From Fluctibacter halophilus (GTDB lineage: Bacteria; Pseudomonadota; Gammaproteobacteria; Enterobacterales; Alteromonadaceae), in NCBI RefSeq assembly GCF_020687825.1, contig NZ_JAJEWP010000001.1, forward strand, positions 1,458,998 through 1,522,997: a stretch of DNA of 64,000 nucleotides, in the 5' to 3' direction. Below are positions 1 through 64,000 of the stretch, one piece after another. The position numbers were made by a program, and so were the translations under genes. The notes under the pieces are model-generated. The model saw nothing but the letters and a program-made list of their open reading frames with translations, did not search any database and was not told the DNA's origin. Each line of letters opens with the position of its first letter. Position 1 is the stretch's first letter.

Positions 1-1289
1 TTCATGTAGGATGTGAGTGTGCAGCGGCCGTGCCGAAATTTGGCCGGGATCAACTTGAATACCCCTTTCATGATGGTTTCAGGATCCTTCACTTCCGGGC
101 ACTCGGTGAACAACACCAGATCACTGTCTGCCTCGATAGCACTTGAACCATACAGATGCTTCATAGCGAGGTGTGCGGCGGTATCCGCTTCCCGATTGGC
201 CTGGGTAAGTAAAAGGATTGGTACGTTGACTTCTTTGGCCAGCTGCTTGAGACCACGGGTTATTGCGCCTATTGCCAGATCGTCACGCTCGGCTTTTGGT
301 TTTTGCATCAAACCAAGGTAATCGACTGTGATCAGTCCGTGCTTGCCGTTTCGCTTAATCGCCGCTTTCACACGGCTGGCAATTTGCTGGAGTGCAAGCG
401 CTGGGGTTTCGTCATAGTAAATCTGGTACCCATTGTTTTTGATGGCGTGTATAACCTGGTTCGCCCTTCCCCATTCCAGATCCGTCAACGCACCGAGTTG
501 CAGGTTTTTAGGATCAACGCCACCGAGTACCCCAACGTAACGATCCATGATTTCCTGGGCGCTCATTTCCATGCTGAAAAACAGTGTTGGTAAGTGCTGG
601 GCAATGCACCCATTGATGATTTGAGTGAACAGCGTTTTACCATGAGAGGGACGGCCACCGAGTGTGATCAGCCACCCAGGCTTAAACCCACCAATTTGAT
701 CATCAAGTGTTTTGATCCCGGTTTTGTATCCGACTGCATCGGGATCGTTTTTGCACCGGGCGTGCATGATGTCGACCCAGTCACCAATCTGTGTGTTGAT
801 GTGGGTAGGTTCATAGCTTCCGGTGGCTTCCAGCGAGTTGATATTGCGTTCTACAAACTGGGTTACATCGGCAACGCTCTGTCCTTCAAATATCTGCTCG
901 ACCATTTCCGAGCCTATGCGCTGCACTTCCCGTTCCTGGTATCGCTCAGCGACGATTTCACAGTATGCAAGGACATTTGATGCGCTCGGCGTGTTTTTGG
1001 CCAAGTTACCCAGGTACGCAATACCGCCAACTTCCTCAAGGTCTTCGCCCAGCGCGTCTGATACGGTGATCACGTCTATGTCGTTCATCGCCCCGATGTT
1101 GACCATGACTGTGAAGATCATCCGGTTTGAGGCGTTGTAGAACATTTCAGGGCGGATCATGTCGAACACTTCCCGCACTCGGCGATCAGCGGTGTCCACC
1201 ATCAGGATTGCACCGAGTATGCTTTGCTCTGCCTCCATGCTCTGAGGCGGAACACGCAAGTGTTCTACTGGTTTGGTGTTGGCCATCAT
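1..1289 (-). CDS. Phage replicative DNA helicase, DnaB family (3' end off the window)
   Basis: Unwinds DNA ahead of the phage replication fork. The reading frame starts at 1289 and stays open to the window edge (about 429 residues seen; DnaB proteins are usually 440-480). An N-terminal DnaB domain (residues about 13-110) is followed by a RecA-like ATPase core. The Walker A motif is GGRPSHGKT at about 211-219, the typical DnaB form, and a Walker B strand LITVDYLGLM lies near 319-328. Its start overlaps the stop of the upstream initiator gene (ATGATG over TGA), so the two are translationally coupled, as in phages that bring their own initiator and helicase. The second ATG at 1286 is an alternative start. 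Confidence 0.93.
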   Translation of the reverse strand, partial: MMANTKPVEHLRVPPQSMEAEQSILGAILMVDTADRRVREVFDMIRPEMFYNASNRMIFTVMVNIGAMNDIDVITVSDALGEDLEEVGGIAYLGNLAKNTPSASNVLAYCEIVAERYQEREVQRIGSEMVEQIFEGQSVADVTQFVERNINSLEATGSYEPTHINTQIGDWVDIMHARCKNDPDAVGYKTGIKTLDDQIGGFKPGWLITLGGRPSHGKTLFTQIINGCIAQHLPTLFFSMEMSAQEIMDRYVGVLGGVDPKNLQLGALTDLEWGRANQVIHAIKNNGYQIYYDETPALALQQIASRVKAAIKRNGKHGLITVDYLGLMQKPKAERDDLAIGAITRGLKQLAKEVNVPILLLTQANREADTAAHLAMKHLYGSSAIEADSDLVLFTECPEVKDPETIMKGVFKLIPAKFRHGRCTLTSYM

Positions 1290-2200
1290 TCCGCGTCCCT
1301 CCACTCAGATTTGGCGAAGAACGTGCCAGGGAACATGCACCGGTAGTTGAAATACCGTGAGTTACTACCGTTGGTGCGCAGGTCTTCAAACACGGTGTCC
1401 GTGAATGCACACATGGCGTTGATGTCATCGATGAACCAATCAATGCCCTGTTTCGCAATGAGCTTGTCAGGGAAGTATTTCTTGAACGGTTGCTCACCGT
1501 CCTTGGTCTTGGCACCGTATCCGGCACCGACTGACTTCTTGCCGTCTCGCCAAACATCCCACCAGATGCCAAAGCATTCCTCGCGCTTGGCTCTGATTTG
1601 CGATAGCAAGTCATCAGGAAGCTGCCTACTCGCAGAGTTGGCTTCTTTGTTATTAATACATTCTTTGTTCTTTGGGACAGAGTTCGGGACAGGATTCGGG
1701 ACAGAGTCGGCTTGTAGCCCCTGCTGTGACTGGGTTTCTTTCGGGACAGCTTTCGGGACAGCTTTCGGGACGTGTCCCGATTGAAATTTAACCCAATTTA
1801 CCAGCGTAATTATCGTGAAGGCCCGCTTGCCCTTGCCTATCACCTGGTATTTGATTGCGCCATCCTGCACAAAGAAATCCAGCGCACGTTGCACAGCTTT
1901 CTTGGATGCGCTCACAGGGTCCTTAGAGCGCACAAAATCACTATAAAGGGTATAGACGCTGGTAGCCTTCGCTAAGCCTTCGTGAGTGACGTATAGTTGG
2001 CCTGGATTAAGCGTGACAGGCTGACCATGCACGGTGGTGTGGAATTCGCTGTGCTGGGCCTGTTTTAGCAGGTACTCAAACACAGGACATTTAACTGGAT
2101 CGGTGAACCATTCTTGCTGCAGCATTTCACGGTAATTTAAAATGTAACCTTGGTTCACTCGCTTTTCCCGATAGTCATCAAGAAGGGCTACTTGCGACAT
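1286..2200 (-). CDS. Phage replication initiator, lambda-O-like layout
   Basis: A 304-residue protein just upstream of and overlapping the helicase gene. The N-terminal part (about 15-145) looks like a winged-helix replication domain of the kind in phage O-type or replisome-organiser proteins. A low-complexity linker (about 145-180) repeats VPKAVPKAVPK and VPNPVPNSVPK. The C-terminal domain (about 195-304) is rich in W and F and is likely to recruit the helicase. The start at 2200 has a strong ribosome site (GGAGGTCTT). The linker DNA consists of 12-bp-spaced repeats that may be the replication origin, as in lambda where the origin lies inside O. The role rests on context and layout, not on a diagnostic motif. 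Confidence 0.75.
   Translation of the reverse strand: MSQVALLDDYREKRVNQGYILNYREMLQQEWFTDPVKCPVFEYLLKQAQHSEFHTTVHGQPVTLNPGQLYVTHEGLAKATSVYTLYSDFVRSKDPVSASKKAVQRALDFFVQDGAIKYQVIGKGKRAFTIITLVNWVKFQSGHVPKAVPKAVPKETQSQQGLQADSVPNPVPNSVPKNKECINNKEANSASRQLPDDLLSQIRAKREECFGIWWDVWRDGKKSVGAGYGAKTKDGEQPFKKYFPDKLIAKQGIDWFIDDINAMCAFTDTVFEDLRTNGSNSRYFNYRCMFPGTFFAKSEWRDAE
1671..1780. repeat. Iteron array inside the initiator gene, candidate phage replication origin
   Basis: Six copies of TTCGGGACAG (the first TTTGGGACAG, the last ending GT) start at 1671, 1683, 1695, 1740, 1752 and 1764. They form two groups of three at exactly 12-bp steps. The last copy is half of a palindrome TCGGGACGTGTCCCGA at 1765-1780. 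AT-rich DNA flanks the array (about 1640-1668 and 1780-1815). Position in the linker of the initiator gene matches the lambda origin. The repeats also encode a VPK/VPN-type linker, so protein-level repetition is an alternative explanation. Confidence 0.6.
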
Positions 2201-2394
2201 AAGACCTCCGCTAAATCAGCGCTGGCCATAGCCTGGGCGTCACGGATGAATTGGCGGAACTGGAATTCATTGAACGCCACTACTCGCTTTTCTTCGTTCG
2301 GGTGCCCTATCTGCATGTAGACGATCCCACCGTCGGCGCGGCCAAAGGCGTAACCCTGGTGTTCTGACTTGTCAATTTTCGCTGTTTGGGTCAT
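2188..2394 (-). CDS. Small phage protein of unknown function
   Basis: A 68-residue soluble protein ending just inside the initiator gene (13-bp overlap), so probably in the same transcript. I chose the ATG at 2394 because AGGAG sits at the right distance before it; an upstream ATG at 2424 would bury that site. The protein has a GIVYMQIG segment followed by a FNEFQFRQFIRDAQ helix. No family recognised; it may be a small replication accessory protein by position only. Confidence 0.6.
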   Translation of the reverse strand: MTQTAKIDKSEHQGYAFGRADGGIVYMQIGHPNEEKRVVAFNEFQFRQFIRDAQAMASADLAEVLCRK

Positions 2395-2411
2395 ACTCTT
2401 TTCTCCTACGG

Positions 2412-2446
2412 AAACCCCGGACATAGCTCGCCAGCTGCCGGGGTTT
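2412..2446. terminator. Hairpin with T run just upstream of the leftward replication genes
   Basis: A 9-bp perfect stem AAACCCCGG/CCGGGGTTT with a 17-nt loop. Read rightward it is followed by TTTTTCTTTT and looks like an intrinsic terminator. Read leftward it sits only about 10 nt before the ribosome site of the gene starting at 2394, so it could also be a leader structure controlling the replication genes. Confidence 0.45.
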
Positions 2447-2711
2447 TTCTTTTGTCTGCAATTCGCATTGGTGGTGGTGACTGATTGGTTACTGTGTCAT
2501 CCAGAAAGCTTGCGCAAGCTATTCCAATCACCACCCCAATACGGCCTCCGAAGAGGCGCGGTCATTGGCAATCGTGGCGATACAACCACGGTCGTTCCGG
2601 TGACAGAGTCGACACACACTCTGGGAAGTGCTGGCAATTAAGCTGCTGCTTCCATCATAAGGTCATCATTTGCACTTATGTTTAAGTTCAAATAGCCGCG
2701 CCTTACGAAAA
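2447..2711. other. Gap without a convincing gene
   Basis: No reading frame here combines a start, a ribosome site and a useful length on either strand. A short dyad GCTTGCGCAAGC lies near 2509-2520. It may be leader sequence for the leftward replication transcript or the remains of a lost small gene. Confidence 0.4.
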
Positions 2712-2900
2712 CTACTCGGTCTGCGGTGCCCTCTGGTGTGTTTGTGAGGGTTGAGAAAGGCTGTTGTCCAGAAGGCCAGCTAACGTCCCGATTTCCTTCT
2801 TAGTCTCTGCACAGTCACCACCTGCGCATTCACCGCATTGGTGATACCCACTAGCAGTAATGGGCATCCCAATGGGTGCTGTCTCTCCAGCTGTCACCAT
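2712..2900 (-). CDS. Possible small cysteine-containing phage protein
   Basis: A 62-residue leftward frame in line with the neighbouring small genes. It contains HQCGECAGGDC, which could hold a metal, and a charged C-terminal half. The ribosome site before the ATG is weak (GTGAGCGATAA) and no family is recognised. It is listed because it fills an otherwise empty part of the leftward transcript; it could be spurious. Confidence 0.3.
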   Translation of the reverse strand: MVTAGETAPIGMPITASGYHQCGECAGGDCAETKKEIGTLAGLLDNSLSQPSQTHQRAPQTE

Positions 2901-3057
2901 TTATCGCTCACGGTAGGTTGCCGTAGTCCTGCGCAGCTCACGCGCCAGCTTGCATATTTGCCGTTACCCGTTGTCCTCGGGGCGAGAGAATCCCCTGTGC
3001 CGGTATTGAAAGCGCGGTACAACGGCGGCGCACATATGCCAGATGCAATTGATCTAC

Positions 3058-3234
3058 TTAGTCTTGCCATCCCAAAATCAACAAACGAGCAAACTTACAG
3101 CAATACAGTAGCCAGACTACAAACCCAAAAATGCTCATTAGGGCCATGACTTCAAAGCCATCGAAGAAGCCAGACATTACGAATGCACCGACTAAAAACA
3201 CGAGCGTAATTTCCACTTTATTTAGTAAACTCAT
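3058..3234 (-). CDS. Small phage membrane protein
   Basis: A 58-residue protein made almost wholly of two hydrophobic helices (about residues 7-25 and 30-48) with a short C-terminal tail. The ATG at 3234 is preferred because GGAG lies seven bases before it; the frame could extend to 3240. It sits in the leftward early transcript between other tiny genes. No family recognised. Small two-helix proteins in this position are often involved in exclusion or in changing the host envelope, but nothing here shows that directly. Confidence 0.5.
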   Translation of the reverse strand: MSLLNKVEITLVFLVGAFVMSGFFDGFEVMALMSIFGFVVWLLYCCKFARLLILGWQD

Positions 3235-3255
3235 AACCACTCCAAAACTGGTCAG

Positions 3256-3417
3256 TTAACTGACTAAACTGTGTAAGCCGCCAGATTCACGGATCAACAC
3301 CATGGCGGTTACGGTGACGGTTAGGCACAACCAGGCAAGCTCTGTGATGTGGCGCTTTACCCAATCACGCACCAGCATGCGGCGATAGCCTTTGCGACGC
3401 TCAGCGGTAGTATTCAC
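3256..3417 (-). CDS. Very small phage membrane protein, GTG start, coupled to the gene before it
   Basis: A 53-residue frame beginning with GTG at 3417, seventeen bases inside the end of the 91-residue gene upstream, and ending at TAA 3256-3258. A basic N-terminus (AERRKGYRRMLVRDWVKRH) is followed by one hydrophobic helix (about residues 30-45), giving a positive-inside single-pass protein. GGTGG lies just before the GTG. The overlap suggests translational coupling. Function unknown. Confidence 0.45.
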   Translation of the reverse strand: MNTTAERRKGYRRMLVRDWVKRHITELAWLCLTVTVTAMVLIRESGGLHSLVS

Positions 3418-3676
3418 GCTTCACCACCTTGTAATGACGCATAGGTGCGCGTAGATCGGTTACCGTCTGCTTGTTGTTCCTGTAGAGAACCTGTGGTGGC
3501 TCAATAACAGTGCCGAACAACTGATCAAGCTTTGGCTTTGAATACACTGGCACTAATTGCATTCTTGAAGCTGACAAATCCCCAGCAAATGGATCTTCGC
3601 GGCGTACAATAACCGGATCTTCACCGGTAACAGTGATGACCCTAAGTCGTAACTCTTTTGCTCGTCGTCCGTTCAT
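3401..3676 (-). CDS. Small phage protein of unknown function
   Basis: A 91-residue basic protein (many K and R, pI clearly high) with no hydrophobic segment. Its ATG overlaps the TGA of a 29-codon frame (ATGA), and its own end overlaps the next small gene, so it sits in a tight chain of coupled genes downstream of cro. The composition (RRAKELRLR at the start, KVVKREYYR at the end) would suit nucleic-acid contact, but that is only a guess from charge. Confidence 0.5.
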   Translation of the reverse strand: MNGRRAKELRLRVITVTGEDPVIVRREDPFAGDLSASRMQLVPVYSKPKLDQLFGTVIEPPQVLYRNNKQTVTDLRAPMRHYKVVKREYYR

Positions 3677-3762
3677 GCGACCTCCGGTGCGTGTTCGTCA
3701 TTGGCGGCACTGCCACCAAAGAAGTGATTGAGTCGGTAATAGGTGGTGATGTGGGTTTTCAT
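3673..3762 (-). CDS. 29-residue micro-ORF coupled at both ends
   Basis: Its ATG overlaps the stop of the 82-residue gene before it (ATGA at 3762-3759) and its TGA overlaps the ATG of the 91-residue gene after it (ATGA at 3676-3673). The product would begin MKTHITTYYRLNHFFGG. Four-base overlaps at both ends are unlikely by chance, which favours real translation, if only to pass ribosomes on. No function can be read from it. Confidence 0.45.
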   Translation of the reverse strand: MKTHITTYYRLNHFFGGSAANDEHAPEVA

Positions 3763-4007
3763 GCTGCCTCCTCAGTTTTGAGCTTTGGACTGCGTTTGAT
3801 AGTGCGTAAGGCAGAAATGGCGACCTTACGTTGCTTACAGCCGGTCGCCTTTACCGTTGCCGTTCGCTGCGCCACGGAGATAACCTTGAATTCCTCATTC
3901 AAACCTTTGTGATAAACCCAGTCGCCAGGAAGAACTGGCCAAAAGTAGGCAAGTTGGCGATTGATTTCGGGAGCAAGCCATTTTGCGAGCATGCGCTTGA
4001 TGTTCAT
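3759..4007 (-). CDS. Small phage protein of unknown function
   Basis: An 82-residue basic protein whose ATG overlaps the stop of the cro-like gene (ATGA at 4007-4004). A core around residues 27-50 (GDWVYHKGLNEEFKVISVAQRTATVKA) looks like a small beta-barrel of the SH3 or KOW sort, with a conserved-looking GDWV turn. It probably belongs to the leftward early transcript. I do not recognise the family; the barrel idea is inference from pattern only. Confidence 0.5.
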   Translation of the reverse strand: MNIKRMLAKWLAPEINRQLAYFWPVLPGDWVYHKGLNEEFKVISVAQRTATVKATGCKQRKVAISALRTIKRSPKLKTEEAA

Positions 4008-4258
4008 GCCGCCTTACTCTCTTGGCTGGGCGGGAAGACGTCAGGACGCAGCTGCGAGCACAAAATAGCGCCACCTGTTAATTGCGAAATGTCAACGACG
4101 AAGCGATGCGAACACTTTTCAGCCTCATTGATCCATTTACTGACCAATTGCTGACTTACTTTTTTGCCGGACGCAGCTTCCAGCTTTCTGGCAAACTCGG
4201 ACTGATTACCGTTCGCGACAATCTGAATAGCTTGTTTAAGGGCTTCCAGTTGGTTCAT
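4004..4258 (-). CDS. Cro/YdaS-like phage regulator
   Basis: An 84-residue helix-turn-helix protein, first gene of the leftward early transcript and divergent from the repressor gene: the classic cro position. Residues 1-65 (NQLEALKQAIQIVANGNQSEFARKL, then VSQQLVSKWINEAEKCS) match the YdaS/Cro class, with QSEFARKL and QQLVSKWI as the two helices of the motif. I start it at 4258; the frame runs further up to 4318 but that part would overlap the operator region. Expected to shut off the repressor promoter and favour lytic growth. Confidence 0.75.
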   Translation of the reverse strand: MNQLEALKQAIQIVANGNQSEFARKLEAASGKKVSQQLVSKWINEAEKCSHRFVVDISQLTGGAILCSQLRPDVFPPSQESKAA

Positions 4259-4368
4259 TTTCTTACCCACAACCAAAGTAGTATTTACTACTATAGTGGT
4301 GAATTTGGATACAAGCAAGATTGTTTGCTAAACTACAACTTAGTTTGTAAGTTGAGGGAAACAAATTG
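4259..4368. promoter_or_regulatory. Divergent cro/repressor control region with operators
   Basis: Holds a perfect 16-bp palindrome AGTAGTATTTACTACT at 4277-4292. A block TTACTACTATAGTGGTGAATTTGG lies at 4285-4308, and a near-palindrome ACAACTTAGTTTGT at 4335-4348. The last two recur with small changes in the control region at 6401-6444, so the same regulator probably binds both places. The region must contain promoters for both the Cro-like gene and the repressor; I cannot place -10/-35 boxes with confidence. Confidence 0.6.
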
Positions 4369-4818
4369 ATGGGATTCTTTATCGTGCCGAACGTAGGCTC
4401 CCGGGTAAGGGAAGTTCGTAAGAAAGCTGGCTTGAGCCAGGAACAGCTTGCAGACATTGTTGGTGCCAGCCAGCAGACTATTGCCAAAATTGAATCAAGC
4501 CAGGAAGGTAAATCAAGCTACATTCGTGATATCGCCAAAGCGCTTGGCGTTAGCCTCGATTGGATTATGGATGGCGTTGTAAACGCTCAATCAGATGATG
4601 CAACACAAAATGTCGATGAATTCATTGATAACGCAACAGCGGCCCTCACAGACGCAATCAACAGCATGCGTGCTATCAACATTCAACAGGGAAAGTCGCC
4701 AGACGAATTTAACCCAGTGCTTCTAAAGCGCGCCTTTGGTGTATCGCTCAGAGGAAAGCTAACTGGTGACTATGTGACAGCAGCTCTCGGGCTACAGGAC
4801 TTGAAAAAGGCAACATGA
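4369..4818 (+). CDS. Phage repressor, HTH_3 family, without a peptidase domain
   Basis: A 149-residue protein with an N-terminal Cro/C1-type helix-turn-helix (about residues 9-65: VREVRKKAGLSQEQLADIVG, then SQQTIAKIES). It faces the cro-like gene across a shared operator region, so it is the likely lysogeny repressor. The C-terminal part (about 75-149) is a helical unknown and has no sign of the S24 LexA-type self-cleaving domain, so induction should not work by RecA-stimulated self-cleavage. ATG at 4369 has GAGGG ten bases upstream; TTG at 4366 is an alternative. Its stop overlaps the next gene's start. Confidence 0.75.
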   Translation: MGFFIVPNVGSRVREVRKKAGLSQEQLADIVGASQQTIAKIESSQEGKSSYIRDIAKALGVSLDWIMDGVVNAQSDDATQNVDEFIDNATAALTDAINSMRAINIQQGKSPDEFNPVLLKRAFGVSLRGKLTGDYVTAALGLQDLKKAT

Positions 4819-5255
4819 TGAAATTTAAGTTTCGGGCTATTTCATTATTGATGGTTGTAGCTATTCCAGCGGTGCAGGCAGATGCCGAAACCAACTATTT
4901 TTGCACCTCTGACTTAGCAACAGGATTTAGCAACGAAGATGGTGTTTGGATCAAGGGTGGCTTCAAAGCTGATCAAAAGTATTTAGTTAGACGCTTAAAA
5001 GATAATGAGAAGTATGATTTTATCGAAAAGGATCGCACACATGCGGTTTTACGGATGGGTGGAACTGGGTTACCAAGCTATACGTGCTACATCAGTGTAG
5101 GTGGATACTATATATGTGATAGTGTTTTAGGGGAGTTTAAATTTTCTCCTGAAGCAGGTGCTTTTATAGCCACATACACTATAGGGTACTGGGAGGATAA
5201 AGAAGACACTGACAATACACCATATATAGAAATTGGCGTTTGCGCACCTATGTAA
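4815..5255 (+). CDS. Secreted protein carried with the phage repressor
   Basis: A 146-residue protein with a clear signal peptide (basic start, hydrophobic stretch to about residue 20, likely cut after VQA or ADA). The mature part has four cysteines (FCTSD, YTCYIS, YICDS, GVCAP), fitting two disulfides in the periplasm or outside. Its ATG overlaps the repressor stop, so it is probably made in the lysogen together with the repressor. That makes it a lysogenic-conversion candidate. The DNA is AT-richer than its neighbours. Family unknown. Confidence 0.6.
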   Translation: MMKFKFRAISLLMVVAIPAVQADAETNYFCTSDLATGFSNEDGVWIKGGFKADQKYLVRRLKDNEKYDFIEKDRTHAVLRMGGTGLPSYTCYISVGGYYICDSVLGEFKFSPEAGAFIATYTIGYWEDKEDTDNTPYIEIGVCAPM

Positions 5256-5540
5256 CTAAGACGCCTTTTGCACCTTAACGGCCAGCTCCTTGGCTTTCTG
5301 CTTCAACACCAGGTATTCATCATAATTCTGATTGGCCAATGCCTGTTCTGATTCCAAGAAATACTGCACCGATTGCTTGAGCCTTTTGGTTTCAGCGCTC
5401 TCAAATTTTACGACATTCTCACCGTCAACCTGAGCGCCGGCCTTCTTAAAAAAATCTCGCTCAAACGAAAACGCCACTTTCACCAGCGCCAAGAACACCA
5501 GCAGTAAAACGAGCAAACCAAAGTAATACTGAATATCCAT
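5256..5540 (-). CDS. Single-pass membrane protein with coiled coil
   Basis: A 94-residue protein: one hydrophobic helix (about residues 5-23) and then a charged helical tail (about 45-94) with heptad-like spacing, so a cytoplasmic or periplasmic coiled coil on a membrane anchor. The ATG at 5540 follows AGGTAGTGGGT; a GTG at 5546 is possible. It is the last of three leftward envelope genes and ends flush against the convergent secreted-protein gene. No family recognised. Confidence 0.55.
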   Translation of the reverse strand: MDIQYYFGLLVLLLVFLALVKVAFSFERDFFKKAGAQVDGENVVKFESAETKRLKQSVQYFLESEQALANQNYDEYLVLKQKAKELAVKVQKAS

Positions 5541-5545
5541 ACCCA

Positions 5546-6073
5546 CTACCTGTTAATTAACCAAGCCACTTTTGAACCAGTGGTTACATAAATTGACCTA
5601 AGAGCATGCAGCAACAAGACGCAAGAAACAGTCACGTTTATCATTACAACCCCAGTGCTGTAAAAGGGCCCTAAAACATCTGTGCCGATAGCAATCCGAT
5701 CTGTGTACCTAAAAACTTGAAGGCAGGCCAATGCCATATAACCAACAAGCATCAAATCACTAGCTCTATCCCTAATAAGGTTTTTGGTTTTGATTACATG
5801 CAGCATGGCCGCAATAAATATCAGATCAGTGATCGCAAAAGACAGATACCAGGCGACGTTGATCAGGTGAAGGTATTCAGTGAAATGAAACAACGATTTG
5901 AGATAGATTTTCAGGATCTGGTGAAAGAGATCCAGTGCTACACCAGAAGCCACGATCAGCACAAACGCCGTATTGAATCGAACGAACATCACATAGAGGC
6001 ATAACGCCAGGATATTCAACCCCAGCGTAAAGCCGTCTATAAAAACGAGATATTCAACTAGTCTATCCCACAT
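5546..6073 (-). CDS. Multi-pass membrane protein of unknown function
   Basis: A 175-residue integral membrane protein with about five hydrophobic helices (roughly residues 12-32, 36-50, 70-90, 103-118, 138-158) and little outside the membrane. It lies between a small secreted peptide gene and a single-pass coiled-coil gene on the same strand, 1-10 bp apart, so the three are likely one operon. Possible roles are superinfection exclusion or an immunity/signalling function; the sequence does not decide. Confidence 0.55.
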   Translation of the reverse strand: MWDRLVEYLVFIDGFTLGLNILALCLYVMFVRFNTAFVLIVASGVALDLFHQILKIYLKSLFHFTEYLHLINVAWYLSFAITDLIFIAAMLHVIKTKNLIRDRASDLMLVGYMALACLQVFRYTDRIAIGTDVLGPFYSTGVVMINVTVSCVLLLHALRSIYVTTGSKVAWLINR

Positions 6074-6079
6074 AATCCC

Positions 6080-6274
6080 TTAGTCTGGCTTAGGTGGTTC
6101 TTCACCGCCGCCATTACCACCCTGTGTTGTTACCTGACACAGTATCGGGAACAGATCACAAAACGTGCTTGTGTCGTCCTCTGGTGTTGCTGCCGTAACA
6201 TCCTGGGCAAGCATCACACCCGATACACCCAAACCAAAAACCAGTACCAAACCTTTTGCAATTTTGTTCTTCAT
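6080..6274 (-). CDS. Small secreted peptide with two cysteines
   Basis: A 64-residue precursor with a signal peptide (MKNKIAKGLVLVFGLG, cut probably after VMLA). The mature peptide of about 42 residues is acidic: a PEDDTSTFCDLFPILCQ core whose two cysteines are six residues apart, then a glycine stretch and a PPKPD end. The ATG at 6274 has GGAG eight bases before it. First gene of the leftward envelope trio, next to a control region with phage operator copies. It could be a peptide signal, a toxin-like peptide or an exclusion factor; no family recognised. Confidence 0.55.
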   Translation of the reverse strand: MKNKIAKGLVLVFGLGVSGVMLAQDVTAATPEDDTSTFCDLFPILCQVTTQGGNGGGEEPPKPD

Positions 6275-6579
6275 GAGTCGTCTCCATTTGATTAGCTGCA
6301 TTTATATACAGTCGATCAAATCTACCAGAGAACCGCTCAATCAAACCAACAAGGTTTGTTGTACCAATACAACGAATAATAACACCAAAAATTGTTGACA
6401 ACAACTTTAGTTGTACTACTCTTACTACTATATTGGTAATTTGGTTGTGGTTTGGTGCTTTCCTTATTGGTCGTTTTCTTTACCGAGAAAGTCAATATTG
6501 CACACAAATCCGACAAAAGCAAAACCTGTTGCACATAAGCGACACAAAAAGTTAAGCGCTTTCATAGGAGAAAGATCGG
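6275..6579. promoter_or_regulatory. Divergent control region with phage operator copies
   Basis: No gene here. It holds an inverted repeat GTTGTACCAATACAAC at 6358-6373 and a near-perfect 14-bp palindrome ACAACTTTAGTTGT at 6401-6414. A block TTACTACTATATTGGTAATTTGG lies at 6422-6444. The last two match blocks in the cro/repressor region (4335-4348 and 4285-4308). It must drive the leftward envelope trio and the rightward recombination genes, presumably under the same repressor. Confidence 0.6.
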
Positions 6580-6957
6580 ATGAGTAATTTAGCAGAAAAC
6601 AATTACAGCCCCTCACTGGTTGCTACGGCCCTGGTCGATAACATGACCCGCCCACGCAACGGCCTGTTGGTTGACGCTGAGAACGACAAAACCGGCAACG
6701 CTGGTGTTATCACCCTGAAAGGTGGTGTGACGTTGGTGTTCAGTGACTGCCTGGACGCGGATTTGACCTACGTAAAGGAAATCTGCGGACGTGATGGGCA
6801 GAGCCTGTGCGGTGACCCTTCCTGGCAATTTCTTCTTGATTCTGAGGACTGGCAGCAAGCCATGTGTGCGCTGTGGCAACAGCATGTTGCCGACTTACGC
6901 GGCAGTGACGAGCTTGCCATGGCCGAAGACGCCTACATGGAAAGCATCCCTTACTAA
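6580..6957 (+). CDS. Phage protein of unknown function, first gene of the rightward transcript
   Basis: A 125-residue acidic soluble protein with a strong ribosome site (AGGAG). It has a segment LKGGVTLVFSDCLDADLTYVKE and a helical C-terminus ending in ESIPY. It opens the long rightward run that carries recombination and single-strand-DNA genes, downstream of a control region with operator copies, so it is likely expressed early. No family recognised and no motif that hints at chemistry. Confidence 0.55.
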   Translation: MSNLAENNYSPSLVATALVDNMTRPRNGLLVDAENDKTGNAGVITLKGGVTLVFSDCLDADLTYVKEICGRDGQSLCGDPSWQFLLDSEDWQQAMCALWQQHVADLRGSDELAMAEDAYMESIPY

Positions 6958-6962
6958 GAACA

Positions 6963-6980
6963 GGGCACCCGAAGGTGCCC
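6963..6980 (+). other. Intergenic hairpin in the early rightward transcript
   Basis: A perfect 7-bp stem GGGCACC/GGTGCCC with a CGAA tetraloop just after the first gene. No T run follows, so it is more likely an mRNA-stabilising or processing structure than a terminator. Confidence 0.4.
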
Positions 6981-7051
6981 CACCACAAACGGCTGGCACA
7001 ACGTTTTTCGCGGAACCCAATGCCAGCCCAATGCACACAGGAGTGTAATCG

Positions 7052-7360
7052 ATGAACGAAGTAACCACAATTGTCTATGGCGAATGCTACAGACGCTCAG
7101 AAACCGACCTGGTACATCAAATCTATCAGGCAAAGTCCAAGTTACGTTCACAGGGCGTGGACGTCGCCATTGCAGAACATTCCAGCACACCTACCGTGAT
7201 GGACGTTCGCATAAAAGACCATGGAGACGTCATCCTTGATAAAACCTTCGAGGGTTTGCAAGGTCTGCGCAGTCTGCTCCACTCACTACATGAACTTGTA
7301 GTGATTTACCCTTCCGATGCACAGGGAAGTGCCTTTTCCCGGGAGGTGTCCAATGGGTAA
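7052..7360 (+). CDS. Small phage protein of unknown function
   Basis: A 102-residue soluble protein preceded by GGAG. Its end overlaps the start of the annealing-protein gene by eight bases, so the two are coupled. The mix of beta-strand-like segments (TTIVYGECY, TVMDVRIKD) and a helix around residues 68-82 gives no recognisable family. Position suggests a helper of recombination, as inference only. Confidence 0.5.
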   Translation: MNEVTTIVYGECYRRSETDLVHQIYQAKSKLRSQGVDVAIAEHSSTPTVMDVRIKDHGDVILDKTFEGLQGLRSLLHSLHELVVIYPSDAQGSAFSREVSNG

Positions 7361-8105
7361 TCAAGACCAAGACAAAATCGCTTTCTGGAAGAGCGTTGAG
7401 AAAACCGATCCGAAGTACGTGAAATGGGGTCAGGTTTCTGGTCAAAACCGCGCCATGGTGGATGCCCAGTACAAGAAGCGGCTCATTACCAAAATGTTCG
7501 GCATGTACGGTCGCGGCTGGGGTATTGAAACCGGTTCGGAGGAGTACGAACGCACGCACTTTGAAAACCAGACATGCATCCTGCATTACCGCGCCGTAGC
7601 GTACTACGTTGCTGATTCGGAGCGTTGCACCTTCCCTATCGCTTCCAGCATCCGTGAGTCCTACGTTACCAAGGGTGGTAATGGCTACCTCAAAGTGGAT
7701 GACGAAGCCGTCAAGAAGGTTCGTACAGACGCATTAACCAAAGGTTTCACCGACCTCGGATTCTGCGCCGACATCCATATGGGCCTGTTTGATGATCAGG
7801 ACTATGTTGCCGGCGTAACCGCTCAATCCCAAATCGCTGCGGAAGAAGAGCGCGAAGCAGAACTCGAAAAGCAAAACAAAGACCTCAACGAGTGGTTCAA
7901 GAAGGAGCTGGAAGCTATCGAGCTGGTTGAGCGCCCAGTCGCAAAAATCTCAGTCATTAATCGCGTGATGGAAAAAGTCAAAACGCGCTGCGATGCAATG
8001 GGATTCAACTCGGAAAAGTACGTGTCCGTTTTAACTAAGAAACGCGCACAGATAAGCCAGCAGACCAACCAAGGCCAGGAGAGTAATCATGAAAGCATCA
8101 ACTGA
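7353..8105 (+). CDS. Phage single-strand annealing protein, Rad52/Sak3-like
   Basis: A 250-residue protein likely to pair complementary single strands during phage recombination and replication. I start it at 7353, where GGGAGG precedes the ATG; the upstream ATG at 7317 has no ribosome site. The central part reads LITKMFGMYGRGWGIE, then a stretch RTDALTKGFTDLGF, then CADIHMGLFDDQDYV, which matches my recollection of the Sak3 branch of the Rad52 superfamily. The C-terminal third is charged and helical. Location two genes before ssb supports the call. Family assignment is by recalled pattern, so moderate. Confidence 0.65.
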   Translation: MGNQDQDKIAFWKSVEKTDPKYVKWGQVSGQNRAMVDAQYKKRLITKMFGMYGRGWGIETGSEEYERTHFENQTCILHYRAVAYYVADSERCTFPIASSIRESYVTKGGNGYLKVDDEAVKKVRTDALTKGFTDLGFCADIHMGLFDDQDYVAGVTAQSQIAAEEEREAELEKQNKDLNEWFKKELEAIELVERPVAKISVINRVMEKVKTRCDAMGFNSEKYVSVLTKKRAQISQQTNQGQESNHESIN

Positions 8106-8946
8106 AAAAACAGAACTGGCACTTCGCCAAGCATCTACAGAAGTCACAGACTTTGTATCTTCCATCCAGGCTGAGGTTGAAGAAATCGAATCTCAGTACA
8201 GCTCCATTGTACCGGATGCTAGCAGTAAGGAAGGTTACGACCACTGTAAGCAGGTTCGCCGTGACGTACTGCCAGTGAAAACAGCTCTTGAGAATGCTCG
8301 TAAAACGTTGAAAGCGCCAATTCTCGAAGCTGGGAAGCTGGTTGATAGTTCGTTAAAACCGCTAATCGACCGCCTTGAAGCGGTGTATGCGCCTTTCGTA
8401 AAGGCATGCCAAGACGTCGACAACGCCAAAAAGCGAGCCGAGGAAGAACGTAAGGCCAAAATTCAGGCCGAGTTCGACCACATGAACGGCATCTTAATGA
8501 AGGCGATTGGTGAAAGCTCTTCGGTGATAGAAGCCCTTATCGATGATTTGACCAATATGAGTATCGATCCTGACACATTCCAGGACCGGACCGAAGAAGC
8601 GGCAAAACTCCATTTTGAGGTCACCAGTAAGCTGTCCGATCTACTGGTTGACGCCATCAATCGTGAAGAACGTGAAACCATGCTACGTGAGCAAGAACAA
8701 GCGCATCACGACGCACATAAAACGGCATCACCAGACGTATGGCAGGAATATGCCGAGCAAAGAAAAGGGTCAATTGATGATCTCATGCCTAAAAAACCAA
8801 TTCGCACTCTCGGCGCGCACGAAGTCCACGTGATCAGCGCTTTCGTGGCCGCTATCTCTCAGCCTGATTCCAAGCAATTCAACGACGAACTGAACAAGCG
8901 TACTGCTGCTTACTTCAAGCAACACGGCGTACAGGAGGCTGCGTGA
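8089..8946 (+). CDS. Coiled-coil phage protein of the recombination cluster
   Basis: A 285-residue, largely helical and charged protein with long coiled-coil stretches (about 1-60, 85-130 and 180-205, the latter rich in E and R). Its start overlaps the end of the annealing-protein gene by 17 bases and its stop overlaps the next start (GTGA). Phage genes of this build between a recombinase and ssb are common and are thought to help the recombinase, but I see no enzymatic motif. Not a nuclease by any visible signature. Confidence 0.5.
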   Translation: MKASTEKTELALRQASTEVTDFVSSIQAEVEEIESQYSSIVPDASSKEGYDHCKQVRRDVLPVKTALENARKTLKAPILEAGKLVDSSLKPLIDRLEAVYAPFVKACQDVDNAKKRAEEERKAKIQAEFDHMNGILMKAIGESSSVIEALIDDLTNMSIDPDTFQDRTEEAAKLHFEVTSKLSDLLVDAINREERETMLREQEQAHHDAHKTASPDVWQEYAEQRKGSIDDLMPKKPIRTLGAHEVHVISAFVAAISQPDSKQFNDELNKRTAAYFKQHGVQEAA

Positions 8947-9332
8947 ACACACATGGCGTCCTAGTCAATTTTGGCAAGCACAAAGGCCAACCTATCACCC
9001 AGGTTCCTGTTAGCTACCTACGGTGGATGATTAACGAAAACGCGCCAATGGCTGAGGTTGCCAGAGCTGAGTTTGAACGACGCGGCGACACCATGCCAAA
9101 GGTTGAGTTGTCAGGTCATGCAATCGACAACGCCTCTATTCGCGTTCTTCGCATCTGGCACGAGACTAAACACGAAGACGAAGGGCTTTATTCATGGCTT
9201 CAACGGGTAACCCTTGAGGCGCTTGAGTTGGGTGAAGTCAAAAACGGAAAAATTCACCACATGGGAATGAAATTCGTCATTGAAAAAGGTGAGGAATTCC
9301 CAGTGCTTAAAACGATTATGAGGAAGAAGTAA
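8943..9332 (+). CDS. DUF3820-type phage protein
   Basis: A 129-residue protein beginning with GTG that overlaps the previous stop. The N-terminal segment [21 protein letters not shown] is the signature of the DUF3820 family, often annotated as a putative quorum-sensing-regulated virulence factor and usually found next to phage recombination genes or as a domain attached to exonucleases. The remaining 90 residues are not recognised. It sits between the coiled-coil protein and ssb, its stop overlapping the ssb start (TAATG). The name of the family should not be taken as evidence of a virulence role here. Confidence 0.7.
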
Positions 9333-9826
9333 TGGCTTCTAAAGGCGTAAACAAAGTGATCCTTGTTGGCAATCTCGGTCAGGATCCAGAAGTCCGGTGC
9401 ACGACCAACGGCAACGCAGTGGCCAATTTGAGTATTGCTACCAGTGAAAGCTGGAAAGATCAGCAAGGACAGTTCCAAGAGCGCACAGAGTGGCACCGCC
9501 TGACCATGTACCGCCGTTTGGCGGAAGTGGCCGGTGAGTACCTGCGCAAAGGCTCACAGATTTACGTGGAAGGCAAATTGCAGACCCGTAAATGGCAAGA
9601 CCAGCAAGGCCAAGACCGGTACACCACTGAGATCATCGTAGACAGCATGCAAATGCTGGGTGGTCGCGAGCAAAGCGGTGGGCAGTCTGCGCCGGCGGGA
9701 AACCAACCCCAACGGGGAAAGCCACCGGCGAGCAATGGCTATCAGCAAGCGCGGAATGGGCAGCAAGGCAACAACCAGCCGATAGCTGAGCCCGACTTCG
9801 ACTTTGATCAAGACATTCCCTTTTAA
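9332..9826 (+). CDS. ssb: Single-stranded DNA-binding protein
   Basis: Coats single-stranded DNA in phage replication and recombination. The N-terminal OB fold (residues 1-110) starts [20 protein letters not shown], followed by [20 protein letters not shown] and [19 protein letters not shown], all hallmarks of SSB. A glycine/glutamine-rich linker (115-150) leads to the acidic tip DFDQDIPF that binds partner proteins. Its length (164) is normal. It is the last gene before a good terminator, so it closes the recombination block. It is a phage copy, as shown by the neighbours; the host gene is not in this window. Confidence 0.95.
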
Positions 9827-9841
9827 TTCCTGTGGGCCTTA

Positions 9842-9871
9842 CCCCGGTTAAGCGGTCCGGGGCTTTTTTTT
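9842..9871 (+). terminator. Intrinsic terminator after ssb
   Basis: Stem CCCCGG (9842-9847)/CCGGGG (9857-9862) with a 9-nt loop, followed after a C by eight T (9864-9871). Placed 15 bp after the ssb stop. Downstream accessory genes are then read by leak-through or their own promoters. Confidence 0.8.
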
Positions 9872-9883
9872 GAGGATATGACA

Positions 9884-10075
9884 ATGGACGAACAATATTT
9901 CTTTGCACTACTGCGTGAGGCGCATAAGCAGGGGTATCTCAACGCTATGGCAGATTCAGCAAGCGATTCTGAATGGAACGATAGTGACAGCGACTTTGAT
10001 GATTGGATTGCTGAGGTAATCGCTCAGCGCCAAGTGGGTGACCTGGCTATTGAGTTGCCCGGCAAGCTGGGTTAA
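9884..10075 (+). CDS. Small acidic phage protein
   Basis: A 63-residue strongly acidic protein with a D/S-rich run (SASDSEWNDSDSDFDDW) after an N-terminal helix. GAGG at 9872 precedes it; ATG at 9884 gives the better spacing, 9878 is possible. First small gene after the ssb terminator. Such acidic small phage proteins are sometimes DNA mimics, but there is no further support for that here. Confidence 0.5.
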   Translation: MDEQYFFALLREAHKQGYLNAMADSASDSEWNDSDSDFDDWIAEVIAQRQVGDLAIELPGKLG

Positions 10076-10092
10076 CGCGGGAGGATGTGACC

Positions 10093-10710
10093 ATGGTGAT
10101 TATTCCAGAGAGAAAAACGGTGCTTCTTCTCGTGCCAAAGGCAGCAAGCAAAAGCTTGAAGGCTGCTGTGTTGGCGAGGTATCCGAGTGCGTTCATGCTC
10201 TACCGCCACATGGAAGCTGACGGTATCCCAAAAGGCTACGACACTTGGACAAAGATCGGTGTTATCAGAAACCCAATCGACAGGCTGTGGTCACTGTTCA
10301 ATTTCCTAAAGACATTGAGTGGCCCATATGATGCTGATTACATCGAAAGAATGCGGCACAGTGTCGCTAATGTGAGCTTTTCTGATTGGGTGCTGGGCAA
10401 TAACGAAGTGTTTACCAGTCCTTACGCGGTGGGCTCAGTGCAACCAGAATACATGGTCAACCACGCCATTCCTGAAAACAGAAAGTCTCAGCACTTCTAC
10501 CTCAGACCTGATCTTGGTACCAAGGTTTATCCGTTCGAGCGCTTGGGTCAATTATCACGTGACTTGGATCTGGTTAGCGTTCCGCACATCAATAGAGCGC
10601 CAAAGGCGAATTCGTACGATCTGACTTTCGAGGCACAACAGCACATCCAGAAGTACTTCGCGTGGGACTTTGAGTATCACGCACAACTAACCGAAGCTGT
10701 AGCGGCCTGA
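10093..10710 (+). CDS. Phage-encoded sulfotransferase-like protein
   Basis: A 205-residue protein with the two nucleotide-binding motifs of PAPS-dependent sulfotransferases. A 5'-phosphosulfate loop PKAASKS lies at residues 15-21 after a beta strand (TVLLLV), and a 3'-phosphate motif GVIRNPIDRLWSLF lies at about 56-69. The family moves sulfate from PAPS to sugars or other acceptors. Length fits the compact Sulfotransfer_2 type. GGGAGG precedes ATG 10093, with an alternative GTG at 10087. It lies among small accessory genes, so it may modify the host surface or a phage component; the acceptor cannot be told. Confidence 0.7.
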   Translation: MVIIPERKTVLLLVPKAASKSLKAAVLARYPSAFMLYRHMEADGIPKGYDTWTKIGVIRNPIDRLWSLFNFLKTLSGPYDADYIERMRHSVANVSFSDWVLGNNEVFTSPYAVGSVQPEYMVNHAIPENRKSQHFYLRPDLGTKVYPFERLGQLSRDLDLVSVPHINRAPKANSYDLTFEAQQHIQKYFAWDFEYHAQLTEAVAA

Positions 10711-10716
10711 GGAGAA

Positions 10717-10905
10717 ATGACCATGTTTGCAGTATTTGGAGTAACTACCGAATCAATCAACAAGGCAGCCAGGAAGAAGATGGAAGGCTTTATGGTTGAG
10801 CGTGAATTCGGCGGCAAGAAAAAGCGTGTGATGCCAGACCGTAATGAATGGGAAGCCGCGCATGAAGTGGCAGAACTGGTTCACACACCCCATGAACACA
10901 GGTAA
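10717..10905 (+). CDS. Small basic phage protein
   Basis: A 62-residue protein, basic in the middle (AARKKMEGF, GGKKKRVM) and ending HTPHEHR. GGAGAA precedes the ATG. It lies between the sulfotransferase and methylase genes with short gaps. The KKKR cluster could bind nucleic acid, but no family is recognised and the gene may be purely accessory. Confidence 0.5.
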   Translation: MTMFAVFGVTTESINKAARKKMEGFMVEREFGGKKKRVMPDRNEWEAAHEVAELVHTPHEHR

Positions 10906-10914
10906 GGCAGCATA

Positions 10915-11499
10915 ATGGCAATCTTGATTAACTCAAAAACCGCACAGGACGAAAAGGACCGTTGGGGTACACGGTGGGACTGCTTCTACGATGCAATGGC
11001 GCTCACCGGTTACCGCTTCATTCTGGATGTGTGTGCAGAAGAACAGACCGCCAAGTGCGGGCGGTTTATCTCACCCAGTGAAAATGCATTAAGTGTCGAC
11101 TGGGTTGAACGGGCGCATTGGTTACAGACCATGTTCACGCGCAACACCCCATCCATTGGGGGCGCAGTATACAGCCCTGCAGCATGGTGCAACCCACCCT
11201 TTACTCAGAAAGAGGCGTTCTTGTCGCGTGCATTTGACTGCGCTCGCCGTGGGCTTCCTGTTGTTTGCCTTACACCCTACGACCGTTCTACGAACTGGTG
11301 GCGCGATCATGTTCGCGGCAAAGCGACCCGCGTGTTTATCCCTGATGGCCGGTACAATTTCCTGAAGGTGGACGGCAAAACAAAGAAAACCGGTGTGAAC
11401 TTCCTTTCCTGCTTCATTGAATACGGGGTTGGTGCCGGTGCGATGGAAACACAGTACATCGACTTCGTGCGCGGTGTTTATCGGAGGGTAGCAGCGTGA
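10915..11499 (+). CDS. Phage DNA N6-adenine methyltransferase, Dam type
   Basis: A 194-residue methylase that should transfer a methyl group from SAM to adenine in DNA. The catalytic motif is NPPF at residues 93-96 inside AAWCNPPFTQKEAF. The N-terminal WGTRWDCF and the strand FILDVCAEEQTAKC (D38 a likely SAM contact) match the phage Dam family. No restriction partner is nearby, so it is an orphan methylase that could guard phage DNA or mimic host Dam marking. The host has seqA, which reads GATC methylation, so a GATC-type specificity would be meaningful; this is inference. Confidence 0.88.
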   Translation: MAILINSKTAQDEKDRWGTRWDCFYDAMALTGYRFILDVCAEEQTAKCGRFISPSENALSVDWVERAHWLQTMFTRNTPSIGGAVYSPAAWCNPPFTQKEAFLSRAFDCARRGLPVVCLTPYDRSTNWWRDHVRGKATRVFIPDGRYNFLKVDGKTKKTGVNFLSCFIEYGVGAGAMETQYIDFVRGVYRRVAA

Positions 11500-11768
11500 A
11501 CAAGATCTGCATGCCAAAGGCTTGCGTTAGTTGCATCCACTTCAACCCCATTGGCCGGGACTTTGATAGCACTCACCAGGTAACCAATGAATTTAGCAGC
11601 GCTGTTGCCTACGGCGCCCGGATACCTTTTGGCATTTGCTCAATGTATGGGGTTGAGTGTTTCTCAACGCAGATATGTAACAGATATTCGGCAGAAGAAC
11701 TGATTGAGGTAGTCGATGTAACCAACCGTTCGGAACCTCGTGAACCGATTCAAGAGTCAATTTTTTAA
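11496..11768 (+). CDS. Small cysteine-containing phage protein
   Basis: A 90-residue protein with GTG start overlapping the methylase stop. Six cysteines occur in the order MPKACVSCIHF, FGICSMYGVECF, STQICNRY, a spacing that would suit one zinc or an iron-sulfur site. The C-terminal 20 residues are acidic. No named family recognised. Coupling to the methylase gene suggests joint expression, not necessarily joint function. Confidence 0.55.
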   Translation: MNKICMPKACVSCIHFNPIGRDFDSTHQVTNEFSSAVAYGARIPFGICSMYGVECFSTQICNRYSAEELIEVVDVTNRSEPREPIQESIF

Positions 11769-11776
11769 TAGGGGGA

Positions 11777-12106
11777 GTGATTGTGGGATATGCAAACTGT
11801 GGAACCGACAGCCAGGGCCGTGCAATTGGCTATGCGATACCCGCCACCTGTGACCACCCTGGGTGCAACAAGAAGATTGACCGTGGCTTGGATTATGTCT
11901 GTGGCCGAATGCATGGCGAAGATGAATACAGCTGCGAAAAGTACTTCTGTCACGAGCACAAAGCTAACCACCTTCAGGATTTGCTGGGCGACATACAGAC
12001 AGTATGCGATGGGTGCCAAACGGAACTGCTCGAATCCGGTGAATGGGTGGATGACGATGGGCTACTGGTTTATATGTCGCAAGCAACGAGTGTCGAGGAG
12101 GAATGA
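11777..12106 (+). CDS. Putative zinc-binding phage protein
   Basis: A 109-residue protein with two metal-site-like clusters: CDHPGCNKKIDRG plus YVCGRMHG, and YSCEKYFCHEHK, then CDGCQTEL. The spacing looks like two treble-clef or ring-like zinc sites. GTG at 11777 follows GGGGGAG; a second GTG lies at 11783. Its stop overlaps the following gene (ATGATTG). It could bind nucleic acid or protein; no enzyme motif is visible. Confidence 0.55.
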   Translation: MIVGYANCGTDSQGRAIGYAIPATCDHPGCNKKIDRGLDYVCGRMHGEDEYSCEKYFCHEHKANHLQDLLGDIQTVCDGCQTELLESGEWVDDDGLLVYMSQATSVEEE

Positions 12107-12363
12107 TTGTGAACAGAACAATTCAAGCAGCAGAAATCATGCTCTCAACTGGTGGTTGGTATACCGCTGGGAAATTGGGTGCGGAAATGGGTATCAGCGC
12201 ACCAAGCGCCAGTGGCCTGCTATTCAACATACGCCAAAGTAAAAAGTACCAAATCGAAGTAACCGAACTCCCCAACAGAAAGGTCAGGGTTAAAGCAATC
12301 TCTGGCAGGACCATGACCAATGCTGATGCATGGCGCCTAGCGTTATTTGGTAAAGCCGCATGA
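12103..12363 (+). CDS. Small winged-helix-like phage protein
   Basis: An 86-residue protein with a helix-turn-helix-like core (TAGKLGAEMGISAPSASGLLFNIRQ, about residues 21-45 as two pieces) followed by a beta-wing-like segment YQIEVTELPNRKVRVKAI. It is probably a DNA-binding regulator of late accessory functions. The ATG overlaps the stop of the gene before and its own stop overlaps the next start, so it is part of a coupled chain. Target unknown. Confidence 0.55.
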   Translation: MIVNRTIQAAEIMLSTGGWYTAGKLGAEMGISAPSASGLLFNIRQSKKYQIEVTELPNRKVRVKAISGRTMTNADAWRLALFGKAA

Positions 12364-12620
12364 ACTACCTAGCCCCCGGTGCCGAAAGCCGTGAACGTGT
12401 TGATCTAATGCTCTCACAGGTACGAGTACAGAGTGTGCCCATGCGTAATGCTCTGTATGAACACCTGGTGCATGGGGCTAGTGAATCAGATGTGGTGTTT
12501 AGGTTTGAGGTAGACCTATCCAATTTCAGGCGGACATTGAGCAGGGTTAACGAGTTCATGGCCGTGGTTGAGAAATTTAAAGAAATGGACTGGGCGCATC
12601 TGCGTGCCAGGGTAGCGTGA
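12360..12620 (+). CDS. PapB/TrfB-like helix-turn-helix protein
   Basis: An 86-residue protein whose middle (YEHLVHGASESDVVFRFEVD, then LSNFRRTLSRVNEF) looks like the helix-turn-helix of the PapB/KorA-TrfB group of small regulators. The ATG overlaps the stop of the winged-helix gene (ATGA). Two DNA-binding-like proteins in tandem suggest a local control pair for the right arm of the phage. Assignment is by pattern and moderate at best. Confidence 0.5.
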   Translation: MNYLAPGAESRERVDLMLSQVRVQSVPMRNALYEHLVHGASESDVVFRFEVDLSNFRRTLSRVNEFMAVVEKFKEMDWAHLRARVA

Positions 12621-12629
12621 GGTGACAAA

Positions 12630-13349
12630 ATGAAACTCGAAGGCAAGTGTTGCAAGCCAGCAAACGAGACAGAATACGAATTGATGAAAGCTGTGGCGGT
12701 TGCGGCGGGGTATAATAAATGGCCTTATGGCCAAGGATTTTCTAACAATTGGCCGTGCTGTGTTACGTCGAGTGGTTTATTTTGCAATGGTTGTGAACCT
12801 ATAGAAATCACCCTGCACGATTGGGTGTTCAAATCCACCCATAAAGACACCGGTGAGCTGGTTGTGCCGGAGTGGGCTGATCATGTTTTCCTGTGCCTTG
12901 GTAGTTTTGGTTGTGGAGATTCGAATAAAATGGCGCCGGTCAAATCGATTGGTTATGTTCCAGAACCGCTCAAGGTAAATAAATTAGTAACAATCATCAC
13001 CCGACAGCCCGAAACAGAACAATCATGGCACGAGCGCGGTGAGTTTCCGCCTCCGCAAACGTACTGTCAAGTAAGACTGACAGGAATATGGATGAATTGC
13101 TTTGCCGTTGGCCCAGACGATTTAGGCGGTTTCGTTTATCGCATAGACGGTGGCTACGATGTAATGAATAGACAAGAATGCTTCCGCCCAATCCCCGAAA
13201 AATCACCACGCGACAAAGGTATTGAGGAATTGTCAAAAATCTTCTATGAAGCCGGTGGTGAACCAAATGATAAATCGTTCGGCGCAATCTACGACGCAAT
13301 GAAATCCGGCAAGCTTGATCCACCAACAGCACACAACGTGCCAGAGTAG
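12630..13349 (+). CDS. Phage protein of unknown function, 239 residues
   Basis: A soluble protein with several cysteines in its N-terminal part (GKCCKPAN, NNWPCCVTSSGLFCNGCEP, LGSFGCGDSNK), a central beta-rich part around residues 100-180, and a helical C-terminus. GTGAGGTGACAA precedes the ATG. It is the largest of the unknown genes in the right arm. Codon use is AT-richer than the ssb block, as in the genes that follow, which suggests a separately acquired accessory segment. No family recognised. Confidence 0.5.
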   Translation: MKLEGKCCKPANETEYELMKAVAVAAGYNKWPYGQGFSNNWPCCVTSSGLFCNGCEPIEITLHDWVFKSTHKDTGELVVPEWADHVFLCLGSFGCGDSNKMAPVKSIGYVPEPLKVNKLVTIITRQPETEQSWHERGEFPPPQTYCQVRLTGIWMNCFAVGPDDLGGFVYRIDGGYDVMNRQECFRPIPEKSPRDKGIEELSKIFYEAGGEPNDKSFGAIYDAMKSGKLDPPTAHNVPE

Positions 13350-13362
13350 AGTGAGGTGAGGT

Positions 13363-13617
13363 ATGAAATTTGAAAGCAAGTTTGGTATTGGTGAAATTGT
13401 TTGCCGAGATGTAATGAAGAGTGACGAATTGTATAGCTCTGAGTTGTACGAGGTTGTTTCTATTTCATTTGGCAAGGACGGCAGACAAGTTATCAGTTGC
13501 CTGCACGCACAAACACAGAGAATCATTCACTTTGACCCTGTTGACATTGAAGGTGACCCAGACTTTGACCAGTCGTCTGGCAAGTATATCTATCGGGAAC
13601 AAGCCAATGACCAATAG
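13363..13617 (+). CDS. Small phage protein of unknown function
   Basis: An 84-residue acidic protein preceded by GTGAGG. The N-terminal KFESKFGIGEIVCRD followed by LYEVVSISFGKDGRQVIS looks like a small beta barrel, similar to phage proteins that open with FGIGD or FKVGD. Its last codons (NDQ stop) are read from the same bases that start the next gene (CAATGACCAAT) in another frame. Function unknown. Confidence 0.5.
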   Translation: MKFESKFGIGEIVCRDVMKSDELYSSELYEVVSISFGKDGRQVISCLHAQTQRIIHFDPVDIEGDPDFDQSSGKYIYREQANDQ

Positions 13618-13861
13618 CAGCAGCCCATATTGGCACTATAAGTGGCCCCCATGGCCTTGTGTCGTCATTGTATCCAGTGGGCAGAGCATGGCGTCGAGAC
13701 GATATCCGCCCATTGGTTATGAGAAGCGATGGGATAGTGTTGCCGGCATCCAAAGACTGGACCAAGTTTCAGATGTTGAGCGCAAGCTGGAGCGCATAAC
13801 TAACAACCAATACTGGCAAATTATCGGCAGAATTTTTGATGCCACAGGTGTGGAGGTGTAA
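13607..13861 (+). CDS. Small phage protein of unknown function
   Basis: An 84-residue protein starting at ATG 13607 within the end of the previous gene. The frame is open further upstream, but that part only shadows the previous gene. It has several W and P residues near the start (YWHYKWPPWP) and a helical C-terminus (DVERKLERITNNQYWQIIGR). No good ribosome site, so it probably depends on re-initiation. Function unknown. Confidence 0.45.
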   Translation: MTNSSSPYWHYKWPPWPCVVIVSSGQSMASRRYPPIGYEKRWDSVAGIQRLDQVSDVERKLERITNNQYWQIIGRIFDATGVEV

Positions 13862-13865
13862 CCCA

Positions 13866-14042
13866 ATGACCAATAACAAAGAGATATTCCGATGTAAGGT
13901 TGATGGAGTGCTGCCGGGTAATTGGACTATAGGTGGTCGAGCTGTTTTCGCAGCGTGTAATTACAACTGTGTTGGGGACAACAGTAAATGTCACGCGCCA
14001 GCCGAATACAAATGCAAGCACAAGGTGAATGGCAATGAGTAA
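13866..14042 (+). CDS. Small cysteine-containing phage protein
   Basis: A 58-residue protein starting ATGACCAATAAC, the same start context as its neighbours. Five cysteines (IFRCKVD, FAACNYNCVGDNSKCHAP, YKCKHK) suggest a metal site. The stop overlaps the start of the following gene. No ribosome site is evident. Function unknown. Confidence 0.45.
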   Translation: MTNNKEIFRCKVDGVLPGNWTIGGRAVFAACNYNCVGDNSKCHAPAEYKCKHKVNGNE

Positions 14043-14340
14043 ATACACACCAGTAACACAAAGTGAATTCCATGAATTCCTTGATAAATACGATGGCAAA
14101 CTGACAGTGGATGTAACCACCATGTGCGAACCGCCAACGTGTTCATTCAACGACTTCACGCTTGGAAACTGGCCAGACAGTGTCGTTGCCCGGTGCAGCG
14201 TTTTCCACGATGACGAGTATTACACATCTGGGTTGGATGATTATGCACCCTCACCTGTTTTCAACGGAAAGCTGGAATCGTCGTGGAAGGTTCTGACAAA
14301 ACTGCTCCCGGTTACCAAGGTGAATGACAATGACCAGTGA
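14035..14340 (+). CDS. Small phage protein of unknown function
   Basis: A 101-residue acidic protein starting at ATG 14035 inside the end of the preceding gene. It begins SKYTPVTQSEFHEFLDKYDG, has a central segment with two cysteines (MCEPPTCSFNDF), then an acidic stretch (HDDEYYTSGLDDY). The final NDQ comes from the recurring CAATGACCAGTG junction that starts the next gene. Function unknown. Confidence 0.45.
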   Translation: MSKYTPVTQSEFHEFLDKYDGKLTVDVTTMCEPPTCSFNDFTLGNWPDSVVARCSVFHDDEYYTSGLDDYAPSPVFNGKLESSWKVLTKLLPVTKVNDNDQ

Positions 14341-14530
14341 ACAAGAGCGGGCAATAGACCAGATGGCAGAACTGATTGCTGACGACCTAATAAAGCAATG
14401 CAGCTTGTTGATAAAGGGGCGATTGCAAAAGTGGGCCAAAGAAACAAGAAAACAGTTGAAGGATAAGCCACCCGGCAGACCACAAACGCCACCACGACCA
14501 CCAACAATGCCATGCGGAGTACAGCAATGA
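14330..14530 (+). CDS. Small helical phage protein with proline-rich tail
   Basis: A 66-residue protein: a helix (EQERAIDQMAELIADDLIKQ), a basic stretch (KGRLQKWAKETRKQLKDK) and a proline-rich tail (PPGRPQTPPRPPTMP). Start at ATG 14330 inside the previous gene; ATG at 14324 is also in frame. It overlaps the ninX-like gene by four bases at its end (ATGA). Function unknown. Confidence 0.45.
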   Translation: MTSEQERAIDQMAELIADDLIKQCSLLIKGRLQKWAKETRKQLKDKPPGRPQTPPRPPTMPCGVQQ

Positions 14531-14889
14531 CCAATGAAGACTACCATAGCATGAGTGATTCTGAGATTAACGGATTGGTTTTTGTTAAATCAAACCCGAA
14601 GTTTGAGTTTGCTGAGTATAACGAAGAGCATGACGAGCTTTATTGGTGTGATGCAGCAGGTCAAAATGATTTTACATTTAAAACACCATGTTATTGCAAC
14701 AACCCATCAGACGCATGGCCAATTATTGTTGAGAATAAAATCAGCATTTGGTCACAAGGTTCAAACTCAAAATTATGGTGCGCTTTTTGGCATAGTGAGG
14801 AAGGGCTGCGGCACGTATCTACAAACCCCCTGCGCGCCGCAATGATTGTTTACCTGATGATGCAGGAGAAACCCAGTGACCACAATTAA
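14527..14889 (+). CDS. ninX: NinX-like phage protein (DUF2591)
   Basis: A 120-residue protein matching the NinX family of lambdoid and related phages. It starts with YHSMSDSEINGLV, has the central PSDAWPIIVENKISI, and a C-terminal NPLRAAMIVYLMMQE, all signature segments. NinX has no established biochemical role; it lies with other nin-type accessory genes in many temperate phages. I start it at 14527 (ATGACCAATGAAG), where it overlaps the preceding stop. Its end overlaps the next gene. Confidence 0.8.
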   Translation: MTNEDYHSMSDSEINGLVFVKSNPKFEFAEYNEEHDELYWCDAAGQNDFTFKTPCYCNNPSDAWPIIVENKISIWSQGSNSKLWCAFWHSEEGLRHVSTNPLRAAMIVYLMMQEKPSDHN

Positions 14890-15244
14890 CGAACAACAAT
14901 ACCAGCGCTACTGCGCTGTTGTGGGTGGCGCGCCGACTGACGCTTTCGGCGCGGGGAAAGCATCTGGTGATTATTATGGAAAGTTCGCCACGCACGAAAA
15001 TGGAATTCTAACTCGCTTTTGGGCTGTTTGGGATGGTGAGTCTTGGCAGGCGTGTGACGAATGCGAAGAAGACGTTACGCTGCTGTCCGACATCAAAACA
15101 CATATCGCAATGTATGAAGAAAATCAGAGGTTGCGTGAATCAAATGCGAAGCTGCGCGACCGCATCGATAAAGCCCTCGAACACCTCTATGCTGACAGCG
15201 ACGAGAGCGCGTATAACGCAACATGCGCTTTGGAGGCATCATGA
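14876..15244 (+). CDS. Phage protein with C-terminal coiled coil
   Basis: A 122-residue protein with GTG start overlapping the ninX-like stop. The first 60 residues hold an FWAVWDGESWQACDECEEDV segment with two cysteines. From about residue 78 a coiled coil follows (YEENQRLRESNAKLRDRIDKALEHL). This EEN-RLRE helix is common in small phage proteins of unknown role. Its stop overlaps the next ATG. Function unknown. Confidence 0.45.
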   Translation: MTTINEQQYQRYCAVVGGAPTDAFGAGKASGDYYGKFATHENGILTRFWAVWDGESWQACDECEEDVTLLSDIKTHIAMYEENQRLRESNAKLRDRIDKALEHLYADSDESAYNATCALEAS

Positions 15245-15738
15245 CTACCCACAACGTAGAAGACAAATCCCAAAAAGAGCTGGTCGAAATCGTGAAGATT
15301 CAGGAAGAAGAATTTGCCAAGCTACAGCGCGAAAATTATGCAAAAGACGCAAAACTTTCAGAAATGCATCGCTTGATAGAAAAAATATCGCGGCTGCTCG
15401 CTGAGGAAGTTGATAAATACGGAGGTCAGGAATGTGAATTCCGCCACGAAATCGACGAACTGCAACAGGAACTACAAGCAGAGCGGCAACGGGTGTTGGT
15501 TCTAGCCAATGTTGTAGAAAGCGCGATTGAATGCATGTTTTCAGGGTGTGACTATAATGCGCTTGATATTCAGGAGGCATGTGAAGAGGCCGGAATCATT
15601 GTGCTCACCAAATACGACCCCTCTACACACGGTGATAATGACGTTGACGCTGAGAAAGGCGACCCGTGGTACGAGTATTCAATGTGGTTTGCTAGGTTGT
15701 CCAACCAACTACGCCAACAGGCTAAGGATGCGGCATGA
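15241..15738 (+). CDS. Coiled-coil phage protein
   Basis: A 165-residue protein starting at ATG 15241 behind TTTGGAGG, overlapping the previous stop (ATGA). The N-terminal two thirds are coiled coil (about 5-90, with QEEEFAKLQRENYAK and EIDELQQELQAERQRV); the C-terminal part is compact and acidic (GDNDVDAEKGDPWYEY). Its stop overlaps the excisionase-like gene. It may be structural or regulatory; no family recognised. Confidence 0.45.
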   Translation: MTTHNVEDKSQKELVEIVKIQEEEFAKLQRENYAKDAKLSEMHRLIEKISRLLAEEVDKYGGQECEFRHEIDELQQELQAERQRVLVLANVVESAIECMFSGCDYNALDIQEACEEAGIIVLTKYDPSTHGDNDVDAEKGDPWYEYSMWFARLSNQLRQQAKDAA

Positions 15739-15956
15739 CTATCGCACTTACCCCTCAAGAGTATGCCGCAGAAGTCTGGAAAGGTGGTATTACCGGCAAA
15801 ACTGTCCTTAACTGGATCAAGAAAGGTAAAATGCCACCGGGTACGCGGGTAGAGATCACCCCAACCGGCCGGCACTTGATCTACATTGAAGAAGTGGAAA
15901 AGACCAAGGTTCAGGAACTGGTCGAGCAAATGAAGGCTAAAGCGAAGGCAGCGTAA
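15735..15956 (+). CDS. Putative excisionase
   Basis: A 73-residue protein directly upstream of and overlapping the integrase gene (stop TAA over ATG). It resembles small winged-helix excisionases: YAAEVWKGGITGKTVLNWIKKGKMPPGT is a likely recognition helix and HLIYIEE a wing strand, followed by a basic helical tail (VEQMKAKAKAA). It would bend attachment-site DNA to direct excision. The call rests on size, fold pattern and position. Confidence 0.65.
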   Translation: MTIALTPQEYAAEVWKGGITGKTVLNWIKKGKMPPGTRVEITPTGRHLIYIEEVEKTKVQELVEQMKAKAKAA

Positions 15957-17113
15957 TGGCTCCACGGAAAAAGAAAGTCGACAATCAGGATATGCCCACC
16001 GGACTGTCACCGGTTAAAAAGCGTGGTGTAACTCGTTTCAGATATCGCTACCCGACCGGCAAAGACTTCTGGTTTCCGCCAGGAACAAACCGGATGGACG
16101 CTGTTGAGGCTGCACGGCTATTCAATGCAGAGTACCGTAATCCATCCCTGAAAGCGCTTGAGCAGTCCGACAAGTACAACAGACCCCTATCCTACTGGCT
16201 ACCGAAAGTGATCAAGCGTGTGCAGCGTGAGGAATCGCTAAGCAAGCGTGTATTTGATGCCTTCATCAGTAATTGCGACAAACTGCTTGAGCAGCAAGGC
16301 AACACCTACAGCAAAGCGATCACGCTCGAAACGGTAAACGACTTCCTTGATGAATTTGCCGCCGGCGCAAGTGCGGAAGCCTACAACCGGAAAATCAGTT
16401 TCTTACGCAAGGTGTTCAGTTACCTGGTTGATATGTCGGCCATGGAAAAGAACTGGGCAGACGATAAGAAGCCACGCAAATTGGAAGCCAAGAAGCGTCG
16501 CAGGCTAAAGCTGGAAGACTTTCAGCGGATCCACAGCGTAGCGCCAGACTTTTTAAAGATCGCCATGGAGCTGGCCATACAGACAACCCACGCGACATTG
16601 GAGGTTAGCCGGTTAAAATACCGGGATTGTCGCTACCTGAAACAGCCAGAGATCATAGATGGTGTTTTGGTTTACGGCTATATGCGGATCCACCGTCAGA
16701 AAGTGCAAACCAAAGAATCATCGCGGGTTGAGATACCTATCACCCAGGCCCTGAAAAACATCATTGAACAAAGCCGATCGGACAAAGTGCTTAGTCCGTA
16801 CATCGTTCATCGTATCGGGCGTTATCCGAATCAAATAGGCGAAGGTTGCGATCACCCAACACAAGTATCGAGCAAATACATCAGCAAAGCGTTTTCAAAG
16901 GTCCGTGATGAATTGGGTGTGCGCGAGAACTTAAAAAAGGAGGAGCGTCCAACGTTTCATGAGATACGGGCGCTTTCTATTCACCTGTTCACAAAAGCAG
17001 GAATGGATCCACAGTCACGGGCAGCGCACGCGGATGCGAAATCAACCAAGGTTTATCAGGAAAACCACGTTGAATGGGTACGTGTTCCAGCCGGGGAATT
17101 GAAGGTTTTTTGA
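15956..17113 (+). CDS. int: Phage integrase, tyrosine recombinase
   Basis: A 385-residue recombinase that should integrate and excise the prophage at the adjacent tRNA-Val gene. The order is an N-terminal arm-binding part (about 1-60), a core-binding domain (about 78-175) and a catalytic domain (about 185-375). Box II residues are present: H335 and R338 in FHEIR, H358 and the nucleophile Y367 in VYQENH; the beta-hairpin lysine is probably K253. The usual first catalytic arginine is not visible: the stretch TTHATLEVSRL has T214 or A213 there. Either the alignment hides it or the enzyme is weakened. Its stop is 74 bp from the tRNA 3' end. Confidence 0.9.
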   Translation: MAPRKKKVDNQDMPTGLSPVKKRGVTRFRYRYPTGKDFWFPPGTNRMDAVEAARLFNAEYRNPSLKALEQSDKYNRPLSYWLPKVIKRVQREESLSKRVFDAFISNCDKLLEQQGNTYSKAITLETVNDFLDEFAAGASAEAYNRKISFLRKVFSYLVDMSAMEKNWADDKKPRKLEAKKRRRLKLEDFQRIHSVAPDFLKIAMELAIQTTHATLEVSRLKYRDCRYLKQPEIIDGVLVYGYMRIHRQKVQTKESSRVEIPITQALKNIIEQSRSDKVLSPYIVHRIGRYPNQIGEGCDHPTQVSSKYISKAFSKVRDELGVRENLKKEERPTFHEIRALSIHLFTKAGMDPQSRAAHADAKSTKVYQENHVEWVRVPAGELKVF

Positions 17114-17122
17114 ATACTGTAT

Positions 17123-17152
17123 TAGGGTCCCGATAGGGTCCGGATAGGGTCC
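17123..17152 (+). repeat. Three direct repeats beside int, candidate integrase arm sites
   Basis: TAGGGTCC occurs at 17123-17130, 17134-17141 and 17145-17152, an exact 11-bp period (one helical turn), between the int stop and the tRNA 3' end. This is where arm-type integrase sites are expected. A short hairpin CCGCTTTTTAAGCGG follows at 17151-17165 and could end the int transcript. Confidence 0.6.
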
Positions 17153-17186
17153 GCTTTTTAAGCGGTCGGCTACAAGCCAGGAAAAG

Positions 17187-17263
17187 TGGTGCGTCCGAGT
17201 AGACTCGAACTACCGACCCCCACCATGTCAAGGTGGTGCTCTAACCAACTGAGCTACGGACGC
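17187..17263 (-). tRNA. tRNA-Val (anticodon GAC), prophage attachment site
   Basis: A 77-nt cloverleaf including the encoded CCA: acceptor stem GCGTCCG/CGGACGC, anticodon stem CCACC/GGTGG with loop TTGACAT (anticodon GAC, valine), T-loop TTCGAGT. Its 3' end faces the integrase gene, as expected if the phage entered the tRNA 3' half and rebuilt it. The left attachment site lies outside the window, so the core cannot be fixed. Confidence 0.95.
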
Positions 17264-17418
17264 ACTGAATAGACATCACTTCATTGCTGAAGCGGCGCGT
17301 ATAATATACGCCCTACACAGACGGTTCAAGGGAAAAATCACCCTTGCCGGTTTGATTGCTGACAAAACCGCCAAGGTGGACTAAAAACAATCAGCCTGGC
17401 TCTGCACCACCAACCAAA

Positions 17419-17464
17419 GTAACCATATATAGTTACATTTGACTTTGTAACCACATAAGGTTAC
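17419..17464. promoter_or_regulatory. Two matching 18-bp palindromes upstream of the SatD-like gene
   Basis: GTAACCATATATAGTTAC (17419-17436) and GTAACCACATAAGGTTAC (17447-17464) share arms GTAAC/GTTAC and lie 28 bp apart centre to centre, 30 bp before the start codon. They look like operator sites, most simply for the downstream protein, which has a C-terminal helix-turn-helix. Confidence 0.6.
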
Positions 17465-17493
17465 TTTTAAACAGTCATCATGCAGAGACCACT

Positions 17494-18129
17494 ATGACAG
17501 CATCGAATACCCTGTTTGCCGTATTGACCGGCGACATAGTTGAATCAACCACCCTGTCACGTGAGGGTTTCACTCGCGTGACAACGCAGCTCAATCGCAC
17601 TCTGGCATCGATTGAACAAGGCTTCCACGCTGAAAGCCTGGTGTTTCGTGGCGACAGTTTTCAGGTCAAACTGCCAGATGCAACACAGGCAGTGGCTGTG
17701 GCGACCCATCTCAGACTTAGCCTGAAATCGGTGGCCAGTGATTGTCGTATCAGCATCGGTATCGGCAACGTCGACAACCCTGCAGCACCACTGGCCAATG
17801 CCACGGGTTCAGCCTTTATCGCCTCGGGCAAAGGTCTGGATAATATGCATAAAGAAAGATTGCAATTGCATACCAACAGTCTCACTCAGGCTACCGTGCT
17901 TATCGTCCGTTGTCTTGATGTACTCCTTACCCAGGCCACCGTCCGTCAAGCACAAGCCTTAGCGGTTTACTTCACAGACACTTCACGGCAACATCAATCT
18001 GTGGCAGACGCACTGGGCACCTCCAGGGTCAATGTCACCAAACTCCTGAACCAGTCAAACTATGGTTTGATTGAAGACATGCTGAACTATTGTTCCACCA
18101 CATTGGGAGCCCTCGGGGATGACAGATAG
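17494..18129 (+). CDS. SatD-like protein: cyclase-fold domain plus helix-turn-helix
   Basis: A 211-residue protein. The N-terminal part (1-130) resembles SatD proteins, whose fold is like class III nucleotide cyclases: LTGDIVEST with D14 and FRGDSFQ with D54 sit where the metal-binding aspartates of cyclases are found. Whether it binds or makes a nucleotide is unknown. The C-terminal part (about 160-205: HQSVADALGTSRVNVTKLLNQ) is a helix-turn-helix, so the whole reads as a ligand-sensing regulator. Two palindromes upstream may be its own operators. Its stop overlaps the DUF3307 gene, a recurrent partner. Confidence 0.65.
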   Translation: MTASNTLFAVLTGDIVESTTLSREGFTRVTTQLNRTLASIEQGFHAESLVFRGDSFQVKLPDATQAVAVATHLRLSLKSVASDCRISIGIGNVDNPAAPLANATGSAFIASGKGLDNMHKERLQLHTNSLTQATVLIVRCLDVLLTQATVRQAQALAVYFTDTSRQHQSVADALGTSRVNVTKLLNQSNYGLIEDMLNYCSTTLGALGDDR

Positions 18130-18889
18130 TGTTTTGTTAACCGGACTGATACTGAGCCATATCATTGCCGACTTTTACCTTCAGCCACGCAGTTGGATTG
18201 CGTCACGCAATACCCGACATTTCCGCAGCCCGGCGTTGGTTTGGCATGCCGGTGTACACGCCGCGCTGGCTTCGGTGTGGCTAATCAGCTATGAGGTCAT
18301 TCAATTTGGCTGGGATGATGTGTTTCCTGCGCTCGTCCTGGCTCTGCTGATCGGAGTGACCCACTATGTCACCGATGTGATTAAGTCCTACCTGCCAGAC
18401 CAGACCCGCTACTTCCTGCTCGATCAGGCCGCCCACCTGTTGATCATCCTACTGGTGTGGTTGGACTTTACCCAGAATTACGCAACCCTGGGGGCGATTC
18501 TGGCCGACGGCTTATCGGTTAAAACACTGGTACTGCTGATTGCTTATTTGCTGATCCTGCGTCCTTGTGCGGTCATGATCACCCTGCTGTTGCGTCAGTG
18601 GGACCCTCAGTTTTCCAATGACGCAGAAACCCCTTACAGCCTGATGGCTGCCGGTGAGCACATTGGCTACCTTGAACGGGTGCTGGTACTGACGTTTTTG
18701 TTTACCCAGCAATACGCCGGGATCGGGTTCTTGCTGGCCGCAAAATCCATTTTCCGGTTTGGCGACCTGCGCAGCAAAAACGATCGCAAACTGACCGAAT
18801 ACGTAATGTATGGCACCCTGCTGAGCATGGTGCTTACCGTGATGATTGGCTTTACCGCCATGTTACTCAGCGGCCTCCCCATCAGATAA
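18119..18889 (+). CDS. DUF3307 membrane protein
   Basis: A 256-residue integral membrane protein with about six helices. The start LLTGLILSHIIADFYLQP and the later GVTHYVTDVIKSYL are the DUF3307 signatures, with conserved His/Asp residues in the membrane (HIIADF, HYVTD, DQAAH) that suggest a metal or proton role. It overlaps the SatD-like gene by 11 bases, which fits a two-gene operon in which the SatD-like protein regulates or senses for it. Physiological function is not established. The gene ends in an 8-bp convergent overlap with the patatin-like gene. Confidence 0.75.
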   Translation: MTDSVLLTGLILSHIIADFYLQPRSWIASRNTRHFRSPALVWHAGVHAALASVWLISYEVIQFGWDDVFPALVLALLIGVTHYVTDVIKSYLPDQTRYFLLDQAAHLLIILLVWLDFTQNYATLGAILADGLSVKTLVLLIAYLLILRPCAVMITLLLRQWDPQFSNDAETPYSLMAAGEHIGYLERVLVLTFLFTQQYAGIGFLLAAKSIFRFGDLRSKNDRKLTEYVMYGTLLSMVLTVMIGFTAMLLSGLPIR

Positions 18890-19943
18890 ACGGCAGCGGT
18901 TTCAATCGGGAAACAACCTCATCGTTGTGAACAGCCTGCATAAAGGCCTCTCCCAAGCGGTCGGACTCACTCAGTACGGTTTGCCAGTAGCGGATCCGCG
19001 TGTCAGCGTCGAGGTTTTCAAAATCTTTTCTGTCCGGGATCTTGGCGTACGGCAACCGCGCTACAAAGTCATCCGATGGTACAACCATCACTACCTTGTC
19101 ATAGCTTTGTTGATGGGGACGTCGATAACCCAGCGATTTGTCAAACCATCCCGGGATAGGACGCTTGTAGAAATGGGGATACAACACCAGGCCATCCTGG
19201 GGACCAAATTGCAGGTCGAAGTGGTAGTCAACAATGCCACCGTCCCGGTACATGCCTTTAGGTGCACCATTGATGTCGGGCACCCCCTCGATGACAATTG
19301 GAATGGAGCCCGAGGCCATCAGTGCCGAGGCAAGGTTTGCTTTACTGAGCGGTACAAACTGGCTCGACATCCCGGCGGGATCCGTCACCGACAATTGACT
19401 GTCCGGTGCATGAAAAAATACCCGATCGTAAAACCGTTGTAACCAGCGACGGTTCAGCGCGTTGGCACCGGCACTGGCCAGCAAACCGGCCATCTGCAGA
19501 GGTTTTGCTTCAAAGCGGGTTAACCCTTTGCAACGGGCGACGATAAAATGGGCTTTGATCACGGGATTATTAATGATGTCATCCACGCCCTGGTCACCCA
19601 ACACATAGTCGAGCAACTCCAGTCCCTTCAGGGTAATTTCACGGGCATCCGGCTTGGCCGAATAGACGGTGTGAGAATAGCGATCGGCGAGGCGATTGAT
19701 TGCGGCCAGTGGATCAGATTGGGCAAAACAGGCAAATCGAAACGCGCCGGCCGACGAGCCAATGACGTTTAGGGGACGCTGACGTCCGCGAAAAAATTCG
19801 GGAAACACGACCCGATCAAGACCGGCCAGTACGAACCACTTCGGACCGCCAGATGCCCCCAGCACATAATCAAACAATTCGGGTCCGAATCCGTCTCGCT
19901 GAAGTCGCGACATGGCTTCTGGACCAGCATAAAAATCCAGCAC
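18882..19943 (-). CDS. Patatin-like phospholipase family protein
   Basis: A 353-residue protein with the patatin serine-aspartate dyad. An oxyanion loop GASGGPKW lies at about 29-36, the nucleophile elbow GSSAGAFR at about 62-69 and the dyad motif YRDGGIVDYH at about 232-241. Such enzymes hydrolyse acyl esters of lipids. There is no signal peptide, so it is probably cytoplasmic or membrane-associated. Length is in the normal range. It is read against the DUF3307 gene and has no obvious operon partner. The substrate cannot be told. Confidence 0.8.
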   Translation of the reverse strand: MLDFYAGPEAMSRLQRDGFGPELFDYVLGASGGPKWFVLAGLDRVVFPEFFRGRQRPLNVIGSSAGAFRFACFAQSDPLAAINRLADRYSHTVYSAKPDAREITLKGLELLDYVLGDQGVDDIINNPVIKAHFIVARCKGLTRFEAKPLQMAGLLASAGANALNRRWLQRFYDRVFFHAPDSQLSVTDPAGMSSQFVPLSKANLASALMASGSIPIVIEGVPDINGAPKGMYRDGGIVDYHFDLQFGPQDGLVLYPHFYKRPIPGWFDKSLGYRRPHQQSYDKVVMVVPSDDFVARLPYAKIPDRKDFENLDADTRIRYWQTVLSESDRLGEAFMQAVHNDEVVSRLKPLPFI

Positions 19944-20045
19944 GTTGTCATTCCAAGGTTTTCGTCAGGGCCGCTAATGTAGCAACCTCAAATCAGTTTG
20001 CAACACACCCAGAATAATCACGGTATATAAACCCTGTGAATAAGC

Positions 20046-20409
20046 CTATTGCTGATATAACACACTCATCGCACCGGCTGGATCGGCAACAACCCTGTAG
20101 CGACTGTTACCCATGCACTTCTCTATCGTCACACAGTGCCCGCCGGATTGTTCAACCCGCTGTATAGCCTGGGCTAAATCATCCACCACGAAATACGGTA
20201 ACCACATCCTGATTCGTTCCCCTGGCATGACACACGCCGGCCACTGGCGAATCACTGCCAGGCAGCTTCATGGCATAATCGTTGTAATCGCCCATCCCAA
20301 CATTCTCTACCTGCCATCCCAGTACCTGAGTGTAGAACGCACTGACCCCGTCGGCATCGTCAACGGTCAGATCCATCCATGCCATTTTGCCTTGTTGATG
20401 TTCGTTCAT
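20046..20409 (-). pseudogene. VOC (glyoxalase-like) family protein, frameshifted
   Basis: Two overlapping frames together give one VOC protein of about 120 residues. The first, from 20409, reads KMAWMDLTVDDADGVSAFYT and continues to AGVCHARGTNQD. The second supplies WLPYFVVDDLAQAIQRVEQ and ends VVADPAGAMSVLYQ. The break lies near 20205-20225, where one or two bases, and probably a codon or so, are missing. VOC proteins bind metals and act on small molecules or resistance substrates. The shift may be real decay or a sequencing error; both halves are otherwise well preserved, so decay would be recent. Confidence 0.75.
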
Positions 20410-20661
20410 GATCGATCTCCTGATCTGTGGGTAACTTGCCCGATCTTAGGGTAGTTCATCCACAGGAAAGGATTGCCGAAATACCGACCAATCCATTTTA
20501 ATCTTTATATTTCATTGAGTTACAGACTTTCCAGACAGTACTCAACAAGGTTATCCACAGTTTTAGTGGATAACCCCACTGTGCAACGAGCGTTTTTTTT
20601 ACCTATTGACTTGCGCCAAGAAGCCCGCAAAATAGGGTTATACGGTTTCCAAGGATGTAAG

Positions 20662-21045
20662 ATGCCAAAACAAACACTCGCCGTTCTGCCGGATCGTTTT
20701 ACGATCCACAGTTTACCGGTCAGCGCAGAAATTCCGCAGCAGGTGCTCAACTCATCCCTTTACTTCATCGGTAAAACCCATGAAGAACTGTCCATTGTGG
20801 TACCGGAAGCCGTGCACATTGAATCCGAAGAGAGTGACTCCGACTGGCGTGTACTAGAGGTCCTTGGGCCACTGCAACTGTCGATGGTCGGCATCATGGC
20901 GCAAATCGGCAACGTGCTGGCCAGCGCCAAAGTCAGCATTTTCATTGTCTCCACGTTTGAAACTGACTTCTTTCTGGTTAAACAGAAAGATCTCGACACA
21001 GCGACACAAGCGTTGGAACACGATGGCTACAAAGTCATTCTGTGA
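20662..21045 (+). CDS. ACT domain protein
   Basis: A 127-residue protein whose C-terminal half is an ACT/CASTOR-type ligand-binding domain (LSMVGIMAQIGNVLASAKVS, then IFIVSTFETDFFLVKQKDLDTA). The N-terminal half (LAVLPDRFTIHSLP) matches the usual first ACT-like unit of this group, which binds amino acids. I chose ATG 20662 for its AAGGAT site; the frame runs further up without support. Its stop overlaps the GTG of the EIIA-like gene, suggesting a two-gene unit in which an amino-acid sensor is paired with a sugar-PTS-derived protein. Confidence 0.75.
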   Translation: MPKQTLAVLPDRFTIHSLPVSAEIPQQVLNSSLYFIGKTHEELSIVVPEAVHIESEESDSDWRVLEVLGPLQLSMVGIMAQIGNVLASAKVSIFIVSTFETDFFLVKQKDLDTATQALEHDGYKVIL

Positions 21046-21548
21046 CCTCTCACCTGTCCAGGCTGGCCGATACAGCGCCTGAGGCCTACAAGGCCCACAT
21101 AGACATTGCCAGTCCGGCTCACGGTACAACGGTTGAGCTCTCTCAGGCGCATTCTGCGCTGTTTTCTGCACAGCTTTGTGGCGATGGTGTCGCCCTGCGT
21201 CTAACCGGTTCGACTCTGGTAGCGCCATTTGACGCCACCGTCACCTTCATCGCTGAAGCGGGCACTGAAGTGTGTCTGCGCAGTCAGCAAGGGGTACAAC
21301 TGATGATGTCTCTGCAACCGGATCCTGAGGCGCTGCACGGCCAGGGCGTTCGTTGCCAGGTCGGCAAAGGACAACAGGTATCACAGGGGCAAGTGCTGAT
21401 CAGCGTTGATCTGCCCAGCGTCAACCGAACACTACAAAACCCGCTATGGACACTGACTGTGCCTAACAGCATGCGCATGCAAACTGTGGTGCCCCATTAC
21501 GGACAAGTCCAGCAGGGACAAGACAAGGTATTGTCCCTGTATCTCTGA
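21042..21548 (+). CDS. EIIA-Glc-like protein without the active histidines
   Basis: A 168-residue protein with the duplicated-hybrid-motif fold of glucose-type PTS EIIA. Matching segments are IASPAHGTTVELSQ (for the PVTGEIVPLSE turn), FSAQLCGDGVALRLTGSTLVAPFDATVTFI, and VGKGQQVSQGQVLISVDL. The phosphate-accepting HIGLDT is replaced by MSLQPD and the helper histidine of NHAFGL is also gone (TEVCLRS). So it cannot act as a normal phosphocarrier and may be a regulatory or binding relic. GTG start overlaps the ACT gene. No PTS genes are nearby. Confidence 0.7.
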   Translation: MTSHLSRLADTAPEAYKAHIDIASPAHGTTVELSQAHSALFSAQLCGDGVALRLTGSTLVAPFDATVTFIAEAGTEVCLRSQQGVQLMMSLQPDPEALHGQGVRCQVGKGQQVSQGQVLISVDLPSVNRTLQNPLWTLTVPNSMRMQTVVPHYGQVQQGQDKVLSLYL

Positions 21549-21642
21549 CCGTCAAATCAACGCCTGATACCTTTGCGCTGATTTGCACATCTGGTTATAG
21601 TTGCCGCTATTCTGTTACCCCAATCAAGGAACAACCATCACT

Positions 21643-23784
<2,142 letters not shown>

Positions 23785-23788
<4 letters not shown>

Positions 23789-23994
23789 GCGTCTGGATGA
23801 TAGTGGGGATCATTGCATTGGTACTGGGCCTGGTGGTCGGCAACCTTTTGCTGCTGAGGGATTCGAGTAAATTCCCGATCCCGAAAGGCTTCGACAAAAA
23901 CCAACCAAACCCCAAACCCGCCTGGGATGATGACGATGACTGGCCCAAGCGGCCGGCCAAAAAGTCAGATCAATCAGACGATCAAACACCGTGA
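23785..23994 (+). CDS. DUF2897 small membrane protein
   Basis: A 69-residue protein with one N-terminal membrane helix (about 4-25, VGIIALVLGLVVGNLLLL) and a polar, acidic tail (WDDDDDWPKRP). The helix followed by LLRDSSKFPIPKG matches DUF2897, a family known from marine gammaproteobacteria with no known role. Overlaps both neighbours by four bases, so it belongs to the dapE transcript. Confidence 0.7.
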
Positions 23995-24785
23995 ACATCG
24001 TGTTGCTGGTCAACCGCGACCTTGCCAGTGTGGTTGCGCTCAACCACCTGTTGCCACAATTGCAAGAACACCGCTTGTTCGGCGTGCTCAGCGAACGGGT
24101 TGGCCGTTCTGGAGCCCGCCACCCGGCACTGGCCACACTGGCGTTCTATGAACAGACCCTGCTCAACCAATTGCTTTCACCGGCAAACGGCAGCAGAAGC
24201 CAGTTGTTGAATATGGATCAGCTGTCCGATCACTACCCTTTAGAATGGCTGGACATTCAGGCCATCAACACGCCCCAGGCCCACCAACAATTAACTAACG
24301 TCACGCCTCAGCTATTGCTCAGTATCCGTTTCGGGCAAATACTGCAGCCCGCCACCATTGCCCTGGCTGAGCATGGTGTACTGAATCTGCACTCGGGCAT
24401 TTTGCCTGACTACCGTGGCGTGATGGCGACGTTCTGGTCGATGTTGCACCAGGCCAGCCATATTGGCACCACAGTGCACTGGATTGAAAACGCCGGTATC
24501 GACACCGGCGCGGTGTTAGCGGTCGATCGTCAGCCACTCAATCAGCACAATAGCTATCTGGAGAATGTGTTGTCACTGTATCCACCAGGGGTCAACCGCC
24601 TGTGTCAGGTCGTCGCTCAGTTGGCGAAAGGTAAGCAACCGGATAGTATTCAACAGGACCCATCGGCAGGCCAGTATTTCAGCTTACCTGACGATGATGC
24701 CCTGCAAAGGTTCAGCGCCGCGGGTCACCGCTGGGTAGACCCACAGCACATTGCAGAGATTTATCAGCAGTTTCTGATCAGCTAA
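23991..24785 (+). CDS. Formyltransferase-family protein
   Basis: A 264-residue protein with the catalytic segment of GART/Fmt formyltransferases: LNLHSGILPDYRG, then HWIENAGIDTGAVLA. The catalytic asparagine-histidine-aspartate triad corresponds to N and H in NLHSG and D in GIDTG. The N-terminal nucleotide-like fold begins MNIVLLVNRDLASVVALNHLL, a little different from Fmt, and no OB-fold follows, so this is not tRNA-Met formyltransferase but a sugar- or amine-formylating relative. GTG start overlaps the DUF2897 gene. Substrate unknown. Confidence 0.75.
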   Translation: MNIVLLVNRDLASVVALNHLLPQLQEHRLFGVLSERVGRSGARHPALATLAFYEQTLLNQLLSPANGSRSQLLNMDQLSDHYPLEWLDIQAINTPQAHQQLTNVTPQLLLSIRFGQILQPATIALAEHGVLNLHSGILPDYRGVMATFWSMLHQASHIGTTVHWIENAGIDTGAVLAVDRQPLNQHNSYLENVLSLYPPGVNRLCQVVAQLAKGKQPDSIQQDPSAGQYFSLPDDDALQRFSAAGHRWVDPQHIAEIYQQFLIS

Positions 24786-24788
24786 TGG

Positions 24789-25118
24789 CTAGCCGGCATC
24801 ACTGTAGCGTACGGCAGTACCGCAAATACTGACCATCAGCATACTGCCGTTCTGACCCACAACCTCATAATCGATATCGATACCGACCACAGCATTCGCG
24901 CCTAACAGATTGGCTTCCTGGGTCAGTTCCTGAAATGCAATCTTGCGTGCTTTGGTCAGTTCATCTTCGTAAGACCCCGAACGGCCCCCGACGATGTCAC
25001 GAATAGACGCAAAAATGTCTTTAAACACATTTGCCCCCATGACGGCCTCTCCGACCACGACGCCGAGGTACTTTTCAATTTTTTTGCCATCCAGTGTGGG
25101 GGTTGTTGTTACCAACAT
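24789..25118 (-). CDS. YbjQ/UPF0145 family protein
   Basis: A 109-residue protein of the YbjQ family, which forms small pentameric assemblies and is labelled heavy-metal-binding in databases without firm proof. Signatures are [20 protein letters not shown] at the start, the central [20 protein letters not shown], and [13 protein letters not shown] near the end. Length is normal. It ends three bases from the convergent formyltransferase gene and follows the HIT gene on the same strand with a 15-bp gap. Confidence 0.9.
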
Positions 25119-25133
25119 AGGGTCTCTCCTTGA

Positions 25134-25553
25134 TTAGCAGGCGGCCAGTCCAAGGCCTTCCCGCAAACGGTTTATCAACTGTTCTGCCTCGCCCGGGCCA
25201 TAGGGTTTGGCTGAAATATTTCCCCAAACAGGTTTCGGCCAAACCGGATCGTCTCGAAAGCGTGCAATATGGTGTATGTGCAACTGAGGCACCATATTGC
25301 CCAGCGCAGCGACGTTTAACTTATCAGGCTGACATAGACTCTGCAATTGCAAGCTCAGTTGTGCCGACTCTTGCCATAACTGGTGCTGTTGTTGCTCTGA
25401 CAAGTCAATGATTTCGGTAATCCCCCCAACCCTTGGCACCAGAATACACCAGGGGAACTGAACGTCATTCATCAACAACACACGGCACAGCGGCAGGTCA
25501 CCCACCAACAGGGTATCCGCTGCGAGTTGAGGATGGAGTGTAAAGTCAGGCAT
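25134..25553 (-). CDS. HIT family hydrolase
   Basis: A 139-residue histidine-triad protein, a class that cleaves nucleotide phosphoramidates or dinucleoside polyphosphates. The catalytic segment is NMVPQLHIHHIARFRDD (about 86-102), in which the H-phi-H order reads HIHHIAR instead of the common HVHLHV; this form occurs in the HIT-like branch. LVPRVGGITEIIDL is also typical. It sits just after astE on the same strand, three bases away. Substrate unknown. Confidence 0.85.
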   Translation of the reverse strand: MPDFTLHPQLAADTLLVGDLPLCRVLLMNDVQFPWCILVPRVGGITEIIDLSEQQQHQLWQESAQLSLQLQSLCQPDKLNVAALGNMVPQLHIHHIARFRDDPVWPKPVWGNISAKPYGPGEAEQLINRLREGLGLAAC

Positions 25554-25556
25554 GAT

Positions 25557-26588
25557 TTATGGCTCCAATCGGGTTGGCACCACCGTCAACAGCGCCCGTT
25601 GGCCCAGTGCCACATTGGCATTGGGGAACACGATAGCCTCGCCATCCTGTGTTGCACGATAGACCGCCCCCGACTCTTCAGCCAACACATCGCCTTGCTT
25701 ATAATCGGTGAAATTAGGGGTATCATCGTCGAAATTCAATCGAAAATCTTCTTTCGTGCGATTGATCACCTGATTAACCCGATAGACCAAAAAGCGCTCA
25801 TCAAAGGCCGGCAAGGTAACGGGTTGACCGCTGACCAGTCGTGTCAGACTGTCTTTAGCGGCGGCAAAGCGCTGCATGTCGTTTTCGCCGAAAGGACGGA
25901 CTTTGCCCAGTTCCACGGTAAACGCGTGGGCGTTAAAACGGGTCGATGAAAAGTAACTGAAGGTAGTGGTCGGACTCTCAGACAACAGGATCGTAGTGAC
26001 GCCGCACGCGCCCAGAAAACGGATTTGTTCGATGCTGTGCTGACGGTCATGCAACAAGGGATAGACCGCAAACTTATCATTTTTCGATGCCCGAATTGCG
26101 GTGTGCAGATCGTAGTGATAGCGCGTTCGGTTGCCTTCAGGCGCACTGGCATAAAAGGCTTCCACCGCGTCTTCCAACTGTTTGGCACGACGACGTTCGG
26201 CGTTCACCAGTCCAGGCGCTTCACTGTGCGCGCCACTGAACAGACGATTCATGTTTTCTTCCACAAAGCGCTGCGCAATGTCCATGGCTGGCAGGTTACC
26301 GAACAGAAACAACACACGATGAGCAAGGTTGAGCTTGCCGGTCAGGATCCCGTCCACCATCTCGTCGCAGATCTCAATAGGTGCCGTCTCATTGCCGTGC
26401 ACGCCACAGGACAACACGATATCTTTATCCCCCGGCTGGGCAGGCGTAAATGCAATGATCCCCTCGGCACTGATGTCGACCTGTGTGCCATTGTTAAGGG
26501 TAAACTGTAAAGGGCTGGAAAAATCATCCGGGGTGGTGCGAGAACGCGCCAGAAAACCACCCTGTTGTTGCAGTGACTGTTCAATCAT
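25557..26588 (-). CDS. astE: Succinylglutamate desuccinylase
   Basis: Last enzyme of the AST pathway of arginine breakdown: splits N-succinylglutamate into succinate and glutamate. A zinc enzyme of the AspA/AstE group, with H64 and E67 in CGVHGNETAPIE as metal ligands, a later DLHTAIR providing the third histidine, and ELGKVRPFGEND near the catalytic glutamate. Length 343 is normal. The other ast genes are not adjacent, so this copy stands alone with the HIT gene. Confidence 0.93.
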   Translation of the reverse strand: MIEQSLQQQGGFLARSRTTPDDFSSPLQFTLNNGTQVDISAEGIIAFTPAQPGDKDIVLSCGVHGNETAPIEICDEMVDGILTGKLNLAHRVLFLFGNLPAMDIAQRFVEENMNRLFSGAHSEAPGLVNAERRRAKQLEDAVEAFYASAPEGNRTRYHYDLHTAIRASKNDKFAVYPLLHDRQHSIEQIRFLGACGVTTILLSESPTTTFSYFSSTRFNAHAFTVELGKVRPFGENDMQRFAAAKDSLTRLVSGQPVTLPAFDERFLVYRVNQVINRTKEDFRLNFDDDTPNFTDYKQGDVLAEESGAVYRATQDGEAIVFPNANVALGQRALLTVVPTRLEP

Positions 26589-26661
26589 AGTGAACCCATT
26601 CTAGAAGTTATTATTTGTTCGAATGCCCTACCCTGCGGTATGGGCGATGACGGCCGCAGCG

Positions 26662-27996
26662 TTAGCCGGTGCGATGAACATGCGCCAGCGAAGAGCCGAC
26701 ACTCAGATCCTGATGATACAGCTCGATAAACTCTGCTTCCGGCACGGCACGGGAAAACAGATAACCCTGCCCGGTACGCAATCCTGAGTCCCTCAGCACG
26801 TGTAGCTGCTCCAGATCCTCAATCCCTTCCGCGACGATTTCGCACTCCATCGATGCAGCAATCAATTGCGCCGCCTGAACAATCGCCATATTAACAGGAT
26901 TTTCATTCAGGCCCATGACAAAGGTCTTGTCGATTTTCAGGGTATCAATCGACAAGTCACGGATATAAGCCAGGTTTGAGTAACCTTTGCCAAAATCATC
27001 CACGGCAATGCGTGCCCCCAGGGCTTTGGCCTGGGACAGCTGACGCTTTACCATCAGTGAATTTGACAGCGCGATGTCTTCGGTCAGCTCCAGTTCGAAA
27101 CTGGACAGATCGATTCCGTAAGACTCACTGAGCTGGCGCAGTGTCGGTATGAAGTTGACATCATACAATTGGGTCGGTGACATGTTCAGCGACAGCGGCA
27201 CGTCGATGCCCTGCGCGCGAAAACGTAGGGCATGTTTAAATGCCTGGGTCATTGTCCAATAGCCCAGCTCATTCATCATGTTGTACGATTCAGCCGCTTC
27301 AATGAGTGCGCCCGGAAACAACACCCCATCCATCGGATGGTTCCAGCGCAGCAAACATTCAGCACCGGTGATTTTCAGATCCCGCAGGCGCACCTTGGGC
27401 TGAAAATAAAGCTCCAGCTCGTCACGTTGCATGGCCCGCTGCAGGTCGGCTTTCAGCGCCAATGCCCGACCGCCACGCACTTTGTCTTCCAGGCGCGCGA
27501 TACACAGGTTGTCATAACGGTTTTCTTTGGCTTGCTTCAATGCGCCTTCGGCACGGGACAGCAACTTTATGATGTCACCGTTTTCCGGCGCATTGGGCAC
27601 AGCGCCCACATTGAAGTCGGCCAGAAAAGCATGATCCTGACAATAAATCGGCGCTTTGAAGTGTTCGACAAGATGGTTGTAGTGATGTCGTAGCTGACGT
27701 TCGCCATGCCAGCCGGGGATCAGCAATCCGAATATATCGCCGCTGACGCGACCTAACAGCGCATCGTGGCCAAACAGCCGTTGGATGCGGTTGGCAATTT
27801 CCAGCAGGATACGATCACCCACTTCATGACCAAAGCTGGTACTGACATCGGAAAACCGCACCACATCAATCAATAGCAGTGACGCCCGGCGATTCCGTTG
27901 CAAATAACCGTCAATGCGATCCACAAACGCATAGCGGTTAGGTATGGTGACCAGCGTACGGTGACTTTCGCCCATGACGGTGATACAGCTCCTCAT
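26662..27996 (-). CDS. Cyclic-di-GMP phosphodiesterase with degenerate GGDEF and intact EAL domain
   Basis: A 444-residue cytoplasmic protein. The first domain is a GGDEF relative whose active site reads VSGDIF (about 86-90) instead of GGDEF, so no cyclase activity is expected. The EAL domain keeps the catalytic set: E214 in ECLLRW, the N in SLNMSP, ELTE, the DD pair at about 334-335 in VDDFGKGYS, K in LKIDK, E391 in VAEGIE and the Q of GQGYLFS. It should therefore break down c-di-GMP. There is no sensor domain before GGDEF. Start codon choice is uncertain: ATG 27996, TTG 27999 or ATG 27975. Confidence 0.88.
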   Translation of the reverse strand: MRSCITVMGESHRTLVTIPNRYAFVDRIDGYLQRNRRASLLLIDVVRFSDVSTSFGHEVGDRILLEIANRIQRLFGHDALLGRVSGDIFGLLIPGWHGERQLRHHYNHLVEHFKAPIYCQDHAFLADFNVGAVPNAPENGDIIKLLSRAEGALKQAKENRYDNLCIARLEDKVRGGRALALKADLQRAMQRDELELYFQPKVRLRDLKITGAECLLRWNHPMDGVLFPGALIEAAESYNMMNELGYWTMTQAFKHALRFRAQGIDVPLSLNMSPTQLYDVNFIPTLRQLSESYGIDLSSFELELTEDIALSNSLMVKRQLSQAKALGARIAVDDFGKGYSNLAYIRDLSIDTLKIDKTFVMGLNENPVNMAIVQAAQLIAASMECEIVAEGIEDLEQLHVLRDSGLRTGQGYLFSRAVPEAEFIELYHQDLSVGSSLAHVHRTG

Positions 27997-28072
27997 CAAT
28001 CTTCATGCGGCCTGACGCCCGGCTAACGAGCGTCTCGAAGGGGGCGAATTTTAGCCGTTTTGACTGAACAAA

Positions 28073-28100
28073 AAAAGCCCAAATTTTCATTTGGGCTTTT
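28073..28100. terminator. Bidirectional terminator-like hairpin between the EAL gene and glgP
   Basis: A 12-bp stem AAAAGCCCAAAT/ATTTGGGCTTTT with a 4-nt loop gives a T run in either direction. It ends the leftward glgP transcript before the EAL-protein gene. Confidence 0.8.
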
Positions 28101-28151
28101 ATGCATTCAAAGTGACGTTAAACGACCATTTATTTCAGTATTACGCCATTT

Positions 28152-30635
28152 TTATTCAACTTTACAAGAACTTAGCTTCCAGATTCTATCCACATAATCC
28201 TGAATAGAACGATCCGATGTAAACTTACCCATACGGGCGGTGTTCAGGATTGCTTTTCGTGCCCAGCCTTTGCTGTCCTGATAAGCACTGTCCAGGGCCT
28301 TGTGGGCATCTGAGTAAGACGCAAAATCTGCCAGCACCAGGTACGGGTCGCCACCGTCGAGCAGTGAATGCTTCAATGAGGCCAGTGCACCGGGTTTTCC
28401 GGGGGTGAAATAATCCGTTTCCAACCAATCCAGAATGGCTTTCAACTCTTTGTTTTCATAGTAATAATCATAAGGGTTGTAGCCATTGGCTTTGAGCGCC
28501 TGAACCTCTTCTACGGTGAGTCCAAAGATGTAGATATTGTCATCGCCCACTTCCTCGGCAATTTCAATATTCGCGCCGTCCAACGTACCAATGGTTAATG
28601 CGCCATTGAGCGCCAGTTTCATATTACCGGTGCCCGAAGCTTCCTTACCTGCGGTGGAAATCTGCTCCGAAACGTCGGCCGCCGGGATCATTTTCTCCGC
28701 CAGACTGACACGGTAGTTGGGCAGGAAAACCACTTTAAGCTTCTGGTTTACGCGGGGATCATTGTTGATTTTGTCTGCCACCTTGTTAATGGCGTAAATG
28801 ATATCCTTGGCCAGTTTGTAGCCAGGCGCCGCTTTGGCACCGAACAGGAATACCCGCGGCGTCATTGCATAACCAGGGTTTTCTAACAGTCGGCGATACA
28901 AGGCCAGAATGTGCAACAGATTAAGGTGTTGACGCTTATATTCATGCAGACGCTTAATCTGGACGTCGAAAATGGCGTTAGGATCCACCTCTACTCCGGT
29001 CAACGCTTTGATGTCGGCTGCCAGATCCACCTTGTTCTGATGCTTGATTTGCATAAACGCCTTCTGGAACTTTGCATCGTCGGCAAAATCTGCCAGACCT
29101 TGCAGTTTGTCCAGTTGCACCGGCCAATCCTGGCCGATCTTACTGTCGATCAGTTCAGACAAGCGCGGATTACACGCTTTCAACCAACGACGGGGGGTGA
29201 TGCCATTGGTAACATTGGTCAGTTTACCTGGCCACAGTTGGTCAAATTCGGGAAACAGGTTCTGTTTCACCAGTCGCGAATGGATTTCCGCCACACCATT
29301 CACCGCAAACGAGCCTATCACCGACAGGTTACCCATGCGGACCATCTTGTCATTGCCTTCCTCGATGATCGACAGCTTGCTCTTAATGGCGTTGTCATTC
29401 GGCCATACCTTATCCACTTCATCCAGGAACCGGTGATTGATTTCGTAGATGATTTCCAGGTGACGGGGCAGGATCTTCTCAAACATCCGCGCCGGCCATT
29501 TTTCCAATGCTTCTGGCAACAAGGTGTGATTGGTGTACGCGAAGGTTTGGGTACAGATTTCCCACGCGCTGTCCCAGTCCATCTCAGCCCTGTCGACCAA
29601 AATCCGCATTAATTCGGGGATCGCAATGGCCGGGTGCGTATCGTTAAGCTGAATAACCACCTGATCGGCGAAGCGCTCCCAGTTGTCGCCATGGGCCCGT
29701 TTGTAGCGGCGGATGATGTCCTTGAGCGAACAGGCACAGAAGAAATACTGCTGGATCAAACGCAGCTCTTTACCCGCTTCCGTTTCATCGTTGGGATACA
29801 ACACTTTGGAGATGGTCTCTGCCTGCACATTCTCTTTCTGCGCATCGACATAGCCGCCGGCGTTAAACACGTCCCAGTTAAAATAGTCAGACGCCTGAGA
29901 TTCCCACAGACGCAACACGTTGACCGTCTTGCCGCCATAGCCAACCACCGGAATGTCCCACGGAACACCTTTTACAATGGTACCCGGGTGCCATTCCTTC
30001 TGGATCCGGCCTTTGTCGCCATATTTGGTTTCTACATAACCGTACAACGGAATTTCCTGAATTGACTCCGGTCGGCAAATTTCCCAGGGGTTGCCGTAGT
30101 CACGCCAGCTGTCCGGACGTTCGATTTGTGCACCACTTTTGATTTCCTGACGGAACAAACCGTGCTCATAGTGCAGGCCATACCCGACTGCAGGTAAATC
30201 CATGGTGGCCAGAGAGTCAATAAAACACGCCGCCAGACGACCAAGACCGCCATTACCCAGCGCCATATCCGGTTCTTCTTCCATGATGTCGGTCAGCGAA
30301 ACACCGAGTTCTTTCAACGCCTGATCGGTGGTTTCAAACAGACCCAGATTGTGCAGATTATTCGACATCAATCGTCCCATCAGGAACTCGGCGGAAAAAT
30401 AGTGTACCGCGCGGGTATCGTTCAGGTAGTGGGCACGCTGTGTCTTGCGCAATCCTTCCAGAACCTGCTCCTGCACGGCCGCACAGGTCGCTTTCCACCA
30501 AGCGTGGTTATTGGCCTTGTTTTCGTCGGTACCAAGGGTGCAATGAAGGTGCTGGACGATCGATGCTTTGATCGTTTTACTGTCCAGGGATTGAGGTTGT
30601 GCCGTGTTCTTGGCTCGGGGTGATTTGGTCGCCAT
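28152..30635 (-). CDS. glgP: Glycogen/maltodextrin phosphorylase
   Basis: Removes glucose-1-phosphate from alpha-1,4-glucans using phosphate and pyridoxal phosphate. At 827 residues it has the full length. The PLP lysine is about residue 673 in [15 protein letters not shown], followed by [17 protein letters not shown], both family signatures, and the N-terminal part has [21 protein letters not shown] start it at 30635, where GGAGGG precedes the ATG. pgm follows upstream on the same strand, which would take the product on to glucose-6-phosphate. GlgP and MalP cannot be told apart with certainty here. Confidence 0.95.
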
Positions 30636-30838
30636 TTTCCCTCCTAAAACCATCAGGCGGAACATTGCCGCCTGAATTATGTAATTAACTTTCAGTATTC
30701 TATCAACCTACTGACAGTTTTAGCAGGAAAAGTGGCACTTTGTTGTTATTTTATTGTTAATAGTTGATTATTATTTAACCTATCGAACTCAAACCTGTTA
30801 TTTATTTACATTTTATTAACATTAAAAGATCATTCTGA

Positions 30839-32491
30839 TTACAAACCGGCTCCGGCGAACACATCGGATACCAGTTGTTGCGCTTCTGTGAGCAAATCCT
30901 GTAAGTGAGTTTCACCTTTGAAGCTTTCCGCATAGATCTTGTACACGTCTTCGGTGCCGGAAGGACGGGCTGCAAACCAACCGCTTTGGGTACTGACTTT
31001 CACCCCGCCAATCGCTGCATCATTACCCGGTGCATGGGTCTGGATGGCCGTAATCGGTTCACCCGCCAGGGCTGTTGAGGTGATCACGCTCTTGTCCATT
31101 TTGCTCAGCACCTGTTTCTGTGCATAAGATGCACTGACATCGATACGACGATAATGGGGTTCACCAAATTCGCCGATCAGGTCCTGGTAATGCTGGCCGG
31201 GGTCCCGGCCAGTGACAGCGGTGATTTCGGCCGCCAGTAAACACAGAATAATGCCATCTTTATCGGTCGCCCATGGCTGTCCATTGCGACGCAGGAAGAT
31301 ACCACCGGCACTTTCTTCGCCGGAAAAACCTATCTGTGAGTGCAGCATGCCTTGCACAAACCACTTAAAGCCAACCGGCATCTCGGCCATAGGGCGGCCC
31401 AGTTTGTTGGCAACCCGATCAATCATACTGCTGGATACCAGCGTCTTTCCTATTTTGAGATCATCGCGCCAGTCAGGGCGATGCCGATACAGGTAGTTGA
31501 TCGCGACAGCAAGGTAATGGTTCGGGTTCATCAGTCCAGCCGTGGGTGTCACGATACCGTGGCGGTCAAAGTCGGCATCGTTGCCAAACGCCAGATCGAA
31601 ACGATCCCGCAGCCCAATCAGGCCTGCCATGGCATAAGGAGAAGAGCAATCCATACGGATTTTGCCATCCTTGTCGCGATGCATGAAACTGAAGCGCTGA
31701 TCCAGTTGGCGATTAACCACCTCAATGTTTAACCCGTAGCGATCGGCAATACGATCCCAATACGCCAGGCCTGCACCACCGAGCGGATCCGTGCCCAGGC
31801 GCAAATTGGCATCGCGGATGGCTTGCATGTCGACGACCTGATCCAGCTCGGCAATGTATTGCTCGGCGAAATCCACTTCGGTTACCCATTCGCTGGCCAT
31901 CGCACCGGCAAAGTCGATTCGCTTCACGTCGCGGTTTTTCGCCGCCATCAGGGCATTGGCACGGGTTTGGATTGCGGTTGTCACATCGCTGTCAGCGGGA
32001 CCGCCGTGGGGTGGATTGTATTTGAACCCACCGTCCTCGGGCGGATTATGGGATGGCGTTATCACCACGCCATCAGCCAATGCCTGTGCATGGTCACGAT
32101 TGTGCGACAGGATCGCATGGGAAATGGCCGGTGTGGGTGTGTATCCCTGCTCAGCTTGCACATGCAACGCGACCTTGTTGGCACACAGCACTTCAACACA
32201 GGTAACGAACGCCGGCTCCGACAACGCATGGGTATCCATGCCCACCATTAATGGTCCGGTGATCCCCTGTTGTTGACGGTACTCTGCCAGGGCCTGACAA
32301 ATCGCCGCGATGTGCATATCGGTGAAGGTACCGTTTAACGCACTGCCACGGTGACCTGAGGTGCCAAAGCTGACTTGCTGATTCGGCGAACTGACATCAG
32401 GAACAGTGCTGTAATAGGCACTGACTAATCGCGCAACATTTACCAGTTGTTCGGGGCTGGCCAGCTGTCCGGCCTGTGGATGAAGAGCCAT
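30839..32491 (-). CDS. pgm: Phosphoglucomutase (alpha-D-glucose specific)
   Basis: Interconverts glucose-1-phosphate and glucose-6-phosphate in glycogen and UDP-glucose metabolism. 550 residues, the normal length. The phosphoserine is S147 in [14 protein letters not shown]; the metal loop is [13 protein letters not shown]; sugar binding GEESAGG and the phosphate-binding [12 protein letters not shown] are present. The start segment [15 protein letters not shown] is typical. Located between seqA (75 bp upstream, same strand, as in E. coli) and glgP, so seqA, pgm and glgP lie in one direction. Confidence 0.97.
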
Positions 32492-32565
32492 AACGTTCCT
32501 TTTTTTCGGTACGGTTGTTCACAGGCCACAGCGATGCCACGGGGCAACTGCCTGCACACTAAGTG

Positions 32566-33135
32566 TTAGGCGGCAAACAACGCCGTCAATCGTTGCGCAT
32601 CCGACTGGGGATAACCCAGTGCTTCAGCAACCTCGTTGAGCATGGCAACCTTCTTGGCGGTATTATTGTTGGTCACCACCCAATAGTGGGTTCCCGGCAC
32701 CTGCTTAGGGTTAGTACTGCTGCCAGACTCCAGCAAGGCTTCCTTACTGGTAGCGAAATACAGACGATTGCGGCCTTTCACCGACAGTACATTATCAAAC
32801 CGCTCAGGATGTGCCTGATGTAACGCGGCCAGAATTTGCAGGAAATGCTCAACCCGGCTTTGTGGCTCCTGATCCTGGTGGGCATTCAGAATGGCGAACA
32901 CGCCCTCACCTTCCACTGGCGCAACAGGTGCTTTATGCGACGCCGTCGTTACCGCAGGGGATGACGTCTGCGCGGTAGTTTCAGGTTGCGCATCGGACGC
33001 CTCAACCGCGGGCACTTCGGCGTTTTCATCGCCAAGCAACAGGCGACGCAAGATTTGCGATGCACTTTCGCCAATATGCTGGGTCTGAGAGGCAATATAA
33101 GCGTACAACTGGTCATCGATTTCAATGTGTTTCAT
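32566..33135 (-). CDS. seqA: Negative regulator of replication initiation SeqA
   Basis: Binds hemimethylated GATC sites to delay re-initiation at oriC and to organise new DNA. 189 residues: an N-terminal oligomerisation helix pair (KHIEIDDQLYAYIASQTQHIGE, as two stretches), a low-complexity linker (about 40-75, rich in A, T and P), and a C-terminal DNA-binding domain with the signature SVKGRNRLYFA and PGTHYWVVTNNNT. I start it at 33135, not at the ATG at 33177, because the family begins MKxIEIDD. Its presence means the host also has Dam. Confidence 0.95.
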   Translation of the reverse strand: MKHIEIDDQLYAYIASQTQHIGESASQILRRLLLGDENAEVPAVEASDAQPETTAQTSSPAVTTASHKAPVAPVEGEGVFAILNAHQDQEPQSRVEHFLQILAALHQAHPERFDNVLSVKGRNRLYFATSKEALLESGSSTNPKQVPGTHYWVVTNNNTAKKVAMLNEVAEALGYPQSDAQRLTALFAA

Positions 33136-33354
33136 GCATTTATCCAAGGTGATTTTGCGACTGTGATCTGAGGTCATTATAAGGCCTCATCCCCGACCGA
33201 AAACCCCCCTTTATGATCTTTTTCACCCGAGACGATTGATCGCTCAATCCTTGCACTACGTTTAAGGCCTTATACCCCCGTATAGCTATGCTGGCATCAC
33301 AATTTGATCCTGATCGGCTACAGTTAACACATATCCGGCAGTAGGAAGGACACT

Positions 33355-34269
33355 ATGCAGCCTCACATACAATCTGCAATAGAGCGCGTCGCACAGCGTT
33401 TGCTCGGTAAAGAACAACACATTAAGCTGGCCATCAGTTGCCTGCTGGCCAATGGTCACCTGCTCATTGAAGATCTCCCCGGCATGGGCAAAACCACCCT
33501 GTCTAACGCACTGGCTAACGTATTGGGCCTGGATTTTTCGCGCATTCAGTTCACCTCCGATCTGTTGCCAGCGGACATGCTGGGTCTGAACATTTTTGAC
33601 AGTCAGACCCAAACGTTTCGCTTTCACCCTGGCCCGATTTTCAGTCAGGTGGTGTTGGCCGATGAGATCAATCGAGCCAGCCCGAAAACCCAAAGTGCCC
33701 TGCTCGAAGCGATGGAAGAAAAGCAGGTCAGCCTGGATGGTCATACCCATACCCTGCCGTCACCGTTTTTTGTCATTGGTACCCAAAACCCACTGCATCA
33801 ATCAGGCACTTACCCCTTACCCGAATCGCAACTCGACCGCTTCTTGATGCGCATCCAAATTGGCTACCCTGACTGGAAAGCCGAAAAACAGATGTTGCTT
33901 GATCCCCAGGGTGAACTGGCGCCGTTGGCTGCGGTCATGACGCTGGATGAATTGATTGACCTGCAGCGCCAGGTCAACCAGGTGCATGCCAGTGATGCGA
34001 TACTGGACTACGTGCTACGACTGGTGACCTACAGTCGCGAAAGCGACCAGTTTCCCAATCCCCTGTCGCCACGAGCCAGCAAAGCGCTGTTGCAAGCCAG
34101 CCGAAGCTGGGCGCTGATTGCCGGACGGGATCACGTCCTGCCAGAAGATGTGCAGGCGATCCTTCCTGCCGTTGCCGAACACCGGCTGCGTAACAGCCTC
34201 AGTGAGTTCAGCGAAACCACCAGTCTGAGCGACAAGTTACTGGCGGCTGTGGATCCACTGGCAGCCTGA
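33355..34269 (+). CDS. MoxR-type AAA+ ATPase
   Basis: A 304-residue AAA+ ATPase of the MoxR group, chaperone-like proteins that work with von Willebrand or DUF58 partners. Walker A is LPGMGKTT at 41-48, Walker B VVLADEINRASP at about 99-110, and GTQNP is sensor 1. It is first in a three-gene operon with a DUF58 protein (4 bp gap) and a transglutaminase-like membrane protein, a widespread set thought to assemble or protect envelope or secreted complexes. Upstream gap to seqA (about 220 bp) must hold the promoter. Confidence 0.92.
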   Translation: MQPHIQSAIERVAQRLLGKEQHIKLAISCLLANGHLLIEDLPGMGKTTLSNALANVLGLDFSRIQFTSDLLPADMLGLNIFDSQTQTFRFHPGPIFSQVVLADEINRASPKTQSALLEAMEEKQVSLDGHTHTLPSPFFVIGTQNPLHQSGTYPLPESQLDRFLMRIQIGYPDWKAEKQMLLDPQGELAPLAAVMTLDELIDLQRQVNQVHASDAILDYVLRLVTYSRESDQFPNPLSPRASKALLQASRSWALIAGRDHVLPEDVQAILPAVAEHRLRNSLSEFSETTSLSDKLLAAVDPLAA

Positions 34270-34273
34270 GTCA

Positions 34274-35260
34274 GTGATGATCAATGCACTCCAGCAACGG
34301 CTGAACCAACATTGGCAGGCTCGCATCGGCCGCTGGCTGGACCGACGGATTCCGCCAGCGCGAAGCCACCAATTGGATCACCGCAATATTTTCATTTTCC
34401 CGTCCAGGCTGGGCGGACTGTTCCTGCTATTGTGCTTCGGTTTGTTCCTGCTCGGTACCAACTACCAGAACAACCTGATGTTGATGCTGTGCTATTTCCT
34501 GCTGGCGCTGATGCTGGTGACACTGTTCAGCAGCTATCAGAATTTCGCGCGTTTGCAGGTCCACCTGGGCAAAACCCAGGACTGCTTTGCCGGTGACGTA
34601 GCCCACATTGCAGTATGGTTGAATCAACCACAGGGGGATTCACTGCCGGCACTCGGTATTATTTCCATGCGGCAGCAGCCTGATGGCGAAGAATGCGCTG
34701 TCACCTTAACGCCCTCCTCCAGCCATGGCACCTTAAGCATTGATGCACCGCACCGAGGCCCCTTGCCGCTGAAACGTGTCACTCTTAGCTGCGAATACCC
34801 GCTGGGTCTGTTTCATTGTTGGACGCACCTCGCCTTTGATCATGATGTGATGGTTTATCCGCGCCCGGTTCCCAGCCCTGTAACACTGCATGGCAAGCCA
34901 CAGGAAGGCGGTCCCAACAGCAGCACGGACAAGGCTGGCCAGGATGAATTTCATCACTTACGCGAATATCAACGGGGCGAGCCGCTCAACCACGTGGCCT
35001 GGAAACAGGTTGCCAAGGGTCAGGGCATGTTCAGCAAACACTTTGTCAGTGAACAGGGCGCCCCGGTGTGGCTTAACCTGATGCCCTGCACCACAGAGCA
35101 GCTGGAACAGCGCTTGGGACAATTATGCTACCAGATCAGAGAATTGACCCAGGCGCAACAATCCTTTGGCCTTGATCTGGGCAAACACCAGATTACACCT
35201 GACTGCGGCCTTGACCATCAACGCCGCTGCTTGCGGGCGCTGGCAGAGTTTCAATTGTGA
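34274..35260 (+). CDS. DUF58 protein
   Basis: A 328-residue protein with two membrane helices near the start (about 40-75: LFLLLCFGLFLLGTNYQNN, then LMLMLCYFLLALMLVTLF) and a soluble C-terminal DUF58 domain holding EFHHLREYQRGEPLNHVAWKQVAKG, the family signature. The partner of the MoxR ATPase encoded just before it; its stop overlaps the GTG of the transglutaminase-like gene. The vWA-like metal site usually seen in longer DUF58 proteins is not evident. Confidence 0.9.
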   Translation: MMINALQQRLNQHWQARIGRWLDRRIPPARSHQLDHRNIFIFPSRLGGLFLLLCFGLFLLGTNYQNNLMLMLCYFLLALMLVTLFSSYQNFARLQVHLGKTQDCFAGDVAHIAVWLNQPQGDSLPALGIISMRQQPDGEECAVTLTPSSSHGTLSIDAPHRGPLPLKRVTLSCEYPLGLFHCWTHLAFDHDVMVYPRPVPSPVTLHGKPQEGGPNSSTDKAGQDEFHHLREYQRGEPLNHVAWKQVAKGQGMFSKHFVSEQGAPVWLNLMPCTTEQLEQRLGQLCYQIRELTQAQQSFGLDLGKHQITPDCGLDHQRRCLRALAEFQL

Positions 35261-37302
35261 TCGGCGCACCGGCCAACACCCAGGACCAACTGAGCCAGCT
35301 ACTGCTCAGTGCAGCCTTTGTGATGATCAGTATCGGCTTGTTTGAGCCGATCATGGGCTGGATCCTGGTCTTGATGGCGTGTGCAGTGGTGATCCGTGCT
35401 GCCTACGCGCTGGGTGTGCAATCTCAAACGGTGTCAATGACCACTGTCAATCTGCTCGCGCTGCTGGCGGGACTGGTACTGGCCTATTTCAGTGTTCAAC
35501 TTGGCCTGCTGGTCGCAATGGTCAATCTGCTGGCCATGGCTTGTGCCCTGAAGCTGATGCTGATGCGACGGCGCAAGGATTTTCGCCAATTGATAGTCAG
35601 TGCGCTGTTTCTGCTGGGGTGTGGGTTTATCTTTCACCAATCCATGGCCATGAGTGGCTACTTTAGCCTGTGTCTGGGGGTCATTTTACTCGCCATGATG
35701 GCCCGACACGGACCACAACTCACGTTGCCACAACTGACCGGCGGATTGGGCCGTCTGTTGCTACAAGCGCTACCGATCGCCGTACTGGCATTTATGGTGA
35801 TGCCACGTTTAGGGCCTTTCTGGCAGATGCCAACCGCCAAGTCCACCGAAACCGGGCTGGCGGATCGGATGAAGCCCGGCGACATCGCACAGTTGTCCCA
35901 ATCCTCGGCGCTCGCGTTCAGAGCCAGCTTTACCGACAATATCCCGCCCCCCAATCAGCGCTACTGGCGGGCGCTGGTGATGGAACAGTTTGATGGCCAG
36001 GAATGGCAGATTGCGCCGCGCAGAAAGTGGGAGGAAGAACAACTGCGCCTGCAGAACAAAGCATTTGTACCCGCGCCTCAAGGCCCCGGCGCAGCGTATC
36101 AGGTGATTGCAGAACCGAGCTACCAACACTACCTGTTCAGTCTGGATGTTTCCGTGGTCAGCGATCCTGGTGTACGCAAACGGGTATGGCCTGGTACGGC
36201 TTACCAGCTCAGAAGCCGCGATCCGGTGGCTAGTAAAATGCAGTATGACTTGGTTTATTACCCACAGACCCCCCTCAATCAAACCAATTATTCCCTTGAT
36301 CGCCAGTTGAACTTGCAGGTGCCGCGACAGGGCAATCCCCGCACCCGTGAATGGGTTGCTAAATTGCAACAGCAGAGCACGTCTGCGCGTATGTTGATTG
36401 ACAATATTCAGCGCTATTTTCAGCAACAGGGGTTTGAATACACGTTGCGACCTGCGCTGATGCCAAATGATCCGGTCGACCGCTTTTTGTTCGACAATCA
36501 GGCAGGTTTCTGCGCCCACTATGCCAGTGCACTGGCTTTTGCCTTGCGACTGGCCGACATTCCAGCCCGGGTGGTCGCCGGCTATCAGGGCGGAGAAGTG
36601 CGTGGTGACGACTATGTCAGTATCTACCAGTATGACGCCCATGCCTGGGTTGAAGCCTGGCTTGATGACCAGGGTTGGGTACGGCTTGACCCGACCGCCT
36701 GGGTAGCACCCAGCCGGATCCTGTACGGACTGGAGCGGGCCGTGGCCGAAGAAGGCACCTTTCTGGCCGATGATCCGCTGTCCCTGGCACGCCTGAAAGA
36801 CTATGCCTGGCTTAATCAGGTGCGCTTATTACTCGCTGACATGGATTTCTTGTGGAGTCAGTGGGTACTGGGCTTTGATGCAAATCGTCAGCGAGATTTG
36901 TTCAAATCGTTGCTCGGAAAACTGACCGCGTTTAACCTCAGTCTGGTCGGTGTGGTGTCGGTACTGCTGGTAACGATATTGCTGGCGGTGTATTTCATTC
37001 CTAAGCGCGCGCCACGGCGCCCTCTATGGCAAAAACGTTACCATCAGGCGTTGGCACTGTTAGAGCCAGTCTGGCCCCGGCCACGCCATTACGGGCCCGA
37101 TGACTATGTCAGACACGTCAATCAGACCGCCCCCGCAGATATTGCCGGCCCGTTTAATCAACTGACCCAGTTGTATATGTACCTTGCTTACCAACGACCA
37201 TCAGCGGCTTCACAGCGTGACACCGACACCCGCATGAATCGCGCGTACTTACGCCTCAAGCGTGCGCTCGGGCAGCATCGGCCGCCCGCAAGTGCACGGT
37301 GA
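35257..37302 (+). CDS. TgpA-like transglutaminase membrane protein (DUF3488-DUF4129 type)
   Basis: A 681-residue inner-membrane protein. About six helices occupy residues 15-195, a large periplasmic part follows, then one more helix near 565-585 and a cytoplasmic tail. The transglutaminase-core triad is present: C419 in AGFCAHYASA, H462 in YDAHAWVEAW and D478 in RLDPTAW. Close in build to Pseudomonas TgpA. GTG start overlaps DUF58, so all three genes form an operon. Its 3' end overlaps the convergent rlmM gene by 47 bp. The natural substrate is not known. Confidence 0.9.
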   Translation: MIGAPANTQDQLSQLLLSAAFVMISIGLFEPIMGWILVLMACAVVIRAAYALGVQSQTVSMTTVNLLALLAGLVLAYFSVQLGLLVAMVNLLAMACALKLMLMRRRKDFRQLIVSALFLLGCGFIFHQSMAMSGYFSLCLGVILLAMMARHGPQLTLPQLTGGLGRLLLQALPIAVLAFMVMPRLGPFWQMPTAKSTETGLADRMKPGDIAQLSQSSALAFRASFTDNIPPPNQRYWRALVMEQFDGQEWQIAPRRKWEEEQLRLQNKAFVPAPQGPGAAYQVIAEPSYQHYLFSLDVSVVSDPGVRKRVWPGTAYQLRSRDPVASKMQYDLVYYPQTPLNQTNYSLDRQLNLQVPRQGNPRTREWVAKLQQQSTSARMLIDNIQRYFQQQGFEYTLRPALMPNDPVDRFLFDNQAGFCAHYASALAFALRLADIPARVVAGYQGGEVRGDDYVSIYQYDAHAWVEAWLDDQGWVRLDPTAWVAPSRILYGLERAVAEEGTFLADDPLSLARLKDYAWLNQVRLLLADMDFLWSQWVLGFDANRQRDLFKSLLGKLTAFNLSLVGVVSVLLVTILLAVYFIPKRAPRRPLWQKRYHQALALLEPVWPRPRHYGPDDYVRHVNQTAPADIAGPFNQLTQLYMYLAYQRPSAASQRDTDTRMNRAYLRLKRALGQHRPPASAR

Positions 37303-38338
37303 TTTCTTCGCGATCGTGGTACAGGTGCTTGGCCTGAATTCGTGCGGTCTTGCGATGTTCTGTTAACACGTCCCGTATGATCTGCAGCGCCGTTTGCACG
37401 CTGTCGTAGCGCTTCTTCATCGGCAACTTGAGGTTAAAGATGGCTTCCTGGCAACGTCCGATTGCCACCCACCGGGCCATCAACTCTGCCACCCGCTGAG
37501 GTTGTTCAATCATATCGCAGATCAACCAGTTGACCGGTTGGGGGGGCGAAAACTTAAACCCATCCTCCGCATGATAACTTACCAGGCCAGTGGCCATCAG
37601 GGCTTCGTCCATCGCGCCGTTATCAACCGCGTAAACCGAGATTTCCCGCTTGACCATCTGATAGGTCCAGCCACCGGGACAGGCACCGAGATCCACTGCC
37701 GTCATCCCCGGACGCAGGCGCTCAGGCCATTGTGCCGCGGGAATAAAAGCATGCAGGGCTTCTTCAAGTTTCAATGTGGAACGGCTGGGAGCGTCACTGG
37801 GAAATTTTAACCGTTGGATCCCCATCACATTTGGGCATCGCTGTCCGGCCAGTGAATAGCCCCAGTAAACCGTGTCTGATTGGGTGAAAAACGCGTGCAT
37901 GCGCGCCTTGTCAGTGCGTTCTTTGGCGGTCAGGTGACCTTTCTTGCGTAACGCTTGTCTCAGCGGCACGGTAAATTTACGGCAGAACTTAGCCAGCTCC
38001 CGCCCTTCAGTGGTGTCCGGAAACTCAACCACCACCTCCCCCGCCAGCGGCCAGTCATCAACCGCCGCCAGCAACGGACCAATGCGGTCCGACGGGTCCA
38101 GCGCTGTGAGCTGCGCCACACAAACAAACAGCTGACGGGCAAAAATCAACTCCCTAACTGCAATGCGCTCGGCAAACGTCTGTGCGTCCTCGTCTTGATA
38201 ACAACAGAACTGCACGAAACCGCTGTTCCTGACAAACTGGCTGTAGCCGTATAGGCCCTGCTCGGCAGCACGGGTTTCGATTTCCTGTGCGGTGTCCGAT
38301 TCAAACCCGGCGCGGCAATAGGCCACAAGGCTATTCAT
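37256..38338 (-). CDS. rlmM: 23S rRNA 2'-O-ribose C2498 methyltransferase
   Basis: Methylates the ribose of C2498 in 23S rRNA using SAM. 360 residues, the usual length. N-terminal THUMP-like part, then a Rossmann methylase with the SAM loop VDLGACPGGWTYQMV. Catalytic K-D-K-type residues probably lie in KREISVYAVDNG, WLICDMIEQP and FNLKLPMKKRYD. Located next to the DUF423 gene (8-bp overlap) and near gcvA, the same neighbourhood as in E. coli. Confidence 0.95.
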   Translation of the reverse strand: MNSLVAYCRAGFESDTAQEIETRAAEQGLYGYSQFVRNSGFVQFCCYQDEDAQTFAERIAVRELIFARQLFVCVAQLTALDPSDRIGPLLAAVDDWPLAGEVVVEFPDTTEGRELAKFCRKFTVPLRQALRKKGHLTAKERTDKARMHAFFTQSDTVYWGYSLAGQRCPNVMGIQRLKFPSDAPSRSTLKLEEALHAFIPAAQWPERLRPGMTAVDLGACPGGWTYQMVKREISVYAVDNGAMDEALMATGLVSYHAEDGFKFSPPQPVNWLICDMIEQPQRVAELMARWVAIGRCQEAIFNLKLPMKKRYDSVQTALQIIRDVLTEHRKTARIQAKHLYHDREEITVHLRAADAARAHA

Positions 38339-38708
38339 GATCTTGCCCCTTCCACACAGCGCACAATGCCATTAGCCAGCCCGCCATCAGACATAGCCCC
38401 CCAAAGGGGGTTACCGGGCCAAACCAGCTTTGCTGGGTCAGGCACAACGCGTACAGGCTTCCGCTGAACAGCACAATGCCGACAATGACACTGTACCCGG
38501 CGCGCCTTAACCACACGCTGGCATGATGACGGTACAGCAGGTAAATCCCCAACAACAAAAGGCTGTGGTACATCTGATAGCGCACCGCGGTTTCAAATAC
38601 CCCTTGCAGTCGCTCATCAAGTACGCTGCGAAGAGCATGGGCACCAAAGGCGCCCAGAATGACGGACAACAGACCACTGAGCAGGCCAAACCGCAGGATC
38701 ATGTTCAT
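38331..38708 (-). CDS. ygdD: DUF423 membrane protein (YgdD)
   Basis: A 125-residue protein with four membrane helices. The first helix carries LLSVILGAFGAHALR, the DUF423 signature, and the end has VTPFGGLCLMAGWLMA. It overlaps rlmM downstream (8 bp) and the alpha/beta hydrolase gene upstream (4 bp). Function unknown; the ygdD-rlmM pairing is conserved in gammaproteobacteria. Confidence 0.9.
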   Translation of the reverse strand: MNMILRFGLLSGLLSVILGAFGAHALRSVLDERLQGVFETAVRYQMYHSLLLLGIYLLYRHHASVWLRRAGYSVIVGIVLFSGSLYALCLTQQSWFGPVTPFGGLCLMAGWLMALCAVWKGQDHE

Positions 38709-39337
38709 GACAATTGCTCCTTAATGAACGTGGCGGTCCACTCGGCGGCGGTGTCGATGTGTTGTGCCTGGGTATGGCCAGAAGCCTTACGTGGCTTAAA
38801 ACTGTGATCACCGTCAGGCAGGAAACGCGTGTTCACCTGCTTGCTTAACCCATAGCTGGCAATTTCCTGCTGATGGCCGAACGTATCTCGCTCTCCCTGC
38901 ACAATCAACAGGGGTTTCGCCATGTCCTGCAGGTGTTCGGTACGTAACTTTTCCGGCTTACCGGGAGGATGAAACGGATAGCCAAAACATATCCCGCCCC
39001 TTGCCTGGCAATCCGGTAGCAAGATGCTGGCCATGCGCCCACCCATGGATTTGCCGCCGATAAACAGTGGCAGTTTTGCATCCAGTTGCTCACCTAGGTC
39101 AGCCAGCACCTGTTCGAAGTGGGCCAACAAGACCTTGGCCGGATTCGGTGGTCGACGGCGGTTTTGTTGCTTTGCCTCGGCCATGTACGGAAAGTCAAAA
39201 CGCAACACATTGATGCCACGGCCGGCCAGCGCTTTGGCCATCGTATGCAAAAACTCATGTTCCATGCCGGCTCCGGCACCGTGGGCAAACACAAAATTAG
39301 CCACCGGTTCAGCGGCGTTATTAACCAAGTAATTCAT
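38705..39337 (-). CDS. Alpha/beta hydrolase, KANL3/Tex30-like
   Basis: A 210-residue hydrolase-fold protein with the nucleophile elbow GGKSMGGR (about 90-97), an early FAHGAGAGMEHEF oxyanion loop, an acid residue region QGERDTFG and the histidine in DGDHSFK. This set matches the KANL3/Tex30 or dienelactone-hydrolase-like group. I start it at 39337, where AGGAAA precedes the ATG; the long upstream extension only shadows the gcvA gene. Overlaps gcvA by 17 bp and ygdD by 4 bp. Substrate unknown. Confidence 0.85.
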   Translation of the reverse strand: MNYLVNNAAEPVANFVFAHGAGAGMEHEFLHTMAKALAGRGINVLRFDFPYMAEAKQQNRRRPPNPAKVLLAHFEQVLADLGEQLDAKLPLFIGGKSMGGRMASILLPDCQARGGICFGYPFHPPGKPEKLRTEHLQDMAKPLLIVQGERDTFGHQQEIASYGLSKQVNTRFLPDGDHSFKPRKASGHTQAQHIDTAAEWTATFIKEQLS

Positions 39338-40229
39338 TTTCCTGCTCTTCTCTGACCTGTGCCAGCAGCCAGTCACGAAATGCCACAATCTTACCCAGTT
39401 CAGCCTGGGATTGATGACACACCAGATAATAGGCATTCCGCGACACCAGTTTTTCTTCAAAAGGACACACCAGGCGCCCGGCAACAATTTCAGGACGTGC
39501 CAGCACACTGTGACCCAACGCAATCCCCTGCCCTAATGCGGCCGCCTGAAGGACTAACATTGAGTGACTGAATATTGGCCCTTGCTCGACATTGATCCCC
39601 GGTACGTGAAAATGCCGTACCCAGTTTTTCCACGCCTCCCGGCTGGAATCGTGCAGCAGCATGTGGTGGCGAAGATCATCCAGTGAGTCCAGCGGTTTGT
39701 CACCCTGAAACAGCAATGGAGAACACACCGGCGTGAGGTATTCGGTATGTAGTTTGTCGGCTTGCAATCCGCTCCACTTGCCGCGGCCATAATAGATCGC
39801 AACATCAATATCGTCCCCCAGAAAGCCCTCGTCAAAATCCACCGCTTTGATGCGCACGTCGATTTCCGGGTGTAACAAACTGAAAGTATTGATACGGGGT
39901 ACCAGCCACTGGATCGCCAGACTGGGTGGCAACGCCACGGTGATCGCCCCCTTTGCCCCTCGGGCCAACAGGCGCTCGGTCGCGTCCTGCAAGGCGATAA
40001 AAATATCTTTGAGGTCGAGGTAATAACTCTGTCCCTCTTCGGTCAGCAGCAAGGTACGGTTGCGACGCAAAAACAATTTCATCGACAGAAACTCTTCCAG
40101 CGCCTTGATTTGGTGACTCACTGCGGCCTGGGTCACAAACAACTCTTCCGCCGCGCGGGTGAAACTCAAGTGCCGGGCTGCCGCTTCGAAAGCTTTTAGT
40201 GCATTTAAAGGGGGTAATCGTCGACTCAT
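39321..40229 (-). CDS. gcvA: LysR-type regulator GcvA
   Basis: A 302-residue LysR regulator. The N-terminal winged helix starts MSRRLPPLNALKAFEAAARH and has LSFTRAAEELFVTQAAVSHQ; the substrate domain begins about residue 92 with ITVALPPSLAIQWLVPRI. This start and the rlmM-ygdD neighbourhood match GcvA, which controls the glycine cleavage operon in enterics. LysR paralogues are similar, so the target here is inferred. First gene of the leftward gcvA-hydrolase-ygdD-rlmM unit. Confidence 0.82.
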   Translation of the reverse strand: MSRRLPPLNALKAFEAAARHLSFTRAAEELFVTQAAVSHQIKALEEFLSMKLFLRRNRTLLLTEEGQSYYLDLKDIFIALQDATERLLARGAKGAITVALPPSLAIQWLVPRINTFSLLHPEIDVRIKAVDFDEGFLGDDIDVAIYYGRGKWSGLQADKLHTEYLTPVCSPLLFQGDKPLDSLDDLRHHMLLHDSSREAWKNWVRHFHVPGINVEQGPIFSHSMLVLQAAALGQGIALGHSVLARPEIVAGRLVCPFEEKLVSRNAYYLVCHQSQAELGKIVAFRDWLLAQVREEQENELLG

Positions 40230-40487
40230 TGTTTGGTTTACCGGTTAAGCGAATAAAAGGCCCTCAAGGCCTGCGCGAAAGGTGTGTGACACACCGATGA
40301 ACTATACATTAGTTTTTCTAATTATCAATGCATACATTTTGTCATTTTTAGCGCGCCTGATAATCGTTTAATATTTACCCACGATGAAGTTAAACCTCTA
40401 CCAATAAAGGTTTTTTTACATCGATATTGGTAACAAAACGTTAACCAATTAACATTTTTGAAATAATTTAATCTTTAGGTAATCACA

Positions 40488-40766
40488 ATGAAAAACGTAC
40501 GAAAAATATCATTAGGCAGTGTTTTTGCAATACTATTCAGCCAAGGTGCATTAGCAGCGCCAGAAACGCTGACAGCGGTGCATATTCATTCAATCCTGCA
40601 AGACGGTCTGCAGACAGAATTGCAGCAGATTGAAGCCGTCGATCTGCACCAGGATCTTTACAAAGAACTGCAAAACCTCGATTTGCAACTGCAAACCCGT
40701 GAAATGGTCGCCATGGTGAGCCGCGAAATCACTGAACAGGGCTTCGACACGACTCAGGCAGAATAA
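40488..40766 (+). CDS. Small secreted protein of unknown function
   Basis: A 92-residue protein with a signal peptide (MKNVRKISLGSVFAILFSQG, cut after ALA) and a mature part of about 68 residues that is acidic, glutamine- and leucine-rich and probably all helical (LQTELQQIEAVDLHQDLYKE, then LQNLDLQLQTREMV). It stands alone between divergent gcvA and convergent kdsA; the upstream 260 bp is AT-rich and non-coding. No family recognised. Confidence 0.65.
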   Translation: MKNVRKISLGSVFAILFSQGALAAPETLTAVHIHSILQDGLQTELQQIEAVDLHQDLYKELQNLDLQLQTREMVAMVSREITEQGFDTTQAE

Positions 40767-40800
40767 CCCCTGCGGCATTACCTAAAGTCTGTTTCTGTTC

Positions 40801-40825
40801 GACGGGCAGGCACTCCCTGCCCGTC
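40801..40825. terminator. Hairpin between convergent genes
   Basis: A perfect 10-bp stem GACGGGCAGG/CCTGCCCGTC with a 5-nt loop between the secreted-protein gene and convergent kdsA. There is no T run on either side, so termination by the hairpin alone is uncertain. Confidence 0.45.
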
Positions 40826-40839
40826 AACAACAGACATCG

Positions 40840-41784
<945 letters not shown>

Positions 41785-42597
41785 TTAGTGCAAGACTGGT
41801 GTTGGTAACGCGTCCCAATGGCGCAATTGCAATTTAAGCAAATAAGCGCTGGGGTCTTGTGGACACTCACGGATAAAGTAACGATAGTCTGCCATTGCCA
41901 CCCTGGCATTGGTCAGACGATGCAACAAATAGCCACGATCACGCCGCTCATAGGGATCGTCGGGACTGAGGGTCAGCAGCAGTTCGACAGCATGCAGGGC
42001 CTTTTCATGCTGATCCGCATCGAGGTATGCCCCTTTGAGGTTATGCAAAAGCCGTTCAATCATTTGTTGTGCGGAGGCGACACAGAGGATGTCGTCATCC
42101 AGCTCGTCAACGTCGTCACCGAGCATGGATTGATACAGGGTTTCCAATTCTGACCAGCTTAAGGTGTTACCGGTTAGCGGATCGATGTATTGAATATCGT
42201 CTTCACTCCACTGATGGCGCAGTAAAAAATGCCCGGGAAAGTGTATTCCTTCGACATCAAACCCGCACTGCTGGGCAAAGTGACGGTACAAAATTGCCAG
42301 CGCCACCGGCACGCCGCAGCGCCGGGTGACGACGCAATGCATCAGGTTCGCCTGGGCATTGAGGCGACTATGACGGTCCAGCGCGAACAGGCAATCCTGA
42401 TAAAAACCATGATGAAACTGTTGCAAGCGCTGTGCTTCGCTGGCTTGGGGGTCGACGCCGCGTAGTACCGTTTCAGCCATCGTCGCGATGTCACTCAGAC
42501 AGCGGTTGACGTTAACATTGGGATCAAACTGTTTGGCCAGCCACAGGCTTGCAGCAAGGACATTGCCATCGGCGAGCCATTGTTTGAATTCTGTCAT
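41785..42597 (-). CDS. sirB1: SirB1 family protein (transglutaminase-like with TPR)
   Basis: A 270-residue protein. The first part (about 30-150) is the SirB1 transglutaminase-like fold with RRCGVPVALAILYRHFA and GIHFPGHFLLR; the C-terminal part (about 185-255) has tetratricopeptide-like helices (AYLDADQHEKALHAVELLLT). Its biochemical role is unsettled. Located between kdsA and sirB2, the normal order of the hemA-prfA-prmC-sirB-kdsA region. Confidence 0.9.
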   Translation of the reverse strand: MTEFKQWLADGNVLAASLWLAKQFDPNVNVNRCLSDIATMAETVLRGVDPQASEAQRLQQFHHGFYQDCLFALDRHSRLNAQANLMHCVVTRRCGVPVALAILYRHFAQQCGFDVEGIHFPGHFLLRHQWSEDDIQYIDPLTGNTLSWSELETLYQSMLGDDVDELDDDILCVASAQQMIERLLHNLKGAYLDADQHEKALHAVELLLTLSPDDPYERRDRGYLLHRLTNARVAMADYRYFIRECPQDPSAYLLKLQLRHWDALPTPVLH

Positions 42598-42634
42598 TGG
42601 GGTCCGGCCTCCAGGCCGATCGGCCAGTTCAGCA

Positions 42635-43012
42635 TCAGCCGAACAAGATGGGCTGTTTGGTCACTGCGACCTTGGCGATAATCACCAACCAGGTCAGGGC
42701 ACCGACAAAACCGATCCAGCGCATGGGAGTTGAGCGTGCCCACTTCAACGCCCACATGCCCATCAGAATGTAACATACCAAACCGACGACTTTCTCGGTC
42801 AGCCAGCCGTTAACCAGCGGGTACTGGGCAATCAGAACACACAACACAACGGCGCTGATCAGCAACAAAGTGTCAATGACGTGGGGTAACACCCGCATCC
42901 ATTTCTTTTGCAGCAAGCCATTGTTTTGCAGAGTGAGGAAAAAACGAAAGATAAAAAACAGCGCACTGGTGGCAACCAGTGTCAGATGAAGGTGCTTCAC
43001 CATCATGTACAT
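42635..43012 (-). CDS. sirB2: SirB2 family membrane protein
   Basis: A 125-residue protein with four membrane helices and the SirB2 pattern: MVKHLHLTLVATSALFFIFR near the start, KWMRVLPHVIDTLLLISAV in the middle. I start it at 43012, where AAGGA precedes the ATG. Function unknown. Lies just upstream of sirB1 on the same strand. In many genomes prmC comes next; here an HD-GYP response regulator gene stands in between. Confidence 0.9.
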   Translation of the reverse strand: MYMMVKHLHLTLVATSALFFIFRFFLTLQNNGLLQKKWMRVLPHVIDTLLLISAVVLCVLIAQYPLVNGWLTEKVVGLVCYILMGMWALKWARSTPMRWIGFVGALTWLVIIAKVAVTKQPILFG

Positions 43013-43137
43013 CGTTGCAGTCCTTGTTCGTAGTCGGGTGACTTTTATTATTGGCAGGCGCAACTGTACTGTCATTTGTCGCCAAAATCGAGACTTTAAC
43101 GGCTAAAAAAAGCTAACTGGCTGAGCTAATGTGAGTT

Positions 43138-44703
43138 TTATTTCAGTGCTGCAGGTTCGCATTCCTGATAACGCTGCTGAATCTCTTCAAAGGCGTCAGA
43201 CTCACGCAACAGAATGTCCACCAGTGACGGATCGAACTGCTTACCACGCTGGCTACGAAACACATCCAGAACCTTGTCCAACGGCCAGGCTTCTTTGTGG
43301 TGTAGTTTACTGCGCAATGCATCGTACACATCGGCAATCGCAGTAATCCGGCTGAAAATATGAATGTCTTCACCTTTTAAGCCCCGGGGGTAGCCATTGC
43401 CATCCCAGTGTTCGTGATGATCCCGGGCCACTTTGGCTGCCGCTTTGATGATGGGCCGCTTGGAATCCTTCAGCAGGTTATAGCCGAATTCTGCATGGTT
43501 CTGCATCACTTCCCGCTCCGAATCATCGAGGCTGCCGGCTTTGGTAAATATCTTGCTGGGGATCTTGAGTTTGCCGATGTCATGCAGGGGCACAGCCAGT
43601 TTGAGCATTTCGACCTGCTCGCGGCTCAGGCCATACGCTTCGGCCAGCAACACGCACATGTCGACCATACGTTGAATGTGCTTGCCGTCACTGAAATGCT
43701 TTTCCATTGCCTGCCCCAGACGCACAACAATTTCGCGCTGGGTGTCTTCAATATCTTTGGTCAGCAACACGTTATCAAACGCGATCTGCACATTCTGACT
43801 GAACAGTTCAAGCAAGTGCTTGTCCATTGCCGTGAGTTTGCGCGGCAAGCCTGACATATACAGCAGCGAACCATGCGTCGACTTGCCCTGACAATAGGCC
43901 ACCAGGTATTCATCTTCGTAGACCTGACTGCGCTCCGCCAGCGCCCGGTGACAGGCAGCCAGCTTCTCGCCGGTCACCGCTTCCTGCAACGGGCGACCTT
44001 CCAGCTCTGCGTACTCGCCTTTACCGGTAAAGACAAAAAACTCGCGCGGGTTTTCTTCATCAATGGGATGAGGACCGGCCACAGCGGAGGTAATGTAAGC
44101 TGCGTCTTTGGTGCCGCCCAGTAGCGACGACAACTGCTGTACGATCCCCTCGATAAAGCCTTCAAGAGAATGAATACTGAACAAATCTGCCGACGCTGAG
44201 ATGATTTTTTCCAAACCCTGACGGTTTTCCTCAATCACAATGATGTCACGGTAGGAACGCAGGGTGGCGATCACCACGGTAAACAGTTTCTGCGCGGTTA
44301 GCTCGGTTTTGGACTTATAGTCATTGATGTCGTAGTTAAGGATAACGTCGCGCTCTGGCGCCTGTCCGGGCTGGCCGGTGCGCAGAATAATGCGGGTAAA
44401 GTGATTGTGCAGGGTGTTGCGGACGTATTCGGCCACCTGTAATCCGGCATCATCGGTTTCCATCACCACATCGAGCAGAACGATGGCAATGTCATCGTGG
44501 TCTTTAAAGCACTGTTTGGCTTCCGCACCGCTGTAGGCACAGACAAACTCGAGGCGTTTATCCTGGAATGTAAAGTCGCTCAACGCCAGTTTGGTCACCG
44601 CGTGAACCTCGGGTTCATCATCGACGATCAGAACCTTCCAGGTTCCCTTTTCTTCCGGGAGCTCTTCTTCCGTGTCTTCTGCAAACAAAAAATCGTCAGA
44701 CAT
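43138..44703 (-). CDS. Response regulator with DUF3369 and HD-GYP c-di-GMP phosphodiesterase domains
   Basis: A 521-residue cytoplasmic regulator. Receiver domain about 22-150 with phosphorylation site D78 (VLLDVVM); DUF3369 (GAF-like) about 155-325; HD-GYP domain about 330-500 with LHDIGKLKIP and HHEHWDGNGYPRGLKG. It should hydrolyse c-di-GMP when phosphorylated. Start at 44703 because GGAGAAGGGC precedes it. No histidine kinase gene is adjacent. It interrupts the usual sirB2-prmC link, so its insertion here may be lineage-specific. Confidence 0.92.
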   Translation of the reverse strand: MSDDFLFAEDTEEELPEEKGTWKVLIVDDEPEVHAVTKLALSDFTFQDKRLEFVCAYSGAEAKQCFKDHDDIAIVLLDVVMETDDAGLQVAEYVRNTLHNHFTRIILRTGQPGQAPERDVILNYDINDYKSKTELTAQKLFTVVIATLRSYRDIIVIEENRQGLEKIISASADLFSIHSLEGFIEGIVQQLSSLLGGTKDAAYITSAVAGPHPIDEENPREFFVFTGKGEYAELEGRPLQEAVTGEKLAACHRALAERSQVYEDEYLVAYCQGKSTHGSLLYMSGLPRKLTAMDKHLLELFSQNVQIAFDNVLLTKDIEDTQREIVVRLGQAMEKHFSDGKHIQRMVDMCVLLAEAYGLSREQVEMLKLAVPLHDIGKLKIPSKIFTKAGSLDDSEREVMQNHAEFGYNLLKDSKRPIIKAAAKVARDHHEHWDGNGYPRGLKGEDIHIFSRITAIADVYDALRSKLHHKEAWPLDKVLDVFRSQRGKQFDPSLVDILLRESDAFEEIQQRYQECEPAALK

Positions 44704-44779
44704 GCCCTTCTCCACTGTTATCTGGGCTGACTCAACCCCAACGTTGATGTGTACAAAATAGCCCTAACGGACTGGAATA

Positions 44780-45631
44780 TCAACGGTTTTTCTGAGCCAT
44801 ACTGATACGATACAGACCCGCCAGGTCACGTTCGCTGCGACACTTTTCCAGCCCGGCTTGTGCCATCAACGCCTGCACCGCCTGATGCTGTTCAAACCCA
44901 TGTTCAATCATCAGCCATCCCTGTGGGGCCAGATACTGTGGTGCCTGTTTGCAGATAAGCCGTATATCATCCAGCCCGTCATCCCCGGCCGTGAGTGCTG
45001 AGCGTGGCTCAAAGCGCACGTCACCTTGTTGCAGCCAGAGGCTCTGTTCTTCTACATACGGTGGGTTGCTGACAATCAGATCAAAGGCCTGCTGCTCAAT
45101 CCCATCAAACCAGTGACTGCGCTGCACGGTCACATTGTTGAGCTGATGGCGCGCACGATTGTGCTCGGCCAATGCTACCGCTTCATCAACCACATCCACT
45201 GCCACAATTTGCCATTGCGGTCGTTCACTGGCCAGAGCCAATGCAATGGCGCCGGTCCCGGTGCCCAAATCCAGTACCCTGGCATTTTCCGGCACAGGGC
45301 ACGCCAACGCGGCCTCAACCAGCACTTCGGTGTCGGGGCGAGGGATCAGAGTCGAGGGGTTGACGGTCAGTTCCAGGCTCCAGAACTCTCGTTTGCCAAG
45401 TAAGTGAGCCACCGGCGTGCCGGCCTTACGGGATTGGATGCTTGCCTGAAAAGCACGGGCTTGTTGTTCGGACAGGGCTTTGTCCGGCCAGGTGTAGAGA
45501 TAGGTCTCTGAACAGTCGAGGCAATGACACAGTAACACCCTGGCATCAAGCTTTGCTGATTCACTACCGGCCAGTTCAGCAGTGGCCCAGTCTAGCCACT
45601 GCGACAGTGTGCTTAGAGGCGTAAAAGCCAT
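44780..45631 (-). CDS. prmC: Release factor glutamine methyltransferase
   Basis: Methylates the glutamine of the GGQ motif in release factors RF1 and RF2. 283 residues, with the SAM loop VLDLGTGTGAIALAL and the catalytic NPPY in IVSNPPYVEEQ. The N-terminal helical part carries the release-factor contact (HLLGKREFWSLEL). It lies three bases after prfA, whose product is its substrate. Confidence 0.96.
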   Translation of the reverse strand: MAFTPLSTLSQWLDWATAELAGSESAKLDARVLLCHCLDCSETYLYTWPDKALSEQQARAFQASIQSRKAGTPVAHLLGKREFWSLELTVNPSTLIPRPDTEVLVEAALACPVPENARVLDLGTGTGAIALALASERPQWQIVAVDVVDEAVALAEHNRARHQLNNVTVQRSHWFDGIEQQAFDLIVSNPPYVEEQSLWLQQGDVRFEPRSALTAGDDGLDDIRLICKQAPQYLAPQGWLMIEHGFEQHQAVQALMAQAGLEKCRSERDLAGLYRISMAQKNR

Positions 45632-45634
45632 CGA

Positions 45635-46720
45635 TTACTCGTCAGCCAGCGACGCCAGCAAATCGGCCTGGTGTTCTTGACGGATAGGTTCAAGGATGGC
45701 GTTCAGATCACCGGCGACAATTTCATCCAAGCGGTACAAGGTCAGGTTGATACGGTGATCGGTGACCCGCCCCTGAGGGTAGTTGTAGGTACGGATACGC
45801 TCTGAACGATCGCCACTGGCAACCAGGTTGCGTCGGGTCGAAGTTTCTTCTGCCTGGCGTTTTTCTTCTTCCAGTTGATTCAGACGAGACTGCAACACCG
45901 ACATCGCTTTGGCGCGGTTTTTGTGCTGTGAACGCTCGTCCTGACACTCCACCACAATACCCGTCGGCATGTGGGTAATACGGATCGCTGAGTCGGTTTT
46001 GTTAACGTGCTGCCCACCGGCGCCTGACGCCCGGAAGGTATCAATTTTCAAATCTGCTTTATTGATTTCAATCGCTTCCGACTCAGGAATTTCAGGCATC
46101 ACCACCACGGTACAGGCCGAGGTATGAATACGCCCCTGGGATTCAGTTTCTGGTACACGCTGAACACGGTGACCACCGGACTCAAATTTCAAAACACCGT
46201 AGGCGCCATCCCCCATCACATTGGCGATGACTTCCTTGAAGCCACCGTGCTCCCCTTCATTGGCCGTCACCACTTCAACTCGCCAGCCCTGATTTTCAGC
46301 AAACCGGCTATACATACGGAACAGGTCACCGGCAAAAATGGCCGCTTCATCCCCGCCCGCACCGGCACGGATCTCGATAAAACAGTTGTTGTCATCGTTC
46401 GGGTCCCGTGGCAACAGTAAGATTTGCAGGTCTGTTTCCAGGCTGTCGATCTGCGCTTTGGCGGCTTTGATTTCTTCCTGTGCCATCTCGCGCATGTCTG
46501 CATCATCTTCCTGCAGCATTTCCTGGGCAGATTGCAGATCCGACTGCGCCTGTTGATAGTCGCGAAACGCTTTGACCACATCCTCCAACTGGGCATATTC
46601 CTTAGACAACGCACGAAACTTGTCCTGGTTGGCAATGGTGTCCGCATCCCCCAGCAACGCCTGCACTTCCTCGAAGCGTTCTTCCAGGGTTTGTAATTTG
46701 CGTACGACAGATTCTTTCAT
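45635..46720 (-). CDS. prfA: Peptide chain release factor 1
   Basis: Recognises UAA and UAG stop codons and frees the finished protein. 361 residues; the GGQ loop is [15 protein letters not shown] and the codon-reading motif region reads [16 protein letters not shown] just before. I start it at 46720 (AGGAAACCT before ATG); the frame extends 32 codons further without a ribosome site. Between hemA upstream and prmC downstream, the classic order. Confidence 0.97.
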
Positions 46721-46784
46721 AGGTTTCCTGTTCACAAGAGTTCGGGCCATTGAACACCGCGTTGGCGGTTGGCCAGAGTATAGG

Positions 46785-48053
46785 CTAATTCTCGGTATTG
46801 CTGAGGTCGATCCCAAGGGCGTCGATCAGTAGTGCCAGTTGGGCATCGTCTTGGCTTTCGGCGGCTTGCTTAAGCGCCCTGGTGGGAGCATGCATCAATC
46901 TATTTGTGAGCTTGTTGGCCAATTCAACCACAACCTCTTCCGGAGCCTTGCCGTCTGCTAACTGATTTAATGCACGGGTTTGTAACTGTTCACGCAGGGC
47001 CAGGTTCTGTTGGCGATATTCCTTCAGCACATCAATATTATGCTGAGCCTGACGCCATTGAACGTAGCTCTGGGCATGCTCCAGTACCAGCTGTTCCGCT
47101 TCCTGGGCGGCATTTTGCCGATTCGCCACATTCTTTTCAACGATTTGCTGCAGATCATCCACGGTATACAGATAAGCATCGTCAAGCTCACCCACTTCCC
47201 CTTCGATATCGCGGGGAACCGCCAGGTCAACCAGGAAGATAGGCTGATGACGCCGTTGTTTCAGTGCCCGTTCCACCATCCCTTTGCCCAGAATCGGCAA
47301 CTGGCTGGCGGTGGAGCTGATCACGATGTCAGCTTCATGCAGATGATGAGGTATTTGCGCCAGGGTGATCACATCGCCATTGAACGACGCGGCAATGGCT
47401 TCTGCCCGCGCCAGTGTACGATTGGCGACCGTCATTTTGGCCACGCCCTGCTCATTCAGATGACGGGCGACCAGCTCAATGGTTTCCCCCGCGCCAATCA
47501 ACAGTACGCGGGTTTTACTCAACGACGAGAAAATGTGTTTGGCCAACTGCACAGAAGCAAACGCCACCGACACAGCATTTGCACCAATGTCGGTTTCGCT
47601 ACGGACCTTTTTCGCCACGGCAAAGGTTTGCTGGAACAGGCGCTCAAAGTCACCACTGATATTGCCGGCATGTTTGGCACTGGTATAGGCCTGCTTTATC
47701 TGGCCCAGGATCTGGGGCTCTCCCAGAACCAGCGAGTCCAGTCCACACGCAACCCGCATCAGGTGTTGTACTGCCTGGGTATCGCCATGGCGATAACTGT
47801 TGCTGGCCAGTTGTGCGGGGTCGACCTTATGATAGGACGCCAACCAGTGGCTGACCGAGTCGCCGTCAAGCTGGTCACCATGTACATAGATTTCGGTTCG
47901 ATTGCAGGTCGACAGGATCACCGACTCACGTATTCCCATGTCGGTCTTCAGGGCACTCAGGGCCTCCATGACCTGTTCGGGAGAGAACGCCACTTTTTCT
48001 CGCAGCTCGACGGGCGCGGTGTTGTGGTTTATACCAAAGGCGATAAGACTCAT
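46785..48053 (-). CDS. hemA: Glutamyl-tRNA reductase
   Basis: First enzyme of tetrapyrrole synthesis by the C5 route: reduces glutamyl-tRNA to glutamate-1-semialdehyde with NADPH. 422 residues. The catalytic cysteine is C50 in [25 protein letters not shown] and the NADPH loop [12 protein letters not shown] follow; a C-terminal dimer helix ends the protein. I start it at 48053 ([15 protein letters not shown]), the family's usual beginning, although no strong ribosome site is seen. Divergent from lolB. Confidence 0.96.
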
Positions 48054-48185
48054 GAAATCGGTGTACGGCTGCTCAGTTAACACGGACGGGTATCGGCTGC
48101 GCATTGTACGCAAAAGGCAAAACTATTGAAAGCACCAGCGGATGTGTGTTCCCATTAGCGCCATTGAAGTTGACTCGGATTTTCC

Positions 48186-48788
48186 ATGCACGCGTTTCGT
48201 CTGGCCATCATCACCCTGGTCATCAATCTGCTCGCGGCCTGTGCACAGCGGCCCCCGCCACAAGTGCTTGATCAGCCACTGCACCAGCAACAATTGGCAT
48301 CCATCATAAATTGGCAACTAAACGGTCGTCTGGCGTTTAAAAGCCCCGAAGACAAGTTTTCGGCGACCCTGAACTGGCAGCAGCAAAATCAACAGTTTGA
48401 ACTGGCCCTCACCTCTTTCATTGGCTCAACGCTGATGGAAATGAGCGGTCAGCCTGGCCTTGTCACCCTTGATGTAGACGACCAGCGCTACCTGGATAGC
48501 AACGCCAGCGCGCTGTTGCGCCGCATTACCGGCTGGCAGATCCCGGTCAACCAGTTGCCCCAGTGGATCAAGGGCCAGGCGCTGGCCAATGACATGGTGG
48601 AATATGACGAATTTGGTCGAATCCAGCGTTTACTGCCGGGTTGCAGCGAGTGTGCCCAATGGGAAATCCGCTACAACGGCTTCCAACGGGTGGGCGAAGT
48701 ATGGTTACCCGGCGATATTCGTTTGGTTAATCTCGACGATCCCCGCAACAGTATCAAAATACGGGTGAATGAATGGCGGATGCGATGA
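48186..48788 (+). CDS. lolB: Outer-membrane lipoprotein receptor LolB
   Basis: Takes lipoproteins from LolA and inserts them in the outer membrane. 200 residues with a lipoprotein signal ([10 protein letters not shown], lipid cysteine at residue 19). The body has [23 protein letters not shown] split over two strands, and [15 protein letters not shown], all LolB features. Divergent from hemA and overlapping ispE by 16 bp, the standard hemA/lolB/ispE arrangement. Confidence 0.95.
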
Positions 48789-49630
48789 CCTGGTGGCCCA
48801 GTCCGGCCAAACTCAACCTGTTTCTGCACATTACCGGTCGTCGCGATGACGGCTATCACACCTTGCAGTCACTGTTCCAACTGCTCAACTACGGCGATCA
48901 ATTGGCCTTCGAGATCACTGACGATGGCACCATCACACTGCAAAACCCGATTGACGGTGTTGCCAGCGAGGACAACCTCATCTGGCGCGCGGCGCGATTA
49001 CTGCAGCAGCATTGCGATTGCCGTCACGGCGCCAATATCTACCTGAAAAAAGTGTTACCGATGGGCGGTGGTATTGGTGGCGGTTCGTCGAATGCTGCCA
49101 CCGTTCTGGTAGCCCTGAATACCCTGTGGAACTGTGGTCTGGATGACGACATGCTGGCAGCGCTGGGATTGCAACTGGGCGCGGATGTACCGATTTTTGT
49201 CCGTGGGCATACCGCATTTGCCGAAGGGGTCGGCGAAATCATTACGCCGGTGGAATTACCCCGTAACTACTACCTGGTGGTGTATCCCGGCGTGTCGATT
49301 GCCACCGCTGACATCTTTGGTGACCCTGATCTTTGTCGTAGTACAGCCAAGATCCGTACCCAGGACTACCGATTCGAGACCACCCGCAACGATTGTCAGC
49401 CGATTGCGCTTAAACGGCATCCCAAAGTTGCAAAAATATTACGTGGGTTGTTAGAATACGCGCCGTCTCGCATGACCGGCACTGGTGCCTGTTTGTTTGG
49501 CGTGTTTGAAAACGAAAATGATGCAAATCACGCGCTCAAGGCGCTACCCGAGGGTTGCACCGGGTTTGTGGCATCAGGGGTGAATCGCTCCCCGTTATTG
49601 AACACCCGTGATAACGTCACCGGCGCGTAA
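48773..49630 (+). CDS. ispE: 4-diphosphocytidyl-2-C-methyl-D-erythritol kinase
   Basis: Phosphorylates CDP-ME in the MEP route to isoprenoids. GHMP kinase of 285 residues with [22 protein letters not shown] at the start (given here as one run of the PAKLNL motif and the RDDGYH loop) and the ATP loop [14 protein letters not shown]; the late segment [10 protein letters not shown] is motif 3. ATG 48773 overlaps lolB; ATG 48785 is an alternative. Followed by tRNA-Gln and prs, as in many gammaproteobacteria. Confidence 0.95.
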
Positions 49631-49677
49631 AACATGATGTAGACTATGCTTAGTGAAGCAGATTGACAGAATTCGGA

Positions 49678-49752
49678 TGGGGTATAGCCAAGCGGTAAGG
49701 CAGCGGGTTTTGATCCCGCCATTCGTTGGTTCAAATCCAGCTACCCCAGCCA
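49678..49752 (+). tRNA. tRNA-Gln (anticodon TTG)
   Basis: 75 nt including CCA: acceptor stem TGGGGTA/TACCCCA, anticodon stem GCGGG/CCCGC with loop TTTTGAT (anticodon TTG), T-loop TTCAAAT. It lies between ispE and prs. Confidence 0.96.
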
Positions 49753-49786
49753 CCTCAACAAACCCAACGCACCGAGGATCATTCTT

Positions 49787-50734
49787 GTGCCGGACATGAA
49801 GCTTTTTGCTGGTAATGCTGTACCAGAACTCGCCCAGAAAGTTGCCGAACGACTTTATACCAAATTAGGCCACGCCAGTGTTGGCCGCTTCAGTGACGGC
49901 GAAATCAGCGTCGAAATACATGAAAACGTCCGTGGATCGGACGTTTTTATTATCCAGTCGACCTGTGCTCCTACCAATGACAACCTGATGGAACTGATTG
50001 TTATGATTGATGCGCTGCGTCGCGCATCAGCCGGACGTATCACTGCGGTAATCCCTTACTTCGGATATGCCCGTCAGGACCGTCGTGTACGTTCTGCACG
50101 TGTGCCCATCACTGCCAAAGTGGTTGCCGACTTCCTGTCCAACGTGGGCGTCGATCGGGTACTGACCATCGATTTGCACGCTGAGCAGATCCAGGGCTTC
50201 TTCGATGTACCGGTGGACAATGCCTTCGGCACCCCAATCCTGATGGACGATATGCGTCGTCGTGACTTCGACAACCCAGTCGTGGTTTCACCGGATATCG
50301 GTGGTGTGGTTCGTGCACGGGCGATGGCCAAATTGCTCAACGATACTGACCTGGCCATCATCGACAAACGTCGTCCCAAAGCCAACGTCGCACAAGTCAT
50401 GCACATCATCGGTGACGTGCAGGATCGTGACTGCATCATTGTTGATGACATGATTGATACCGGTGGCACGCTGGGTAAAGCGGCCGAAGCGTTGAAGCAG
50501 CACGGTGCGAAAAACGTCTACGCCTATGCGACACACGCCATTTTCTCCGGCAACGCGGCAGAGAACCTGAAAAACTCCGTCATTGATGAGATCATCGTGA
50601 CCGACAGTATTCCTCTGCGCCCCGAGATCAAAGCCTTGTCCAAGGTCAAGCAGCTGACATTGTCGAACATGCTGGCAGAGGCGATTCGCCGGGTCAGCAA
50701 TGAGGAATCCATCTCGGCCATGTTCGAGTATTGA
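49787..50734 (+). CDS. prs: Ribose-phosphate pyrophosphokinase
   Basis: Makes PRPP from ribose-5-phosphate and ATP for nucleotide, histidine and tryptophan synthesis. 315 residues, with GTG start as in E. coli and [16 protein letters not shown] at the N-terminus. Signatures: [22 protein letters not shown]-type segment ([13 protein letters not shown]), and the PRPP loop [14 protein letters not shown]. Ends in a strong terminator. Confidence 0.98.
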
Positions 50735-50767
50735 TCCCCACTGACGGTGTTAACTGAACCGTACCTG

Positions 50768-50794
50768 AAAGCCGCTGATATTCAGCGGCTTTTT
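50768..50794 (+). terminator. Intrinsic terminator after prs
   Basis: Stem AAAGCCGCTGA/TTCAGCGGCTTT around a short AT loop, followed by TTTTT, 34 bp after the prs stop. Confidence 0.9.
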
Positions 50795-50875
50795 GCTGTT
50801 TAGGCCTCGCTTTTTTACCATCACCGTGCTTGAATGCCAGCAACACGTATAAAAAACAGCCTGACAGGAACGAAT

Positions 50876-51244
50876 ATGAAGTATGCACTGTTGTTGTCTG
50901 TGTTAGCCCTGGTTGCATGCAGCGGTAACACAACCCCACAAGCCGAGTCACAACCCACCCCACCACCGGTTGAAGCCAGCGAGGAGGCAAAAATGATCAC
51001 CGTAACAGGCACGATTGTGTTCAAAAACCTGGAAGGCGGCTTTATCGGCTTTGATGCCAATAACGGCAAAAAATACATGCCGCGGGGATTAGCAAAAGAG
51101 CACCGCAAGCCCGGCCTGGTGCTGGAAATCACGGGTGAAGTACTCGACGTCCTGACTTTTCAACAATACGGTGAAGTACTGAAGGTCAAAGACGTCAAGG
51201 TGATTGACGATTCTAAGGTCGGACAACAGTCAAACCACTACTGA
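50876..51244 (+). CDS. Small lipoprotein of unknown function
   Basis: A 122-residue precursor with a lipoprotein signal peptide (MKYALLLSVLALVACSG, lipid cysteine at residue 15). A proline-rich spacer (PQAESQPTPPPVEASEE) leads to a small beta domain (about 40-112) beginning ITVTGTIVFKNLEGGFIGFD, which looks like an OB-type barrel. Serine after the cysteine suggests outer-membrane sorting. AGGAA precedes ATG 50876. It stands alone after the prs terminator. Family not recognised. Confidence 0.75.
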   Translation: MKYALLLSVLALVACSGNTTPQAESQPTPPPVEASEEAKMITVTGTIVFKNLEGGFIGFDANNGKKYMPRGLAKEHRKPGLVLEITGEVLDVLTFQQYGEVLKVKDVKVIDDSKVGQQSNHY

Positions 51245-51252
51245 GCAGTGAT

Positions 51253-52491
51253 TTAACTCACCTCCGCCTGATATTGCTGACGATAGCGTTTGGTCAGTCG
51301 GGCGGAGCGCCATTGATCCATCAGCAACGTTAAAAACGCAGAAGCCCCTTTGTGCGGACGTTTACCCAGCCCTAATCGGCGCAATGCGCGTTTCACCAGT
51401 GCCATGGTCGCCAGACCGCTCATCGTTTTGTCTTTCCAGCCCACCCGAGGGATGAATCCTTCGATGTCGTCGCCCTGCTGCCAACGGGCCGGCAAATCCG
51501 GGGTCATGGCCAGCGCACTGGCCATGCCTGCCATCACCACACCCTGACCAATCACGGCTTCGGCGGTGGTTTTGCGGCTGATCCCGCCAGTGGTCATCAC
51601 CGGCAACGTCGTAGCAGCAGCGATCTGCTCGGCAAATTCCAGGAAATACGCTTCGCGGGCCAATGTGCGTTTGTCGGCAGTACGCCCCTGCATGGCTGGC
51701 GCTTCGTAGCTACCGCCGGACAATTCAATCAAATCGACGCCTTGTGTTTCGAGCAGTTTAACCACCGCCAGCGCATCATCAACATCAAACCCGCCGCGCT
51801 GGAAATCAGCCGAATTAAGCTTCACCGTGACGGCGAAATCTGCCCTCACAACGCTGCGGATCCCGGCAACAATGCGCAGTAGCAAACGTGCACGGTTTTC
51901 CAGACTGCCACCCCATTGATCGCTGCGCTTATTGGTCAGTGGCGACAAAAACTGCGCCAGCAAATAGCCGTGCGCGGCATGAACCTGAACACCATCGAAA
52001 CCCGCCTGCTGCGCACGCTGGGCGGTGGTCACAAACCGTTCTATCACTTCTTCAATGTCGGCCTCGGTCATCGGCTTGGGTTGGGTAAACATGCCCGAAT
52101 GCTTGCCCATGTTCAGGGCCACATCTGAAGGCGACCACACCCGGCCGCCCATCCGTTTGAACACCTGACGACCCGGATGGTTGATTTGCATCCACGCACG
52201 GGTGCCCTGCTGACGGGCGTGCTCGGCCCAGGCTTTAAACGGTTCAATGGGTGTGTCTTTTTCCAGCGCCACGCCGCCGGGGCCGGTCATGGCGAGGTGA
52301 TCGACCATCACATTGCCGGTGATAATGGTGCCCACCCCACCCTTCGCCCAGGCATCGTACAGGGTAAACAATGCTTGTCCGGGCAATTGCTGGCGTTCAG
52401 CCATGTTTTCTTCCATCGCGGCTTTGACCAGACGGTTTTTCACCGTCTGACCGCACGGCAAGGTATAGGTAGTAAAGAGTGGTGATGACAT
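51253..52491 (-). CDS. NADH:flavin oxidoreductase, Old Yellow Enzyme family
   Basis: A 412-residue FMN enzyme of the OYE family that reduces activated double bonds such as enones. Features: KNRLVKAAMEENMA at the start, QINHPGRQVF with the catalytic-pocket histidine, the barrel motif GFDGVQVHAAHGYLLAQFLSP and a late VMTTGGISRKTTA phosphate-binding region. Start ATG 52491 has AGAGG before it; GTG 52497 is an alternative. Divergent from a MerR regulator across a perfect palindrome, so it is probably induced through that regulator. Confidence 0.9.
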   Translation of the reverse strand: MSSPLFTTYTLPCGQTVKNRLVKAAMEENMAERQQLPGQALFTLYDAWAKGGVGTIITGNVMVDHLAMTGPGGVALEKDTPIEPFKAWAEHARQQGTRAWMQINHPGRQVFKRMGGRVWSPSDVALNMGKHSGMFTQPKPMTEADIEEVIERFVTTAQRAQQAGFDGVQVHAAHGYLLAQFLSPLTNKRSDQWGGSLENRARLLLRIVAGIRSVVRADFAVTVKLNSADFQRGGFDVDDALAVVKLLETQGVDLIELSGGSYEAPAMQGRTADKRTLAREAYFLEFAEQIAAATTLPVMTTGGISRKTTAEAVIGQGVVMAGMASALAMTPDLPARWQQGDDIEGFIPRVGWKDKTMSGLATMALVKRALRRLGLGKRPHKGASAFLTLLMDQWRSARLTKRYRQQYQAEVS

Positions 52492-52527
52492 AAACACCTC
52501 TTGTTTGTAGGAATGGATTGCACTATA

Positions 52528-52549
52528 ACCTTAAAGTCAACTTTAAGGT
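52528..52549. promoter_or_regulatory. MerR-type operator
   Basis: A perfect palindrome ACCTTAAAGT-CA-ACTTTAAGGT lies between the OYE gene and the merR-type gene, five bases before the latter's first ATG. Dyads of this AT-rich CCTTAAAG type are typical operators of MerR proteins; it lies where it could control both genes. Confidence 0.8.
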
Positions 52550-52554
52550 CAAGC

Positions 52555-52965
52555 ATGATGAAAATCGGACAACTCGCGGAACAAAGTGGTGTACCGGCCA
52601 GCACCATTCGTTATTACGAAAAACAAGGCCTGATGCCCGCCACTAAGCGGGGCGCCAATGGCTATCGCAGCTACGACCAGAGCGCGCTGGACAGATTGCA
52701 ACTGATCCGTTTCAGCCAGAACCTGGGCTTTTCGCTGCACGAAATGCCACGCCTGATGGATACCGGTGATGGCGTCGATCATGAGCGGGTCATGGCCCGC
52801 CTGGAGGAAAAACAACAGGAACTGGCCACCCTGATTAGTCAGCTACAACACAAGCACCATCATATGCAGGCATTGATCCAGCAACTCAAGGATGTCTGGC
52901 AGCAGGGCCAGTGTATGCAGCCTGAACAAGTGGGTGAATTGCTGCAAAAAATGCAGTCACAGTGA
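52555..52965 (+). CDS. MerR family regulator
   Basis: A 136-residue MerR protein. The N-terminal winged helix reads MKIGQLAEQSGVPASTIRYY then EKQGLMPATKRGANGYR, followed by a dimerising coiled coil (about 80-120, KQQELATLISQLQHKHHHM). The C-terminal end has one cysteine (QGQCMQPEQ) but no clear metal site. The likely regulator of the divergent OYE gene; the palindrome just upstream should be its operator, and its own start lies almost on that operator, implying autoregulation. Confidence 0.9.
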   Translation: MMKIGQLAEQSGVPASTIRYYEKQGLMPATKRGANGYRSYDQSALDRLQLIRFSQNLGFSLHEMPRLMDTGDGVDHERVMARLEEKQQELATLISQLQHKHHHMQALIQQLKDVWQQGQCMQPEQVGELLQKMQSQ

Positions 52966-53096
52966 ACTTATTCTCCCCCTGCACGTCTTAGTAATGCTCA
53001 GAGTTTGAGCAAACAGCGCAAGAGCCCCACTTGCCCACTCGCACAGTCGGTAAAGTGTGGTAAACTGCCAGCGTACTTTAACGTACCCAGTTTCCT

Positions 53097-53457
53097 GGGG
53101 CTGATTTTGGATTCGACAGGATTCTTGAAGCCTGAGGTGCATGCAGAGGAGCGGTTGGCCTCTTTAAAAAGCCGCACTTAAATAGTCGCAAACGACGAAA
53201 ACTACGCACTAGCCGCTTAATACCCGGCATAGGCCCTTCCACTTCAGCCGTTGTCTGCTCGTGAAGGTTCGGAAGGTCATACTAGTAGACTAGCGAGGGA
53301 AACTTGTCTGAGGTTGAACCGCGAAATAGTATCAGGCCAGCTACAAGGAAATCCTGTTTGTCGGAGTTCCAAGTAGTTAAATAGAAGACAAACTAAGCAT
53401 GTAGTACCAACGGTAGACGCTTTCTGGACGCGGGTTCGAGTCCCGCCAGCTCCACCA
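53097..53457 (+). ncRNA. ssrA: Transfer-messenger RNA (tmRNA)
   Basis: Rescues stalled ribosomes by acting as tRNA-Ala and then as a short message. 361 nt: a 5' end GGGGCTGATTTTGGATTCGA and a 3' end with T-arm CGGGTTCGAGTCCCG and encoded CCA. The tag reading frame at about 53190-53221 encodes ANDENYALAA then TAA. The acceptor pairs GGGGCT with AGCTCC. Downstream DNA carries extra copies of its last 17 nt. Confidence 0.97.
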
Positions 53458-53463
53458 ATAACA

Positions 53464-53493
53464 AACCCTGTGCCGCAAGGCATGGGGTTTTTT
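53464..53493 (+). terminator. Terminator after ssrA
   Basis: An 11-bp stem AACCCTGTGCC/GGCATGGGGTT with GCAA tetraloop and two G-U pairs, running into TTTTTT, seven bases after the tmRNA CCA end. Confidence 0.8.
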
Positions 53494-53613
53494 ATTGGTT
53501 GCAGTTTGAGAACGAGAACCCGCAGGGTTCGACCACATTGTCCGGAACAATGTGGAACATCGTCGCAACGCGGCGATGGCCCGAAGGGCGAAATACAGGG
53601 AAGTATTTCGTAA

Positions 53614-53630
53614 TCCCGCCAGCTCCACCA
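53614..53630 (+). repeat. Copy of the tmRNA 3' tail
   Basis: TCCCGCCAGCTCCACCA, identical to the last 17 nt of ssrA (53441-53457), recurs 173 bp downstream. It is followed by a second hairpin terminator (GCCACCCATCGGGTGGC with T run, about 53640-53662). Such tail copies mark either attachment-site remnants or tRNA-type tandem repeats. Confidence 0.85.
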
Positions 53631-53666
53631 AATAAATAAGCCACCCATCGGGTGGCTTTTTTATTT

Positions 53667-54633
53667 GTGTGGAATTTAGACGAGAACCCGCAGGGGTGAG
53701 ACTCCGGTCTTCGTAGAAGATTTTGGGTGACTTAACGTCACCCAAAAAGGACTCGAACGCCAGCACAGGAGGTGCTGGCTGGCTCACGGCCACATGGATG
53801 TGTTATTACTCTCTGTTTCAGAATTTCATAAATTTAGGACCACCCATCGGTGGTGAACGACGTGCCGTAGATGGCGCGGCTGGTAGACTGGAACAAGGAC
53901 GTTTTCGTGCTACCAGGAAGTCAAAGCCGAGCAATCCCGCCAGCGGCTTGCCAAAGGCAAGCTTGGGTGTATGGGCGCCGCATACTGACCATCGGGTGGC
54001 TTCTTTATTTGTGTGGAATTTAGACGAGAACCCGCAGGGGTGAGACTCCGGTCTTCGTAGAAGATTTTGGGTGACTTAACGTCACCCAAAAAGGACTCGA
54101 ACGCCAGCACAGGAGGTGCTGGCTGGCTCACGGCCACATAGATGTGTTATTACTCTCTGTTTCAGAATTTCATAAATTTAGGACCACCCATCGGTGGTGA
54201 ACGACGTGCCGTAGATGGCGCGGCTGGTAGACTGGAACAAGGACGTTTTCGTGCTACCAGGAAGTCAAAGCCGAGCAATCCCGCCAGCGGCTTGCCAAAG
54301 GCAAGCTTGGGTGTATGGGCGCCGCATACTGACCATCGGGTGGCTTTTTTATTTGTGTGGAATTTAGACGAGAACCCGCAGGGGTGAGACTCCGGTCTTC
54401 GTAGAAGATTTTGGGTGACTTAACGTCACCCGACAAGGACTCGAACGCCAGCACAGGACGTGCTGGCTGGCTCACGGCCACATGGATGTGTTGTTACTCT
54501 CTGTTTCAGAATTTCATAAATTTAGGACCACCCATCGGTGGTGAACGACGCGCCTTGGATGGCGCAGCTGGCAGACTGGAACAAGGACGTGTTCTTGTAA
54601 CCTGGCAGCCCGAGCCGAGCAGTCAGCTCCACA
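53667..54633 (+). repeat. 344-bp tandem repeat array downstream of ssrA
   Basis: Two full units (53667-54010, 54011-54354) are nearly identical; a third (54355-54633) follows and diverges at its end. Each unit holds several hairpins. These include a 27-nt GGGTGACTTAACGTCACCC dyad with A/T flanks, GCCAGCAC/GTGCTGGC, CCACC/GGTGG and GCTTGCC/GGCAAGC, then CCATCGGGTGGC with a T run. Units 1 and 2 carry AATCCCGCCAGC (53933 and 54277), a piece of the tmRNA tail. The third ends CAGCTCCACA (54624), again tail-like. No credible gene: frames on both strands are by-products. The period of 344 is twice 172, close to the 173-bp spacing of the complete tail copies. Confidence 0.85.
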
Positions 54634-54785
54634 TTTAAGCAAAAACCATTTCACTCCCCAACCCCCTCCCAAAGCACAGAATTACCGCTTTCGGTCAATA
54701 TAATTACCAAAAATTATACTTTTGACTAAACTTTATTCAGCGACCGGCCGTATACAGCTATGTTACACGTCGTGGAGCGAGGATC

Positions 54786-55064
54786 ATGATTGTAAAATTC
54801 AGTAATCAGAATGTGTTACAACGTCGTCTCACCGTACCGTCCGAGGGGCAGTACAACCGCTGGCGCTTTATCAAATTTGTGCTGGCGTTTCTGGTGATGA
54901 TCACCGGCGTCTCCAGCACCGTTGTTGCCCTGTTCGGCTTGGCCGATGGCTTTGACCGTATTGCAGTGGCCTCTGCCATTGTTGGGGTTGCGCTGTACTG
55001 GTTAGGCCGGCTCGAAATTCGACAACTGGATCGCGACAGCGACGAACATTCGACCATTGACTGA
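54786..55064 (+). CDS. Small membrane protein of unknown function
   Basis: A 92-residue protein with two membrane helices (about 30-50 and 57-73) between a polar N-terminus and an acidic C-terminus (RQLDRDSDEHSTID). GAGCGAGG precedes the ATG. It stands alone between the repeat array and the convergent end of the chemotaxis operon. No family recognised. Confidence 0.65.
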   Translation: MIVKFSNQNVLQRRLTVPSEGQYNRWRFIKFVLAFLVMITGVSSTVVALFGLADGFDRIAVASAIVGVALYWLGRLEIRQLDRDSDEHSTID

Positions 55065-55097
55065 GACGTCACCATACGAGCCCTCAGATCAGAGGGC

Positions 55098-56186
55098 TCA
55101 ATGGCTGCTCACAAAGAAGTGCTCCAGCGCACGTGATAACTGCAGCAGCGGTTGAACATGCTCTGGTGGCACCGCGCCCATTTTAACCGCACTGCCCGGC
55201 ATGCCCCACACCACACTGGTTGCTTCATCCTGCGCATAGGTCAGGGCGCGGTTTTCACGCATGGTAAGCAACCCCGCGGCACCGTCCTTACCCATACCGG
55301 TCAGAATGATCCCGGCAGCCTGCTTACCACAGGCACGAGAAACGGAATCAAACAGCACGTCAACACTGGGCCGGTGACGACTGACCGGGGGATCATCCTG
55401 TATATGGATTTCAAGGCCTCCGGGTTTTCGCAGCACTTCCATATGACGACCACCGGGGGCCACATACGCCATGCCCTGATACACCTTCTCGCCATCAGTG
55501 GCTTCTTTCACCGTTATCGGCAACAGTCCATTCAGCCGGTTAGCAAATGAAGCGGTGAAGCCGGCGGGTAAATGCAAGGTTATCAATAACGCCTCAACAC
55601 CACTGAACCGCACCCCTTTGAGCATACTGGTTACCGCCTCAAGGCCCCCCGTCGAGCCACCAATCGCACAGATTTTACGTGCCAGTGTTTGCCGCACAGG
55701 CTTCTCAGATGGCGGCGAAACGACGGGTGTCGATGCAGCTGGCTGGGCACTCAGGCGCTGCTGGACGGCGCTGAGTGTTGCACCGGACACCCGGGCGGCC
55801 TGCAACACCTTTTCCGTGATCACCTCCCGGTAATGGTCAATGTTGCGGTCCAGATCATGGGGCTTTTCAACAAAATCCACCGCGCCAAGCTCCAGCGCCT
55901 GGAGGGTAACTCCGGAGCCCGCGGAGGTCAGGGTTGAAATCATTACCACCGGTGTAGGCCTTAAGCGCATCAGGTTGCGCAGAAAAGTGATGCCGTTCAT
56001 GCGTGGCATTTCAACGTCGAGCGTAATGACATCAGGCTCGGTTTGCTTGATCACATCGCGAGCTTCATGGGGATCTTCAGCAATACCCACCACGGTTAAT
56101 TGCGGATGGCTGTCCAACAGGTCCCGTAACACGGTCTGGATCAGTTTCGAGTCATCAACGATGACAACGCGGTAGACTTTGCTCAT
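55098..56186 (-). CDS. cheB: Protein-glutamate methylesterase CheB
   Basis: Removes methyl groups (and deamidates glutamines) on the receptor to reset adaptation. 362 residues: a receiver domain with phospho-site D57 (ITLDVEMPRMNG), a linker, and the esterase domain from about 165 with the triad serine in IGGSTGG, histidine in LHLPAGF and aspartate in GMGKDGA. The usual QHM is LHL here, the histidine kept. Last gene of the leftward operon; its ATG overlaps the cheD stop. Confidence 0.96.
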   Translation of the reverse strand: MSKVYRVVIVDDSKLIQTVLRDLLDSHPQLTVVGIAEDPHEARDVIKQTEPDVITLDVEMPRMNGITFLRNLMRLRPTPVVMISTLTSAGSGVTLQALELGAVDFVEKPHDLDRNIDHYREVITEKVLQAARVSGATLSAVQQRLSAQPAASTPVVSPPSEKPVRQTLARKICAIGGSTGGLEAVTSMLKGVRFSGVEALLITLHLPAGFTASFANRLNGLLPITVKEATDGEKVYQGMAYVAPGGRHMEVLRKPGGLEIHIQDDPPVSRHRPSVDVLFDSVSRACGKQAAGIILTGMGKDGAAGLLTMRENRALTYAQDEATSVVWGMPGSAVKMGAVPPEHVQPLLQLSRALEHFFVSSH

Positions 56187-56794
56187 CAGTCAAACAACTC
56201 TACATCACCCGGCTTGACGACCGGTGTGGCCAGTTTCGCCCGATAGCTGACCTCACGCTGAGTGATGGTATCGTTATGCATGTGCTCAAGCTTTTTCATC
56301 AACACCTGACCGGTCTGAGGAAAGAACTTCACCTTGCGGGGATACTTGTCACCCAAATCCGAGCTGATCAGACGAAACCCTTCCAGGGTTAAAAACTTGT
56401 GTAAAAAAGCGATATTGCTTTTACCGATGTCGGTCATGATCCTGATCACCTGGGCGCCGCCAAAGGCTTTAAACTTCAGGTTTTCCCGTTTGGCACCCAC
56501 CTTGTACATATCGTTGAGCATCCGCTCCATCGCCACATCACCGTAACGAAACGACTCACTCTGCAAATCGGCCCCTTTGCCACCGGGTAGCATGAAATGA
56601 TTCATGCCGCCCACACCGGCTTTCAAATCATAAACGCACACAGAGATGCATGAACCCAACACCGTAGAGATGCATTCATCATTTCTGGTCACATAGTATT
56701 CACCCGGTAAGATCTTGGCAGAAACGTAGTGTCCGTGCCGATCCCAGAACCGGTTAATGTGCACAAACTGGGGCAAACACTCATTAACACCCAC
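56186..56794 (-). CDS. cheD: Chemoreceptor glutamine deamidase CheD
   Basis: Deamidates receptor glutamines to glutamates, opening sites for methylation. 202 residues. The catalytic cysteine lies in TVLGSCISVCVYD and the histidine in GGMNHFMLPGG; FGGAQV is also typical. I start it at GTG 56794 because GAGGAGGG precedes it and cheR ends at 56796; starts further up would lie inside cheR. Placed between cheR and cheB, as in F7-type clusters. Confidence 0.93.
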   Translation of the reverse strand: MGVNECLPQFVHINRFWDRHGHYVSAKILPGEYYVTRNDECISTVLGSCISVCVYDLKAGVGGMNHFMLPGGKGADLQSESFRYGDVAMERMLNDMYKVGAKRENLKFKAFGGAQVIRIMTDIGKSNIAFLHKFLTLEGFRLISSDLGDKYPRKVKFFPQTGQVLMKKLEHMHNDTITQREVSYRAKLATPVVKPGDVELFD

Positions 56795-56795
56795 G

Positions 56796-57623
56796 TTAGC
56801 CCTCCTCTCGCTTGCGATAGACATTTTTACCAATATTCTCAAACCGCGTATTGGCCTGCTGCAACGACTCTGAGTGGCCCAGCATCAGGATCCCCCTGGG
56901 CAACAAACAATCGGCAAATTGATTAATGATGCGTTGTTTTTGCGGTCCGTCGAAGTAGATCAGAACATTACGGCAAAAGATAAACTGGTACTGAGGTTTG
57001 GCTTGCCACGGATGGATCAGGTTGAGTTGTTTAAACGTGATCAGCTGCCGATAGGCCTTCTTGACCCGACAAAAGCCTTCCCGACTGCCGGTGCCTTTTT
57101 CAAAGAATTTGCGTTTCACGGCGGTGTCATACATCGCAATGTCTTCCAGTTTATAAATCCCCTGGCTCGCTCGCTCCAGCACATCGGTGTCAAGATCGGT
57201 GGCAGTGATCGACAGTGGCAATCTGCGCCGTTGGCAGATGTCCCAGGCATTTACGATGATACTGTAGGGCTCTTGCCCGGAACTGCACCCCGCAGACCAT
57301 ATCGCCACGCTCTGGCTTGGCAGTTCAGACAACGCCTGTTTCAAAAACGCAAAGTGGTGAGGCTCCCGTTCAAACGCAGTAACGTTGGTCGTGATGGCAT
57401 TGATAAACGCTTTGAACTCACCCGTATCTGACCCAACAAGGCGTACATAGTCATCAAAACTGGTTATCTTCAGCGCCCGCAACCGTTTCGCCAGACGGGC
57501 GTAAAACATCTCGTACTTATCATCCGATACCTGAATACCGGAATACTCATTCGCTTTGGCACGCAGCGCATTGAAGTGCCGCCGGGTAAAATCATATTCC
57601 CGAAGCCGTTCGGTACCGGTCAT
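56796..57623 (-). CDS. cheR: Chemotaxis protein methyltransferase CheR
   Basis: Methylates receptor glutamates using SAM. 275 residues: N-terminal helical domain (about 10-80) and the SAM domain with WSAGCSSGQEPYSI (motif I), ITATDLDTDVL and FIFCRNVLIYFD. The beta-subdomain that binds receptor tails lies in the middle. The receptor in this operon ends with a WxxF tail, which fits tail-dependent methylation. Overlaps the STAS gene by four bases. Confidence 0.96.
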   Translation of the reverse strand: MTGTERLREYDFTRRHFNALRAKANEYSGIQVSDDKYEMFYARLAKRLRALKITSFDDYVRLVGSDTGEFKAFINAITTNVTAFEREPHHFAFLKQALSELPSQSVAIWSAGCSSGQEPYSIIVNAWDICQRRRLPLSITATDLDTDVLERASQGIYKLEDIAMYDTAVKRKFFEKGTGSREGFCRVKKAYRQLITFKQLNLIHPWQAKPQYQFIFCRNVLIYFDGPQKQRIINQFADCLLPRGILMLGHSESLQQANTRFENIGKNVYRKREEG

Positions 57624-58132
57624 CCGTCAGCCTCTTCAACGCACGCAAGCCAGGGTTCACCGCCAAGCATCCGCAGTTGTTCCCGCAGCGCCCCCTGCAC
57701 CCCAAAAACGCGGCATGTGCTACCTTGTTCATCAATCCATTTCTGCAGCGCAACCAACCACTGAAAACCGCTGGAATCGATGCTGGTTACCTCACGCATA
57801 TCGACTTTCAGGTCGCCATTGTGGTGGGATAAGTAGGCCTGCCAGTCGCGATGCACAGCCTCAATCACCGGCACCGTCAGCGTTGGGGGCAATGACGGTT
57901 GCGCCATTTGTGCTCCGGCGTCGTCATTGGACAGCTCTGCTTGAGGCGCCTCGTTGGTCAATTCGTCCGGTGGTGACGGGCCGACTTCATCACCACTGTC
58001 GGCGTCTGCCACCACGGAAGCTTGTGTCTCAGCCGGCTCATCTCCTCCTTGCTCGTCGGGCGCATCCAGCCACTCAAGAGGATCATGCCCCAACCGATCC
58101 TGCTCAGGCACATCGCGCTTGTTCTTGCTCAT
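57620..58132 (-). CDS. STAS domain protein of the chemotaxis operon
   Basis: A 170-residue protein: an acidic, disordered-looking first half (EWLDAPDEQGGDEPAETQAS) and a C-terminal STAS domain (about 80-165) with VDMREVTSIDSSGFQWLVAL, where the DSSGFQ serine is where anti-sigma antagonists are phosphorylated. Some F7-type clusters carry such a gene; its role is not established. Start at 58132 with AGGAGGAGG before it. The 29-bp overlap with the parA-like gene suggests coupled translation. Confidence 0.85.
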   Translation of the reverse strand: MSKNKRDVPEQDRLGHDPLEWLDAPDEQGGDEPAETQASVVADADSGDEVGPSPPDELTNEAPQAELSNDDAGAQMAQPSLPPTLTVPVIEAVHRDWQAYLSHHNGDLKVDMREVTSIDSSGFQWLVALQKWIDEQGSTCRVFGVQGALREQLRMLGGEPWLACVEEADG

Positions 58133-58883
58133 CGGCCTCCTCCTGTACCTGCAACATGGTTTTTGCCAGCCGTCGAAAGACGTCACAACTCTGGCTCTTG
58201 GGAGCATAACCAAACACTGACTGGCCATGCCCGGGGCATTCCGCTAATACGGCCCTTTCCTGCACCACCAGCGGCAATAATCGCTCCCCCAGATAGTGCT
58301 GAAGCCGGGTCCGTGCCTGACGGCATATTTTGCGCGACTGGTATCGGTTGATCACCACCCACTTGCGTTCAAAGCGCCCCAGCACGCGCTCATAGCGCTG
58401 TAACTGCTTTAACATTGCCGACAGACCACTTAAGCCCAAATAATCGGCCGTTACCGGCACCAGCAGCTCGGTGGATGCCGCAATACCGTTAACCACCAGA
58501 AAACCGTTCGACGGCGGGCAATCAATCATTACAATATCGAACTCACCGCTGAGGGGCTGAAGAAGGCTTTTAAGTCGCAATCCTCTGCCCTTTTTCATCT
58601 GCACCGACTCAAGACGGAACAAATGCTGACCCGCAGCCACCAGTTGCAAGCCGTTTTCAACCTCGATACAGGCCTCTGATAACGTACAATCCCCTTGCAA
58701 TGCGCTGTCCAGTGACAGCGTCGGCGGGTCAAAAATCCCCAGGGACTGACTCAGGTGAGCCTGAGGGTCAAGATCTATGGCCAACACCCGCAGGCCCTTG
58801 GCCCGAAAGGCCGCGGCCAGGTTGACACATACCGTGGTCTTGCCCACACCCCCCTTCTGATTAACACAGCCTATGATCCGCAT
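58104..58883 (-). CDS. ParA family ATPase of the chemotaxis operon (ParC/PpfA-like)
   Basis: A 259-residue ParA/MinD-type ATPase. The deviant Walker A is QKGGVGKTT at 9-17, then LRVLAIDLDPQAHLSQSLG (A'), and VMIDCPPSNGF (Walker B). Inside chemotaxis operons such ATPases (ParC in Vibrio, PpfA in Rhodobacter) place and share out signalling arrays at division. No ParB is next to it, which fits this role rather than plasmid partition. Overlaps cheW by 13 bases upstream and the STAS gene downstream. Confidence 0.92.
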   Translation of the reverse strand: MRIIGCVNQKGGVGKTTVCVNLAAAFRAKGLRVLAIDLDPQAHLSQSLGIFDPPTLSLDSALQGDCTLSEACIEVENGLQLVAAGQHLFRLESVQMKKGRGLRLKSLLQPLSGEFDIVMIDCPPSNGFLVVNGIAASTELLVPVTADYLGLSGLSAMLKQLQRYERVLGRFERKWVVINRYQSRKICRQARTRLQHYLGERLLPLVVQERAVLAECPGHGQSVFGYAPKSQSCDVFRRLAKTMLQVQEEADEQEQARCA

Positions 58884-59377
58884 AGCGGCTCATCGGTCAG
58901 ACTGGCCAGCGTTGAACGCACGTCACTGACATTGGAAATCCGTAACAGCGCCGGTACATCAAGCAGCACCATCAGTTGATCGTCGACTTTGTACAAACCT
59001 GCAACCATTTGCTGAGGAAGCTGTTCCAGCACCGGCGCGGGCCGGATAGATTGTTGCTTAATGCTGGCAACATCACTGACGGAATCCACCACCAACCCGA
59101 CCAGGAAATCCCGCTCGCCCTGAGGCGCATTGACCACCACCACCACGGTTTTATCAGTTAGCGGCGGCTGCTTGCCATGGAACAAAATGCGCAAATCCAG
59201 TACCGGCACCATCTGATCCCTGAAATCAATGATCCCTATCCACTGGGCAGGCGAGTCAGGCAGTTTGCGCAGCCCGGTCAAGACCCGGATTTCCTGCACC
59301 CGCGTAATGTGAATGCCGAAAATATCCTGCCCTACGGACACATTCAGGATCTGGATGTGTTCACTGTGTTCCTGCAT
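58871..59377 (-). CDS. cheW: Coupling protein CheW (second copy)
   Basis: Links receptors to CheA. 168 residues with the CheW fold: FGIHITRVQEIRVL, PAQWIGIIDFRDQMVPVLDL, and LVGLVVDSVSDVASI. It differs clearly from the other CheW in this operon, so the two may couple different receptor states or arrays. ATG 59377 lies just after the receptor stop; GTG 59380 is also in frame. Confidence 0.94.
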   Translation of the reverse strand: MQEHSEHIQILNVSVGQDIFGIHITRVQEIRVLTGLRKLPDSPAQWIGIIDFRDQMVPVLDLRILFHGKQPPLTDKTVVVVVNAPQGERDFLVGLVVDSVSDVASIKQQSIRPAPVLEQLPQQMVAGLYKVDDQLMVLLDVPALLRISNVSDVRSTLASLTDEPLCGS

Positions 59378-59380
59378 CAC

Positions 59381-61915
59381 TCAGAACTCTTCCCATTCTT
59401 CGTCATTGTTCATGTCCACACCGGCCTTTTTCGTCGCTGGCGGCGCCGCGGGCTTGGGTGTGGTGGCAGGTTGCCGGCTGACCACTTTGGGCTTGGCCGC
59501 TACCGGAGCCACCGCTGGTGCACTCGTCTGCCCTTCTTCCACCGTAAAAAACGCAATCCGGTCGACCATCTCATCCACCTGCTGCACAGAAGACTGGCTG
59601 GCCGCGGATGCCTGCTCTGCCAACGCCGCATTCTGCTGGGTGATGTCGTCAAGCTCAGCAACTGCCTGGTTAACCTGGCCGATGCCACTGGCCTGTTCAT
59701 TGGTGGCATTGGCGATATCAGCAATCAGGGCAGATAGTTGATCAACATTGGTGAGAATATCCCGCAATGATTCACCGCAACGATTAACCAAATCACTACC
59801 GGCACCCACTTTCACCGAACTGTCGTCAATCAGGCCTTTGATCTCACGGGCTGATGTGGCCGAGCGCTGGGCCAGGTTACGCACTTCATTGGCCACCACT
59901 GCGAAGCCCCGTCCCTGTTCACCCGCACGGGCAGCCTCGACTGATGCGTTCAGTGCCAACAGGTTCGTTTGGAAAGCAATTTCGTCGATTACGCCGATAA
60001 TGGCGCTGATCTTGTTGGAACTTTCAGTGATCTCCCCCATCGCCTGAACCGCTTCAGTGACAATCAATTCCCCTTGATTGGCCTGCTGACGGGCTTTCTC
60101 AGCAGCAGAATTCGCGGTGGTTGCATTATCGGCGGTACTGCGCACATTGCCAGTCAGTTGCTCCAGACTTGCCGCCGTTTCTTCCAGGTTGGAGGCCTGT
60201 TTCTCGGTACGTTCAGACAATTGATCATTACCCAGTGACAACTCATGATTGGCTGAACGAATCGAATCTGCACTGGTTTTAATACTGCCAATCACACTGC
60301 TCAGGTGCTGGGTTGTGTTGTTCAGTGCGGTTTTAACATCGCCGAACATGCCCTGGTAATCATTGGTGATGGTCACCCGCATGTCACCCTGGGCAACTTG
60401 CTGTAGCGCGTCATTGATATCACGCACGAAGGCATTAACCGTTTGCGAAAGCTCATTAAGGCCATTCGACACATTGAGGAAGAAGCCTTCTTTGTTGTCT
60501 GTTCGGATCAGCGCACCCAACTGGCCCTGACTGACACTGGACACCAGCTTCTGAACTTCAGACTCGGTTTCATGTTGCGCGGTGACATCCGCCCATTCCA
60601 CCACGGTGCCGAGCCGTTGATTGTCTTCATCAACCACCGGCGTCGCAATCAGCGTGAAACGACGCTGACCGACCTGGATTTGGGTGCGGTAAGGCCGCTC
60701 CAGTTTGGCCAGCATGCCACGCTGATGAGACGGGTCTTTGTGGAATTTGTCGATGTTCTCACCGATTAAGCGATCGGGATCAAACTGTGGCAGCTCTTTG
60801 CGTAAATCATTCGCAGCGGCGCGCAGCATGGTTTGTACCGCTTCATTCATGTACACGATATCGAGATCACCGTCAGCCACCATCACATTGGTGGTGACAC
60901 TGTCCAGTGCCGCTCTGATGCGGGCATTCTCCTTAGCCTGGTGCTCCGCCGCACGCTGCTGCGTCACGTCTTCCCACTCCAGCGTGGTGCCCAGACGATT
61001 GCCCTCTTCATCCACCACCGGATTGGCCGTCAGCGCAAAATGAATATTGCCAACCTGGATCTGGGTGCGGTAAGTGTCCTTTAACGCCGTGAGTAATTTG
61101 CGTTGATGACTGGGATCTTTGTGGAAGATATCGATGTTTTTACCAATCAGATTTTCCGGATCGAAATCATCGCGGATCAAACGGAAGGTCGACAGGTTGT
61201 CGCGCATCATGTCGCGCATACTTTCATTAAAGTAAATGATGTTGCAGTCATTGTCGGCCAGCATGACGTTGGTACTGACATTGTCGAGCGCCACCTTCAT
61301 GCGGGCGTTTTCTTGTGCCTGGATTTTTTGCTGACGCTGTAACGTCAAATCGTGCCATTCCACCATGGTGCCTTCTCGCTGGCCCTGTCCATCAAACAAC
61401 GGGGTAACCACCAGACCGAAGGCCAACCCGGCCACTTCAATCTCTGCACGGTACACATCCCTGAGTTCACTGATCAGGCGGCGTTGGTGAGACGGGTTAA
61501 CGTGAAACACATCGATATTGGTGCCAATCAGGGTGGCGGTATTGAACTCTGGCAAGCTCTGACGCAAAGCAGTCTCGTGGGATTTCAACATGGTCAGCAG
61601 CGAGGCATTGACCGATTGAATACGCAAATCATTGTCCGCCACCATCACATTCGTGGTCAGGCTGGCAAAGGACCGCTCGATGCGGCCTTTATCCGCTTCC
61701 AGTTGCGCCAGTTTCCTTTGCCAGTCTTCGCCATCGGCGCTGCGGGCAGCAAATTGTTGTCGCAACCCCCAGCCCATCAGGATAGCCGTTAGCAGGTGGG
61801 CGGCCACGGCGATGATCACCATCGGATCGTGCTGCCACTGGCCAGCGGTTATCGCTGCGCTGACAACCACCAGCACCGCAGCAATAACGTAGTACATCGA
61901 GACATTGTGTTTCAT
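59381..61915 (-). CDS. Methyl-accepting chemotaxis protein with three PAS units
   Basis: An 844-residue receptor. Two membrane helices (about 8-24 and 32-50) are separated by only about eight residues, so there is no periplasmic sensor. Three similar PAS-like units follow (about 85-195, 210-320, 338-448), each with [11 protein letters not shown], a IDxFHxDPSHQR loop and a VEWxD(L/V)T end. Then come a HAMP-like stretch and the signalling domain with its tip [18 protein letters not shown]. The end, DEEWEEF, has the WxxF form of the CheR/CheB tether. Signals are probably sensed inside the cell (redox, oxygen or a ligand in PAS). Start at 61915 behind AAGGGGAAG. Confidence 0.95.
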
Positions 61916-61925
61916 GTTCTTCCCC

Positions 61926-62435
61926 TTAGCTAGCATGGCGCTCGCTATCGTCAACATCGAGCACGGTGTCGATGTCGAGCAATACCGTCATGTTTGAATT
62001 GACGTCCATTAGTCCATACACAAAGCGTTCGTTAATGTTTAAATTAAATCGATCAGCGCTACGTACATCGCTCCCGGAAACTTCAATCACATCCTGGATC
62101 TGATCCACAATCATCGCCAATGTTCTGCTGCCCTGAGGATGCTCGACATTGAGCACCAGGATCACCGTTTCCCCATCGGGCTGTTTCGCTGACAAGCCCA
62201 GCCTCAGGCGTAAATCAATCACCGGTACAATCGCACCACGCAGATTGATCAGCCCTTGCACAAAAGGCGATGAATACGGGATGCGGGTGGTTGACTCCCA
62301 CACCCGGATTTCCAAAACCCGCAGAATGTCGACCGCATAATCGAGTTTTCCCAAACGGAAACTCAGCCACTCCCGTACATCAGAGCCGCCAGTTGGCTCC
62401 TCGTCCAATACAGCCATTTCTTTCGCATCGCCCAT
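61926..62435 (-). CDS. cheW: Coupling protein CheW (first copy)
   Basis: 169 residues. The CheW fold shows as [23 protein letters not shown], here in two parts, then [23 protein letters not shown] and a final [13 protein letters not shown]. The [15 protein letters not shown] segment is the family's most constant part. It starts where cheA stops (1-base overlap) and ends ten bases before the receptor start, so it is tightly placed in the operon. Confidence 0.95.
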
Positions 62436-64000
62436 CAGTGCACCTTAACCCGTTGAATCAACGCACCGACATCCAGGATCAGTGCTACCGTTCCATCCCC
62501 CAGAATGGTTGCCCCGGACAGTTCATCAACGCGCTTGTAGTTGGCTTCCAGTGACTTCACTACCACCTGTTGATGATTGGCCAACTCATCCACCATCAAA
62601 CCACACTGGCGATTGTCACTTTCCACCACCACGATTAGCGGATCCCCTTCAAAGGATGACTCACGCGGACAATGAAAGGTTTTTGCCAGGTCAAGGACCG
62701 GAATAAATTCTCCCCGCCACTTGAACGACACATCCTTTCCTTCCACCTGATTGATCTTGTCCTGGGGGACCTGAATCGACTCAATAATGGAAAGCATCGG
62801 GATCACATAGGTTTCGCCATGCACCTTGACCAATTGGCCATCGAGAATCGACAGGGTTAACGGCAGACGAATGGAAAAGGTGGTACCTTTGCCCAGGGTG
62901 CTGCGCACATCAATGTGCCCGCCCAGGCCCTGAATGTTACGTTTGACCACGTCCATGCCAACGCCACGGCCGGACAAGTCGGTCACCTGCTCGGCGGTAG
63001 AGAAGCCGGGCGCGAAGATCAATTCATGCACGGCCTGTTCATTGAGCACCGAACTGGCTGAGATAAGGCCTTTTTCAATCGCTTTTTTGCGCAGTTTATC
63101 GGCGTTCAGGCCAGCCCCGTCATCCGACACTTCAATCACAATATTGCCCACCTGGTGAAAGGCTTTGAGGGTCAGCACGCCGGTGCGGGGTTTACCGTTT
63201 TCTTCCCGCACGTCGGGGCGTTCAATGCCATGGTCGATGCTGTTGCGTACCAGATGCACCAGCGGGTCGGTCAACTCCTCAATTACGGTTTTGTCTACTT
63301 CGGTGGTCTCACCGACGATATCGACGCGAATTTCCTTGCCCAGGGATTTACAGATATCCCGCACCATGCGTGGAAAGCGACTGAAGCAAAAATCAATTGG
63401 CAACATACGGATTTGCATGACGCCATCCTGCAAGTCGCGGGTATGCCGCTCCAGCTGCCCGAGGCCTTGTTGCAATCGTTGTAACTCCGGGTACTGATCC
63501 AGATCAGAAAAGGTACTGAGCATCGACTGGGTGATCACCAGCTCACCAAGCAGATTGATCAAACTGTCGATTTTGGCCAAATCAACCCGAATGGATTGTT
63601 GGGTACGCTTGGGCGTCTCTTTGGCGGGCGTAGTTGCACTTGCGGTTGCTTCATTCTGCGCTGTGGCTGGCGCAGCAGGTGCTTCTGCTGGCGCCGGTAA
63701 CGGGCTAACGGGCGCTACAGAGGGTATCGCGGGTGTCAGCGGCGTGAAGATCAGTTCGGCTTCATCCTCCAGCCACATAAACACATCGGCCAGATCCTGG
63801 CGAGCCACCGGCGCACTGGCATCCAGGGTTATGTGCCACTGCAAATGCAGCGCTGTCGGCTCAAGCTCGGACAGCGAAGGAATGGCGTTGGTATTGACCT
63901 CAACCGTGATAGTGCCCAATTCAGCCAACTCTTCGATATAGCGTAAAGGCTCATTACCGGTTTTCAGCACATCGCGTTCGGGTATAAAGGTAATCTGCCA
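62435..64000 (-). CDS. cheA: Chemotaxis histidine kinase CheA (5' end off the window)
   Basis: Receptor-controlled kinase that phosphorylates CheY and CheB. The frame is open to the right edge, so the phosphotransfer domain with its histidine is not seen. Visible in order: a P2/second regulatory region (WQITF then DVLKTGNEPLRYIEELAELG), an alanine-rich linker, the dimer domain (RVDLAKIDSLINLLGELVIT), the ATPase domain with HLVRNSIDHGIE, VSDDGAGL and GRGVGMDVVKRNI, and a CheW-like P5 end. Probably the first chemotaxis gene of this transcript that we can see; a cheY could lie further right. Confidence 0.95.
   Translation of the reverse strand, partial: WQITFIPERDVLKTGNEPLRYIEELAELGTITVEVNTNAIPSLSELEPTALHLQWHITLDASAPVARQDLADVFMWLEDEAELIFTPLTPAIPSVAPVSPLPAPAEAPAAPATAQNEATASATTPAKETPKRTQQSIRVDLAKIDSLINLLGELVITQSMLSTFSDLDQYPELQRLQQGLGQLERHTRDLQDGVMQIRMLPIDFCFSRFPRMVRDICKSLGKEIRVDIVGETTEVDKTVIEELTDPLVHLVRNSIDHGIERPDVREENGKPRTGVLTLKAFHQVGNIVIEVSDDGAGLNADKLRKKAIEKGLISASSVLNEQAVHELIFAPGFSTAEQVTDLSGRGVGMDVVKRNIQGLGGHIDVRSTLGKGTTFSIRLPLTLSILDGQLVKVHGETYVIPMLSIIESIQVPQDKINQVEGKDVSFKWRGEFIPVLDLAKTFHCPRESSFEGDPLIVVVESDNRQCGLMVDELANHQQVVVKSLEANYKRVDELSGATILGDGTVALILDVGALIQRVKVH

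Follow-up and report, generated by a model that had tools for sequence, protein, structure and literature searches.

Introduction

tRNA-linked repeats (TLRs) were first described in 1978 and, according to a 2021 paper (PMC8144298), had no known function up to that publication. In the published definition a TLR is part of an operon for tRNA or rRNA, has a core skeleton shared with other TLRs, and ends with 18-19 bp that are also the 3' end of the upstream stable RNA. In the CsrA-binding type GGA is found in hairpin loops, between two terminators. According to that source, the E. coli RNA RrB is produced by read-through of the first terminator (T1) and binds CsrA in EMSA at about 100 nM, and the binding is clearly lowered after three GGAs are changed, GGA in a hairpin loop being the canonical CsrA motif. 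RrB also binds Hfq, its tail copy was suggested to be an RNase E site, and termination at T2 of rrnB in E. coli is cited there as 100%. Deletion and overexpression of rrB had modest, similar effects. CsrA binding was shown there for the rRNA-linked TLR type in E. coli only; with a predictor of the CsrB family, the scores of the 19 tRNA-linked copies stayed under 0.01 (PMC8144298).

A literature search met TLRs by name in just two papers and found no report of them behind ssrA, which is weak evidence of absence, most subscription journals and all bioRxiv preprints lying outside the search. CsrA-related RNAs of Alcanivorax are named in PMC9788540, the accessible part of which makes no mention of such repeats.

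Architecture of the ssrA locus

The window analysed here is a stretch of 64,000 nucleotides from Fluctibacter halophilus. Behind ssrA, the tmRNA gene, the order is T1, a structured unit of about 120 nt with a tail copy, T2 and a series of 344-bp units (Table 1). The initial annotation had reported a copy of the tmRNA 3' end 173 bp on; an exact copy of 18 nt is indeed present, with a start-to-start distance of 173. Its description of the units as rich in stems agrees with folding energies below those of dinucleotide shuffles, both for 53494-53634 (z -3.8) and for 53664-54010 (z -4.0). A terminator-like end in each unit was not recovered: the only plus-strand sites behind the tmRNA are T1 and T2, and none comes later. 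A sequence scan of 52950-54800 found no promoter-like site.

Table 1. Features of the ssrA locus and of the repeats behind it, with positions in the window.
Feature	Position	Strand	Basis
ssrA, tmRNA gene, tag ANDENYALAA	53097-53457	+	ARAGORN and Rfam agree; 3' tail copied downstream
T1, intrinsic-terminator-like hairpin between tmRNA and repeat	53463-53490	+	terminator scan
TLR/RtT-type unit: frame ACGAGAACCCGCAGGG, core, tail copy	53512-53631	+	RtT 53485-53630; R1 53525-53621
Hairpin A of first unit, 9-bp stem, loop CCGGA	53533-53555	+	
Hairpin D of first unit, loop AGGGAA in CAGGGAAG	53588-53611	+	
Exact 18-nt copy of tmRNA 3' tail, TCCCGCCAGCTCCACCAA	53614-53631	+	original at 53441-53458
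T2, intrinsic-terminator-like hairpin 3' of tail copy	53638-53658	+	terminator scan
344-bp tandem array, 2.8 copies, 97% matches	53645-54594	+	Tandem Repeats Finder
R2 copy 1, GGA hairpins 53759-53779 and about 53791-53802	53693-53809	+	108.5 bits, training member
R2 copy 2, 3' loop CATAGATG, GGA lost	54037-54153	+	104.8 bits, outside training set
R2 copy 3	54381-54497	+	105.6 bits, training member
Partial, decayed R2 element, unit 1	53850-53910; again 54194-54254, 54538-54598	+	36.5-38.7 bits
Tail remnant AATCCCGCCAGC	53933-53944; again 54277-54288	+	sequence; 10-nt exact match
Last tail remnant CAGCTCCAC at array end	54624-54632	+	sequence

The nearly threefold repetition of a 344-bp unit was recovered by Tandem Repeats Finder, which gave a period of 344 only and not twice 172 as had been suggested. 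The expected partial tail pieces were also found, as a 10-nt remnant of the tail in the 344-bp unit. The initial 168-173-bp step is an element different from the 344-bp unit. The presence of two different elements, and of GGA loops in them, had been overlooked. A 16-nt frame, ACGAGAACCCGCAGGG, is found at 53512, 53680, 54024 and 54368, opening the first unit and recurring in the three array units, which have tail remnants close to their ends; the first unit and the array units thus have a common frame but different contents.

The plus strand of the array has seven GGA stem-loops (three of them copies of one), while shuffles had a mean of 1.27 and only 1 of 1000 had as many. The only other stretch of the window that nearly matches the array lies at about 58300-59800 on the minus strand, with 6 GGA stem-loops per 1183 bp. 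No Rfam family reached its own cut-off in the array. A protein-coding reading of the repeats was rejected: ORFs are present, but what is conserved is base pairs, and the two ORFs tested had no Pfam match (E<=0.01).

Other short repeats were seen in the window. The 11-bp repeat TAGGGTCCGGA is present in 2.8 copies at 17123-17153, some 33 bp downstream from the minus-strand tRNA-Val gene (17187-17263), and two short arrays of 12-bp repeats, GGGACAGAGTTC and CTTTCGGGACAG, lie at 1674-1771.

The first unit is related to E. coli rrB

The first unit matches the Rfam family RtT (RF00391) at 53485-53630 over the complete model (1-130/130) with 30.3 bits and an E-value of 0.0015, not reaching the gathering cut-off of 45; the best RtT score in the whole F. 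halophilus genome is 40.9 bits. Because of this score, the unit is treated as a TLR relative and is not filed as RF00391. The parallel with rtT drawn in the initial annotation is nevertheless borne out for the first unit by the full-length match, by the layout GGUUCGA-core-GUA-AUCC followed by the tail, and by kindred units behind tRNA-Ser(GGA) and tRNA-Tyr of the same genome, which carry 10 and 19 nt of the local tRNA tail, respectively. None of the 14 Rfam matches at E<=10 in 53440-54660 was to CsrB, CsrC, RsmX, RsmY or PrrB_RsmZ. Thr_leader, STnc70 and the other matches there to families other than RtT and tmRNA were taken as chance.

A covariance model of the core, R1, was built from 21 units of F. 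halophilus and its relatives, with no E. coli sequence among them. It matches the first unit (53525-53621), itself a training member, with 90.6 bits. The model also detects E. coli rrB, behind the 5S rRNA of rrnB, with 79.3 bits (E 3.3e-19), and both GGA loops are present in that match. The four E. coli tyrT/tyrV repeats score 28-39 bits, and by these scores rrB is a closer relative of the first unit than they are. The core of E. coli rrB splits a copy of the 5S end (GAGTAGGA-core-AACTGCCAGGCATCAAAT).

Set against the published definition, the first unit repeats the 3' end of the upstream stable RNA over 18 nt exactly. It has the shared skeleton, as R1 matches rrB and the four tyr repeats, and it carries GGA in hairpin loops between two terminators. 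Its host is a tmRNA; the genome's other copies follow tRNAs, and one lies approximately 410 nt behind a 5S rRNA. A tmRNA host is an extension of the definition as given in PMC8144298. Judged by sequence, the first unit appears to be a TLR with E. coli RrB as its nearest studied relative.

Structure and distribution of the R1 core

The R1 alignment consisted of 17 of the 24 units listed by a script that seeks a GGA hairpin and then an AGG hairpin (near duplicates and rearranged units were omitted) and four units from another list. Compensatory changes were found in 17 of 20 pairs of the predicted structure. For the four-hairpin structure, two-sided changes were present in 21 of 26 pairs and 93.5% of the cells were paired, compared to 36-40% when the partner was slid. 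The loops constant in this set are C-N-GGA in hairpin A and a CAGG(G)A type in hairpin D.

Of 108 distinct R1 units, 99 had GGA in loop A and 100 in loop D, compared with 6 in loop B and 3 in loop C, a retention that is biased upward because 17 of the 21 training units were chosen by the GGA/AGG script. After removal of the training rows the figures were 79/88 for loop A and 80/88 for loop D. Among the 25 units with scores under 51 bits, a single one was without GGA in both loops A and D. In 34 units from 29 loci of the wider class, GGA was found in loop A of 33, loop D of 32, loop B of none and loop C of 4.

The RtT model gave a different picture. It had a match at E<=0.001 in 66 of 369 class genomes, and in a sample of its 30 best loci, one per genome and taken with a model that favours the E. 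coli form, a GGA stem-loop was present in 8 and two in 3; the E. coli tyr repeats had none (0/4). The idea that GGA loops are universal in TLRs was therefore rejected. Since GGA is kept in R1 units but present in only 8 of the 30 loci of the RtT-model sample, the class contains two TLR forms. The TLRs of F. halophilus are of the GGA kind: of the 27 distinct R1 units at the loci searched in this genome, 25 have GGA in loop A and 24 in loop D.

R1 was detected in 25 of 40 relatives, with up to 108 candidates scored per genome, and the F. halophilus genome has 43 matches. In a search of 369 gammaproteobacterial genomes, with up to 11 candidates scored in each, R1 was found in 151, F. halophilus included. 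Among the matches listed by an exact-pattern scan, the hosts included Alteromonas, Aestuariibacter, Bowmanella, Aliiglaciecola, Nitrococcus, Sedimenticola and a Mariprofundus MAG.

The genomic context was examined for 148 R1 hits from loci picked as good matches (114 from the window and 52 of 104 loci, 34 from the 29 class loci L123-L151). A tRNA or tmRNA gene lies upstream on the same strand within 1.5 kb for 92 hits, and within 250 nt for 65. Of these 92, 48 end in 10 nt or more of the tail of their host gene, the corresponding figure for tails from different kinds of RNA being 2 of 1620. Within 400 nt, 66 of the 142 distinct hits are downstream of a tRNA or tmRNA in sense and 4 in antisense, 14 are upstream in sense, and 58 have no such gene. 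Some R1 matches follow 5S rRNA.

The initial annotation had proposed a covariance-model search to see if the unit always follows ssrA or also tRNA genes. In relatives it is not a constant neighbour of ssrA, as it was found in 3 of 19 tmRNA loci, one intact and two broken, and was missing from the other 16; it is also found behind tRNA genes. The L011 ssrA locus has a sense R1 match of 65.6 bits. In L014 (sense 35.6, antisense 32.1 bits) and L019 (antisense 33.3 bits and a sense piece of only 17.3) the sense core is broken by an opposite-strand R1 copy. Visual inspection showed tail-like ends of 14 nt in L011 and 12 nt in L019. When the DNA behind the relatives' tmRNA genes was scanned automatically for 17-nt copies of the tail, allowing up to 3 mismatches, 0 of 17 loci had one; in two further loci, L017 and L018, the gene end was not located.

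Several further arrangements were seen at these loci. In L028, and less clearly in L023, the DNA behind ssrA resembles the start of an integrase gene and not repeats (read by eye). Opposite-strand TLR cores lie within or beside sense units, as nested insertions, in L014 (1311-1457), L019 (1323-1454) and L043 (772-859). In L033 (1495-1583) and L048 (1182-1277, 1495-1590) TLR cores sit in copies of the 5' part of tRNA-Gly (GCGGGA-core-ATAGCTCAG) and not in a T-loop copy. The copy numbers in the TLR arrays of L006 and L090 are uncertain because of N runs inside them (1892-1989 and 1481-1578, respectively).

The second element

The 344-bp units contain a second element, R2. A wide regular-expression search for it returned mostly noise and a stricter pattern was used instead; 18 units were hand-picked from the resulting list for the alignment, and the window and 39 of 165 loci were searched with the resulting R2 model. 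Two-sided changes were found in 16 of 23 pairs, and 95.1% of the cells were paired, against 24-43% when slid. A measure counting further pair types was matched by 81 of 500 shuffles.

CANGGANG and CAGGANG are the CsrA/RsmA consensus. In the 82 distinct R2 units, GGA is present in 74 for each of two hairpins and in 4 for the third. The 3'-most loop is CANGGANG in 69 of the 82; the other GGA loop is CAGGANG in 26 and CGTGGANG, a form that lacks the A of CANGGANG, in 23, with various sequences in the remainder.

The F. halophilus genome has 72 R2 matches. The element is present in 14 of 40 relatives and in 34 of 369 class genomes, F. halophilus included. Within 400 nt downstream of a tRNA there are 7 units in sense and 15 in antisense, while 53 of the 82 have no tRNA within that distance, and several copies were seen by eye behind ORF ends. 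Because of the mixed orientation and the copies behind ORF ends, R2 is not regarded as tied to stable RNAs in the way R1 is. The R2-bearing loci L003, L004 and L008 had no Rfam match at E<=0.05. R2 is apparently an RNA element that was not previously described.

In L003 (1250-1560), L004 (1240-1720) and L008 (1100-1720) the R2 copies behind ORF ends are preceded by a hairpin, GCAAATC...GATTTGCGCAAGGTGAG. The 3' arm of this hairpin is recopied before later R2 elements, like the tail copies behind tRNAs.

CsrA and a CsrB-like RNA

The csrA gene is present in all 40 genomes, and the CsrA protein of F. halophilus keeps R44. Absence of a classical sponge was considered and rejected. The F. halophilus genome encodes a CsrB-like RNA (L152 440-753; G000:C6:227639-227952) that scores 58.3 bits, below the Rfam cut-off of 71, and has 21 GGA motifs. 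Counting stems of 4 bp or more, it contains ten GGA stem-loops, including tgaaatgcAGGATgcatttca, which is of the hairpin D type; its hairpins of the form stem-C-AGGAN-G-stem (CAGGANG) resemble hairpin D. CsrB was over the cut-off in 5 of the 40 genomes, and PrrB_RsmZ and RsmY reached theirs in none.

The csrA neighbourhood is itself full of GGA-loop elements. At L090 300-2300 (G000:C6:170799-172799) the order is csrA, tRNA-Ser, tRNA-Arg, R2, a second tRNA-Arg, a terminator, TLR units and two R2 copies, with R2 behind a duplicated 5' fragment of tRNA-Arg. In L044 (1541-1708) a TwoAYGGAY RNA (RF01731, over the cut-off and in the same Rfam clan, CL00106, as rsmX) lies near two R1 matches.

Proposed function and alternative explanations

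The reading favoured here, with moderate confidence, is that the first unit is a CsrA-binding RNA that is freed from the tmRNA precursor by T1 read-through and titrates CsrA. It builds on the observed anatomy of the first unit, the homology with rrB, the covariation, the association with stable RNAs and the local tail copies, and on a GGA retention read with the caveat of how the training units were selected. Transcription, processing, CsrA binding and titration by the unit are predicted. Polymerase passing T1 would produce a tmRNA precursor carrying the first unit, in which the copied tail would act as a second cleavage site for tail-processing enzymes, releasing a short RNA. The two GGA-loop hairpins of this RNA would bind a CsrA dimer and titrate CsrA, and CsrA activity would be tied to ssrA transcription, a link already proposed for E. 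coli rrnB. The 344-bp units could have arisen by core replacement or insertion and tandem duplication. With most transcripts expected to end at T2, and with no promoter-like site in the range scanned, the array may be silent or weakly transcribed; for the R2 units to contribute CsrA sites, polymerase would have to read through T2 or initiate at another point.

Several points weigh against the CsrA-titration reading. Both T1 and T2 precede the array, which has no promoter-like site in the range scanned. The training set was partly selected for GGA, and GGA stem-loops are present in only 8 of 30 RtT-model loci and 0 of 4 tyr repeats. Among the 142 R1 hits, 58 lack a tRNA or tmRNA neighbour within 400 nt, and a further 14 are upstream of theirs. 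R2 is more often antisense than sense near tRNAs, has the CGTGGANG loop in 23 of 82 units, and is matched by 81 of 500 shuffles in one measure. Six GGA stem-loops are found elsewhere in the window, a CsrB-like RNA already exists in the genome, and the effects of rrB are modest.

Both elements could also be selfish: the R1 core and R2 would be small non-autonomous insertions with hairpins recognised by a transposase, as in REP-like elements, the GGA loops being a recognition feature and stable-RNA ends safe landing sites. The numerous copies (43 R1, 72 R2 matches in F. halophilus) and the regular boundaries of the core, which in 114 hits is preceded by GA 82 times and followed by GTAA 61 times, fit this, as do the cores that interrupt tRNA or 5S end copies, the R2 copy behind the duplicated tRNA-Arg fragment, the opposite-strand copies and the 58 of 142 R1 hits with no tRNA or tmRNA within 400 nt. 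Against it, R1 behind these genes is in sense in 66 cases and antisense in 4, the local tail copies suit processing, CsrA binding is known for a homologue (PMC8144298), and the loop type of hairpin D is that of the genome's own CsrB-like RNA. Selfishness is seen as a rather unlikely explanation, and as a mode of spread it is compatible with CsrA binding. A mobile origin of both elements is plausible, considering their fixed ends and their insertion into copied tRNA pieces, and a function is still compatible with it.

Alternatively, the unit might be a processing or termination module that catches read-through RNA and offers a second cleavage site with no protein partner, its GGA loops being inherited baggage. 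T1 and T2 do flank the unit, the tail copy may hold a processing site, as suggested for RrB in PMC8144298, and the GGA-less form is common (RtT in 66/369 genomes, with GGA stem-loops in 8 of the 30 best loci). This explanation is considered quite improbable, as it does not account for GGA being kept while the stems change in the aligned units, nor for two different GGA-loop elements in one frame.

Many integrases use the 18-19 nt from the T-loop to the CCA, which is the stretch copied here, but the idea that integrases left att-site copies here by inserting repeatedly at the end of ssrA, which the initial annotation had also considered, is very unlikely, because the four flanking ORFs tested have no integrase domain in Pfam (Oxidored_FMN, MerR, CheB and one with no family over the cut-off), two ORFs of the repeats have no Pfam domain, and the core is a dispersed RNA, homologous at many stable-RNA loci and with covarying stems.

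With CsrA titration as the preferred reading of the first unit, the sequences suggest a possible role as CsrA decoys for the terminal parts of stable-RNA transcripts. A decoy network in many gammaproteobacteria is put forward tentatively, in which two structurally different GGA-hairpin RNA cassettes in copied tRNA, rRNA and tmRNA ends would be freed by read-through and tail processing and would have spread as insertions, so that CsrA activity would track stable-RNA transcription. If this is true, the ssrA locus would tie the network to ribosome rescue. Should R2 bind CsrA, it would represent a second RNA design that serves this purpose independently. The rrB-like GGA form was found here behind tRNA, rRNA and tmRNA genes, with compensatory stem changes around the GGA loops in the aligned units. 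Its presence at stable-RNA genes, and matches of its model in 151 of 369 genomes, make the decades-old question of TLR function testable, in the form of whether stable-RNA operons couple growth to the Csr network through decoys for CsrA at their ends.

Comparison with known systems

REP/BIME-type elements are dispersed repeats with many short hairpin copies per genome. The elements of the window resemble them in the number of such copies in one genome, but they often lie behind stable-RNA genes with local tail copies, where R1 is mostly in sense. With the CsrB and RsmX/Y/Z sponges the first unit shares GGA in hairpin loops; unlike these RNAs, it has two GGA hairpins per unit, is no stand-alone gene, and had no match to their Rfam models at E<=10. 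RtT and the E. coli tyrT/tyrV repeats have the layout, tail copy and hairpin skeleton in common with it, and RtT matches over its full length, although the unit stays below the Rfam cut-off and a GGA stem-loop is missing from all four of the tyr repeats examined. In E. coli RrA, RrB and RrF, the TLRs behind the 5S rRNA of rrnA, B and D (PMC8144298), the host is 5S rRNA and not tmRNA, and here a tandem array of the second element comes after the unit. The same order of stable RNA, T1, core, tail copy and T2 is found in both, and with rrB the first unit has in common the covariance core and both GGA loops.
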